DNA from: Cheilinus undulatus | Lineage: Eukaryota; Chordata; Actinopteri; Labriformes; Labridae | Direction of reading: 5' to 3' | Length of the DNA stretch: 64,000 bases | Assembly: GCF_018320785.1 (NCBI RefSeq) | Contig: NC_054886.1 | Location: 35,028,110-35,092,109 of the forward strand | Part shown: positions 1 to 64,000 of the stretch, in pieces | Position numbering within the stretch: position 1 is the stretch's first letter | How the letters are laid out: each line of letters begins with the position of its first letter | Notes under the pieces: model-generated | Seen by the model: the letters and a program-made list of their open reading frames with translations, nothing else | Told to the model about the DNA's origin: nothing | The model's database searches: none | Program-made: the position numbers and the translations under genes

Positions 1-383
1 AAGGGTTAATGTAAATGGTTTTAATGAGGAATTTTACTTCCAGAACCAAGGCTGCCAACAAAGTGAGCGCACACTGCTGAGCTCTATTGTTGTCTTTTTA
101 CAGGTAAATCCCAATATTTCAAAAATCCAATACTTTAGTGAAACCACTATTCTGATTCCTTGATGTTAAGATGGTCACATTTTCCTCACGAGACAGAAAA
201 CAACCAAAGTTTTCTGACACGTTAGCCTACAAATGGAAGAAAAAAATGCTTCACTATATTCCTGTTTTAATTAAAGATGTGGTGAGTCTAACACGGGTAA
301 ATAAAAAAGAATTTTAAACGTATCGTACAAAAAAAGTTGTAAATAAAAACACTTGATGCTTTTATTTTTCAGACTCTGCTGTG

Positions 384-1465
384 ATGAGTCATGCTGGTGA
401 ACACGGTTGCCATGACGACGTCTGTTCTAGAATTATCGGCAGTTTGGGTCGTCGCTGTGACGAAGAGCGGAACGTTCTGGCCTTGAACGTGCTGTTGCTG
501 GGCAGACGGCAAAGTGGGAGGAGCTCTGTGGGGAATGCTCTGATTGGTCAGTGGTTCCACACAGTCAAAGAAACTCTTTCTAGACTTTAATGCTGAAACC
601 TTCAAAATAAAGTCCAGGAAGTGTTTGTCCGTAAAGACATGAACTGTTCTGGCCAGAGGGTTTCTTTGAACCAGGCTGGAAGCGTGTTTATTTCTAACAT
701 GGGGGTGGATGGGACTCCTGCTACTTCTGCAGGCAGCCTCTAGTGGACACTAGAGGAACTGCAGTGTGTTTTTTAATACTTTGGCATCAGCTTCATTTTC
801 ACGCTTGATTCAAACTAGCATTCCTGATTGTCTACAGGTGGAGAAGAATTCCAAACCCGCCCCTACCTTTCTGGCGTCTCCACGACAACAGAGTGTAAGC
901 TGCTGAGCAGAACGTTCCGGAACTTTTTCAGAAGGCAGGGGGCGGAGTCTGATCTCCTTCTGAGAGTGTTAGACACACCTCAACTGACGCTCCGCCCACA
1001 TACCTTACATCAGCTGTGTCCTGAGGGGGTTCATGTCCTAGTGCTTATTATCAGAGCCGACCAGAGCCACGAAGACGCTCACCTGGAGGAGCAGGCACAG
1101 GTAAACCACTCAGACACACCCACACAGTCTGCTAACAGAATTAGCTAACGCCATGCCCTGAGTTAGTTACTTCTTCTGTGTCTGTCCAGTCTCTTCTGGG
1201 TCAAGATTGGCGCCGTCACTCTCTCCTGGTTCTCACCTTTACTGATCATTTGAAGAAGGCGGGGCTTCAACCATCAGACTACCTAGCACTGTCACCTGAT
1301 TGGCTGAAAGCTCTTACTGAAGAGGTGGAGGGCGGAGCCTTCTTCATGGACAATAGCTGTGATTGGGCTTCAATCAGGGGTGGACCGTTGAGGGAGCGAT
1401 TGCTCCGCCTCTCAGCCAGGAACCATCACAAAGCTCTGACGGTTCAGACAGAGGTCTCACTCTGA
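384..1465 (+). CDS. gimd1: GIMAP-family P-loop GTPase-like protein, GIMD1-like, 3 coding exons
   Basis: Coding exons are 384-546, 838-1100 and 1190-1465, joined at GT-AG sites in frame. They total 702 nt, or 233 aa plus stop, against about 217 aa in human GIMD1 (recalled). Residues 34-54 look like a GIMAP/AIG1 G1 region (LNVLLLGRRQSG then RSSVGNALIG), the G3-like segment is RVLDTPQ (D100), and exon 3 resembles the helical end of GIMD1. Two core residues are odd: the P-loop lysine is Arg46, and the DTPG glycine is Gln103, so nucleotide binding is doubtful. An acceptor AG at 371-372 suggests an upstream 5'UTR exon and supports the ATG at 384. The neighbour is aimp1, convergent, with 248 bp between stop codons; GIMD1 and AIMP1 are also neighbours in human 4q24, which supports the name. 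The family is AIG1/GIMAP-like GTPases, usually membrane-associated; the function of GIMD1 itself is little known. Another GIMAP paralogue is possible but the synteny argues against it. Confidence 0.83.
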
Positions 1466-1713
1466 TATTATTTCAGTTCTCACTGATACATTTTTGTGTT
1501 AATGTTTTCTGTCGTAGTTTAAAGACGTCATTCGTTAAGAGGAACACTTGAGGACACAGATTTGTATTTTGTCGAGTTTTTAATCATAAACATTGTTGAA
1601 AAAAAGAAACAAACCACTTTTCATTTATCTCTTCATCTCTTGTAAGCAAACTTTAGCTGCCACTAGTCAAGTGTAAGAGGCTGGATTTTCACAATAAAAG
1701 CCCCACAGGTCTT
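1466..1713. other. Shared 3' intergenic space of gimd1 and aimp1
   Basis: These 248 bp separate two convergent stop codons, so the 3'UTRs probably lie close together or overlap. An ATTAAA-type poly(A) signal for aimp1 reads on the minus strand at 1579-1584. AATAAA occurs on the plus strand near 1693, inside the end of the interval and a possible signal for gimd1. No other gene is visible. Confidence 0.5.
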
Positions 1714-8706
<6,993 letters not shown>

Positions 8707-8830
8707 GTTGGTCGGTGTTGTCGGCCGGACGGTCGGTGGCAGAAAGCTCAGAGAGGGTCGTCAGCTGAGACGTTCTCTCTGTCAGCTGTTAGCTTCCATC
8801 TCCAGCAGATCAGACGACCCCCACCTTTAA
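8707..8830 (-). promoter_or_regulatory. Probable aimp1 promoter and 5'UTR
   Basis: This stretch lies directly upstream of the aimp1 ATG at 8706 and is richer in GC and CpG (for example CGGCCGGACGGTCGG) than its AT-rich surroundings. No TATA box is obvious. The call rests on position and composition; the start site is not determinable. Confidence 0.45.
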
Positions 8831-9093
8831 AAACACAGCCAGGCTCTGAGGGTGGGTTTAAAACTTTACTTAACAGTATCTGAGAATTTAACAGTATCAT
8901 CACATACATCTGCTTCTACTATATTTTACTTTTGTATATTTTTTTAAATAAGTTGGTTTCAGTTGTTTTCTCCAAGTCTTAAAAAACCTAAACAGCTGAG
9001 TCACACCAGCATTGAAATGTTGAGAAAACCTCCTGAACCAGTCTGAAAAAACACCAACATGTTTAATTTTTTGCAGAAACATAGAATAGTAGA

Positions 9094-9650
9094 ATGAACA
9101 CTTGTGGCGTAGACATCGAGGTGGTGACATCATACATAAATTTAGGTGTACACCTGGATAATAAGTTGGACTGGTCTAAAAACGTAGACTTCATCTACAA
9201 AAAGGGGCAGAGCCGTCTCTTTTGCCTGAGAAGACTCCGATCAATAGACATCTGCAGTAAGATGCTGCAGATGTTTTATCGGTCTGTGGTGGCAGGTGTT
9301 CGGTTTTATGCTGCAGTCTGCTGGGGAGGCAGTGTAAAACACAAGGATGCAAGGCGTCTGAACAAACTGGTGAAAAAAGCTGGCTCTGTGGTCAGGATGA
9401 GGAGGAGAGATGCACAATGAAGAAGGTGGAGGCCATTTTGAGGAACATGGATCATCTACATCATATCTCCCTCAATGACCAAAGAAACAATGGTGGTAGA
9501 CGGCTCCTATCCCTGCACTGCAAGACAGAAAGATTTAGAAGATCTTTCATACCATCAGCAATAAGACTTTATAATTCTACCATAAACAGATGAGACTCCA
9601 GACAAATGAATTCCCCTTCGGGGATAAAGAAGTTACTATTGTATTGTATC
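9094..9650 (+). mobile_element. 3' end of a non-LTR retrotransposon (C-terminal reverse-transcriptase ORF and tail)
   Basis: An open stretch at 9094-9420 has the layout of the C-terminus of a fish LINE ORF2: NLGVHLDNKLDWSKN, YKKGQSRLFCLRRLRS, then a CWGGS block and LNKLVKKAG. This is typical of L2/CR1/Rex-type elements. It is followed by degraded coding sequence and an untranslated end with AATTCCCCTTCGGGGATAAA and a short ATTGTATTGTATC tail near 9640. The 5' part is missing, as expected from truncated insertion. Confidence 0.8.
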
Positions 9651-9939
9651 TGGATTCATAGCCTTTTTTTCTTAGAGAAACTGATATTGATAGTAAAATT
9701 TAAAAGAACTAAAGTTAAGTGGCTCTGAAATGGATAACAGTCATGGATAACAGTAAAATTAATTCTATTTTCAGCCTAAATAACAGTAGTAGTAGTAGTA
9801 GCAAGGATAAATCAAATTATGTCTATTTATTTATCTATAAGATACAGAAAAGAATTAGGGCCTCTAGAAAAAGTAAAATTAATCAGTTAGAGCCAACATT
9901 TGTTTTGACTAATTCTACAATTAAAGTAAGAATTCTGAA

Positions 9940-10240
9940 ATTAAATTATATAAAAATTTAAAAGGCAGAATTCTGAAATTAAATAACATGAAATAAAAAA
10001 ATAAGAATTCTGACATTAAAGTAAATAAAACGTAAAAGTCAGGATTCTGACATTAAAGTAAATAAAACGTAAAAGTCAGAATTCTGACATTAAAGTAAAT
10101 AAAACGTAAAAGTCAGAATTCTGACATTAAAGTAAATAAAATGAAAAAGTCAGAATTCTGACATTAAAGTAAATAAAACTGAAAAGTCAGAATTCTGACA
10201 TTAAAGTAAATAAAACGTAAAAGTCAGAATTCTGAGTGTG
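9940..10240. repeat. 37-bp minisatellite built on AGTCAGAATTCTGACA
   Basis: About seven copies of a 37-bp unit, AGTCAGAATTCTGACATT followed by AAAGTAAATAAAACGTAAA. The AGAATTCTGA palindrome recurs in arrays at 23.9 kb and 39-40.2 kb. Confidence 0.88.
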
Positions 10241-10960
10241 ATTGAAAAGTAAGAAATTCTACATTTTTCAAAATAAAATCTTACATTCATTACTTATGTT
10301 TGGAAAAGACGGTGCTTTGGCCAAATCCCAGTGAGGCCCCTACTGAGATCGTAACGGTTATTCTCTCTTTTTTAGTCCTTGCTAGTTCTCAAACTTGGCG
10401 GCCCTCACATATGAATAGAGTCAGTACAGCCGTGGGATGAATTCTAGATTTTTCCCCACTCAACCAGCGCCCTCTGGTGGAAGAAGATATTTTCACCTCG
10501 GCGGCAACAAGCCCAACATTTTTGCTGAACTCGCTCATCCTTGATGACTCTTTTCCTTTATCTCTTCACTCACATGTCTGAAAGCATGTTAGAAATGTTT
10601 AATAGAGACCTGAGATCTGCATCAGATCAGGCAGTGGTTTATCTTTGACTCACTCAGAGGGTTTAGAGTGATTTAAGCCAGCACGCCCAGAGCTGTAATG
10701 ATTTTGATTGAAATTACGAAATCAATGTTTATTTACATTTTTTGTCGTTACATATACTTGTGACAGAACACAAGGAACCCTAAAGACATGAACTTTTGTT
10801 GTTTGTTTTAGTGTAAAAATTAAAGGAATGGGTGAATAATGACTCTTAAAATGTCTTTGTTAAATCTTTGATCCTTTTAAAAAAAACATTTTAAAATGAT
10901 AATATTATAATAAAAATATAACATAGAAAACTATTTTTAAAACAGTTTTGTTTTGAAATC
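10241..10960. other. Intergenic DNA upstream of sgms2
   Basis: No gene, RNA or repeat family that I recognise. The composition is AT-rich, with an abrupt change to CpG-rich sequence near 10.97 kb. Confidence 0.4.
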
Positions 10961-10969
10961 GGCCTTAAA

Positions 10970-11400
10970 TTTCAACCGAGAATGTTTTATTCCTGAATCA
11001 ACCGTCCTTTCCACGGAAAATCCCGAGTGAAACCGAACCCAGCTCGCCGAGTCATCAGGGAGAGTTCCCGGAAGCAGCCTCCCCATATTTGGGTGTGAGC
11101 GATGATTGCCGAGATGCAAGGAGGGGTGGGCGGGGTCTTTCTGAGACACACTGAAACCAGGCGCGCGCTCTCATAGGTACCCAGGAGGGCGCGAGGAGAC
11201 GGAGGAGAGGTCCAGGGAGACGGAAAAGTGAGAAAACGTGAGGAGTGACGGTGCTAAGGAGTGAAAACCTGAACTTTAACCGGTGAGTTTGATTCAAATC
11301 AGCTACAGGGCGCAGAACAGACCGTCCGTGCAGGTGTTTTACCTGTTAAAAGAGGAAGAAACGTGTCGCTGCGGTAAAAAGGTGTGTTTGAGTTCCTGTT
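10970..11400 (+). promoter_or_regulatory. CpG-rich candidate promoter and non-coding first exon of sgms2
   Basis: A local CpG-rich patch (GGCGCGCGCTC near 11160, GGGCGCGAGGAGACGG near 11188) ends in a good donor at 11283 (ACCG|GTGAGTTTG). The next acceptor on this strand that fits is TTTTTCAG at 23047-23054, just before the sgms2 coding exon. I infer a TSS near 11.1-11.2 kb and an 11.8-kb first intron. There are no transcript data to confirm this. Confidence 0.5.
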
Positions 11401-13990
11401 TACCTCGACACGTCAGTGTCAACATGAAAGACGACATTCAGACAGCCGGCAGACATTTATTTCTGTGGTTCAAACAACTTTTAACTCGGTTTGTGGCCTC
11501 TGTGCTCTGGAAAGACGCTCGACTAATCGATTAGTCGCATGTAACTATCGTTTTCCTCGCTGAACTAATTTATTGCACCTTAAATACGGGGTTTGTGAGC
11601 TGAAACGACCAGACGGTCGATTTAAGGGTGGGGTGACCGGCTTCATTCAAATATTCAATGTTTTGAATTAGGAAAATCATGTTAGTTACACACTTTTACT
11701 GAGTTCGTCACACTAAAAGAGGGATAACCGAGCATTCTAAGCTTGAAAATAATTTTAAAAAGTGAAGATTTTAATGCTTAAAATGCTTTTATTTTGAAGG
11801 TGAATCTTTTAAAAAGCTACTCGTCGTCAGTCATGTTAAGGGTTTTATTTGGGAAAATTTAAATTGAATTAACTTTATACAGCTTATGTAACATGTGTAA
11901 GCATTTTTGTTCATTTATGAATGATAATAGGGAAGTTTTTACTTTTTATTTTGCACAAAAACAAAACATAAAAGGACTTATGATGCTTAAATTGGTTTAA
12001 AAAGAACAGTTGACCTCTTTTATTGATTTTACTTTAGTAAGGACAGTGTTTACCAAGTTGTAATGCCTTAAAATCAAGTTATTCACAACGAAGTTAAGGG
12101 CTCAGTCCAGGTACCGTTACGTATTTTATTTTATTTTATTTAAAAGAGTGCTGGTAGTCAGGCTTTTATTTTGAAACCTGTCCTTTTCAACCTAGGTCAC
12201 TTTAACTATTTCACTTTCCTATTTCTTTAGGCTATTTAAAGGGGTTTTTTTTGGGGGGGGGGTATGGGAAATAAATTTCTTTTCTCAGCTTGTGAAGCCT
12301 TATTATACATTTTTGTGCACATATGAATGAAAATGGGGATATTTGTTGTTTTTATTTTGTTAAAAACATAAGTCTGAAGTTACTAAGCTTCGACTGTTGA
12401 AAGCTAATTGATGAAGTATTATCAAAAACAAAGTTTTGAATTGGTTTAATGTTTAAGAAATAGAATATTTAACTAATTTTACTGTTTTGGCAGTAAGAAG
12501 ACAATGTTTTCCTATTTTTAATACTTTGAAATTAGTGGGTAATCCACTTAACCCTAAAAAGCAACAGGGAAAAGTCCTTGTACCATCACAGACTCTGTTT
12601 TATTAAGAAAAGGCTGGTAGCTGGGCTTTTATTTTGAAGGCTGTCCTTTTTAATCCATGTAACTTAAACATCCTGTAGCTTTTTTAAAAACTGAAAGGAG
12701 AGCAGAAAAGATAGAGACATGTAAGTGTTTTATTTGGTAAATACAGGAAATAAACATCTTTCTTCAGCTAGTTAAGAATTTTTAGTTGTTGAAATACCAG
12801 AGAAAAGGCCTGAAACTAATAAAATTCTGCTATAAAAGGCTAATTGATGCATCATTATGATAAAAAGAGAGTTTTAGCCAAAAAGATGTACATTAATTGG
12901 TATGAAACAGAATATTTAAGTTATTTTTTTTTATTGTTTTGGCATTGTAAGGACCATATCTTCTATAGTAACACTTTAAAATGAGGGGAAAACACGCCAG
13001 AGTATATATACTTTAATTTAAAACAGTGCTGTTATTTAGGCTTTTATTTTGAAATATGACCTTTTCAACCCAGGTCACTTGAACGTCCTGGTTCCATTTT
13101 TTAAAAAAGAAAGATGTAAGAACAAATTCTGCAGGTTTTTTTTTTTTTTAATTTAAGGTTTTGTGTTAAAAGTCGGCCATTTGTAACATTTTTATTTAGT
13201 CATAGCCTCTTTCCAGGGTTTGGATGGACGCCATAAGTCCCTGAAAGAGCTTGAATTTAAACACTGTTTTTAAACATTGACTAAAGGTTTGGATTTTGAA
13301 ATTCTGGTCATATTTCTCTGGTAATTTCCCACTCTGGGAGAAATGAAGAGCAGTTTTTGAGCTTGAAGCATCCTAATATATTCACAGTGAATCAGGCCTG
13401 TAGAATAATCTTTACTCTGATCAGTTTAGATCAAAATAAACAATGACAGTCTGTTTTTGGTATCTCAGAGGTCGTTTCTAGCTGCAGCTGTGAGGGCTGG
13501 AAACCTTGAGGACAATGAAAGTGCTTGAATGAAGGTAGAAAGTGTTTATGATGGTCTGCTCTCTCTCTCAGTGAAACCTGCAGGACGTTTCTACAGTTCC
13601 TGCTCCATTACACTCTTCTATCTGTGTGGCGTTCATCTTGTGGCGGTGATTCAGCTCTAATTTGGGGAAATTGAGTTCTCATGGTCTTAACGTGATTACC
13701 GTTAACGTCCCTGTTATTCTGCGAGCTCGTAAACAGGATGTGACATGCAGAAAAGACACAACATGTTACACAAGAGCAGAAACATTTGACTCCAACGCCC
13801 TGAAAGTTTGAATTTTAGCACTGAAATGTCTGCTTTATTTATGTTTTGTTATGTTCTCTGTGTGAATTATAGCTAATTTTACCTCAAATATTCTACAGTT
13901 TCAAAGCCTGAGAAATCCATTTTTATAGCTGTAACAGGACGACAAGACTCAACACGTCTGCCGTAGCCATGGAAACGCTGGCTGAATCTA
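11401..13990. repeat. sgms2 intron 1: degenerate repeats of roughly 420-460 bp
   Basis: A module containing GGCTTTTATTTTGAA, then CCTTTTCAACC, then AGGTCACTT recurs near 12160, 12625 and 13040. A weaker start is near 11790 (CTTTTATTTTGAAGG). The spacing of about 420-460 bp suggests an old tandem duplication of an intronic segment. The remainder to 13.99 kb shows nothing I can name. Confidence 0.55.
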
Positions 13991-13993
13991 ATA

Positions 13994-14853
13994 CAGTGAC
14001 ACTCAACCTGTGGTTCTGGAGCCACATGTGGCCCTTTTGTGATGATTTGTGGCTCTTTTATGTCTTAATTTTGAATATTATTTCCCCAAAAAACCTTAAA
14101 ACAGGGAAATGTTTTTGCCCTTTTTTCCTAATTTTTTGCAGCTTTTCACCCATTTAAGCTACCTTTTGCCATTAAATACCACTTTTTTCCTCCTTTTTTG
14201 CCCATTTTGACATTTTTTTCAACTTTATACCCATTTTTGCCACTTCTATCCCATTTTTGCCCCTTTTAACCATTTTTTCCTCATATTTTTCGCCCATTTA
14301 AGCTACCTGTTGTCAGTAAATACCACTGTTTTCCTAGTTTTTGCCCATTTTTGCCACTTCTTTTTGCCACTTTTAGCCCATTTTTGACCTTATGACCATT
14401 TTTTGCCATTTTTCACCCATATAAGCTACCTTACACTATTAAATACCAAATTTTTCCTACTTCTTGCCCATTTTGACACTTCTTTTTGCCACCTTTCACT
14501 GATTTTTTTGTCACTTTAAACCCAGTTTTGCCCCTTTTCACCATTTTTTCCTCACACTTTTCACCCATTTTAATCACTTTTCACTCATTTTTTGCCACAT
14601 TTGGACCATTAAATGTAACCTATAACTCTTTTTTTGTCACTTCTCACCCATTTTTTTGCTACTTTCTGACCCCTTTTCTTCTTTTCCTCCCCATTCTCAT
14701 CCCTTTTTGTTGCTTTTTGACCATTTTTTTTCTACATTTAACTAATTGTTATTGTACTTTTAGCTGTTTTTGCTTCACTGCTTAGATTGTGGCTCTTGGA
14801 AAGGTATTTTTCAACAATTTGGCTCTTTGGTTGAGCAGGGTTGGGTAACACTG
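13994..14853. mobile_element. Non-autonomous hAT-type transposon with perfect 8-bp target duplication
   Basis: The element starts CAGTGACACTCAACC (13994) and ends TTGGGTAACACTG (14853), giving short imperfect inverted termini of the hAT CAGTG type. It is flanked by a perfect 8-bp duplication ATCTAATA (13986-13993 and 14854-14861), the hallmark length for hAT. The interior from about 14150 to 14750 is a degenerate array of CCATTTTTGCCACTTTT-like units, with no transposase. Confidence 0.85.
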
Positions 14854-14861
14854 ATCTAATA

Positions 14862-16840
14862 CATCGTTTATACAAGGCATTAACAGGGATATTATTTGCG
14901 TCTTGTAGGTATGCACACGGCAGATATCGGCTCAGGAAGTCAACTATCTGCAGAAATGTAAATTTCTGCCCATGTTTACAGCCGTTATATCAGCAAAGCA
15001 TGAGTATATATTTGCATTTTAAAGCAGGATGGATGTGCCTTTAGCTGAAGTTTTTCTACTATCCTCCTTCCTTTGTGTGCTAGGTCAGAATCATCTGCAG
15101 GAACCTCCCTGCAAACTGCTGTTTAATTGGTTAATAATCCTTAATAACACATCAGTGCTGGTACAGCATATGATGTGTGTCCCTCATAATTAAGGCTGAG
15201 CAATTATTCCAAACTTAGATTCAGTCCTACCTCAATTTTAAAATCACAGCTGCAGTATTTCTTTGACCTGAATGTCTCAAAATGCCATTTCAGTGCATTT
15301 GCATGTCTTTTTTGCAGCTCTACAGATCATGCAAACATTAGTTTTCTTGTTTTTGTATGGTTTTATTTATTCAAAATGAGAATGGCTTATAAACGATCAT
15401 TTTTTTAAAAATACAGCAGTTCCTACCATGTTAATTTTGTTGACTTAGACTAGGGAGGGTACAACTGAAATAAGAGATGAAAACTGCCCAATCCTACCAC
15501 CTACTGATGTGGTCGGCTAGTAAACAAAAGCATGGCTTTACGTCGTCCTGCCTCATTCAGACTGGTGTGAGTTTAGCTCTTTTTAGAGATCAGGATTATT
15601 TTTCTCAGCTCGGTAATAAGCGACAGTTTTCAGTTTCCAAACGGCTCTTCATTTGGTGCCATTTTGACTTTTTATGTCCTCAGAACAACAAAAATAGAAA
15701 AAAGGAAACCTTCCCTTAAATGGGAGCTGGCTCCTGTCATTCACAAAAGGAGCCAGCTCTTAGAACCAGCTCGTTTTTGTGAAGCTTCTTTTATTGTAGT
15801 TTGTTAACTGAACCAATTTTAACGTTTTAGGTTTAGTTTTTTTCTATTTAGATGGTTTTAGTTTTTTATATACCAGCATAAAGGTCTGAGTGAGGTTATT
15901 ATAGTAAGCTCAAACTAAAATGTAAAAAATGATTTTAGTTAACTAAAACTAAAATAAAAACACAGCTTGGCCAAAAAAAAAAAAAAAAGATTAACACTCT
16001 ACTTTGTTCTTGCAAATTAAACAGATCTTTATTTGGTGTGATTTTGACCTTTTATGTTCTTAAAACAACAACAAAAACAGGAAATAAATTAGAAGATTAC
16101 GGAGCATGCTTAAAATGGTTTTGTTCCATATACAGTTTTGTTGTTGTTGGACCTGCGCGGGCGCCTTAAGAGAGCTACACTAAGTGTGATGTAATCGTTT
16201 AAAGAACGATGCAGATGGCCGTCCACACGTAGACGAAACGGTAGTCGTTTATGTATCTGTGCACTCTGGGACCCGTTTTCAAAAAGTATCGTTTATAGTC
16301 ACCTGAAACGCTGTTTCTTTGTGGACAAAACGCCGTTTCTGTGTGGACAAAACGCTGTTACAACAAAAAAACTTTGGCGTATACTCCTAAATTAATTTCC
16401 ATGTGGACGGGGCCTCAGTTAACTGAAATGATTTTAACAATTTAGTTTTTAAAACCAGGTTTTAAAGCACTGATTAAGGTTACTTTAGTTAACTTAGACT
16501 AACAAAATAACTACAACGAATATGTAAAATTCATTAAGGTTGACTGAAACTGAAATTAAAAGGCAGCTTTGCAAAAAACAAACAAAATAAAATAGTGAAA
16601 AAAGGAAGCCGTCTCTGAAATGAGAGCCAGCTTCTGTCATTCACAGAAGGAACAAGCTTTTAGAACCAGCTCATTTTTGTGAAGTTGACTTTTTATGTCC
16701 TCAAAACGACAACAAAAATGGGAGAAAGGAAGCCATCTCTGAAATGAGAGCCAGCTCTCTTCATTCTCAAAAGGAACTGACAGCTCGTTCGTCAAGGATG
16801 CATCCTGACTCTCTCTTAACTCGTCTTGAATTCAGTCTAA
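14862..16840. repeat. sgms2 intron 1: repeated hairpin modules and a MITE-like segment
   Basis: A module with a perfect 11-bp hairpin (GAGCTGGCTCC at 15724-15734 and GGAGCCAGCTC at 15749-15759) is followed by TAGAACCAGCTCGTTTTTGT. Degenerate copies lie at 16618-16690 and 16735-16795. Between them, 16140-16420 resembles a common fish short repeat, with recurring TGTGGACAAAACG and GTGGACGGGGCC. Neither has ends clear enough to classify. Confidence 0.5.
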
Positions 16841-17870
16841 CCCTTAGGTTTAATGTTATTTCACTGTGTCCTCTTAAAAGCATGCTGATGCCAACATGAG
16901 GTAGAAAAGCGGTTAAAAAGGTGCTGCTAGCCACCACATTTTGAGGAGTTTGCCCGCAGTTTTTGATGGAATCATTTCTCTAGATTTAGAAATAGATGTA
17001 TTTTCTGAATGTTTTATTATTGGTCATAAAAATGAAAGTGCATGTCCCATGGGTCTTAAAAATAGACTGAATATATTTTTTGTGGACAAAAAACATTTAA
17101 TGACATTTTGCACTTTTGGAAAATGGACGCCGTTTTTATCAGCCATTCTATTGAAAGCGTAAAATAACGGGCAGTGAAGTAGTCGTGGTTTGGTCGGGTC
17201 TAACAACAAGAGCTGCATTTAACAGAGTCGAGATATATGTGACGTGTTGATTATTACAGGTTTTGACGGTTTAAAGTGCATCAGAAATCCTCTAAATAAA
17301 AATAAGAACACATGAATAAGTGCTGTAAACATCTAAACTACAGAGAGCTGCACAGCGGCTTAACCCCAGAAAAGAGGCTGTTACTTAAGATGTGCGTTAT
17401 TGCAGCACATATGTTGCACAACAAATCCTGCTGAATCACAGCGTAAATATTCAAAACACGGAGAGACGAGAGGATTAAAGGTATGAAGGGATTAACCGCT
17501 GACTTTTAAGAGTTCTCTTTCCTCCATATTTTGTCATAATCCTGCCTGAGGAGGGGCTGAGACTGCTGTGTTTGTGTAGGGAGGTTAGCACGTGTGTGAC
17601 TGAGTGTTTGTTAGCACACATTCAGGTTTGTGTGAAGCGGCGTGACGGCAGCCTGGAGGGAGCAGAGGTATTTAGCAGGAGAGAGACACATGAGTCACGT
17701 TGGAGTGGGTCTGCAGGAGTCTGAACACCAATCAGAGCTCAATCCGTCTATTCACAAAGGTTCATTTTAACTAGAGGTGTGAAAGTTTAACCTCATACTG
17801 ATGTTTTATTCTTTCTTCTATTGGTGTAGCAGGACCATGGAAACAGATGAGAAACAGTCATCAGCTCATA
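16841..17870. other. sgms2 intron 1, no feature recognised
   Basis: No coding exon, RNA gene or repeat family is apparent. Confidence 0.35.
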
Positions 17871-17979
17871 AAATACTTACCTATGAATCTGGGCTTAGCT
17901 TTCTCTGGATGCTTCAGCTCACTGTCTGACTGGAAAATAAATCGTCCAACCCATAGTTCTCTTGCAGGCTAAATAAGAT

Positions 17980-18545
17980 TGCCCTCCAGGATTTTCCTAG
18001 ATCTTCCCACATATGTTTTCCCCTCTACCTTTACAAGCCTTCCAGGGTCGGCTGCTGAGAAGCGTCCCCACAGCACGATGCTGCCAACATCCCCCAGAGT
18101 TACTGCCAACTCCAGGGGATATTGATAATCAAATCAATGCTAGTACGATCAAGTATGATTCCTGGAATAGCTCCAAAACACCTGTTTTTGCTCATTTATT
18201 AAAAACGGCAGATTTCCTGTTGGAGTTAGGGTTTTGTTCTGGGAAACTTTTTTGAAGATGTCCCTGAGCCGAATCTGCACACCAGGTTTTATAACTCTAG
18301 TACAAAGCCCTTAGTGGGGCTGTTCTGTAGAAGCACGAAAAGGTGGCGCTACTGAGGCAATTCCTGAGGACCATTTGTGAATCCTATAACAACTTTGCAT
18401 TTTTCAGACCCCACATATGTGTGCCCATTGTCTTTAGTTTTAGAACATGATAAGGGGCCCAAAGAGGCTCTTGCACCCTTGGTGCTCGGGCCCTAAGAAG
18501 GGTAAAATATCCAAGGGGTAGAATACTTTTTATAGGCATTGTAGA
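17980..18545 (-). mobile_element. Fragmented Tc1-type relic
   Basis: On the minus strand 18040-18095 reads GCAGCATCGTGCTGTGGGGA, the same transposase block as in the 7.4-kb relic. At 18523-18545 a sequence AATACTTTTTATAGGCATTG resembles the terminal inverted repeat of Tc1-like elements, also seen at 63380 as CAGTGCCTGTTAAAGTATTC. Heavily decayed. Confidence 0.5.
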
Positions 18546-19022
18546 ACTGCACTCTTATTTGTACATATGGCCTACATAAAGAGTCAATATTGGTGCTAAA
18601 TGTTAGCAAAAATGTTTGTGTCTGCTAATAATATCAGCATCCTGATATAAAACACAAAGCCAAACTTTTAAAACCAACAAATCATCTAATATGTTTTACA
18701 AATACTTACTTGTTTGCAGAATGTGGCTAACGTTAGCACCGCCAACCTTCAGTGTAGGTTAACATTCACGTTCCTGAGCTGAATATCACTACTCAATACT
18801 GTGCAGAAGTTTTAGATATGTTTATAAGTAAGGCATGTAATGGCAAGTAGGCACACTTGAGGGCGCCACTGGGTGGTAAGGAGGATTGACACAACTCCAG
18901 TGGTGCTCTGGATGTCCTTGCATATTACCAGGGGCATGGGAAATAATCATTTGAAGACATAGCAAAGTTGTGCGCTGGTTTGGCTCCGTGGGTTGAGCTG
19001 GCTCCCATGTGCGGAGGCTAAA

Positions 19023-19605
19023 GGCTCGGTTATGCGTTCCGGACGGCTGCACCGACAAAAACTGATGCGGAATCATGATGCGGAAACATCTGGTGCATTT
19101 ATACCTAGCGCCGGCTTCCTCTTCGCCACAAACTGATATTCTCCCAAAAGCTATGGGGCAGTGTCTTCAAGAATCATTTCTGTAGCGTGTTTAAAGCAAG
19201 TCATAGAGGAAGATTTGTTGTTTAAATCATGGAGAACCATGAAGAGGAGCTACTGTTGTTGTTGCAGCATTAAAGAGAGAGGAGATGGTCCATACGGCCA
19301 CTCAGTCAAGAGAGGGAGGACGAGGGGGAGTACAATATTCTTGTACGGCCAATGCAAGAGATAGATGAGGAAGTACATGGCAGTCTCTGTGATCTTTCAA
19401 AGAAGAATCATACAGGTGTTTCTATTTTCTGACGTCTGTCACCAGAAACTCCTCAAAATCGGCCGTTTTCACATCTAAAAGTTTCAGGGATGTGTGTGGA
19501 CAGATGAAAATTGGCGGGACCCCCGGGAAGGGGTGTGTCTTAATATTTGACATCACATTCGACACTTGCGGCCTCGCGGATGCGTCAAGCATAAAACAGG
19601 CTCAA
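19023..19605. mobile_element. Possible PIF/Harbinger-like MITE
   Basis: The left end GGCTCGGTTATGCGTTCCGG and the inverted right end GAGCCTGTTTTATGCTTGAC share a TTATGC-containing terminus, and the interior is unlike a gene. A target duplication is not clear. The class assignment is tentative; the inverted ends are only partly matched. Confidence 0.35.
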
Positions 19606-20297
19606 GTCCTGGCCTTAGCATTATTTGATGCACCTCTGTTTTCCTGTGCTTCCTGTCTCCCTTAAGCTTTCCTATCTAGGTAGAGGCGAGACAGACCAAG
19701 AGGTGACCCTAGAAAAACAACAACAAAAGAACAAAGTCCACCTTATGAGTAGAAGTACGGGCTGGATGTGGTAAGCACAGCTTAGGTCACCATCCAGGCA
19801 GATAGAAGGATTGCTACAAGCCCCCTGGTTGTGCCGTTGAAGTTCTAGCAGTCTCTTGGCATACAACCAGGGGTGTGGCCCGGACAGAAGAGGTGCTGTT
19901 GAGTTTGACCTTGGCTCTTGACCTTCGCTGCCAAGCAGCTCACTTGTGTTGACGTGTCAAGCTTGACTTGTCTTCAAATATTGCGCGTTCTGCAGTTTGA
20001 AATATGCAGCAGGCCATACTGTGATGTAATCTAATTTTTGATTGATTGCCCAGCCTTAGCCCAAACTGATAATAAGTGAATATTTGTTTGACCAGCTCTG
20101 AATTTAACTGTTTAGCCGACTAATCGTAGCGAGAGGAAGAAAAGAGGCAAATCTTTATTTGACAGTCTGTCCTGATGTAACACAGTTAACCAAAGAAGTG
20201 TGTGAACAACACTGCAACCATAAATCACTACCAGCGTCCCTACTTTTTTAGACCCTAATCCTTTTGTGAGAGGATTGAATGAAACGCCTGTAGGATC

Positions 20298-21753
20298 TCT
20301 TAAACAACTATAGGCCTGTTCAAATCTACCAAACATTCAATCATTTTCAAGATTTTAACCCTTTAAATGCCAGTTTGATTATTTCAAATATTTTATTTTT
20401 CACTACAAAAAAAAACACAAAAAGTGAATTATTTCCATTTAATAAATAGTAGAAAGATGGGGCTTTGGGGGTGATGAGAGTCTTGGATGGGTCAAAGATT
20501 AGCAACAAAATTTATTTGATTGCGCTTTTATTTTTTTATTTTTTTTGTAGTGCCAGCTTTCATTTTAGGGCACCCTCTGGACACCTTCAAGGCAAAAATG
20601 TACACGTACAAAAACACATCAGCATACATCAATATTGTTGTTTACCTTTTCTTTCATAAATCTTAACAACTTCAGACTTGCTCAAAACTACAAAACATTC
20701 AACAATTCTCAGAATTGTAACCCTTTTAATGCCAGTTTGATTATTTTAAATATTTCATTTTTTACTGCAAAAATGCAGAAAGTCAATTATTTTCCTTAAA
20801 ATTAATAGTAGAAAGATGGGTGCTGATAAGAGTCTTGGATGGGTCAAAGATTAGCAACAAAATTGATTTGATTGCATTGATATGTTTTTACGTAATGTCA
20901 GAAATACCCTCCTGACATCTTCGAGGCAAAAATGCCCCCATTGACTTCCATTAAAACCAGGTTTTTTAATCTCACTGTCATTGCAGTAATGACTTTCTGG
21001 TATTTGTGCCCGTTATATTATGGAGAGTTTTGTGTTCGTTTGAAAGGGTTAAAATTCTGAGAATTATTGAATGTTTGGTAGTTTTGTGCAGGTCTAAAGT
21101 TGTGAAGATGATTTATGGAAAAAAAATAGAAAAAAATGTTGATGTATGCTGATTTAATGGCAGTTTTTTTTTTAACACATTTTTGCCTCGAAGGTGTCCA
21201 GAGGGTGCCCTAATGTTAAAGCTGGCACTACATAAAAAATACAAGTGCAATCAAATCAATTTTGTTGCTAATCTTTGACCCATCCAAGACTCTCATCAGC
21301 GCCAAAGACCCTTCTTTCCACTATTAATTTTAAGGAAAGTAATTCACTTTTTGTGTTTTTTGTAGTGAAAAATAAAATATCTGAAATAATCAAATTGGCA
21401 TTTAAAGGGTTAAAATCTTGAAAATTATTGAATGTTTGGTAGTTTTGAGCAGGTCGAAAGTAGTTTAAGAGATTTATGAAAAAGAGTAGAAAAAAATATT
21501 GATGTATGGTGATTTAAAAGCAGTTTTTTGTACGTGTACATTTTTTGTCTTGAAGGTGTCCAGAGGGTACAAAATTCACTGAGAGAGTATGAATGACATT
21601 TAAGAGTAGAACATGTTGGATTTCAAAAATGTAACTAGAAAGAAAAGTTCCTGTAAAAATCCGTGCCACAAGCTGTAAAACTGACAAAATGATCACAAAT
21701 TTTTTTAAAAAGTTGAGGAAAATGGCCAAAAATGCCAGAGGAGAGCACAAGGG
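20298..21753. mobile_element. piggyBac-like foldback element, copy A
   Basis: The right end is GAGAGCACAAGGG followed by TTAA at 21754-21757. Inverted, this gives CCCTTGTGCTCTCC, a piggyBac-type terminus at a TTAA target. The interior is mirror-symmetric: a module (ACATTCAA... GTCAAAGATTAGCAACAAAAT... GGACACCTTC) occurs twice in one orientation (about 20.30-20.66 and 20.67-20.95 kb) and then twice inverted (21.05-21.40 and 21.41-21.56 kb). The left end appears truncated at about 20298. Related copies lie at 29.5 and 49.5 kb. Confidence 0.65.
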
Positions 21754-21757
21754 TTAA

Positions 21758-23054
21758 AAAATAAAGTCTGCCCAATCCTAGAACAGACTTTCATCCTTAG
21801 CAGCTAGTAGATGCACAAACTCCATACAGTGAAAACTCAGCACCTGTTTTTGTGGATTTTGCAGAAGTGATATGGAGGACTTTAGAAACTTTCTAGCAAA
21901 AAACAGACAGCGGTGACTTTGAGATGAGTCGTGTATGCTGAGGGAATTAGAACAATTGTCTTATGTATGAATGAACATTTTATAATTGAGAGCAGCAGGA
22001 AGCCGATCTTTACTGTGAAATCAGCTGACAGTGAATATTCCAGGTCATCATCTTGGTGTTTGACGTCGATGTCGTCAGACTCGTTTTCTCCTGTGTTGCG
22101 TGTGCTACCAGTGGGAGTGTCTGCTTCTGAAGGAGTGTCTCCCTCAGGTCACTTCCAGTCAAACAGAGCAGATTTATTTTCAGGAATACCTGGCTCCTGT
22201 TTGAGGTCAGTGGCAGCCTGAACTCGACAATCTGCAGAGATAAGGGCGTTCTTTGTTCGACCACGTTCAGCAGCGTCTGGCTACAGCAGGTGTGTGATTT
22301 CAGAACGTCATGAAGATTTCCTCCTTTTACTGACCCAGTTACAGACATCATGTGAGTTTGTTTAAAGTGAGATCAGCTGGAATCATAAGGAAGGAATACA
22401 AGTTTTATGGAGGAAAGAGGAGTTCATGCTGAGTGGAACTTCCTGAAATGTGAAGGAAGTTTAGCATTAGAAGAACCAAACTTGTGCTGTCTGTTTCCTG
22501 TCAACGTAGACAAAAAAGACTTTAACTTGTTAGTTTTTAATTAATCAAAACATCCCAATAAAGATGTTTAACCTTTGGTAGTGAACGACCAATCAAAAGA
22601 CTCTGCCACTGGCTTTTACCTGCATGGGCGGGGCTTTTAGAGCATTAAAGGCAGCCAGCTCACCTGTGTGAAATCCTCTCAGCACATTGGACCTTGCTGC
22701 CACATGTGAATGTGTCCTTAATTAAATGACACAAGAGGAATTGACACAGGTGAGCTGGCTGCCTTTAGAGGCTCTGAGCCCCACCTGTACAGGTAACACC
22801 CAGAGGTAGGGGAATTTTCTACAGCCGCCCCTGTCAATGTCAGTGTAATGAATGTGAAGTACAGCTTTCAGGTAAAATGCGTGTTCTTTCCTCTTTAAGT
22901 TTGGTGTCTGTAATAACAGCAACATGCAGCAAGTGGGTCCACTTTGCACAACGTCTGGGGCTTTAACAAAGTGACTGTCTTTAGCCTGACGCTGTAGCGA
23001 GCTTCTCTTGGCACCTCTCCAAAAAGTGAGAATGTCTTTTTTTTTGTTTTTCAG
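21758..23054. other. End of sgms2 intron 1
   Basis: Short open frames occur on both strands but have no recognisable domains or fitting splice sites. The stretch ends in the polypyrimidine tract and acceptor at 23041-23054 for the sgms2 coding exon. Confidence 0.4.
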
Positions 23055-23293
23055 GTTTGTGCTGAATCAGCTGCCTCCTGTATCAATAATCCTGGACTTC
23101 TGATCTGGACGAGGTCTGATAGTGGCCATCATTACCTGCTAGTCTTGTATTATTGAACCTGTCTGGACCAAAGAGCAGTTATTATCAAAGAGTGGAGGAT
23201 AAAGACTGGTGTTGGATTCTCATTGGTCAACTGTGATTGGTTGGAAAGCTAACGAGACTCCCTGATTGGTCAGTCAGAGGAAAAAGCCGATCA

Positions 23294-26200
23294 ATGGCGG
23301 CGTCAGAACTGATGCAGAGTGACGACGATGTCCGCCCTCATGTGGAAGTAAACGTCACCACAATGAATCCGCCCACACCTCCCCGTCCTCCGAGGGTTTC
23401 CAACGGTAACCCTCCTCGCCACGCCTCCTCATCGTCTCCGTCCAGAGATGCCCATGACGGGAGGAAGCAAGAGCGCAGCAAGCTGAGCACCCTTCTCCAG
23501 CAGAACCAGCTGATTCACTCGCTGAGCAGCGGGCTCAGGAAACACTGCGACTACGTCAAGATCAGCGTCCCTGAAGAGAGAGCCAACCGCCTCCCTACGG
23601 AGTGGTGGAAGACGGGCGTGGCCTTCCTCTACGCTGTGTTCAACCTGGTCTTCACCACCGTCATCATCACCGTCGTTCACGAGAGAGTGCCAGACAAGTC
23701 AATCAGCCCGCCGCTGCCTGACAAGTTCTTCGACTACGTGGATCGAGTGCCGTGGGCGTTCACCGTCACCGAGGTCAACGGGCTGATCCTGTCCGGGCTG
23801 TGGCTCGTCCAGTGGCTCTTCCTCAAACACAAGTACGACCAGCAGATGTTCTTCTGCAGTTTGTAGTGTTTAAAAATGATTTTAAAATGATCTAACCTCT
23901 AGATTTAAGTCAGAATTCTGAGATCAAAGTCAGAATTCTCAGATCAAAGTCAGAATTCTCAGATCAAAGTCAGAATTCTGAGATCAAAGTCAGAATTCTG
24001 AGATCAAAGTTAGAATTTTGAAATCAAAGTCAGAATTCTGAAATTAATGTCAGAATTTTGAGATCAAAGCCAAAATGTCAAGATCAAAGTTAGAATTTTC
24101 AGATCAAAGCCAGAATTCTGAGAATTAAATCAGACTTGCGTAATTAATACAGAAATCTTGGATTCAAGCCAGAATTCTAAGATGAAAGTCAGAATTTTAA
24201 AACCAAAATTAGAATTTGTAGATGTTCTGTATTCTAGAACCACTCCATGGCCTACTGCCACGACCTAGCTAACTCTTTAAAGTTCTGTCCTTTTTCAGGA
24301 TTGAGGAATAGTTAGATTTTTATTTTATCATTGCCCAGTGTAAGCATGAAGAAGAATATAAGTCTGAATTTTTCACGCTCTGCTGTCATGTCTGCCTGCA
24401 GAGCTATCATTGGCCGTCGGTGTTTCTTCCTGATCGGGACCCTCTACATGTATCGCTGCGTCACCATGTACATCACCACCCTGCCTGTCCCGGGGAAACA
24501 TATGGTCTGCGCTCCAAAGGTAAGAACACCCTTTAATCATGTTCACTGCTCTGTTTGATAAATAATCCCCATCATCATCAGTAAACTTGGTCTTGTTTGC
24601 TTGTTTCTGCAGCTTTACAACGACTCCACGGGGAAAGTCTGGAGGATTTTACGGCTCATATCAGGAGGAGGTAACAGAAATATTTTAAAAATAATCCAGT
24701 TTTAGTCAAGTTTAAATGAGAACTGCGTCTTATTTCTTGTGTAATTTGCTTGCTGTATTGAGTTATGTGTTCTATTACAATCAATTAACGCCTTAGTCTT
24801 TACTTTATATGTCTAATAAAAGATATTTACGTAGATGTGCCTAATGAATGTGGTAATGAGATTTTTATTCTTAAAACTAGAAATATTGACAAGACTGGAT
24901 TTTTGCAGTGTATCAAACCAGAGTGTTGTAATTTTAGATACTGAGTGTATTCGACTGTACGCAGACTACTGTGAGCTTTTCATTTAAGGTTGTTTTTTGT
25001 TTTATAACTAAAACTCTGCTCCTTTAGATGCCTGCTGACATGGTTAGGGCTCATTACTACATGACTACGTTGTATTAAAGTGCCCCTGTGTTTGTCGTGT
25101 CCAGGTTTGTCTCTGACGGGCTCTCACCTGATGTGTGGTGACTTCCTGTACAGCGGTCACACCGTCATGTGTACGCTGTCCTACCTCTTCATCAAAGAGT
25201 GTGAGTAGACACGTTAATCCTAATAAATCAGTCTAAATGTGTCATAGTCTTTAGCGTTGGATATGTTGTACTACATCAGCAACTTCTCACACGTGTCCGC
25301 TGTGATGTCACAGACTCCCCTCGCTGGATGTGGTGGTATCACTGGTTCTGCTGGCTGCTCAGCGCCTCAGGAGTCCTCTGCATCCTGATCGCTCATGAGC
25401 ACTACAGCATCGACGTGGTCATCGGATACTTCGCCACCACCAGGACGTTCTGGTGGTACCACACCATGGCCAACACGCATGTAAGCAAAGACACACAATG
25501 ACCCGCTACCTCCAGAGAGGATGTCTATTATTTTATGTGTATGGCTGTAAATTTCTGCTTTCAAAAGGCTGGTTTCAGTTTTGATTTTTAGAATTTGCTG
25601 CTAGGGTCCTGAGCCTAGGCCAGTTAGTCTGTCTTGTACGACAGCGCCGGTCTGGAAGGTATTTTAGCGGGCACATTCAGAGACAAACCGTCACGCAGAC
25701 ACCATTCTTTGCTGCTGCAGTGAGTCATTTGGTTCTTCTTTGCTGCTCTAAAACGGTAGCCTGTGCATGACGTGCTTTCCGGCAGCGAAGAAGAAGTGAT
25801 CCTCGGTTTTTTGCGCTAACAGTTAGCATGGCTAAATGAAGCAAAATATAAAGCTAAACCAAACGGTATCAGATCAGTGCATAAACTTGTGTACTTGCTG
25901 ATACTAGTACTTGCATTTAAAGTAGTATCTGATGTATTTCTGATACTGATAACAGAATCGGAACAACCCTAAAAAAATGTCTGACATTTGGTGTTTTTTT
26001 TTTGATAGCTGGAGGATGAAAAATTGTGGTTTTAATAGGTTTCAATGGGACATTTTTGGTCACCAACAGACCGAGTGACAGAGAATATTAGTGACCTGAT
26101 ACAGATCCTGAAAAAAACATGCTACTGAAAAACAACTTACCTTTCAAAAAAAATGCAAAATGGCCTTTAACCCTTTACCTACTGAGTCCAAAAATGGCAA

Positions 26201-26935
26201 TTTGGACATATTTTGTTATTATGGCTGTAAAATAGTCAGGAAATGCCCTAAGTCTGAGAGCTTTGCTCCCTTTTCCCAGGAGTACTTGAACTTGACTTTT
26301 CAACATCTGGTTAATGATTATTGCACATTATATGGAATTGTCAGCAGTTTAAAAGAAGAAAAACACAAAAACAGATTTGTTTTTCATGGCTTTTAATGAA
26401 AGAAGTTTTGTTATTGCTCCTGAAGTTTTGATTTTACATTTGAAATGTGAACCTATACATGTTTAGGACAATCACCAGTCATTTTTTCAGTCTAGGACTT
26501 TGGGTGTGCAAAAGATAACTATATACATAGGCGAAAATTAGTGCAGATAAAGGTGGAAAAATACATTCTCAACATTCTCAGGTAACATATTGTTATTGCA
26601 CATGACAGACACGCACAAATGCCACTATCTTTGCGTCATATCGCCGTTCAAATTTCTGGTTTCATGTCCGCCTCAGGACTCAGTTGCAGATGAATGCACT
26701 AATGACTGATTTGACTCTCTGGTCTTCTTAATCTTACGTTTTGGTGTCCTTGTCTTCTCAGTCGCTCCGTCAGGCCTCCAGTAACTACTTATCCAGGACC
26801 TGGTGGAACCCAATCTTCAACTTTATGGAGAAGAACGTTCAGACAACGGTCCCTATCGTGTTCTCGTGGCCCGTTAACCTGCCGTCGTCCTGCAGACAGC
26901 GCTACAGGATAGTGGAGGGAGGGAGGGACGAGTGA
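23294..26935 (+). CDS. sgms2: Phosphatidylcholine:ceramide cholinephosphotransferase 2 (sphingomyelin synthase 2), 6 coding exons
   Basis: Exons 23294-23832, 24402-24519, 24613-24670, 25105-25200, 25314-25480 and 26762-26935 join in frame to 1152 nt, 383 aa (human SGMS2 365, recalled). The enzyme moves phosphocholine from phosphatidylcholine to ceramide in a multi-pass membrane fold of the LPP/PAP2 type, at the plasma membrane and Golgi. Residues 1-90 are a variable Pro/Ser-rich cytosolic tail without a SAM domain, favouring SGMS2 over SGMS1. The block from EWWKTGVAFLYAVFNLVF to VPWAFTVTEVNGLIL is near-identical to the family. Catalytic triad: His257 in CGDFLYSGHTV, His300 and Asp304 in AHEHYSIDV, a constant +28 offset from human 229/272/276. 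The C-tail keeps only one of the four cysteines that human SGMS2 palmitoylates. Start ATG 23294 is the first in-frame ATG; the acceptor at 23054 places 239 nt of 5'UTR before it. Confidence 0.96.
23905..24215. repeat. 20-bp minisatellite AGATCAAAGTCAGAATTCTG in sgms2 intron
   Basis: About fifteen units, most regular between 23905 and 24030 and decaying towards 24215. It begins about 70 bp after the donor of the first coding exon. It shares CAGAATTCTGA with the arrays at 10.0 and 39-40 kb. Confidence 0.88.
25481..26761. other. sgms2 last intron
   Basis: 1281 bp without a recognised exon. From 26168 (TTAACCCTTTACCTACTGAG) the sequence has a TTAACCCTT start like the piggyBac-type ends elsewhere in the window. 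No matching right end is seen, so this is only a weak hint of a further element. Confidence 0.35.
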
Positions 26936-28600
26936 GCGGCGTCCATGGCTGTTGACTCTTTAAAAAGATGGAAAACTTTACTGGCAGATCCAGCTCTCTC
27001 CTCACAGAGGGAGAGGACACACAGAGGAGGTTTGAACGTTTACAGTATCATCAGCTGTCTGAGTCGTCATACTGTTTACCCCTGAAAAGGGGACGATATT
27101 TAAGGACTTGTTTTTGATTTAAAGAGTTACTAAGTATTACCAGACCATCAATAAATGGTAAATAACTGTTGATTTAAAGCCAAATGCTCTTTTTAAAGTT
27201 GGCCTCACCTCATCCTACTCACCATCTAGCTGCCCAGTAATCCCCTGTAAGACTTGATTTTTAAATTGATGCAAACCAAAACTTTATTTAAAAGGTTACG
27301 ACGGCTAATATCACTGCCACAAAAACAAACCACCGGTCAGTTTATCTGCTCATCAGTGAGGTATTTATCAGCTACGGAAATGTTCAAACCAAACTTCTGC
27401 CAGGTTACTAAAGTGCCAGTCAATGAACCCTCAGGAATCATTGTTGAACGACTGCTTTTTCATGTAGCTGGGTGCTCTGTATGTAGAAATGTTCTGATGA
27501 TAACTGCAGAGTACCGCTCCATTTAGAGCTGTAAAACTTTCCTCCGTTCATATTCATTCCTAATGGCTGTCCCCCACTTCCTGCCCCACACCGGACATTC
27601 AGCATTATGTGATTGCAATCAACCAATTGGAAAACAAACGCTAAACTGCTAGCTACCTAGCATTCTCAGGGCTATCATTCAGATGTATCTTAATGGTTGA
27701 AAGTGCTTTTAATGGTTGTAAACTGGTGCTGTTGGCCAAACTGCTAACAAGGAAAGAAAATGTTCTGGACACGAATATACCAAAAACCAACTAAATGTTT
27801 ATGTAAAGAGATTAATCATTCTGATTGTCAGCTAACCAGCTAGCCAAACAGCCACTTGTAGCTGAATCGCTCGCCACAAGTCCCAACTTCAGCTCTTTTC
27901 ACATCAGTGTGACGACATGATAAAATCCCCACCATGCCCGAGCATATTTGACTCCTAAAGCCCAGCTTGTTTGACCAGAGTGAGTGCACTGTACCATGCT
28001 AAGGCACGGTACACTCACAGACGATCCAGTATGGACACAACGTACAACCAACATGAATCAAAGCAGAGCCTTAGCCAGTGGAGATGAACTGTTAGAGGGC
28101 TATATCTTACAAAAACAACTTAAAAACCCTTAAGTTAGTAAAGTTGCAGTTATGTCCTGTGTTCTCCAACGGTACAGGCGCTAGGCCTTAGTGAAAGCTC
28201 CCCTGGGAGTTCATGGCTGTATTTAATGAGTATTGTTGTAAATGTTTTTCTAAACTTGATTTTTAAGTTATATTTTCAAGTGTGTAAAGTCTGGAGACCA
28301 TGATCGTCAGAGTTTTTTATGTTTGTTTTCTAAGTTTTGTCGTTCTTTTTGTAAATCTAGTGATTGCAACAGTAACTTGACTAAAAAGTCCATGAAAGTG
28401 CTGCTGACTTAAAGTCGGATTAATGAAGACTGTACTGCCATAAAGCTCCAGTTACTTTTATCCAAGTGTTACCGGATGTTTTTTTTAATGTCAGAGTTTA
28501 TTATATAAATAAAAATCACAATAAGGTGATTGTTGTGATAATAAAAGATTTATTTTCAGTCAAGAGCTGGTATTGATGATTGATTTTTTTTGTGAATAAA
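26936..28600 (+). other. Probable sgms2 3'UTR
   Basis: This non-coding stretch follows the sgms2 stop codon. AATAAA signals occur at 28508-28513 and 28595-28600, giving a 3'UTR of about 1.6-1.7 kb if used. No repeat family is evident. Confidence 0.5.
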
Positions 28601-28829
28601 ACAGATATGATTTCAGAAGTGAAGGGACTGACAACCCAGGGGCCCAATGGAGGAAGGGGGCTTTAATTGGCTGGAAATTAAAATGAGGTTTTGTTTCTAA
28701 GGTCTAATTTCTTATTTTTAACCCCTCTTCTCAGTTTTAAGTGCTTCTTTATCTTGTGAAACATTTATGAGTAGTAATGAAATCTTCCCCTGTGAAAATG
28801 GGCATAAAGGAGTATATTTCTCTAACTGA

Positions 28830-29480
28830 TTATTTTACTCGCGAGGGGGACAGTAATGGGCCTAAAACTGATTCTTGAGGGACACCACAGAGGAAATTTA
28901 GGATGTGTCCCGGGTGTTCTCTCAACTGCCCAACTAAGAGCAGACTCAGGCTGTCCCAGAGAACAGGGAAGAAAATAACTGGGTGTCATCAGCATAAAGG
29001 AAAGCATTTTTACAAATGAAGACTTCCCTCTCTCCATTTGAAAGGAGAACAGTAATGGGCCTTGAACTGGCCTGTGAAGGACACCACAGAGGAAGTGTAG
29101 GGATGGATGCCCTCCTGATTGCTGAACTAAAACCAGATTCTGGGGCTGACACAATAAAGAGAAAAAAGGATTATGGTTAACCTAGACTGGGAGAACCTTC
29201 AAGATGGCAAATTTGTTCAAAGGGGCAAGGGTAGAAGGATTTCATACTTAACCTGATTACATTTAAAGCATCCCCAGTGGAAGCTGCAGGGATAATTCCT
29301 TCCTCCTGAACATGCAGTTAGGTGCAGGGTTAAGTAGGAGGGACTACGGATTGTAAAAGGAGTGAGGTGTCATCATGAGGTGTTATGTGTCATCCACATA
29401 AAGGTGTACATTTGAGTAACTCAAGCATTTCAATGGAGAGCTGACCCTTGAGGGACACCACAGAGTTGTTCAATTAGGAC
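28830..29480 (-). mobile_element. Decayed reverse-transcriptase fragments, repeated in tandem
   Basis: On the minus strand, pieces resembling the LINE motif CGVPQGSxLGPLLF recur (CGVLHRPVQGPLLFSF at about 29040-29090, a similar piece at 28855-28900, and a shorter one near 29450). FLYADDTQLF, the catalytic YADD block, lies at about 28975-29005. Stops and frameshifts separate them. The repeats are degenerate and the same phrase is found again near 30560 (GGGTGTCATCTGCGTAAAGG). L2-type origin is likely; the exact clade cannot be settled. Confidence 0.65.
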
Positions 29481-29517
29481 TGGACTCTGGGGCTGACCTG
29501 GAGAACTGGAAAAGGGG

Positions 29518-30448
29518 GGGCAAAAATGCCCCCATTGACTTCCATTAAAACCAGGTTTTTTAATCTCACTGTCATTGCAGTATAAAATCATGCATTCTTT
29601 AATGTCAGCATTTCAATGTGAAGAAGTCTAGTGAAATTTGACATTTTTACCGTATTCCACCAGATTCAAACATTTACTCATTGTAGGACCATGCACCACA
29701 TTCTTGTATTTTTGCCCGTTATATTATGGAGAGTTTTGTGTGAGTTTAAAAGGGTTAAAATTCTGAGAATTATTGAATGTTTGGTAGTTTTGAGCAAGTC
29801 TGAAATTGTTAAAGAGATTTATGAAGAAATAGAAAAATTATTGATGGATGCTGATTTAATGGCAGTTTTTTTTTAACATGTACATTGTTGCCTTGGAAGT
29901 GTAAAGAGGGTGCCTAATGTTAAAGCTGGCACTACATAAAAAATACAAGTGCAATCAAATCAATTTTGTTGCTAATCTTTGACCATCCAAGACTTTCATC
30001 AGCACCAAAGCCCCATCTTTCTACTATTCACTTTATGGAAAATAATTCACTTTCTGTGTTTTTTGTAGTGAAAAATAAAATATTTCCAATAATTAGACTA
30101 GCATTTAAAGGGTTAAAATCTTGAAAATTATTGAATGTTTGGTAGTTTTGAGCAGGTCTGAAGTTGTTAAAAAGATTTATGAAAAGAGTAGAAAAAAATA
30201 TTGATGTATGCTGATTTAATAGCAGTTTTTTGTACGTGTTCATTTTTGCCTTGAAGATGTCCAGAGGGTACAAAATTCATTGAGAGAGTACGAATGGCAT
30301 TTAAGAGTAAAACATGTTGGATTTCAAAAATTTAACTAGAGGAGAAGAAAAGTTCCTGTAAAAATTCATGGCACAAGCTGTAAAACAGACAAAATGATCA
30401 CAAAAAAAAAAAAAAAGTTTAGAAAAATGTCAAAGGAGGGCACAAAGG
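29518..30448. mobile_element. piggyBac-like foldback element, copy B
   Basis: It shares with copies A and C the modules GACTTCCATTAAAACCAGG, GAATTATTGAATGTTTGGTAG and GTGCAATCAAATCAATTTTG. It ends GAGGGCACAAAGG followed by TTAA (30449-30452). The left side starts in mid-element, so this copy is 5'-truncated. No transposase is present. Confidence 0.65.
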
Positions 30449-31361
30449 TTAAATCAGGAATTTGGGACATTAAAGTCTCTTCTTGAACATGCAGAAGATG
30501 GAGGGAGGGTGAATTTGGAGGGCAATTGTTGTTTAAGGACTGAGCCTTGGATTGTACAGAGAGATATAACTGGGTGTCATCTGCGTAAAGGAGTACATTT
30601 TGGTAAACAATGAGGCAAAGCTAGAAGGACTTATCTACTTTGGTTTAAAGGTTCACCAATGGAGCCTTTTCTTCAGTTCTTTGAGCATGAAAGGTTTCCA
30701 GGTTTCCTCTTGAACACAAAAAAATAGCAGTAAAGTTTAGTGAGGGGACAAGGGAGGGATTGGAATTGAGCTTGGGTCTCGACTCTTCGTAAAGGTAAAG
30801 CTGGTGGAATAGATAACCATGATGCTCATCTCCTAACTCTTAATTCCTTTAGAATTCAATCATAACAAACTTTTAGTTTCTTCAAAATGAATTAAATGAT
30901 GAAAAGCCCAGGTCCTTTCACTCGTCCAGAGGTCCTGTAAACAACCCTCAAAACAGCAGATTTTTCACGCATGGATTTATTGGATTTTTTTTTACTGAAC
31001 TTTTTTACATCATGTCTTTTTATTCTAATAAGTTTCTATTTTATATACCATGAGTACATGCAACAGTGCACATGTATAAATGAACTGAAAACAACATTAT
31101 GAGCAAAACATCGAAACCTGAGATCACGCCAAACTACATTTTCCTACGTGGTAACTTCACTGTTTTACAGGACAAGAACGACTGAAGTGAGTTTATCCAG
31201 ATAACAGGATTCTTCATGGACCTCATCCAGCATTCAGGGACCAGCTACAGGAAAAACAACAGATCCTGTTATTTTCTGCTCAAAGGGAAGTAAAAAACAA
31301 ACATGCATGAGCAAAATTACACGCATACACTCAGAGGTTGGACACATGACAGAGAAAGTGT
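30449..31361. other. Intergenic DNA and 3' side of the TCF/LEF-like gene
   Basis: 30480-30620 contains another decayed reverse-transcriptase phrase. For the minus-strand gene ending at 31362, a poly(A) signal candidate (TTTATT on plus) lies at 30976-30981, about 380 nt past the stop. Nothing else is recognised. Confidence 0.4.
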
Positions 31362-34300
31362 TTATTTCATGGAAAGACAACATTCAGGTAATGTTGGAAA
31401 AATAGAAATACTGCTGGATAAAATGTTTTTAATGCCCGACCTGGAGCAGCTTTCTGTTTGCTGTTTGTTCTGCTTCCTCTTTCTCTTACCCTGAAAATGA
31501 AAGAATAAAATACAGTATTCCATTTGTAGAAACAAACAGTGGATGAACAGTAGAGTACGTACATAGTTGTCCCTGGCGGACCATCCAGGGTAGAGCTGCA
31601 TGTGGAGCAGTCTCTCCTTTTGGGCCAGTTCGTAGTATTTGGACTGTTCAGAGCGGGACAGAGCATGCCACTGAAAATAAAAGGACAAAAACCTCCAATC
31701 AGACAAGAGATGACATGACAGCTTCACCAAATATCCCCTAACGCGCCTTTGCTAATATTCTAATCAAATGATGCTCCTGAGTGTGAAGTCGTCATACTGG
31801 ACTTCCTTTTCAAAGAGTTTCCCATTAGGCAGTGCTTTCGCGACATGCCTGAGCATGATTGCAACCCCGTCGCTCCGTGTCTTAGCAAACTTGTGTATAT
31901 ACACTGTCTGATACAGTAGGTGGCGGTACATTCAAAGTTTGTCTGCAAATCTGCCACAAAAAGACAAAGAAACACAAACTACAGCAAACATTCTTGCCTG
32001 TGACCACATTTCAAGTGTAGCATACTCTGGCATAGTGCCGCAGTACAATACGCCTCTTTACACTCTGATGTAATGAACCAGACTTGGTCCAAGCTTCCAA
32101 AACGTTGGTATCTGACAACGATTTCCCAAACCACCCTGATGGCATCACTGTGACATCATCACGGCTCTCACCCTGCGTCCCAGGATGCGGTTGATGGCGG
32201 CGCTCTCCCTCTCTCGCCCCTCCTGCAGGACTTTGTGTCTCATCTCCTTCATGTAGAGCATGAAGGCGTTCAGGGGCTTCTTTACCAGCTGCGTGCTGCT
32301 AAAAGAGGGCAAGACATAGTATCTATGATCCATAACACTCATACAGATTTTATCTTATAACACCTAACGACTCTTCTGCAGATGCTACTTTATTATACTT
32401 AACAACTGTTATGTAGATGATACTCTATTATATATAATTAATGTTATGTAGATGATAGTCTATTATGTATAATTAATGTTATGCAGATGATACTCTATTA
32501 TACATTACAATCATTATGCAGATGATACTCTATTATACTTAATTATTATGTAGATGATACTCTATTATACATTACAATCATTATGCAGATGATACTCTAT
32601 TAAACTTAATTATTATGCAGATGATACTCTATTATACATTACAATCATTATGCAGATGATACTCTATTAAACTTAATCATTATGCAGATGATACTCTATT
32701 AAACTTAATCATTATACAGATGATACTCTATTAAACTTAATTATTATGCAGATGATACTCTATTATACATTACAATCATTATGCAGATGATACTCTATTA
32801 AAGTTAATTATTATGTAGATGATACTCTATTATACATTACAATCATTATGCAGATGATACTCTATTAAACTTAATCATTATGCAGATGATACTCTATTAT
32901 ACTTAATTATTATGTAGATGATACTCTATTATATATATTAATATTATGCAGATGATACTCTATTATATATAAGTAATGTTATGCAGATGATACTCCATTA
33001 TACATTACAATCATTATGCAGATGATACTCTTTTCTAGATCAGAGGTTCTCAACGTTGGGGTCAGGACCCCATTGGGGGTTGTGAGACACTGAGAGGGGG
33101 TCTCCAAATACCTTAAAAAATAAGATCAATTTTTAATTACACTGTTGCCACTTTACACCAAACTGCCTGATTTCAACCTATTTTATCACTTTTCCCCATC
33201 AATTTTAACACATTTTTGTCAGTTTTAGACCCTTCCCACCACTTTTTTCTGCCTGTTTTTGGCCACTTCTAAATCAAATCTTGCCACACTCTGCCTATTG
33301 TTGGCTCTGTTGACACATTATTGCCACTATTTTACCGCTCATGTTTGCCACTTTAACCCATTTTTGCCATTTTTGGTCATTTTAAATGCAATTTTTGGCA
33401 TTTCTAACCCTTTCTGCTACTTCTAAAATCTAATCTCACCACCTTTCCTACCATTTTTTGCTATTATTAACCTATTTTAGCTACTTTTAGTGTATTTTAA
33501 TCCTGTTTAACAAAAAGGTTAACATTTGTAAGAGGGCTACTTTCAACACAAATGAATTAAAATTTGTTACATTGATCAGAGTGGTTATTATTCAGGTTAA
33601 ATATAAAATACCACAGTTTAACTTTACAGTTGACCATGATTTTGCTGGCCTCCAGTTTGGCTGGGCCCCATAAAGTTCTCCCATTTATCCTCCTTATAGA
33701 CAGCCTTGTCTCCACATGACTATTCTTGATTGTGCATGTCTGTGTTCAGCCACCTTCAGGTCCAGTGGGGGTCTGTGGCACCTTTATTTTGGGGGTCGTG
33801 GGCTGAAAAGGTTGAGAACCACTGATCGAGATATTAATTGTTATGCAGCTGATACACTATTAAACTTAACTGTTTTATGTAGATGATGCTATATTATACT
33901 CAACAACTGTTATACAGATGATACTTCATTTTACTTAACAATCAAACAGATGATTCTCTATTATACTCAAATGTAATGCTGATGGTACTCTATCATAGCC
34001 TACTATGAGTAATGAATATGCTGATAACACTCTTTTATACCTACCAACATTTATTATACAGATAACACTTTTTCATACTATAGATAATCATGATGCCGAT
34101 GACCCTGAAAAGTAACCTGACAGCGCGTGGACTGATGGTTGGAGCCTCATCTCTGCTGGGATTCGAGGCCGAGGCTGGCTTTAGTAAAACCAATCGATGA
34201 TCTAGAAATGCATTCCTTAACATTTGGAAAGCTCTGCTGACCTGGGAACTTCACTGACTCACTTGTTCATGTTGTTTCCACGATAATGGGGTTGTGCTCT

Positions 34301-36399
34301 GTAGTGGGCGTCGGCCTGTTGGGCAGCAGGCTCACTGATTGGTTGGCTGTAGGGGGAGGAAGGTGGGAAGTGCCTGTCGTTGTAGAGGAGCAGAGGGACC
34401 AGAGGATGCATGGAGGACTGTAAGGACAGGGAGAGATTCAGACATTTTAGTAGCAACCCAAATTCAGACGGCTTTCACTTTCAACAGCTGTTACGTTGTT
34501 TCTGTTCTATTGAGAATGAAATATGGGTTTATGAGATTAGATCATCATTAACTTCTGTTTTTATTTACATTGACACAGCGTCCCAAGTTTTTCTGAATGG
34601 GGGTCGTATTACACACATATTTTATAAAGCAGATTTATCTGGAATTCTGTCTTACTTTCACATTATGTCACACAGAGCGTGCAAGAAAGGCTTCCAACTA
34701 ATTTTGATGCTCTGACCACAGAACAGTTTTCCCGTTAGTCTCAGTCCATTAAAAATGAGCTTTGGTCAGAGAAGATGGCGGCGTTTACTTCTAGTGTTTA
34801 ATGATATTTTTATTCATTTAAGTGTAAATGATGAAGACGAGGATGCTATGAGGAAGCAGCAGCAGTTATGGCCCTTTAAACTCTCTGATGATGATAACAA
34901 ACAGCGACAGCAGCGTGTAGCTTTCCTCTGTCTCTGCTCTCAGCTGTGTCTCTCTGACCGTGCTGGACGGATCACAGGCTGACAGAGTCCAGAATTACTC
35001 TACAATATGGTCTCTGTTACTCTGTCAGAGCCTGGAGGAGCAGACCCGGCCCTCTCTGGGTCACAGCTAACACTGATGGAGTCTGAAGGCCAACATGTTG
35101 GCTTCAAGGGAGACGTCACCTCGCTCACACTCACAGCAGCAGCAGTCTGAGTGTTAGAGGGGTTGTTCTGCCCCCTGCTGGTCAAACACTGCTGAGGAGG
35201 GCCCCAGTCGATCAGATGGAGTCTCCCTGAGCAGAAAAAACATCAGAAAAATCACTAATACGGCACTTTTTTAAAATGTCTATGTTTAATGATTCATACT
35301 GTCTCATCGCTCACCAAAAGTTGAACCTGAAGCGTTCATGTTCAGTCCACTCCTCAGGCCCATCTCCTAAAAACAGAACAACCAGAATAACACAGTTTGG
35401 ACGTTATTGTCAGACCAGATCCATAAATACAATAATACCATAGATAACGAGTTATTTATCCTGCATTTTAAAAAGGTTTTTACACTAAAATGGCCTTAAA
35501 ACAACAAAAAACAGCTTTTAAAAGAACTGGAGTCAAAGACAATCATACCATAATGACATTTTATACAAAAATCACCTTAAAAATTTTAACTAATGCTATT
35601 CTTTATATTAACTCAAAGATAAAGACATTTTACTGTTGATAAATGTACAGGGATTATTTATAGGTGTGGTAAATCTGTTTAAATGTGATTATGGAGGTCA
35701 TAGTTTTATTGATATTTATGATAAACACCAGTGTTAATTCTGGGAGCTTTTTCATACCCAGTTTAGTCTTCAGATGAACTGTTTTTTAGTTTTAGTCTCA
35801 TTTTAATTATTCAAAATTATCTATGTTTAATTACACTTTAAGTCAAAGAAAAGCCCCCACATTTTTATAATTTTTTGTAATAATTTAAAGTGACAAAATG
35901 GGTACAAATAGTGGCAAAAAATGGGCATAAAGTGGTAAAATGGGCAATTGGGGCAAAAATGGGTAAATGCTGTAAAAATGGGGAAATGGTGCATTTTTTG
36001 TAATAATTTAATCAGCCAAACAGTAAAATTAATACAAATGTAAAACACTTATATTTATTCACCATCAATACTTTAACTGGTATAAAATACAGTTAGGGCT
36101 CGTATCCAAAAATATTTAATAATAATAAAAATCTGAGTTTTTATCATCAAATATCTAGTTTTAGCCGTGTCGTCTCCTTCATGGAAAAACATGTCATTGA
36201 AACTAACCCAGATAAACGCGCCTGTAAATAAATCACAGAAGGCCAATTCAAACCTTTTTTACAGATCACACGTCAATAAGAAAATTTAAATGAGAAAAAA
36301 GATGAATGTTTTCTTTGTTTTTTTACACGAATCTAATGTTTAAAGAAATAACGATGACAAAAACTCACCCCTCTGTTGCTCATCTGCTCCATCTGTCAT
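31362..36399 (-). CDS. Short divergent TCF/LEF-family HMG-box transcription factor, 7 exons
   Basis: Exons in transcript order: 36399-36369, 35366-35315, 35226-35190, 34417-34263, 32298-32172, 31670-31563, 31490-31362. They join in frame to 639 nt, 212 aa (human LEF1 399, recalled). Residues 97-170 are a TCF/LEF HMG box: [48 protein letters not shown], then the basic tail [10 protein letters not shown] (171-180). Residues 43-60 ([19 protein letters not shown]) match the LEF1 HPLTPLITYSDEHFSPG segment, which anchors the family. Helix 1-2 of the box is divergent ([11 protein letters not shown]). The acidic N-terminus (1-40) does not resemble the beta-catenin-binding domain, and the proline-rich middle between residues 91 and 95 is missing. 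The donor at 35189 (GTGTTT) is weak; without splicing there, a stop follows 11 codons later. LEF1 lies near SGMS2 in human, so this may be a fast-evolving lef1 duplicate. Confidence 0.82.
32345..33032. repeat. 32-35-bp minisatellite in an intron of the TCF/LEF-like gene, left part
   Basis: About twenty units carrying ATGCAGATGATACTCTATTA, each followed by AACTTAATCATT or TACATTACAATCATT. The two unit types alternate in blocks. The array is broken at 33041 by a hAT element. Confidence 0.9.
33041..33824. mobile_element. Non-autonomous hAT element inserted in the minisatellite
   Basis: The left end CAGAGGTTCTCAACGTTGGG and inverted right end CAGTGGTTCTCAACCTTTTC form hAT-type termini. The flanking 8-mers TTCTAGAT (33033-33040) and ATCGAGAT (33825-33832) agree at 6 of 8 positions, a worn target duplication. 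The 784-bp interior has no transposase and contains a run of TTGCCACTTT-like units. The minisatellite resumes on the far side. Confidence 0.82.
33833..34100. repeat. 32-35-bp minisatellite, right part
   Basis: Degenerate continuation of the array (TTATGCAGCTGATACACTAT, TTATACAGATGATACTTCAT and others) beyond the hAT insertion. It decays towards 34100. Confidence 0.75.
35880..36000. repeat. Short GTGGCAAAAATGGGCA array
   Basis: About six degenerate units of AGTGGCAAAAAATGGGCATA, the reverse complement of the units inside the hAT elements at 14.2 and 33.2 kb. It lies in intron 1 of the TCF/LEF-like gene. Confidence 0.7.
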
Positions 36400-36544
36400 T
36401 GATTTTGTAAATAAATACAAAAAATAATATTATATTAATTATCAAACAGTTCCCATTAAAAATGATGTAGTATAATGAGATGTGAAATGAGACAGAGCTG
36501 ACGGTCAGACTGCAGACTGGTGGGGCTGACTCCTGTTTGACGTT

Positions 36545-36564
36545 TATACCCCCCCCCCCCCCCC
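36545..36564. repeat. Poly-C run
   Basis: A run of about 18 C in the proximal upstream region of the TCF/LEF-like gene, roughly 150 bp before its inferred ATG. It may affect sequencing accuracy here. Confidence 0.8.
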
Positions 36565-36814
36565 ATCTCTGCTCACATACTGTCAGTCTGTTGTTCCCTC
36601 CAGGTCTTCCTCCTCTGTTACTGAAGCTCCTGATTTACTCTCACTTTCCACCTTTTTATGTTCACAAAACTAAACTGGTCTTAAAATCCTACTGCAGTTT
36701 ATTATTAGATTTTTAGTATTTTCATAAATGTGAAGTATTGAGTAAAGTATAGGAGTGCCTTAGATTCATGTGTGCAGTATGACTGTATTTGCTTCTAGCA
36801 TATGGAATATATGG

Positions 36815-37735
36815 CATATGAGTAAATGGGCAAAACGTGGCAAAATGGGTAAAAATAGTGGCAAAATGAGCAAATAGTGACAAAATGGGTACAAATAGTG
36901 GCAGAATGGGTGCAAACGTAGCAAAATGGGTAAAAATAGTGACAAAAATGGGCAAATAGTGGCAAAATGGGTATGACAAGTGCAAAAATAGACAAAAAGT
37001 GGCAAAATGGGGACAAATAGTGACAAAAATGGGCATAAAGTGGCCAAATGGGTACAAATAATGACAAACATGGGCAAATAGTGAATAAACAGGTACAAAT
37101 AGTGACAAACATGGGCAAAAAGTGGCAAAATGGACAAAACATGGCAAAATGGGTACAAATAGTTGCAAAAATGGGCAAAAGGTGGCAAAATGGGTACAAC
37201 TAGTGACAAAATGGGTATAAATGGTTGCGAAAATGGACAAAAATTGGCATAAAGTGGCAAAATGGGATCAAATACTGGCAAAAATGGGCAAATAGTGAAT
37301 AAATGGGTGTGAATAGTCACAAAAATGGACAAAAAGTGGCAAAATGGGTACAAATAGTGGCAAAAATGGACAAAATGTGGCAAAATGGGTACAAATAATG
37401 ACAAACATGGGCATAAAGTGGCAAAATGGGAACAAATAGTGACAAAAATTGGCAAAAAGTTACAACAATGGGTATTAAAAAAGTGCAAAAAAGTGGCATA
37501 AAGTGGCGAAATGGGTACAAATACTGGCAAAAATGGGCAAAAGTGGAAAAATGGATAGAAAAAGTGGCAAAAATGGACAAAACGTGGCAAAATGGGTACA
37601 AATAGTTGCGAAAATGGGCAAAAAGTGACATAATGGGTACAACTGGTAAGGGGTCATTGGTAAACAATTGCAAATTTGTGAAAAAGTGGCCCATAAAGGT
37701 TCAAAAATCAACAAAAAAGTGGTGAAAATGGTTCA
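36815..37735. repeat. Degenerate GTGGCAAAATGGG satellite-like array
   Basis: Roughly forty units, each about 18-26 bp, of the form AGTGGCAAAATGGGTACAAA or AGTGACAAAAATGGGCAAA, in a 0.9-kb block. Several minus-strand frames remain open (Phe/Cys/His/Pro-rich, for example CHFLPIFVTI), but these simply translate the repeat. No terminal inverted repeats are visible at the flanks. Confidence 0.88.
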
Positions 37736-38380
37736 AACATTTAGTATTTTATGTGGACTGTTGCTGAAGCTGCCGTTCTGTTGCTGTATCTCACCCCTCT
37801 GTTGCTCGTCCTTTATATTTTTTTCAGCTTACTGTTGTAACACATGCTGTTTGTCATAGATGTATCACCCATTACATCTTCTTTGAATTCACTTAAACGC
37901 CGGTAATTTGATCTTCTTGATGAGAGAATATCCAGAAGCGTATTTAGCCAAAACTCAGACAGAAATATTTTCCCTCTCTCTTTGATTCAACCATTTGTGA
38001 CAGCTGTGTGAGAGCATCCACAGGCTTTCTCCCCTCTGACACCAAATACCCGAGGAGAAGCAGATAAAGAGAAAAGGAAGAGACAAAGAAGACGAGGTGA
38101 AAGGTCAGAGTTCAAACAGGACAGGAGTAAGGATACTGGGACATTTTTAGAGGCGCTGTCTGTACTCACACGCTGCTGTTAAATGTTTTAAACATTAGTC
38201 ATTAATCATATGTGCGTTATAAACCTGACAATGCTAGAAACTAAGAATGCTTTTGTAAACGGAAGTAAAGTATATTTTCACATTAATATTTAGAGTTTTT
38301 CGTTGATCCTTTCCATGTGTGTCATGTCAGAATTACTAATAAATGACGGTAAATCCATAAATCACAGTGTCAGACCACCA
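37736..38380. other. Intergenic DNA upstream of the first FiNZ zinc-finger gene
   Basis: No gene or recognisable repeat is visible. The promoter-proximal part follows from about 38380. Confidence 0.35.
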
Positions 38381-38470
38381 CATGTCCAAAACCAGATCGT
38401 AGCGGAACCTTCGGTCCGGATGATTTCCACACGGACAACAATAACGGGGTCTGTGCGGCGCAGTGAAAAG
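38381..38470 (+). promoter_or_regulatory. Promoter-proximal/5'UTR block shared by the two FiNZ-ZNF genes
   Basis: The 75-90 bp before the ATG contain GTAGCGGAACCTTCGGTCCG and GATGATTTCCACACGGACA. A matching block (GTAGCGGAACCCTTGCTGCG, GATGTTTTCCACTCGGACA) precedes the ATG at 53551. Conservation outside the coding exon shows that the duplication included upstream DNA. The start site is not known. Confidence 0.6.
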
Positions 38471-41400
38471 ATGGAAGGCGTTAACGTGATGTTTGGTTCT
38501 CCGGTAAACTTCATGGACTACCAGCTTTCCAAGGCAGAGATCCTGAGGGGAATCGTTACCGAGAAGCTGACCACGGCAGCGCGGGAGATCTTCGCGGTGG
38601 TCGAGAGAACCGTAGCCGGATATGAGGAGGAGGCTGCGGGTCTGAGGCAGGAGATCGACCGTCAGAGGATCCAGCTGGAGGCTATTCTTCAGCCCAGAGT
38701 CTCTCTCAGCAGGATAGGTGAACTAAAAACCTGATGGTCCGACTTAATCCAGATCTAAACTAGAGGACAGGGACTCAGGAAGCGGATCTGTGCTGCTGAA
38801 GCCTCCTCAGATGGATTTCTTTATTTAGATGATCAATAAACGGTTTATTTAACGGAGATAGCAGCGGTAAACACGTGCTCAGTGTTTTCTCTTTTTATTA
38901 CAGGCTGCTTTTCTTTAGACATTTAACCATTAAAAACGAGCCAAACTAATGCAGTTAACATTCATCAATAAGTTCACACGGTGACCAGAGCCACAAAATA
39001 GTAAGACACATTTTTAAAAAATCTCAATTCTGAAATCAAAGTAATAATTCGGACACTTTCCCTTCAAAATTCTGACTTAAATCCAACAATTGTTAATCAA
39101 ACGTGCTGACTTTAAACTCAGAATTCCTGAGTTAATCCTAAAATTTGGTCTTCAGTCCCAGAAGTATGAAATCAATCTCAAATGTATGAGTAAAACGCTT
39201 CAATCTCAGACTTCCAGAGTTAATCTCAAAATTTTTACTGTAATTCCATTTTTCTAAAGTTGATTGAAGAATTTTGACTTCGTTTTCAGAATTCTTGAAC
39301 TACAACTCTTTTCTATTGTCTTGAAATTCCAAAATTAATCCCAAAATTTTGACGTTATGCCCTGAATCCTTGAACAGAGTTTTCCAATTTAACCTATATA
39401 ATTCCAAAGTAAATTCCAGAATTGGAATTTTATTCTCAGAACTCTTGAACAAGTATCGACAGGGATCACAGAATTCTCACTTTTTTCTCAAAATTTTGAC
39501 TTTAAGATAAGAATTTTACTCAAAACTTATGACTCTGGAAAGCTGATTCTAATCCAAGAATTTAATCTCAGAATTCATGAACATAAATTCTGACTGTAAT
39601 TTCATAATTTCAACATTGTTTTCTCAGAACTGTGGCTTTAATCCCAGAATTCTGAGTTGAATCTCAAAATTCCAACGCTTATCCCAGAACTATGACTTAA
39701 ATCCAAGAAATCCAAAGCCAATCCCAGATTTCTGACTTTGATTCCAGAATTCTTGAACTAAAGTTCTGATTTTAATTTCAGAATGCCAACGTTAATTTTA
39801 GAATTCTGAATTTAATCTAGAATTCCAAAGTTAAACCCAGAATTCTGACTTTTTTCCTAGAATGTTGACTTTAGTCCTAAAATTCTGGCTTTAACCCAAG
39901 AATTCCAAGACTAATTCTGGATTTCTGACTTTGAATCCAGAATTCTCAACAGAAGTTCTAATTTTAATCTCAGAATGCCAACTTTAATTTAAAAGTTTAA
40001 ACTGAAAAAATCTTGGACAGATATTCTGATTTTAATCTCAGAATTCCAAAGTTAAACCCAGATTTTGGACTTTAATCTCAGAATGCGAACTGTAATCTTA
40101 GAATTATAACTTTAATCCAAGAATTCCAAAGCTAATCCATGAATTCTGACTAATTATTTTGACTCTAATCACAGAATTTATGTTTTTCCTCAGAATTCTG
40201 TCTTTACCTGATCCTGTCAAAAAACTGGACTGTTTTTTAGCTAATGTTCCTTTTAGACGTGTGCTGGAGTTTTTGTCGGCAGTGTTCAAAGGATTCTGTG
40301 AATCAATAAAATGACAAACATTGTCTTTATGGGGTAAAGGTAAAAACATCTCAAAAATGGGCGAGCATAATAAGGAGTAGTTGAACTAATGAGAAGACAG
40401 AGAACAGCTGGAATCTGATGAACTCCTTTATTCCTGATCCAGATGACCGGGAATATGAAGAGGAGGTGGACTGGGAAGGGGACCTATCAGAGGACGAGGA
40501 GACTCGTATGTTTTATAGATTTACTTCAGGATCATTTATCATTCCTCACACACTAGTACCCTCGGTATTTTAAGTTTTCTAACACTGGGCTCTTTCTTCC
40601 TCAGAGGGGGAAAACTCCCGGAGCATCTTTGGTCCTGCTGAGTTTGCTGCTGGGTCGTTGGGACCTTTATATCACGATGGAACGAGGGACCCGGATTATA
40701 AGACAGCAAATACGAAGTTAGAGTGAAGATGGGGAGTCAGAATCAAAGATCTGATTAAAAGTTAGAGATTTTCTTTGAATTGATTTTGTTTTTTCCTGCA
40801 GACCTCCACCGTTGAAGAGGAGGAACAGGAAGAGAGCTTCTCTAAACATCCGAGTCTGTCTGTTGCAGGACTCCAAGATCAACATACTGAAAAGAGGCGG
40901 TAAGAGAGCGACAGCTCGACTCTGTGACCTTCAGCAATGCAGCCATGCAGACTCTTCCAGAAAGCATTTATGTAAAGAGTTTGTGGTGACTTTATTGACA
41001 TAACTGTTTTATTTTAGCTCTAAAGTCCCAGTTAAAGGAGGTGAAGTGTCCTCCAGGCCTGCAGGAGGCAGACTTCCTGAACCTGCTGAGGTCCTCCTTC
41101 CCTCAGTTAACAGGAGAGTTTGAAACCTTCACTATGGACTCCACCAGGAGACTGACACAGCTGAACCTGCAGACACTAACACCAGAGGTGATCGAAAGGT
41201 CCATCAAATCCACGGGGAAAGGCAGATCTGCTCTCTACATCCGAGTCAAGGTAAAACATCCTCTTATTCCAGGTGAGAGCAGCTTTTGTGATGCTATAGT
41301 TGTGGTAGGGCTCCACTCGGCAGGACTTTACTTGGTTTTTGCACCACTGCAATGTAGACTGCCTTCTCAACAGAGCTGTCATAGCATGGCTGCACAAAAC

Positions 41401-44400
41401 CACGGTTCCCATCGCAACAGTGGAGGACCTGGAGGTGATAGTGTACCTGCTTCTTGGTCTGCTGCTTTTCATGACTGCAGGAGACGGGTTTTTACCAGGG
41501 CCGGCTGCAGGTAGTGAGACAAAACACTACTGAAGAGAACAGAAGAGTTTGGAAAGTTCTACAGCAGTACGGAGACAGCAAGAGGGTTTCAGTCAGGACC
41601 ACTTTGCCGAGACACACGATTTGCATTTATAAATATTGTTCTTAACAGCAGTTATGAATCTGCACTTTTTGCTGTTATTTATATTTGGCAGTGTAGCTGT
41701 TCTGGGATCCTCGTGTCTACTAGGAAGGCCTGAGGCAGGGAGGGGAGACGCAGAACAGAGCAACCATCAGTGACAACAGAGTGGCACTGATGAAGTCAGA
41801 AGCAGAATGAAGGAGGAGCTGGGGTGGAGGAGGGCAGACTAGGGCAGCTTTAGAAGAGCAGCATGACTGCGATTAGCCAATTGCATGCTGAGAAATGAAT
41901 CAGCTGGCTGTCCGCTGATGAGGGCCTGATCAGATAAGCTGATCTCCGTTATATTACAGCGCTTGACTTCTTTTCCTGCCAGAACTGAAGCTATATGCTC
42001 AGTTTGATTCCTGTGTAGGACAGTCCTCCCTTGTGCCGGTGCCCCCTGGCCGCTAAGTGTTTGGCAGTATCTTGTGTAGGGATGTCACGATTACAGATTT
42101 TCTTGGTGCGATTATTGTCAGAGAAATAATTGCAATTTCACGATTATCATGATTATTTTTCCATTAATTAATTTCACACTACCATGAATAAGTAAAATCA
42201 TATGAACGTTCCTTATAGGTCTTGTATTTTAATTTATTTCCATCTTAGGATGCTCTCATAAAAAAATGATATATCAACAATGTAAAGTAACTAATAATTA
42301 CCAGAATAATTATAATAATCCCATTTGGATGGACCACTCGAGTGGTCTTCGCTGAGTAGTGTTTGAGTTAAAAAGCTGTAATTCAGTCGATCTCATCTAT
42401 TTTATATCCCTCAAATATAATATCCCTCATATTCACAACTGTATTTATTAAAGTTTCTCGTAAAAAACTAAATTTTCCCATTTTTATGTGGCAGTTGAAC
42501 ACATCATAACATATAGACTACAGTTGTCTAATTTACTGAGGTTACCTGAACGCATCATATTTTCCGTCTTCAGCTCATAAAGTTTGCTACTTAACTTCAA
42601 TTCTTCCGATTCCACCGCAGATTTCTACACTGGATTGATATTGTTAACAAACAGGACTGTCTCAGAGTTTTGGAGCATTTATCAGCATTTATCTGAGCAG
42701 CTGAAGAAGAAAACTGTCCTGAAGCAGCTGAAGTGAGGGATATGAGCCTGTTACTCCCAGCACTGAAGGATAACGTATGATAGCATGCGGCTCACAGGCA
42801 GCGTCTTTTTTCCTCAAGCCGACAGTTTAAGGTACATTCTTGTTTGATGTGATGCATGACACTTCTAGTTTATGTTCCCCTTGAAAGAACTGATGTATGT
42901 TTTAACACCAGTCTTATCTTACAATGACATGATGTCACAGAGCCTGTGAGACTCGATAGCAGTATCGATAAGCTAAAACGTTACTGATTTGGGGTATTTC
43001 AAAAACACAGAACCGGGTCCTTATGGACCCGTGTTTTGATCCCCATCCCTTACATTGACATGACTAAACCCAGTTACTATTTACCTTTATGTTGGTGTAC
43101 AACGCCGGGTTGTTATCCCGGAGGTTCTGAAGTATTGCCTGATTTCACTGCAACTTTTTTGTGGTATGTTTTAAATTTAGGCTGGCCGTCTTCCACAATG
43201 ACACCCTGGTCATTTGTTTTGTATTCAAAAAATTTCTCACGGCTGACTCCAACCATTTATTTGGAGGGAACAGCTCTTCCTCTTCCATGCTGTAGCGTGT
43301 TTGGGACTGTGACACGCCTCCGCCTGCAACTGCAAGAAGCAACAGGAGGCGGTGACACGCGGATGTCGTGTAACTTTGTTTTTGTTCCGTTGTCGTACCA
43401 ATATGGTTCCCGGCATAATCTTTTCTGGAAATTGAAGGTATTTAGGAAATGTTACGATTAACTAATCGTAAAGTTTAATACCGCAGTTAATCGTGAAAAT
43501 GGGTAATCGTGCCATCCCTAATCTTGATGTCACATTTCAGCATCAGTTGGTGATTTGGAATTGGACACACCTCTCTATAGAAGGCCTCACAGCTGACAAT
43601 GGTATCAGAGCAGAAACCAAGCCATGAGGTCGAAGGAACTGCTTGCAAAGCTCAAGGACAGGATTGTTGACATGTACAGATCTGGGGAAGGCTAAAGAAT
43701 AATTTCTGCTGCTCTGAAGGTTCCTGAGAGCACAGTAGCCTCCAGAATTCTCACATGAAGAACCAACTAGAGCTGGTCTCCTGGCCAAACTGAGCAATCA
43801 CGATAGAAGGGTCTTAGTGAGAGAGGAGACCAAGAACCTGATGATCATGCTGACTGAGCTCCAGAGATCCTGTGTGGAGATGGAACAAAGTTCCAGAAGG
43901 ACAACCATCTCTGCAGACCTCCACTGATCTGGGCTGGCAGAGTGGCTAGACGGAAGACTCTCTGTCTGTCAATTTTTGCAAAAATCTCCATGTTAAAGCC
44001 AATTCGATCAATTTAATCTACCACAGAATCCTAAACTATAATGAACTAGTGTTTCTGAGAGACATGAATGAACTTGATTTGCTGGTTTTAAAGCCAACTG
44101 TTGATTTGTTTCAGGGAAAAGATGAACCCCTGAGCAGTCCGGAGCAACTTTCCCAAGCATTGATCACAGACAACACCATCGATGACTCAGGAAGTGAAGA
44201 GAAACCACATGTAAGGTAAGTCAAAACAGACTGGTCTTAAGGCTAAATGTGCCAGAAACAAACATTTTGATTGTACTGGAGGTGAAAGTGTTTAATTTAG
44301 GAACTTCTTTTTTTTCAGCTTCACTTCCCCTCACAGTCCTGAGGGTGAGGAGGAGAGAAACCAATCAGAACATCTCTCTGAAAACCTGGGATGGCAACAG

Positions 44401-45648
44401 CAAACAGAGGAAGACGAGGAACAAGGACTATCTGAAGACCTTAGTGCTCTTTATTCCGACAACTCTGCAGGCGACAGCGGAGATGACGATGACGAAGATG
44501 AAGAGTGGAAGCCAAACCAGGACAAAGATCTTAAAGAGACAACGGATAAACCGCAGACGAAACGAGTCACAGCAAAGAGAAGGAAACAGATCCAGTCGAC
44601 TGATGAGAGCGGCGCCCCTTTGTCCTGTAAAGTCTGCAAAGCTCTGACTGGAACAAAGAATATATTGATCAAACACTCCTGGTGTCACGTGGAGGATCCT
44701 GAGAGACTTTGTGGAGTTTGTGGAGAACAGTCAGGGTCTCAAGAAGAGCTGATGAATCATCTCGAAAGCCACAAGAAAACCTACAGCTGTGAAGTCTGTG
44801 GAAAGAAATTCCTCTCTAATTTTGGTCTTCAGACCCACGCTCCTCTGCACACCGGAGAGAAACCCTTCAAATGCGACATCTGCAGTAAGGCGTTTGTGTT
44901 TAGGAACGCGCTGAGACAACATAAGCTGGAACATGTGGAGGATAAACCGTACAAGTGTGACGTCTGCAGTAAATCTTTTGCCTTGAAAGCGAAGCTAAAG
45001 ATTCACAGCAGGACGCACACAGGTGAAAAGCCGTTCACCTGTGAGTTGTGCGGCAAATCTTTCTCCGACAGCGGGCCTTTAGCGCGCCACAAGTTGACTC
45101 ACTTCGGGGAAAAGCGGTTTGGCTGTCAGGTTTGTGGGAGGCATTTCTTCACTCCCCGAGAAGTGAATTTCCACATGAGGATTCACACAGTCAGAGAAAA
45201 ACCGTTCCTCTGTGATATTTGCTGCAAAAGTTTCTACACACAAGGCCACTTAAATGAACACCTGAAAATACACAGCAATAAGAAGTTCAAGTGCAGCGTG
45301 TGTGGAAAGGACTTGTCATCAAAAGGAGGTCTGAGAAGGCACATGATGGTCCATACCGGGGACAGACCCTACAAATGCTTGGAGTGTGGACGGACCTACA
45401 CTTCTAGCAGCCACCTCCGCTTCCATCTGAAACTCCACTTAGGGATCAAGTCGTTCGTCTGTCAGGTTTGTGGGAAGGCGTTCCTTCGTAAAGAAGCCCT
45501 GAACAACCACATGAGGACCCATGATGGAGAGAAACCACACAAGTGCACCATTTGTGGAAGAGGGTTCACTCAGAGTCACTCCATGAAAACGCACATGAAG
45601 AGGCATCAGGCGGTAGAAAAGGCAGCAGTGGATGTACTGATGGACTAA
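38471..45648 (+). CDS. FiNZ-type C2H2 zinc-finger protein, complete, 7 exons (copy 1)
   Basis: Exons 38471-38717, 40443-40505, 40605-40716, 40802-40899, 41018-41250, 44115-44215 and 44319-45648 join in frame to 2184 nt, 727 aa. Residues 20-75 are a FiNZ-like N-terminal helix pair (EKLTTAAREIFAVVERTVAG, YEEEAAGLRQEIDRQR). Residues 83-140 are acidic. Residues 141-251 form a conserved unnamed domain (NIRVCLLQDSKINILKRG to GKGRSALYIRVK). Residues 285-385 are a strongly acidic then basic linker. Residues 416-714 carry eleven C2H2 fingers with TGEKP-type linkers, preceded by one atypical finger (C388, C391, H404, H408). Expected role: sequence-specific nuclear DNA binding; FiNZ zinc-finger genes are regarded as fish lineage-expanded candidates for transposon repression. 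The donor of exon 3 (GTTAGA) is non-consensus, but its position is repeated in copy 2. AATAAA at 46133-46138 is a candidate end. The exact gene name is unknown. Confidence 0.9.
39020..40210. repeat. Degenerate AGAATTC-rich repeat filling FiNZ-ZNF1 intron 1
   Basis: About 1.2 kb of roughly 20-40-bp degenerate units with CAGAATTCTGACTTTAATC, CAGAATTCCAAAGTTAA and similar. It looks like an old, eroded version of the AGTCAGAATTCTGA minisatellites at 10.0 and 23.9 kb. Confidence 0.75.
42077..43520. mobile_element. Non-autonomous hAT-type element in FiNZ-ZNF1 intron 5
   Basis: Ends TAGGGATGTCACGATTA (42077) and TAATCGTGCCATCCCTA (to 43520) are inverted repeats differing at one position. The flanking 8-mers ATCTTGTG and ATCTTGAT agree at 6 of 8. 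The 1.4-kb interior has one 141-codon open frame (43036-43461) without a recognisable domain, and no transposase. Confidence 0.8.
43540..43960 (+). mobile_element. Tc1-type transposase N-terminal relic
   Basis: Sequence such as AAGGACAGGATTGTTGACAT and GGTTCCTGAGAGCACAGTAG translates to a Tc1 DNA-binding-domain-like stretch (LLAKLKDRIVDMYRSGEG, stop, then a helix-turn-helix remnant). Later, CAACCATCTCTGCAGACCTC is another Tc1-family phrase. Stops and frameshifts are present. It directly follows the hAT element. Confidence 0.6.
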
Positions 45649-46797
45649 GCTCTTTGGGATCTCATGTAAACATTCAAAAACATTCCATAATCTCACTGTG
45701 TATCATATTTAGGATTCATGGACAGAGACCGTATGAATGCTCCTCTCTGACAGTCTTGGATTACAGACTTACAAGACTACAATCATGATCCTGACCTACC
45801 ATTGTATGCAGTTATCTTGGCGTTAGGCCACTGGGGACGCAGGTCAAAGAGATGCTACAGCAGAAGTGCTTTGTGTGACGCTACCTCTGCCAGATACGTG
45901 TTTGATCCGCCTCCGCTTCGATAGGTTTCAATTTTTATCAGCGAGACTGCGTCCACCAGCTCCATTGGGTTATTCCATCATGACTCCGGCAGCCCAGAAC
46001 CCCCCCGCAACAGATACAGGAGTCCTGTTTCGGCCAGATGCTGGACCACTGCTCACCAACTTAGCACAGAGAAAACTGAGCAAGGCAAGAAGTATAGTCA
46101 AAACCTAATTAAGATATCTGGTTAAATAACAGAATAAATCACCGCATGTTGATGCCAGACAAATGCCAGATCATTTTTCACTTTACCAAATCGACAAAGC
46201 GTCATGATGGGGCGTAGCCGAGCCGTTAGTGAACAGGTCAGAGGGACAAGAAGAAGTGTGTTTTTCAAACTAGGGGCCCAGTCTCGGATCTGAGTACATT
46301 TGAGCCCAAATTCTGGATTGTTGGGCCAGTGTGAATGCAAACAAATCACAATCAGGCACAGGGCCAACTTAGGGATGTGGTCTTGGGCAAAATGCAAGTG
46401 TTGGCATGGTTTGAATCCATGTCTGTCCATGTCTATCATCTGGTAGGTCTGTCTTGCAACGCTTCAATCCATGCCTGATCTTAGAATGACCGGACCAGGG
46501 CAGGTCAGATGGCAGGGCGTATGCCAGTTTGGCATTTTCCTGCATCAACCTTGGTCCTTCCTAACTAAGAATGTTCCCAGGCATTTATTTCCCTACTTGG
46601 AGAATTGTGTTTAACCAACTTGTTTAAAGAGGATGAAGTGCGTAGGAAAACAGTCAAATTCATCACAGAGTTGAAGTGTTAGCCGGCTTGATGTTAGCCT
46701 GATATACTGTGGAGCGTAGTTATCATTAGCAGCTAGCTCCTCCAGCCTTTGCTCCTCTTTAAACATTAATATCATGCTTTGAAATTTAGCCTTTAAC
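45649..46797. other. 3' flank of FiNZ-ZNF1
   Basis: Probably 3'UTR as far as the AATAAA at 46133-46138, then intergenic DNA. Open frames on both strands have no recognisable domains. Confidence 0.45.
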
Positions 46798-47200
46798 CTT
46801 GTAGCGCCACATTATGTAATAACGCCACATTATGTAATAATGTAATACATTTTCAATTCATCATGTAATAATGCCGCCTTATGTTATAATGCCACGTTAT
46901 GTAATAATATAATACATTTTCAATTCATTATGTAATGATGCCACATTTTGTAAGCCACTAAGGATGGACAAGGATTAGGGCAAGGTAGTAAGGTATACCT
47001 TGGAGCCCACCTTAACTCCCAGGGTTAAGGTTAGGTGTTTAGTCTAGAGCCCTGAAGGGGGGTTAGGTTTAGGCATAAGTCACTAAGCGGTTAGAGTTAG
47101 GGCAAGGTAGTTGGGTATGGCATACCTTGGAGCCCACACTAAGTCCTATGGTTAGGGTTATTACATAATGTGGCGTTATTACATAATGTGGCGCTACAAG
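46798..47200. mobile_element. MITE with a perfect 43-bp terminal inverted repeat
   Basis: The left end starts CTTGTAGCGCCACATTATGT and the right end is its exact reverse complement for about 43 bp. Within each end the 18-bp phrase GCGCCACATTATGTAATA is itself repeated (as ACGCCACATTATGTAATA). The middle contains eroded GGTTAGGGTTA-like runs. A target duplication is uncertain (GCCTTTAACC versus GCCTTTTCCA). The superfamily is not determined. Confidence 0.8.
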
Positions 47201-48394
47201 CCTTTTCCAATTTCCATTTTCTAGTTAAAAACACCGTCATACCGTGCTGTTCTTACAACATGGTAACTTCTAAGCTTCTTATCTTTATGTTCAGTAAAGT
47301 GCCAGGGAAAGCTCTAACAGGACGGCAGCGGCCATTAACTAAGGCTACAGCGACCACCAGTGGCTGGAGGCTTTATTTACAGTTTTAAAGGAGCATTGGA
47401 CCAGAATTTTAGGCCTGTGTTTATTAAAAAAATTATAGGTAGTTAAGCGACGTGTAACTCTTGTGCTGACTAATCCAATAGATGAGTTTAACTGTCTAGC
47501 ATGCTAACTGCACGCCATACTGCTCTGGCCTCCTCATGGCCAATGTCCAGGCTCATGCCACATCTCTCCAGGTATCCTCCCAGTTGGCACCTCAAGGATG
47601 CCTACGGCTGCACCCGACGTCTGGTCCAGCCCACTGAGTCCTGGGGGCCCAGCTGACTGGACCCAGTGAGCAAGGGTTACTAGAGCATGCTAGGGGTCCT
47701 ATATGTGGCAATCTGGATCTGGCATGGGAAAGTGTGCCAAGTGCTTGTGCAGCCTTTCCCATCCCGGCCCTCCTGAGCACATCAGCATTAGACACACCGT
47801 CCTGCCAACGATACCCAAAATTTGCTGAAAGAGAAGCTGTCACGAAGGAGTCCAGCCGGCGCCTCTGACCAACAACCAGGCAAATCAAAGTCATTTCAGG
47901 AGGAAGAGGTGGTAACTGTGGGTGGAGCCTATAAACAGTGAAGAGATTACCCCAAATGTAGCAATAGTGGCAGTTTTACTAGAACTAAACATTTCTATAT
48001 TCAAAGAAGACCAAAGATCCACACAGAAAGTATTTCTTGGTGGTTATTGCTCTTCTTCTGACTGTCTTTGTCCAGAGTTTCATTACCAACTGACTCCACT
48101 GATAGTGAACATCAGCAACTGCCTGTCAAGAACACAAAATAATGCAAGGAGCTCAAGCAAGCAATCTTTCAGGGTCAGTGTCGTTAAAATACAGTTATGA
48201 ATTAAACGAGGACAACAAGCCTTTCCTATACAAAACCTCATGGCACAACTTCATGACTTTATAAGTTCCATTTAAAAGCCTTTTGTACAGTATACTGCTG
48301 TAATGTAAAGATTTACCGGCCTACTGAGTTTCCTGTCTTAATTTTTATCCACTAATCAGCACCTTCACTGAAGAAAGAACCGACTCAACTCTAA
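47201..48394. other. Intergenic DNA without recognised features
   Basis: A GC-richer patch at 47.52-47.90 kb holds a 100-codon minus-strand open frame with no recognisable domain. I do not call it a gene. Confidence 0.35.
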
Positions 48395-49130
48395 AGCCGT
48401 ATTTCCATCAGGGGGTCCGGTTTGATTCAGTTCGGTTTGGTATGGTTTGGTACGCTAAACCCCAAAATAGTTTGCGTTTCCACAGACACCCGTGCCCTCA
48501 CTTGGTGCAAGAGTACCTTGATGCAGACAAAATGGCCGACATACATCCAATCCATACTGGAAGTCTCAACCGGATGTCTGTACACCTAAGGTTAGGCTTA
48601 GGCATTAAAACCCAGATGGTTAGGTTCAGGGTAAGGCAGTGGGGAGGGTGATATATTTGAGATCCAGCACCAAGGATTAGGCGTGAAAAAGACTGACAAA
48701 CGCGTCCAACACGAAGAAGAAACTTCCGCTTGGGACTTCTGGTATGGATTGGATGTATAGCAACGCCCATGTCAGCCATCTTGACTGCAGTTGGGTCCCT
48801 CTCAGATATTTCCCATTTAGGTAGATATTAGTCCATTTTTCTCCTGTTTTTGCCCGCTCCTCACAGCGCAGACTTTCGTGTTTTGAAGCCCGGAGGCGAG
48901 CAGCTGAGTCGTGCGCTGACGTGACGTCAGTGCAGCCCCTATTGTTGTGTGTAGCTCCACCTTTTTGGCACGGATAAGTAAGATTGGCACCCCTACGGAA
49001 GGGTGCCGAAAAGTGGGACCGTACGGGTCAGTTTTTTGGGACCCTTTCCAACGTTTGCTCAATGGAAATGCAAAAAGATGTGCGCTATTCCGCACCGAAC
49101 TGAGCCAGACCGCTTGGTGGAAACTACCTA
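48395..49130. mobile_element. Possible foldback/MITE-like element
   Basis: The left part has TTTCCATCAGGGGGTCCGG then CAGTTCGGTTTGG. The right part, inverted, reads GTTTCCACCAAGCGGTCTGG then CAGTTCGGTGCGG. This suggests inverted ends of about 40 bp with mismatches. No target duplication is clear, and the interior has a second, shifted inverted pair (CATCCAATCCATACTGGAAG near 48545, and its approximate inverse near 48740). Confidence 0.45.
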
Positions 49131-49481
49131 TAAGCTCTGACATGGATCCGATACCAGGCTTTTGGGTACCCAAATACCAATATTCATCCATTCAATTCCA
49201 GTGTTAAATCTGTATATTTGTCACTGGGATGATGAGTCGCTCATACCACTTGCCATATTGTCACTCGCACTCTGCTGTCACATTTTAGCTGCATTATATG
49301 AAAGCAGCTTTGTTGACTGTCTCTTAAAATGTCATGCTCTTACCTTAAACGATGAAGCGTTTCCTCGATGGCAATTGAAATGAAGTTGCTGGTGTGTGAT
49401 CTTAAATTTTAGCACTTCACTGTGAGGTTACACAAAGCCACGGGTATCTGCAGTGAGGCTTTTAGCTGTAACATTTATTGA

Positions 49482-50422
49482 CCCTTGTGCCCTCCTCGGG
49501 CATTTTTGTGATCATTTTGTCAGTTTTACAGCTTGTGGCATGAATTTTTACAGGAACTTTTCTTTCTAGTTACATTTTTGAAATCCAACATGTTGTACTC
49601 TTAAATGTCATTCATACTCTCTCAATGAATTTACTACCCTCTGGACACCTTCGAGGCAAAAATGTACATGTACAAAAAACTGCTATTAAATCACCATACA
49701 TCAATATTTTTTCTACTTTTTTTTCATAAATCTCTTTAATAACTTCAGACTTGCTCAAAACTACCAAACATTCAATAATTCTTAGAATTTTAAACTCACA
49801 CAAAACTCTCCATAATATAACGGGCAAAAATACAAGAATCTGGTGCATGGTCCTACAATGAGTAAATGGTTGAATCTGGTGGAATACGGTAAAAATGTCA
49901 AATTTCACTAGACTTCTTCACATTGAAATGCTGACATTAAAGAATGCATGATTTTATACTGCAATGACAGTGAGATTAAAAAAACCTGGTTTTAATGGAA
50001 TTCAATGGGGGCATTTTTGCCTCGAAGATGTCAGGAGGGTATTTCTGACATTATGTAGAAAATATTAATGCAATAAAATCAATTTTGTTGCTAATCTTTG
50101 ACCCATCCAAGACTCTCATCACCCCCAAAGCCCCATCTTTCTACTATTTATTATATGGAAAATAATCATCTTTTTTTGTTTGTTTTTTTGTAGTGAAAAA
50201 TAGATTATTTCAAATAATCAAACTTGCATTTAAAGGGATTAAATCTTGAAAATGATTGAATGTTTGTTAGATTGCAGCAGGTCTGAAGTTGTTAAAGAGA
50301 TTTATGAAAAAAAAGTAGAAAAAAATATTGATGTATGCTGATTTAATGGTCATTTTTCTGTACATGTACATTTTTGCCTCGAAGGTGTCCAGAGGGTAGT
50401 AAATTCGAGGAGGGCACAGGGG
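49482..50422. mobile_element. piggyBac-like foldback element, copy C (both ends present)
   Basis: The left end CCCTTGTGCCCTCCTCG follows TTGA (49478-49481), a one-base variant of TTAA. The inverted right end is CCCCTGTGCCCTCCTCGAA, followed by TTAA (50423-50426). Inside, the two halves are inverted copies of modules such as CCCTCTGGACACCTTCGAGG and TCAAAGATTAGCAACAAAAT. The 941-bp element has no transposase and is the most complete of the three copies. Confidence 0.75.
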
Positions 50423-50426
50423 TTAA

Positions 50427-51500
50427 CTCTAATAAACGTTCTTCTACATTCACGTTGATTTCAGAAAAACTAGCAGGGCTCTGTTTCGTAGCTTTCAAAC
50501 CATCACTGGAAGTTACCCCGATCTTTGCAGCTAACAACGTTTTCTCATATAAAACACTGGCTGTGCAGAAATTGCTTTTAGTGGTGGAAATGAAGAGTAA
50601 AATCCAAGCTGCTCAGAGTTGTTAGTTTCCTTGGTGTTATTCACAGGCTTCCTGAGAGCTGAGGACAGTGTGGAAGCACGCGCATGTGCTTGCTGGTGAA
50701 CACAGGAACGCAGGAGCCCCATTGTCGGATCCTAGTGGCATATTGGTTGGCTCACAAGGAGAGTAGTGTGTCTGAAATTGCAAAGGTCATTTACAGCGCT
50801 CCACCTTTGGTATTTAGGGAGAATTTCCAGAGTCAATTCATATACTCATTTCTTTGAGCCTTAATTCAGTGAAGTCTGTGGTTAGCATGGCACCTAAAGC
50901 CCATGTATGAACTTCACGTGTTGTTGAGTGACAGCTTTAGTAAAATGGGTAAGCAAATACAAGGTTAATGATAGGTTAGGTTATATATTTAATACTAACT
51001 GTACTTTACTCTCCGACTCCTCTTTGTGCTTGTTTGAGTCTACTTGAATCTGTCGGCCTTGCTTCCTCTCTGCTCTGTGTCCTTTAATCTCTTTTCTTTT
51101 AATAAAAGAAGCGGTATATCCCGCCCTGTATCTCATATTTCCTCTGCCTGTTCATGTTTGTCTTCTAAATTTTCATCAGTTTTTGACAGTTGTTTAAAAG
51201 TTTAGGATTTTTTCATGCAGCATTCTCAGGCACAGCTGTCCATAAAGGGGATGCTGTAGTAAAATATGGAATTTTGAAAATTTAAACCCTTGTTAAAAAC
51301 AAAATTACCTTTTTTTTGTGAATGGGCATATTGAACTAAACTTTTTGGAAAGTAATATCAGACTTGAAAAGAAAGCTGTGATTGGTGCAACTGTCAGGGT
51401 GCCAGAGAATAAAGTAGAAGGAACTGAAATAACTGAGGGAAAGTAATTACAGAATCGCAAAACAGACAAAAAAAACGGTGAAAAGTTGCAGAAATTGTGT
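50427..51500. other. Intergenic DNA without recognised features
   Basis: No gene or repeat family is recognised before the GGCAAAAATGGG-type array. Confidence 0.35.
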
Positions 51501-51529
51501 GAAATGAGAGGTAAAGTCGTTAATGAGAG

Positions 51530-53000
51530 ACAAAAATGGGGGAGGAGTGGCAAAAATAGGTTATTGAGGCTAAAATGGGATAAAACAGAAAATATGGGCA
51601 GGAAAGTTTTTGAAAAGTGGTTAAAAAGTGGCAAAAATTGGTTCTAAGTACCAAACATGGGTGGTGTGAGTAGTGAAAACAGTTTAAAGGTAGCAAAAAT
51701 GTATTTAAAAAGGAAAAAATAGGGTTAAAGCAAAGAAAAGGTTACAAATGAGTGGTTAAAAATGGGCGAGAAATGGTTTAAGGGACTAAGATAGGTTAAA
51801 AAATGTAAGGAGGCAGAAATGAGTGTCTTATTTAGTAAATGTCTAAAAAACAGCAAAAAGTGGCAAAGATGGACACAGTTTTTTTTTTTTAAAGTGGTTA
51901 CAGATCAGCAAAAAAAGGTTATAAGGGGCTAAAATTGGTTTAAAAAAGGTAAGGAGGCAAAATTGGTGGCTTAACTAGTTAAATGGTTTAAAAAGTTGCA
52001 AAAATGGGCTAAAAAGCTGCAAATATGTATAAAGAAAAGGGGAAAAAAAGGGCAAATATGGCCAGAAACAATGTTACAAAGTGGTAAGAATGTGGCAAAA
52101 ACTAGTTCTTAAAAGAGGAACAAAAAATAGGGTTAAAGCAAAAAAGTGGCAAGAATTGATACAAATGAGTGGTTAGAAATGGGCAAGAAATGGTTTAAGG
52201 GGCTAAAACAGGTTCAAAAATGTAAGGAGGCAAAAACAGGTGGGTTATTTAGTAAATGTCTAAAAAACAGCAAAAAGTGGCAAAGATGGACACAATTTTT
52301 TTTTACAAAGTGGTTTCAGATGGGCAAAAAATGGTTGTAAGGGGCTAAAATTGGTTTAAAAACGGTAAGGAAGCAAAATTGGTTGCTAAAGTAGTTAAAT
52401 GGTTTAAAAAGTTTCAAAAATGGGATAAAAGCTGCGGATATCTATAAAGAAAAGAAAAACATGGGTGATGTGAGTAGTGAAAACAGTTTAAAGGTAGCAT
52501 AAATGTATTTAAAAAGGAAAAAATAGGGTTAAAGCAAAAAAAAGGTTACAAATGAGTGGTTAAAAATAGGCAAGAAATGGTTTAAGGGGCTAAAACAGGT
52601 TAAAAAATGTAAGGAGGCAAAAATGGGTGGCTTATTTAGTAAATCTTTAAGAAACAGCAAAAAGTGGCAAAGATGGACACAAAAAATGTTTAAAAAATTG
52701 GTTACAGATGGGCAAAAAATGTTATAAGGGGCTAGAATTGGTATAAGAAAAAGTCAAGGAGGCAAAATTGGTGGCATAAATAGTTAAATGGTTTAAACAG
52801 ATGCAAAAACGGGATAAAAGCTGTAAATATGTATTCAGAACAGAAAAAGGGGCAAATATGGGTGGAAACAATGGTACAAAGTGGCTTAAAATGTTTTAAT
52901 GTGGCGAGGATGGTTTTAAAAGTGCAAAAATGTGGCAAAATTGGCAGCTAAAGTCATAAAATGGAATTACAAAGTAGTGAAAACTTGCAAAAATGTGTTT
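51530..53000. repeat. 1.5-kb degenerate GTGGCAAAAATGG / GGCTAAAATTGG array with larger duplicated blocks
   Basis: Short units akin to the 36.8-kb array are organised in larger repeats. A block with GAGTGGTTAAAAATGGGCGAGAAATGG, GTAAATGTCTAAAAAACAGC and CAAAAAGTGGCAAAGATGGA recurs near 51750, 52165 and 52555, a period of about 400 bp. It is non-coding. Confidence 0.82.
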
Positions 53001-53471
53001 AATGTGGAAACAAATGCTGCCGTGTATTTTACATCAGATTAATTTTTTCATAATTCTGACTTTAATGTTACAGTAGATTTAAATCAGAATTTTTGACTTT
53101 TTCTCAGAATTAGAAAAAGATGAAAAAACCTGCAGCCCTTACCCTTTTTTACAGGACAAACCGTACGTGTATAAAAAGCTTTTATATTAAATTTGTTGTA
53201 CTCCATGCCCTGTAATAACATGTAAATTTTGATCTCTCTTCTCTTCTGAGAGACCTTAAAAAAATAAGACCTTATGGGGTAAAAGTAACCTTCCACCTTA
53301 TTCCGTTCTTTTAGATGCACCTACATGTCTGCTTTGGCCCTCCATACAATTAGACTTTGCCACACCAGGTAAAGACTCGTGCATTAATGATGATCCCAGG
53401 CCTCCTTTTAGTGTGATATATTTTTCATTTTTATTCATTAATAAATCTGAATTTATCGATAACCTGGCAGT

Positions 53472-53550
53472 AATTCAAGCAGAGCTGTAGCGGAACCCTT
53501 GCTGCGGATGTTTTCCACTCGGACATTTATGAGCGTGCGCATCCTAAAAA
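53472..53550 (+). promoter_or_regulatory. Duplicated FiNZ-ZNF promoter-proximal/5'UTR block
   Basis: AGCTGTAGCGGAACCCTTGC and GATGTTTTCCACTCGGACA correspond to the block before the ATG of copy 1. This supports 53551 as a genuine duplicated first exon. Confidence 0.55.
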
Positions 53551-56500
53551 ATGGAAGGGGTAAACGTAATGTTTGGCACCCAGGTGGACTTCATGGAGTA
53601 CGAGCTGTCTAAAGCGGAGATACTGAGAGGAATCGTTACCGAGAAGCTGTCGACGGCAGCGCGGGAGATCTTCGCGGTGGTCGAGAGAACCGTGGCCGGG
53701 TATGAGGAGGAGGCGGCGGGTACGAGGCAGGAGATCGACCGGCCTAGAGTCATTCTCTGTCGGATAGGTGGTGGGTAACTGATGCTGTGGACCAAACACA
53801 ACATAAAACCTGATCATGTTAAAGATCTAAACAAAGAGAAGGCCTACATCCGATAAAGACAATTACCGGGATAATTCCAGTTTAACTGAAACATCACCTC
53901 CGCCTCCTCTGACTCTAAATAATGAGAATCCTCCATTTTCTGTCCCGATTTTAATCGATACTCCCCCCATTTCTAATGATCGATATGCCAGTGAATTCAG
54001 TGTTGATGGGACGGTTTTTTAATTTCTGTCTTTTAGTAGCTTTCCCCCCATGAATCCAAAGAGAAACCCCAGACTAATGAAGATGCTCCCAGTGCATGTT
54101 AGGAGATGATAATGGTTGATCATGCTCCAGTTAGGGTAAACTGGTCTGAAACCATTTTCTCTGGTTTAACTGGGGGACTGGGACAGCTTATTTAATCACT
54201 CGTGATGTGGGAAACTGATTCAGTTAGTTTAAATATTTTTGATTCATTGAGTTCAGCAGTGTGAAAAGTTAAAGCTTCATTGAACCTGTTTTACAGAAGA
54301 AAGCACTGTTTTCTAGGAATGCTGTAAATATCAGCATAATGTTGGTATAAGGAGATGTCAGTCTATATCAGCTGTAAATATCAGTCTATGTCAGCTGTAA
54401 ATATCAGTCTATATCAGCTGTAAATATCAGTCTGTATCAGCAGTAAATATCAGTCTATATCAGCTGTAAATATCAGTCTGTATCAGCTGTAAATATCAGT
54501 CTATATCAGCTGTAAATATCAGTCTATGTCAGCTGTAAATATCAGTCTATATCAGCTGTAAATATCAGTCTGTATCAGCAGTAAATATCAGTCTATATCA
54601 GCTGTAAATATCAGTCTGTATCAGCTTTAAATATCAGTCTATATCAGCTGTAAATATCAGTCTATATCGGCTGTAAATATCAGTCTATATCAGCTGTAAA
54701 TATCAGTCTATATCGGCTGTAAATATCAGTCTATATCAGCTGTAAATATCAGTCTATATTGGCTGTAAAAATCAGTCTATATCAGCCGTAAATATCAGTG
54801 TATATCAGCAGTAAATATCAGTCTGTATCAGCTGTAAATATCAGTCTATATCAGCTGTAAATATCAGTCTATATTTGCAGTAAATATCAGTCTATATCAG
54901 CTGTAAAAATCAGTCTATATCAGCAGTAAATATCAGTGTATATCAGCAGTTAATATCAGTCTATATCAGCTGTAAATATCAGTCTATATTTGCAGTAAAT
55001 ATCAGTCTATATCAGCTGTAAAAATCAGTCTATATCAGCAGTAAATATCAGTCTATATCAGCAGTAAATATCAGTCTGTATCAGCTGTAAATATCAGTCT
55101 ATGTCAGCTGTAAATATCAGTCTATATCAGCAGTAAATATCAGTCTGTATCAGCTGTAAATATCAGTCTATATCAGCTGTAAATATCAGTCTGTATCAGC
55201 TGTAAAAATCAGTCTATGTCAGCTGTAAATATCAGTCTATATCAGCTGTAAATATCAGTCTGTATCAGCTGTAAAAATCAGTCTATGTCAGCTGTAAATA
55301 TCAGTCTATATCAGCTGTAAATATCAGTCTATATCAGCTGTAAATATCAGTCTATATCAGCTGTAAAAATCAGTCTATATCAGCAGTAAATATCAGTCTA
55401 TATCAGCAGTAAATATCAGTCTGTATCAGCTGTAAATATCAGTCTATATCAGCTGTAAATATCAGTCTATATTTGCAGTAAATATCAGTCTATATCGGCT
55501 GTAAATATCAGTCTATATCGGCAGTAAATATCAGTCTATATCAGCTGTAAATATCAGTCTATATCGGCTGTAAATATCAGTCTATATCAGCTGTAAAAAT
55601 CAGTCTATATCAGCAGTAAATATCAGTGTATATCAGCTGTAAAAATCAGTCTATATCAGCTGTAAAAATCAGTCTATATCGGCTGTAAAAATCAGTCTGT
55701 CTCAGCTGTAAATATCAGTCTATATCAGCTGTAAATATCAGTCTATATCAGCTGTAAATATCAGTCTATATCAGCTGTAAATATCAGTCTATTTGAGCTG
55801 TAAAAATCAGTCTATATCGGCTGTAAAAATCAGTCTGTCTCAGCTGTAAAAATCAGTATGTATCAGCTGTAAAAATCAGTCTATATCGGCTGTACATATC
55901 AGTTTATATCAGCTTTTAATATCAGTCTATATCAGCTGTAAATATCAGTCTATATCGGCTGTACATATCAGTTTATATCAGCTTTAAATATCAGTCTATA
56001 TCGGCTGTAAATATCAGTCTATATCAGCTGTAAATATCAGTCTATATCGGCTGTAAATAGTCCATCTCAGCTGTAAATATCAGTCTATATTTGCTGTAAA
56101 TATCAGTCTATATCGGCTGTAAAAATCAGTCTATATCAGCTGTAAATATCAGTCTGTATCAGCTGTAAATATCAGTCTATCTCAGCTGTAAATATCAATC
56201 TATATCGGCTGTAAAAATCAGTCTATCTCAGCTGTAAATATCAGTCTCTCTCAGCTGTAAATATCAGTCTATATCAGCTGTAAATATCAGTCTATCTCAG
56301 CTGTAAATATCAGTCTATCTCAACTGTAAATATCAGTCTCTCTCAGCTGTAAATATCAGACTTTATAAGCTGTAAATATAAGTCTAGATCAGCTGTAAAA
56401 ACCAGTCTACATCAGCTGTAAAAAAATAGTCTATATCAGCTGTAAATATCAGTCTATTTGAGCTGTAAAAATCAGTCTATATCGGCTGTAAAAATCAGTC

Positions 56501-59500
56501 TGTCTCAGCTGTAAAAATCAGTCTATATCGTCTGTAAACATCAGTCTGTCTCAGCTGTAAAAATCAGTCTATATCGGCTGTAAACATCAGTCTATTTCAG
56601 CTGTAAATATCAGTCTATATCAGCTGTAAAAATCCGTCTATATCAGCTGTAAACATCAGTCTATAAATTGGCTGTAAACATCAGTCTGTCTCAGCTGTAA
56701 AAATTAGTCTATATCGGCTGTAAAAATCAGTCTATATCAGCTGTAAAAATCAGTCTATATCAGCTGTAAATATCAGTCTATATATTGGCTGTAAAAATCC
56801 GTCTATATCAGTTTTAAAAATCAGTCTATCTCAGCTGTAAATATCAGTCTATATCAGCTGTAAATATCAGTCTATATCAGCTGTAAATATCAGTCTCTCT
56901 CAGCTGTAAATATCAGTCTATATCAGTTTGAAATATCAGTCTATATCAGTTTGAAATATCAGTCTTCATCAGCTGTAAATATCAGTCTATATCAGTTTGA
57001 AATATCAGTCTTCATCAGCTGTAAATATCAGTCTATATCAGCTGTAAATATCAGTCTATTTAGCCATAAATATCAGTCTTTATCAGTTTTAAATATCAGT
57101 CTATATCAGCCGTAAATATCAGTCTATATCAGCTGTAAATATCAATCTATATCAGCTTTTAATATCAGTCTATATCAGTCGTAAATATTAGTCTATATCA
57201 GTTTGAAATATCAGTCTATATCAGTTATAAATATTAGTCTATATCAGCCGTAAATATTAGTTTATATCAGTTTGAAATATCAGTCTATATCAGTTTTAAA
57301 TATCAGTCTATATCAGCTGTAAATATCAATCAAATCAGCTATAAAAATCAGTCTATATCAGCTGTAAATATCAGTCTATATCAGCTGTAAATATCAGTCT
57401 ATATCAGTTTGAAATATCAGTCTATATTAGCTGTTAATATAAGTTTCTATCTGCTGTAAACATCTGGCTTAGGCTTGGTATCGGCACTCGACCCTGATAC
57501 TGCTATCAGAGCTTCACTAGCACAGGCATGAGTTTCTCCCTCCATTATCTTCTGCTCATCTGGGGACTAGCGGTGGTAGCAGCAGGTTAAACAAGTTGAC
57601 CCAGGCATCCTTCTTCAGGTGTCAAGTATTAACATCCTTTTTAACTCATCCACAGAGATAGTGAGAGGAATCGTTACAGAGAAACTGACAACAGCCGGAT
57701 GGGAGATCTTCGCAGTCGTAGAGAGAACCGTAGCCGGGTATGAGGAGGAGGCGGCGGGTCTGAGGCAGGAGATTGACCGTCAGAGGATCCAGCTGGAGGC
57801 TATTCTTCGTCCTCGGGTCACTCTCTGTAGGATAGGTGAGGATCTGACTCTGTTATCTACATTACACCTAAAGAGCTGATGGTTTCACTGATTTAAAGAA
57901 GGGGTAGACCTTCATTTCACTCAACTATTTTACTTCAGTGCTTCCTGTTTTTGCTACCTAATAGTCAACACTGGCTAAGCCAAAAGTACCCTCAAGGATG
58001 GGAGGTTTTCACAGTCTTGTACAGAAGTAGAAGGGTGTGTCCATGGGTTCTTCAAAGTTTGATGTCTCAAATGGATTAGAATATTTTCTTAAAATAAAAA
58101 GAGCAAATCCACAACCAAACTGATATATCTTTATGGTATACAAATAAACTTGCCTTGCCTTATGTTGCACCAATGCTATTATTACAAGTTTACAGGTCTT
58201 TCCCAGCAGTTGCTTCCATGTTGACCCATTAGTCGCCATGAAACAGGATGTTGTTTTAAATGGAGCTTAAACCACTTGTACTACCTTAGTGGTGCCCCAC
58301 TGAATTAAAAGGATTTTAAGATTTGATAGGTATGTTATCATGCTAAAAAAAAAAAAAAAAAAAAAAAAAAGGTCTCTTGGACCCATATCGCCACCCAAAC
58401 AGGATGTCCGCCTCTTTGATTTTATGTTGACCAGCGCTGGAGAGAGTGGACATTTCCAGCCATCATTGTTAATTTAACTGCTCCTACAAAATGAATTCAA
58501 AACCATGTAACCTTTTTGTAGGGCTAGAATATACCTTGTTCCTTTGGTGGTTCCTCAAAGTTTGTCTTGCCGTGTAACAGGAAGTGACTGTTGTTCGAGC
58601 ATACAGGGTGCAGATTGCGCCAAATTGTCCTTGTGTCATGACAGCTCACTTCCTAACATATCTGTGTCCCAACTGTCAAAGCGCCACCTACTGAGACTCA
58701 GTATGACCTGCATGGCATGATTCAGGTGGTTGCTATAACGTGTGCTGATACGTCCTTTGTAAAAGACATAGCAGTTCCTCACCGTTTAACCCTTCAGTGT
58801 CTGATAGACATCACTGAGACAGCCCATTTTGCAGTTGTGCCACACCCCCAGTGTGTGCCCAACCCTGGCATGTGCAGAAGTGCAAGGTTGGGTTCAGTGC
58901 TGCTTGCTAGTATGAAATGTTTAAATGATCAGACTTGGCCAGAGAAGTCTTTTAAAGTGTCTTAGTTGCTCAAACGTTGGTGATGTTTCGGCACCAAAAT
59001 GTTGCCAACATATTTCTACAACTGGTGCTATGTGCAGCGGTTTGCTTGCACATTTAGATTGAAAGATATGAAAAATATAGGGGTGCGAAGTATCTGAAAA
59101 CAGTTGGTTGAATAAATCTTTGAAACCTTTATTTCTGATCCAGATGAACCTGAATGTGAAGAGGAGGCAGACTGGGAAGGTGGGATATTAGAGGAGGAAG
59201 GCCGGCAGACACGTATGCCTTTTACATTTATTAAGATACCTGCTATACTTTTACTTTTAGTATTTATGTTTTTCTTAGTTTTAGTTGCAGAGTCTGTGTA
59301 TTCCAAAACAAGATTTAAGAGCTCTTTTTTTCTTCTCATTTGTTCAGATGGGAACAATTCGTGGGGAGGACTCAGCAGCCACAATCAGTATAATGAGGAG
59401 TCACTGGCCCCCTCATTTCATGAAGACATTAAGGACCCAGATTTCCAGATGAAAAATACAAGGTTCAAATGTGATGTGAAAAAACTAATGAATATGTCAC

Positions 59501-62500
59501 CCTGAAGGTGAGAAGTTAAATTCTGATTAAAGGATTGTTTGTGATTTTCCTTGATTTAATTTTGTCCTTGCAGACGTCCAGCGTTGAAGAAAAGGGGCAG
59601 GACTACTGCCTTTATAAACCTCAGAGTCTGCCTGCTGCAGGACTCCAACATCAACATTCTTAAAAAAGGCGGTAAGATGGCAACCATAATTCCAGTAACC
59701 AATGGGGATGTTGAGCGTACAGTAACTTGAAAACTTGCACTATTTAGGCAAAGCAACTTTGCAGCTTTCTCTGCTGCTTCGACAGTTTTGCAAGTGGGTG
59801 GAGATTCACGTTTTAGAGTAAGCAGCTTTGTCTGTTTCACATTGTCCCCATCTGGCCTCCGGGTCATACATGGCCTGTGAGGCCATTTGTTCAGTTAGAT
59901 AATAATTCACATGCAGCCTGATTGATGGGAGGGAAATACTTCGACACATTTGCTGTTGTGTCACCATTGATGTTCCCAGTGGCATCATGGCAAAAAAGGA
60001 GAAAAGTTGTCAGAAACAGGCACTGAAGAGGCAGAGCCAGGGTGAGAAATAGTCATCCATATCAGGTTAGGCTGTATGCACGACACCCCTTTATATTCAA
60101 GCTTTCATGAGAGGACAGAAGAGAACCTAGATGAGTTCAGAGAAAGGAGAGGAAACACTGTGAGGAAGAGGACAAGAGAGTCAGAGCCAGGGTGACATGC
60201 CTGCCAGATTATGCTTGCTTGCTCAATGGACCCAGCAAAACCCAGGATCCCTGATTTCCACATTGTGGTATTTCGAAGTAGTTGCTAGCTTCTGTGCCAT
60301 GATACTAAAGAAAGTCCTATCGTCTGTATTCAGGAGGGAAGCCCTGGCTTACCCAAGGACTCCTTCTCCTTGGGAATTGGGCTACTTCTTGGGAATTGGG
60401 CTTCTTCTCCTTGGGAATTTGAATTTCCCTTATTCCACCCCAAGCTTTTGGTATAACTTGTTCGCCCAACGCTGTTCTTTTTTTTTTTTTTTTTTGGAAC
60501 CACATTTACAGAAAGACATCAGTTATCACATTACAGCTTGTCGTGAAATATACATTACTGCACATCTTGCTGAGTCATGTGTCTTCTCTTTTTTTTTTTT
60601 TTTTTTTTACTAACCCAAAAGAAAGTCCATTTTCTAACAATAATGCTCAACTTAAGCCAGAATGGAGAAAGAAACAAAAACATGAACAAAAAGTAAACCC
60701 TAGGAAATCCAAGCAGACAATATTTTGATATTAAACAGATTCAACAGCCTCATTCCTTAGCATCCATCAAATGCGCCAGAAAAGAGCCCCACACGTCAAG
60801 AAAGAGCTCCTCCTTCCCAGCCATTGTGCTCAACAGCTCTAGCCATTCTTTAAAAGTAGACATACTGGATGATTTCCAATGGCACAAGATAATCCTACAG
60901 CCAGTCATCAGGGCCAGACGGCACCACATTTTTTTCCGTTTTGTTATTTCAACATTAACTAGTAGTGTTCTGAAAAGGTATAAAGTGGGATTTTTAATCA
61001 AATTAATGTTAAACAACTTATTCAGGAAAGAAATTACTTTAACCCACATTATTTCTGTCCTGTCACAGTGATATAGCATATGCATCAGGGTTCCTACCTC
61101 TTTTTCACATCTCCAGCATGTGTCACTGTTCCTGAGTTTAGGTCGTGCTAATTTAGAGGGAGACCAATAGGATCTGTTTAAGATCTTATAAAAAATTAGT
61201 TGTGATTGTGCTTCATGTGAATGGCAAAACCATGAAGCAAATATTTGTTTCTAGTTATCATCTGAGATCTCCTGATCCAGGTCTCTCTCCCAACACCTCT
61301 TCAGTCCATCCAGTTTTGGCACTTGTGTGCTTCTAACATATTCATAAAATTTTGATGCTCCCTTAGTTTTCTGTTCCATCTTAAGTGAAATCTCCTGAAT
61401 GCCTGTGTTCTCTTTGAGAATATTTTTTTTTTGCAAGGATGCAATGTCTAATTTGTTAGAACTTCCAAAATTCAGAGTTATCCAACTTTTATTTGTTTTT
61501 AATTTCATCAGATGAGCTGAATCCTGCCTCATCCATCACATCTCTAATGGTGTGAATGCCGGCTCTGATCCATTTATGCCAAACAATATTCTTTTTTATC
61601 TATTAAGAGCTTTTTATTATACCATAAGGAAGATCTAGCTGTTAATGATGGATTAGATTTTGTTATTTGGTGTGCCCTTTGCCAGGATTCTCTAGCAAAG
61701 ACTAGCACAGGGTCTTTAATTGGAGCCGGCCTGTCTGTCTGTGAAAGGAACGTCTCAATAGAAAAGGGTTGTACCAACTGCTGCTCAGTTTTGACCCAAG
61801 AAGGGACCTTAGCTGGAGGAAGGTGTATTTTAGTCAGTTGAAACAGAGAAAAAGATAGATGATACCAATCTATCCTTGGTAAAGATAACCCCCCTCTATC
61901 TTTTGATGCATAAAGAATTGAATAAAGGTTTTTTTCCAGCCCAAATAAACTTTTCTATCATCAGATTATATGTTTTGATAAGTGTGGGAGGAAAGTGTAG
62001 CGGTAACATGCAGCTAACATAGTTAATCTTAGGAGTTATAATCACCCAACACTATTCTTGATAAGTCCCAGAAGAATCTAAATAGGGATGCAGAATATTA
62101 TTGGTCTGGTATCGGTATTGGCAGATATTAGCTAATAAAGGCAAATACCGGTAACAGCAGATATCAAAATTTCTGCCGATATTTACACCCGATATTTTGC
62201 CTGTGTATTTCAGCATATACTGACTGTAAAATTTGCCCGTATATACTAATAAATTAATGCAGTTTTAGGCTTAACCAACAGGCCTCTGTCAGTTGAGGCC
62301 TTTCTCTTTTTTATCCTCATTCTTTAAACTTTGAATTGTTTATTGAACTACTAAAGATTGTTTCCTTGGTTATTCTCAAACCTTAAAGTGTTTTCAAAAG
62401 GACAGAAATTTCTTGTCCAAAAAGCATAATTAAATATCGATATTGATATCGGTATTGGCTATAATGAATCTTTAAATATTGGCAAAAATCCAATATCGTG

Positions 62501-62585
62501 CATCCCTAAATCTAAAGGCACAGGTCACAGGTCCACACCTTGATGAGCACTGTCTTTGTGTGACTGCAGTATCATTGCAGCCTCT

Positions 62586-62676
<91 letters not shown>

Positions 62677-63285
62677 TGTTAATAGGGCAAAATCTTTATA
62701 TAAAGCTTTCCTAAAACTTGCGTTTTTCTTTGTTTTTTAGTGTTAAAGTCACAGTTAAAGGAGGTGAGGTGTCCTCGGGGCCTGCAGGAGGCAGAGTTCC
62801 TGGACCTGCTGAAGGTGTCCTTCCCTCAGTTGATGGGAGAGTTTGATGTTTTTACTATAAATCCCACCAGAAGACTGAAACCTCTTAAACTAAAGGTTAT
62901 GACTCCAGAGGAAATTCAAAAGGCTCTCAAGTCCGAGGGGAAAGGAAGATCTGCGCTTTATATACGGCTCAAGGTAGAACACTGTCTTATTTCAGGTGAT
63001 CCAATGCCTGGTACTGTATTTTGACACTATAAGGGAGTCAGTTTACTTTTACCAACATTTATCACCATTGAACTTGATGCCATATCCCCAAGTACTGCAA
63101 AAATGCAACTTATCTTTGTTGCGCGTGAAATGTATAGCTTTCAGTAAATGATTAACAAACTGCTGCTTCAAATGGACATGTTTGAACCTCACAAAAGGAT
63201 AAAATTTAACAGTTTGCTTGTTTTAGGGGCCAAATGAACCCCTGAGCAGCCAGGACACAACAAATGAGGAGAAACCACAGGCAAG
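53551..63285 (+). CDS. Second FiNZ-type zinc-finger gene (copy 2), 3' part not seen in the window
   Basis: Candidate exons: 53551-53767 (ATG plus FiNZ), 57656-57835 (second FiNZ, no ATG), 59144-59212, 59348-59462, 59574-59671, 62741-62973, 63227-63285. All phases agree, giving 971 nt (323 codons plus 2 nt) so far. Exons 4 and 5 have the same lengths (98 and 233 nt) as in copy 1. The first FiNZ exon has a clean 30-nt in-frame deletion (loss of QRIQLEAILR). The second lacks the first 22 codons and starts at an acceptor inside the old exon; it is 180 nt with 1-1 phases, so it can be included or skipped. Residues from exons 4-5 repeat the unnamed middle domain (NLRVCLLQDSNINILKKG, GKGRSALYIRLK). 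The zinc-finger exon expected within about 100 bp is not present by 64000; a Tc1-like insertion lies there instead. Functional status is open. Confidence 0.75.
54341..57462. repeat. 3.1-kb minisatellite of a 23-bp unit between the two FiNZ exons
   Basis: About 135 units of CTATATCAGCTGTAAATATCAGT. A few positions vary in a patterned way: TATATC/TGTATC/TATGTC, CAGC/CGGC/TTGC, and TAAATATC/TAAAAATC. Runs of identical variant order (for example around 54.40-54.50 and 54.52-54.60 kb) show that multi-unit blocks were duplicated. The right end is more degenerate, with TATCAGTTTGAAATATCAGT units. Confidence 0.95.
57836..59143. other. Intron of FiNZ-ZNF2
   Basis: Contains a 26-A run at 58345-58370 and no recognised exon. 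The sequence around 58.58-58.75 kb (CAAAGCGCCACCTACTGAGA) resembles common fish interspersed repeats but has no clear ends. Confidence 0.4.
59672..60477. other. 5' part of FiNZ-ZNF2 intron between the 98-nt and 233-nt exons
   Basis: No exon or identifiable repeat is visible. The same intron in copy 1 is 118 bp; here it has grown to about 3.1 kb by insertion of the elements that follow. Confidence 0.45.
60589..62060 (-). mobile_element. 3'-terminal fragment of an L1/Tx1-like LINE
   Basis: On the minus strand the sequence reads as the C-terminal part of an ORF2 protein. A zinc-knuckle-like block CWRCEKEVGTLMHMLYHCD lies near 61060-61140, then YLFRTLLVNVEITKRKKMW, and further upstream RESWQRAHQITKSNP and LDGLKRCWERDL. 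Frames are interrupted. The 3' end is marked by a T run on the plus strand (60589-60608), the element's poly(A) tail; another T run lies at 60478-60495. Confidence 0.7.
62083..62508. mobile_element. 426-bp non-autonomous hAT MITE with perfect 8-bp target duplication
   Basis: Ends TAGGGATGCAGAATATTATTGG-like at the left and CCAATATCGTGCATCCCTA at the right are inverted. The flanks are a perfect AATCTAAA duplication (62075-62082 and 62509-62516). The interior is AT-rich with TATCGGTATTGGC phrases and no coding capacity. It lies in an intron of FiNZ-ZNF2. Confidence 0.9.
62588..62671. repeat. Poly-A followed by (AT)n microsatellite
   Basis: A run of about 34 A (62588-62621) followed by about 25 AT dinucleotides. 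It ends 70 bp before the acceptor of the 233-nt exon of FiNZ-ZNF2. Length here is prone to polymorphism and assembly error. Confidence 0.9.
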
Positions 63286-63379
63286 GTAGGTCCAAACATG
63301 CTGGTCATGAAGTGTATTTTCTTTCGTACAAAATACTGAAATGTCCGACGTAAAAGTTAAAACAGCCATAAATAAGCCA

Positions 63380-64000
63380 CAGTGCCTGTTAAAGTATTCA
63401 CCCTGGAATAAAAACCTGTAATGTAAAACAAGTATCTGCATAAATATTCACCCCTTTAAAGTGACTGATTAATTCAACAGAGGTCCAGACAGCTTGTGCT
63501 AGTAGTCTCAGTGTCAGTATCCATGGTTACCATTGCACCATGAGGACTAAATAACACTCAGAGAAGAGGTTATTGAAAAGTCTAAGTCAGGGAATGGAAA
63601 CAAGTCTCTGAACATCCCCAAGAGTTCAGTTAAATCACATGTAAATCTGCCGAGATTAGGCCGTCCTCACAAACTGAGTGAGCGTGCAAGAAGGAGACTA
63701 GTGAGAGAGTCCACCAAGACACCCATGACTACTCTGAAGGAGCTCCAAGCTTCAGCAGCTGAGATGGAGAGACTCTGCAGACAACAACTGTTGGCCGGGT
63801 TCTTCACCAGTCAGAGCTTTATGGGAGAGTGGCAAAGAGAAAGACACTGTTGAAGAAAACTCAGATTCAGTCTGGACTAGAGTTCACCAGAAGGACTGTG
63901 GGAGACTCCATGGTCAAGAGGAAGAAAGTTCTTTGGTCTGATGAGACCAGAATGGAGCTTTGAGACCATCAGACAAGACGCCAAATACTGACGTCACCAC
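63380..64000 (+). mobile_element. Tc1-type element, left end and interior, running off the window
   Basis: It starts CAGTGCCTGTTAAAGTATTC, typical of Tc1-like inverted repeats. It continues through the same sequence as the relic at 6.92-7.40 kb (AGAGTTCAGTTAA, GGCAAAGAGAAAGACACTGT, GTTCTTTGGTCTGATGAGAC). It sits where copy 1 of the FiNZ gene has its 103-bp intron before the finger exon. Stops interrupt any transposase frame. Confidence 0.7.

Follow-up and report, generated by a model that had tools for sequence, protein, structure and literature searches.

Two copies of an N-terminal domain exon in a candidate double-domain zinc-finger gene of Cheilinus undulatus

Gene 2 contains two copies of a domain exon

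In the 64,000-nucleotide stretch of the Cheilinus undulatus genome that we analyzed (the window; C22), gene 2 carries two exons, 2a and then 2b, that each encode a copy of the same N-terminal domain and that precede one common set of downstream exons (Table 1). We consider it about 70% probable that gene 2 is a live zinc-finger (ZNF) gene of a tandem cluster, that part of its first coding exon was duplicated within its own locus, and that 2a and 2b are jointly spliced to give a two-domain protein of 749 aa. Joining 2a, 2b, exons 2-6 and the finger exon, which lies just outside the window, yields a frame that is open throughout (749 aa), and the product has the domain twice as well as 12 C2H2 motifs (pattern search), which are encoded in the exon past the window. 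Between 2a and 2b, no C2H2 motif was found on either strand. The reference paralogue, gene 1, has a single domain copy, and its finger exon has a Pfam zf-C2H2 match.

The first-pass annotation had placed two domain exons in gene 2 and proposed that they could be translated together. BLAST and alignment located both exons where it had put them, and the open 749-aa frame, combined with the constraint on the exons described below, supports this two-domain coding capacity. Its description of 2a as an ATG exon with a 5' block like that of gene 1 also held (53477-53741 versus 38390-38661, 81% by BLAST), as did every property it gave for 2b: 180 nt, phase 1 at both ends, an AG acceptor and no in-frame ATG. 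The frame is kept with 2b in or out. With this anatomy and frame, an mRNA holding both 2a and 2b may be made.

Table 1. Features of genes 1 and 2 in window coordinates
Feature	Position	Strand	Basis or remark
Gene 1 first exon, one domain copy, reference paralogue	38471..38717	+	
Gene 1 exons 2-6 and zinc-finger exon	40443..45648	+	intact reading frame
Gene 2 5' block, promoter/5'UTR-like, resembling the block ahead of the gene 1 ATG	53477..53550	+	BLAST, alignment
Exon 2a: ATG, first domain copy, phase-1 end	53551..53770	+	donor probably 53771; 53768 also in frame
23-bp minisatellite, ~135 copies	54358..57464	.	Tandem Repeats Finder
2b acceptor side: branch-point-like TTAAC, pyrimidine-rich tract, CACAG	57632..57655	+	motif, score
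Exon 2b: second domain copy	57656..57835	+	
2b donor, TAG/GTGAGG	57836..57841	+	score 5.9
Gene 2 exon 2, acidic	59144..59212	+	homology and frame with gene 1
Gene 2 exon 3	59348..59462	+	frame model
Gene 2 exon 4	59574..59671	+	homology and frame model
Gene 2 exon 5, conserved domain without Pfam match	62741..62973	+	
Gene 2 exon 6	63227..63285	+	zinc-finger exon next, outside the window, near C22:35092633

In the mechanism that we propose, the first coding exon of gene 2 would have been partly duplicated within its own locus. Transcription would begin at 2a, with its promoter block and ATG. Splicing would join 2a to 2b, which lacks an ATG and is phase 1 at both ends, and 2b to the common downstream exons. 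The predicted product has two tandem helical, coiled-coil-like domains at its N-terminus, then the part encoded by the linker exons, and finally the 12 C2H2 fingers. DNA binding would fall to the fingers. The helix probably serves in dimerization or in recruiting a co-factor, and having it twice would give a longer interaction surface or higher valency. Because the exon is symmetric, it can be duplicated or skipped without damage to the frame.

The domain places genes 1 and 2 in an unnamed fish zinc-finger family

The domain had initially been called FiNZ, and this name does not stand. FiNZ is a 28-aa domain reported to be unique to cyprinids, and the morpholino printed in the available part of PMC10547256 decodes to MAFIKEE. 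In the window, the domain starts MEGVNVMFG and continues SKAEILRGIV, the MAFIKEE start is absent, and the gene 1 model places five exons between the first exon and the finger exon, so that the domain exon is not directly upstream of the fingers; we rejected FiNZ-ZNF membership. KRAB-ZNF membership is likewise unsupported, as none of the domain copies has a Pfam KRAB match. Pfam searches with the gene 1, 2a and 2b copies returned no family up to E=1 for any of the three.

AlphaFold predicts the domain as one helix (14-81). Genes 1 and 2 both have the domain and a C2H2 array, and they belong to an unnamed family of fish ZNFs with a helical domain. At least 146 domain matches occur in the genome at E<=0.001 (150 scored among 216 candidates). 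Gene g7 on C22 has a related domain that, with its start inferred, reads MSKSDILRGIVNEKLTTAAQEI. What we take to be the consensus of a fish ZNF domain (a helix of the form MSK..LR..V..(R/K)LT.AA.EIF) is 48% identical to the domain here over 63 residues. The unnamed family with this helix resembles gene 2 in its related domain, its phase-1 first-exon end and its C2H2 C-terminus, but the single-copy genes that we read have one domain copy whereas gene 2 has two. A PDB sequence search gave one match (E 0.3), none of 79 pattern matches in viral contigs was confirmed, and domain strings had no match in a literature text search.

Splice signals of exons 2a and 2b

Splice sites were scored with a consensus matrix, which is a weak judge, as it also puts the donor of exon 3 in gene 2 at -5.0. 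Exon 2a ends in two tandem in-frame donors, each leaving phase 1; the frame would be lost if a third GT, at 53775, were used. The exon end first proposed, with its donor at 53768, is in frame, but the donor at 53771 (GTG/GTGGGT) outscores it (3.63 versus -0.74 for TAG/GTGGTG), and the introns that follow 2a and 2b align better at their starts when counted from 53771 than from 53768 (16 versus 11). MAFFT keeps the first GT of the two introns aligned by opening a gap, so the position of the 3-nt donor difference is uncertain. The 2a donor is probably 53771; it is modest in strength, and duplicated.

Exon 2b matches the gene 1 exon over 57653-57839 (86.6%, E 4e-60 by BLAST), and its homology to both gene 1 and 2a starts at its acceptor. 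On this matrix the acceptor scores 4.69, a value reached by 1.7% of the 4452 AGs in the window, and the branch-point-like A at 57632 lies 24 nt ahead of the exon. The donor scores as high as only 0.29% of the 3787 window GTs. There is no in-frame ATG upstream of 2b back to the stop at 57577; its use therefore needs an ATG exon upstream, and the only one recognized is 2a.

Since the frame survives skipping, 2b might instead be a cassette exon, with 2a-only and double-domain isoforms both made, perhaps depending on tissue. The weak twin donor of 2a and the 3.9-kb intron, most of which is occupied by the minisatellite, could favor such variable splicing. However, a product made without 2b would carry just the 2a domain with its 10 missing codons, and we regard this alternative as improbable.

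Both domain exons show signs of constraint

Pairwise dS among the gene 1, 2a and 2b exons is 0.54-0.59 and dN is 0.05-0.07, with dN/dS of 0.13 for gene 1 versus 2a, 0.08 for gene 1 versus 2b and 0.12 for 2a versus 2b. With dS this high and dN this low, 2a and 2b both look unlike long-dead copies. For gene 1 against each of the two, silent changes stay in excess in tests that weight CpG sites and in tests that exclude them. As a rough neutral yardstick, the DNA past the 2a and 2b donors is identical at 50 of 79 positions (JC 0.50). In a neutral simulation at 0.25 substitutions per site, which assumes 0.1 indel per substitution, the frame remained intact in 1% of cases for 2b and 0.5% for 2a. 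Both exons thus show signs of constraint.

These values bear on whether 2b is an unspliced, decaying fossil exon in a single-domain gene that starts at 2a. Such a view fits the missing ATG and the lack of a recognizable promoter block at 2b, its unique changes (4 nonsynonymous to 4 synonymous) and the CpG contexts in which 10 of the 12 core differences unique to 2b lie. Nonetheless, 2b is open and splice-bounded, its dN/dS is 0.08-0.12 at a dS of ~0.55-0.59, and a neutral frame would survive in only ~1% of cases, making a fossil quite unlikely. Among the core changes found in 2b only, 4 of 12 are nonsynonymous, which is only slightly under the neutral expectation once CpG transitions are given their weight (P 0.015-0.04).

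Exon 2a has a 30-nt in-frame deletion that removes 10 domain codons kept in gene 1 and 2b, and of the changes found in 2a alone, 3 are nonsynonymous and 1 is synonymous; relaxed constraint on 2a is therefore possible. Taken further, the deletion and the weak donor could mean that 2a is a relic and that 2b is the working domain exon, entered from an unrecognized upstream exon or start. We find this very hard to credit, as 2a keeps its promoter block, ATG and open frame, its dN/dS against gene 1 is 0.13, and no in-frame ATG lies ahead of 2b.

A possible origin of exon 2b within gene 2

The first-pass annotation suggested a duplication of the first exon as the possible source of 2b. In its favor, both trees group 2a with 2b, with UFBoot support of 85 (exon body) and 65 (with intron start). 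Against a simple sister origin, 2a lies closer to gene 1 than it does to 2b in raw distance (16/150 versus 22/150) and in core dS (0.255 versus 0.532). Overall, an origin of 2b by duplication of the first exon of gene 2 itself is moderately supported.

Intron starts were dropped as evidence of sisterhood. A start common to 2a and 2b alone was rejected, because visual comparison shows it in g3, g5 and g8 as well, but not in gene 1. The 2a/2b similarity was reached by 0/400 shuffles when anchored, 10/1000 in a local test, and 157 and 5 of 500 in another; no donor among 800 in the window reached the score, and 5 of 600 random window pairs did (maximum 68), probably from inside minisatellites.

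Upstream of 2b, we found no reliable homology to the 5' end of exon 1 of gene 1, 2a, g3-g5, g7 or g8. The flank's DNA score was reached by 500 and 494 of 500 shuffles against gene 1, by 472 and 431 of 500 against 2a, and by 402, 496, 498, 500 and 239 of 500 against g3, g4, g5, g8 and g7; anchored at the exon start, it was reached by 251 and 400 of 400. An in-frame peptide in this flank, VSSINILF, resembles MEGVNVMF. Its score was reached by 12/3000 shuffles against gene 1 and 36/3000 against 2a in a narrow test, by 86/2000 and 138/2000 in a wide one, and, under three looser scorings, by 29, 96 and 328 of 500 against 2a and 488, 397 and 451 of 500 against gene 1; 42 of 233 real stretches reached the first of these against 2a.

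Purely as a hypothesis, the acceptor of 2b may come from that of an exon 2, as is the case for the chimeric exons on C24 and C9. In a comparison of 10 acceptors, that of gene 1 exon 2 fits best (1/200 shuffles), followed by gene 2 exon 2 (7/200) and gene 1 exon 3 (15/200). Unrelated acceptor pairs score as high or higher (maximum 8, compared with 6 here), and local searches in the vicinity, four in all, were negative.

Domain doubling in other genes and its known parallels

A second copy of a related domain also occurs in three further genes of the genome, an adjacent pair on C24 and a single gene on C9. As in gene 2, it sits on a symmetric phase-1 exon without its own start; the frames are intact (596, 748 and 614 aa), no zinc fingers precede the second copy, and the C24 pair has a common junction. 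These three genes appear to have doubled a related domain, and their similar layout indicates that doubling recurs in the genome. The four double-domain genes would reflect at least two separate duplications, and probably three. Unlike the gene 2 copies, which look constrained over a long divergence, the C24 and C9 copies show little constraint (dN/dS ~0.4-1.1, computed from tabulated values).

Research on zinc-finger families focuses mainly on changes in the fingers. Four double-domain genes in one fish suggest that the effector end is also remodeled, and doubling looks like a recurring route to altering these DNA-binding proteins, not a one-off. More speculatively, and with more doubt than confidence, the unnamed coiled-coil domain may have been doubled repeatedly and independently, perhaps across teleosts, by unequal exchange of symmetric phase-1 exons, with selection retaining some products for an altered oligomeric state or co-factor valency. 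If true, the effector end would have diversified structurally, in parallel with the known diversification of the fingers. Together, the double-domain genes offer a natural test of whether the domain dimerizes or recruits silencing co-factors, and of what two copies do.

The closest published parallel that we found to the doubling in gene 2 is ZNF274, a human KRAB zinc-finger protein with two KRAB domains; in the available parts of PMC2999557 and PMC11397430, regions with either KRAB were able to bind KAP1 in vitro, with apparently stronger binding by the first. In both cases an N-terminal effector domain would be doubled within one C2H2 protein, but ZNF274 is human, its domain is different and a SCAN domain lies between the copies. 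Cyprinid FiNZ ZNFs, as far as the available text of PMC10547256 goes, likewise form a large, clustered fish C2H2 family with the N-terminal domain on its own exon; they differ in their glutamate-rich, 28-aa domain (MAFIKEE...) and in having the FiNZ exon followed by the finger exon, where gene 1 has five exons in between. The actinopterygian KRAB-like ZNFs share with gene 2 a ray-finned fish host and an N-terminal domain joined to C2H2 fingers, and the excerpts of PMC9101882 and PMC11603059 propose that they bind TRIM33.

A second domain exon in gene 2

Gene 2, the second of two tandem zinc-finger genes in the window, carries two exons (2a and 2b) that encode an unnamed helical N-terminal domain. 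Exon 2a contains a promoter-like block, the ATG and a first domain copy short of ten codons. Exon 2b holds the domain body, from residue 23 to the end, with splice signals on both sides and no in-frame ATG. Checking the phases bore out the first-pass annotation's proposal that the frame is kept whether 2b is included or skipped. The 2a donor it had chosen, at 53768, is in frame, but a tandem donor at 53771 also keeps the frame, scores higher and aligns the 2a and 2b intron starts better; a third GT at 53775 breaks the frame. The full gene 2 model encodes 749 aa, in which pattern matching counts 12 C2H2 motifs. Gene 1, the single-domain reference paralogue, has a finger exon and six coding exons in a single frame. 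Past the window, the cluster continues on C22 with g3, g4, g5, g7 and g8, and with the diverged g6div. Among the C22 stretches read (which leave out 35132000-35157999 and 35178000-35279999), only gene 2 has two domain exons. The 2a-2b intron contains a minisatellite, and retroelement and Tc1-like transposase fragments (weak Pfam matches, below the cut-off) also occur in the window.

Locations of genes, exons and other features
Feature	Location	Strand	Description
Window	C22:35028110-35092109
Gene 1	window 38471-45648
Gene 2	window 53551 to beyond window end		finger exon from near C22:35092633
Exon 2b	window 57656-57835
Minisatellite	window 54358-57464		23 bp, ~135 copies
Transposon-type fragment	window 7184-7723	+	not in a gene 2 intron
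Transposon-type fragment	window 60753-61250	-	gene 2 intron
Transposon-type fragment	window 63551-63850	+	gene 2 intron
Exon 5 domain, gene 1	window 41018-41250
Exon 5 domain, gene 2	window 62741-62973
g3	C22:35099368
g4	C22:35107033
g5	C22:35114951
g6div	C22:35125980		diverged relative
g7	C22:35164741
Exon 5 domain, first copy	L014 1633-1857 (C22:35169632)
Exon 5 domain, second copy	L014 2388-2627 (C22:35170387)
g8	C22:35289646	opposite
C24 genes A and B (L052, L056, L062, L063)	C24:8407000-8422800	minus	adjacent; 399-nt phase 1/1 chimeric exon
C24 gene A (L052), exon 1			ATG and domain
C24 gene A (L052), exon 2			399 nt, phase 1/1; acidic DVPQQ block fused to second domain copy
C24 gene A (L052), exon 3			acidic block repeated, 8 fingers
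C24 gene B	exon 1 C24:8418431-8418260; chimeric exon 8411787-8411389	minus	15 fingers, 748 aa
C9 gene (L057, L064)	exon 1 C9:50866156-50866327; chimeric exon 50869293-50869703 (411 nt)	plus	8 fingers
Domain-finger fusion	L058 281-664 (C5:31166180-31166563)

Identity of the domain

The domain had been called FiNZ, a label that does not hold: the published FiNZ morpholino decodes to MAFIKEE, and excerpts of the same paper describe FiNZ as 28 aa long, reportedly unique to cyprinids and encoded by a single exon upstream of the finger exon (PMC10547256). Pfam gave no match for the gene 1, 2a or 2b copies, nor did NCBIfam for the gene 1 copy. AlphaFold, run on three sequences, predicts a single helix over residues 14-81 (mean pLDDT 82.8, pTM 0.49). 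Searching this genome (1.17 Gb, 46 contigs; judging by its genes, probably that of a fish) with the window domain located at least 146 places at E<=0.001 when 150 candidates out of 216 were scored, and a C24-type query located at least 150 (150 scored out of 253); these overlapping lists are lower bounds, and some places contain stop codons. Many cluster on C16, C24, C2, C5, C9, C20 and C22. At one place on C5, the domain and C2H2 fingers share a single open frame, with a direct in-frame fusion between them.

Origin of exon 2b

Both trees group exons 2a and 2b as sisters, with ultrafast bootstrap values of 85 for the exon body and 65 with the intron start, which on this short alignment gives moderate support for their sisterhood. 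Raw differences count against it, with 16/150 between gene 1 and 2a and 22/150 between 2a and 2b; over the 126-nt core, gene 1 differs from 2a at 10 positions and from 2b at 17, and 2a from 2b at 18. CpG contexts hold 10 of the 12 core differences found only in 2b, and CpG change on the 2b side may be a partial source of 2a's apparent nearness to gene 1. Such a bias would fit a first exon moved away from a CpG-rich start region. At non-CpG sites of the core plus tail, 2a and 2b agree against gene 1 seven times, gene 1 and 2b against 2a five times, and gene 1 and 2a against 2b three times. The flank upstream of 2b holds no reliable trace of an old 5' end.

Signs of constraint on the two copies

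Silent divergence far exceeds nonsynonymous divergence between 2a and gene 1 (dN 0.070, dS 0.544), 2b and gene 1 (0.050, 0.592) and 2a and 2b (0.065, 0.553). For 2b and 2a against gene 1, respectively, the silent excess has binomial P of ~2e-6 and ~8e-6 at kappa 2, 0.0003 and 0.0011 when CpG transitions are given up to 20-fold weight, and 0.003 and 1.5e-5 without CpG sites, counts that take in change on the gene 1 side too. Four of the 12 core changes found only in 2b are nonsynonymous (P 0.004-0.006 unweighted, 0.015-0.04 CpG-weighted). In a seven-sequence comparison, which omits g6div and g4 (identical to g3 here), unique nonsynonymous and silent changes number 4:4 in 2b and 3:1 in 2a, compared with 16:13 summed over g1, g3, g5, g7 and g8 (g7 alone, 8:8). 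Judged by these counts, 2b evolves like the single-copy paralogues; the resemblance is less certain for 2a. In neutral simulations at 0.25 substitutions per site and an assumed 0.1 indel per substitution, 2b stayed intact in 1% of runs and 2a in 0.5%. The DNA past the two donors is identical at 50/79 positions (JC distance 0.50).

Double-domain genes on C24 and C9

We examined nine close same-strand pairs, chosen by eye from the window-query matches, and all nine had finger motifs between the two listed matches, the pattern of neighbouring genes. One of the nine, a C24 stretch, held a third domain match, absent from that list, between first exon and fingers. This gene A encodes 596 aa, keeps its frame if exon 2 is skipped and contains a tandem duplication of ~1.07 kb, going by BLAST end points. 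Six further stretches came from C24-type matches picked for closeness or long open frames. With the surroundings read as well, two of these turned out to hold double-domain genes (C24 gene B and the C9 gene); the other four comprised two ordinary neighbours, one single copy (L061) and the C5 fusion. Because both samples are non-random, no frequency can be derived.

Gene B has the same junction as gene A. The junction of the C9 gene, which encodes 614 aa (620 with an alternative donor), differs from that of the C24 pair. In the chimeric exons of gene B and the C9 gene, internal methionines are present and the second domain copy has no start of its own. Between them, gene 2, C24 genes A and B and the C9 gene go back to at least two separate duplications and, because the breakpoints differ, probably to three. 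Unlike in gene 2, constraint on the domain pairs of A, B and C9 is weak or absent, given their dN (0.100, 0.103 and 0.212, respectively) and dS (0.225, 0.092 and 0.291).

Possible function and published parallels

C2H2 fingers bind DNA. The long helix would probably serve dimerisation or co-factor recruitment, and two in-line copies could provide a longer helix or a doubled binding surface. ZNF274 offers a published parallel with two effector-domain copies, KRAB there and the unnamed helical domain in gene 2; in the portions of the reports consulted, either KRAB can bind KAP1 in vitro (PMC2999557, PMC11397430). The phrase 'two KRAB' does not occur in the main text of PMC2443715. The passages of FiNZ domain and FiNZ-ZNF literature consulted do not mention two FiNZ copies. 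For doubled or duplicated effector exons, titles and abstract starts yielded ZNF274 and no fish case, in a search mostly outside the subscription literature that does not establish absence from print.

A possible second duplicated exon type

Exon 5 encodes another domain that is conserved, at 68%, from gene 1 to gene 2; its gene 2 copy has no Pfam or NCBIfam match. Two copies of it lie ~0.75 kb apart downstream of the g7 first exon, so a second exon type of the C22 cluster seems to have been duplicated too.
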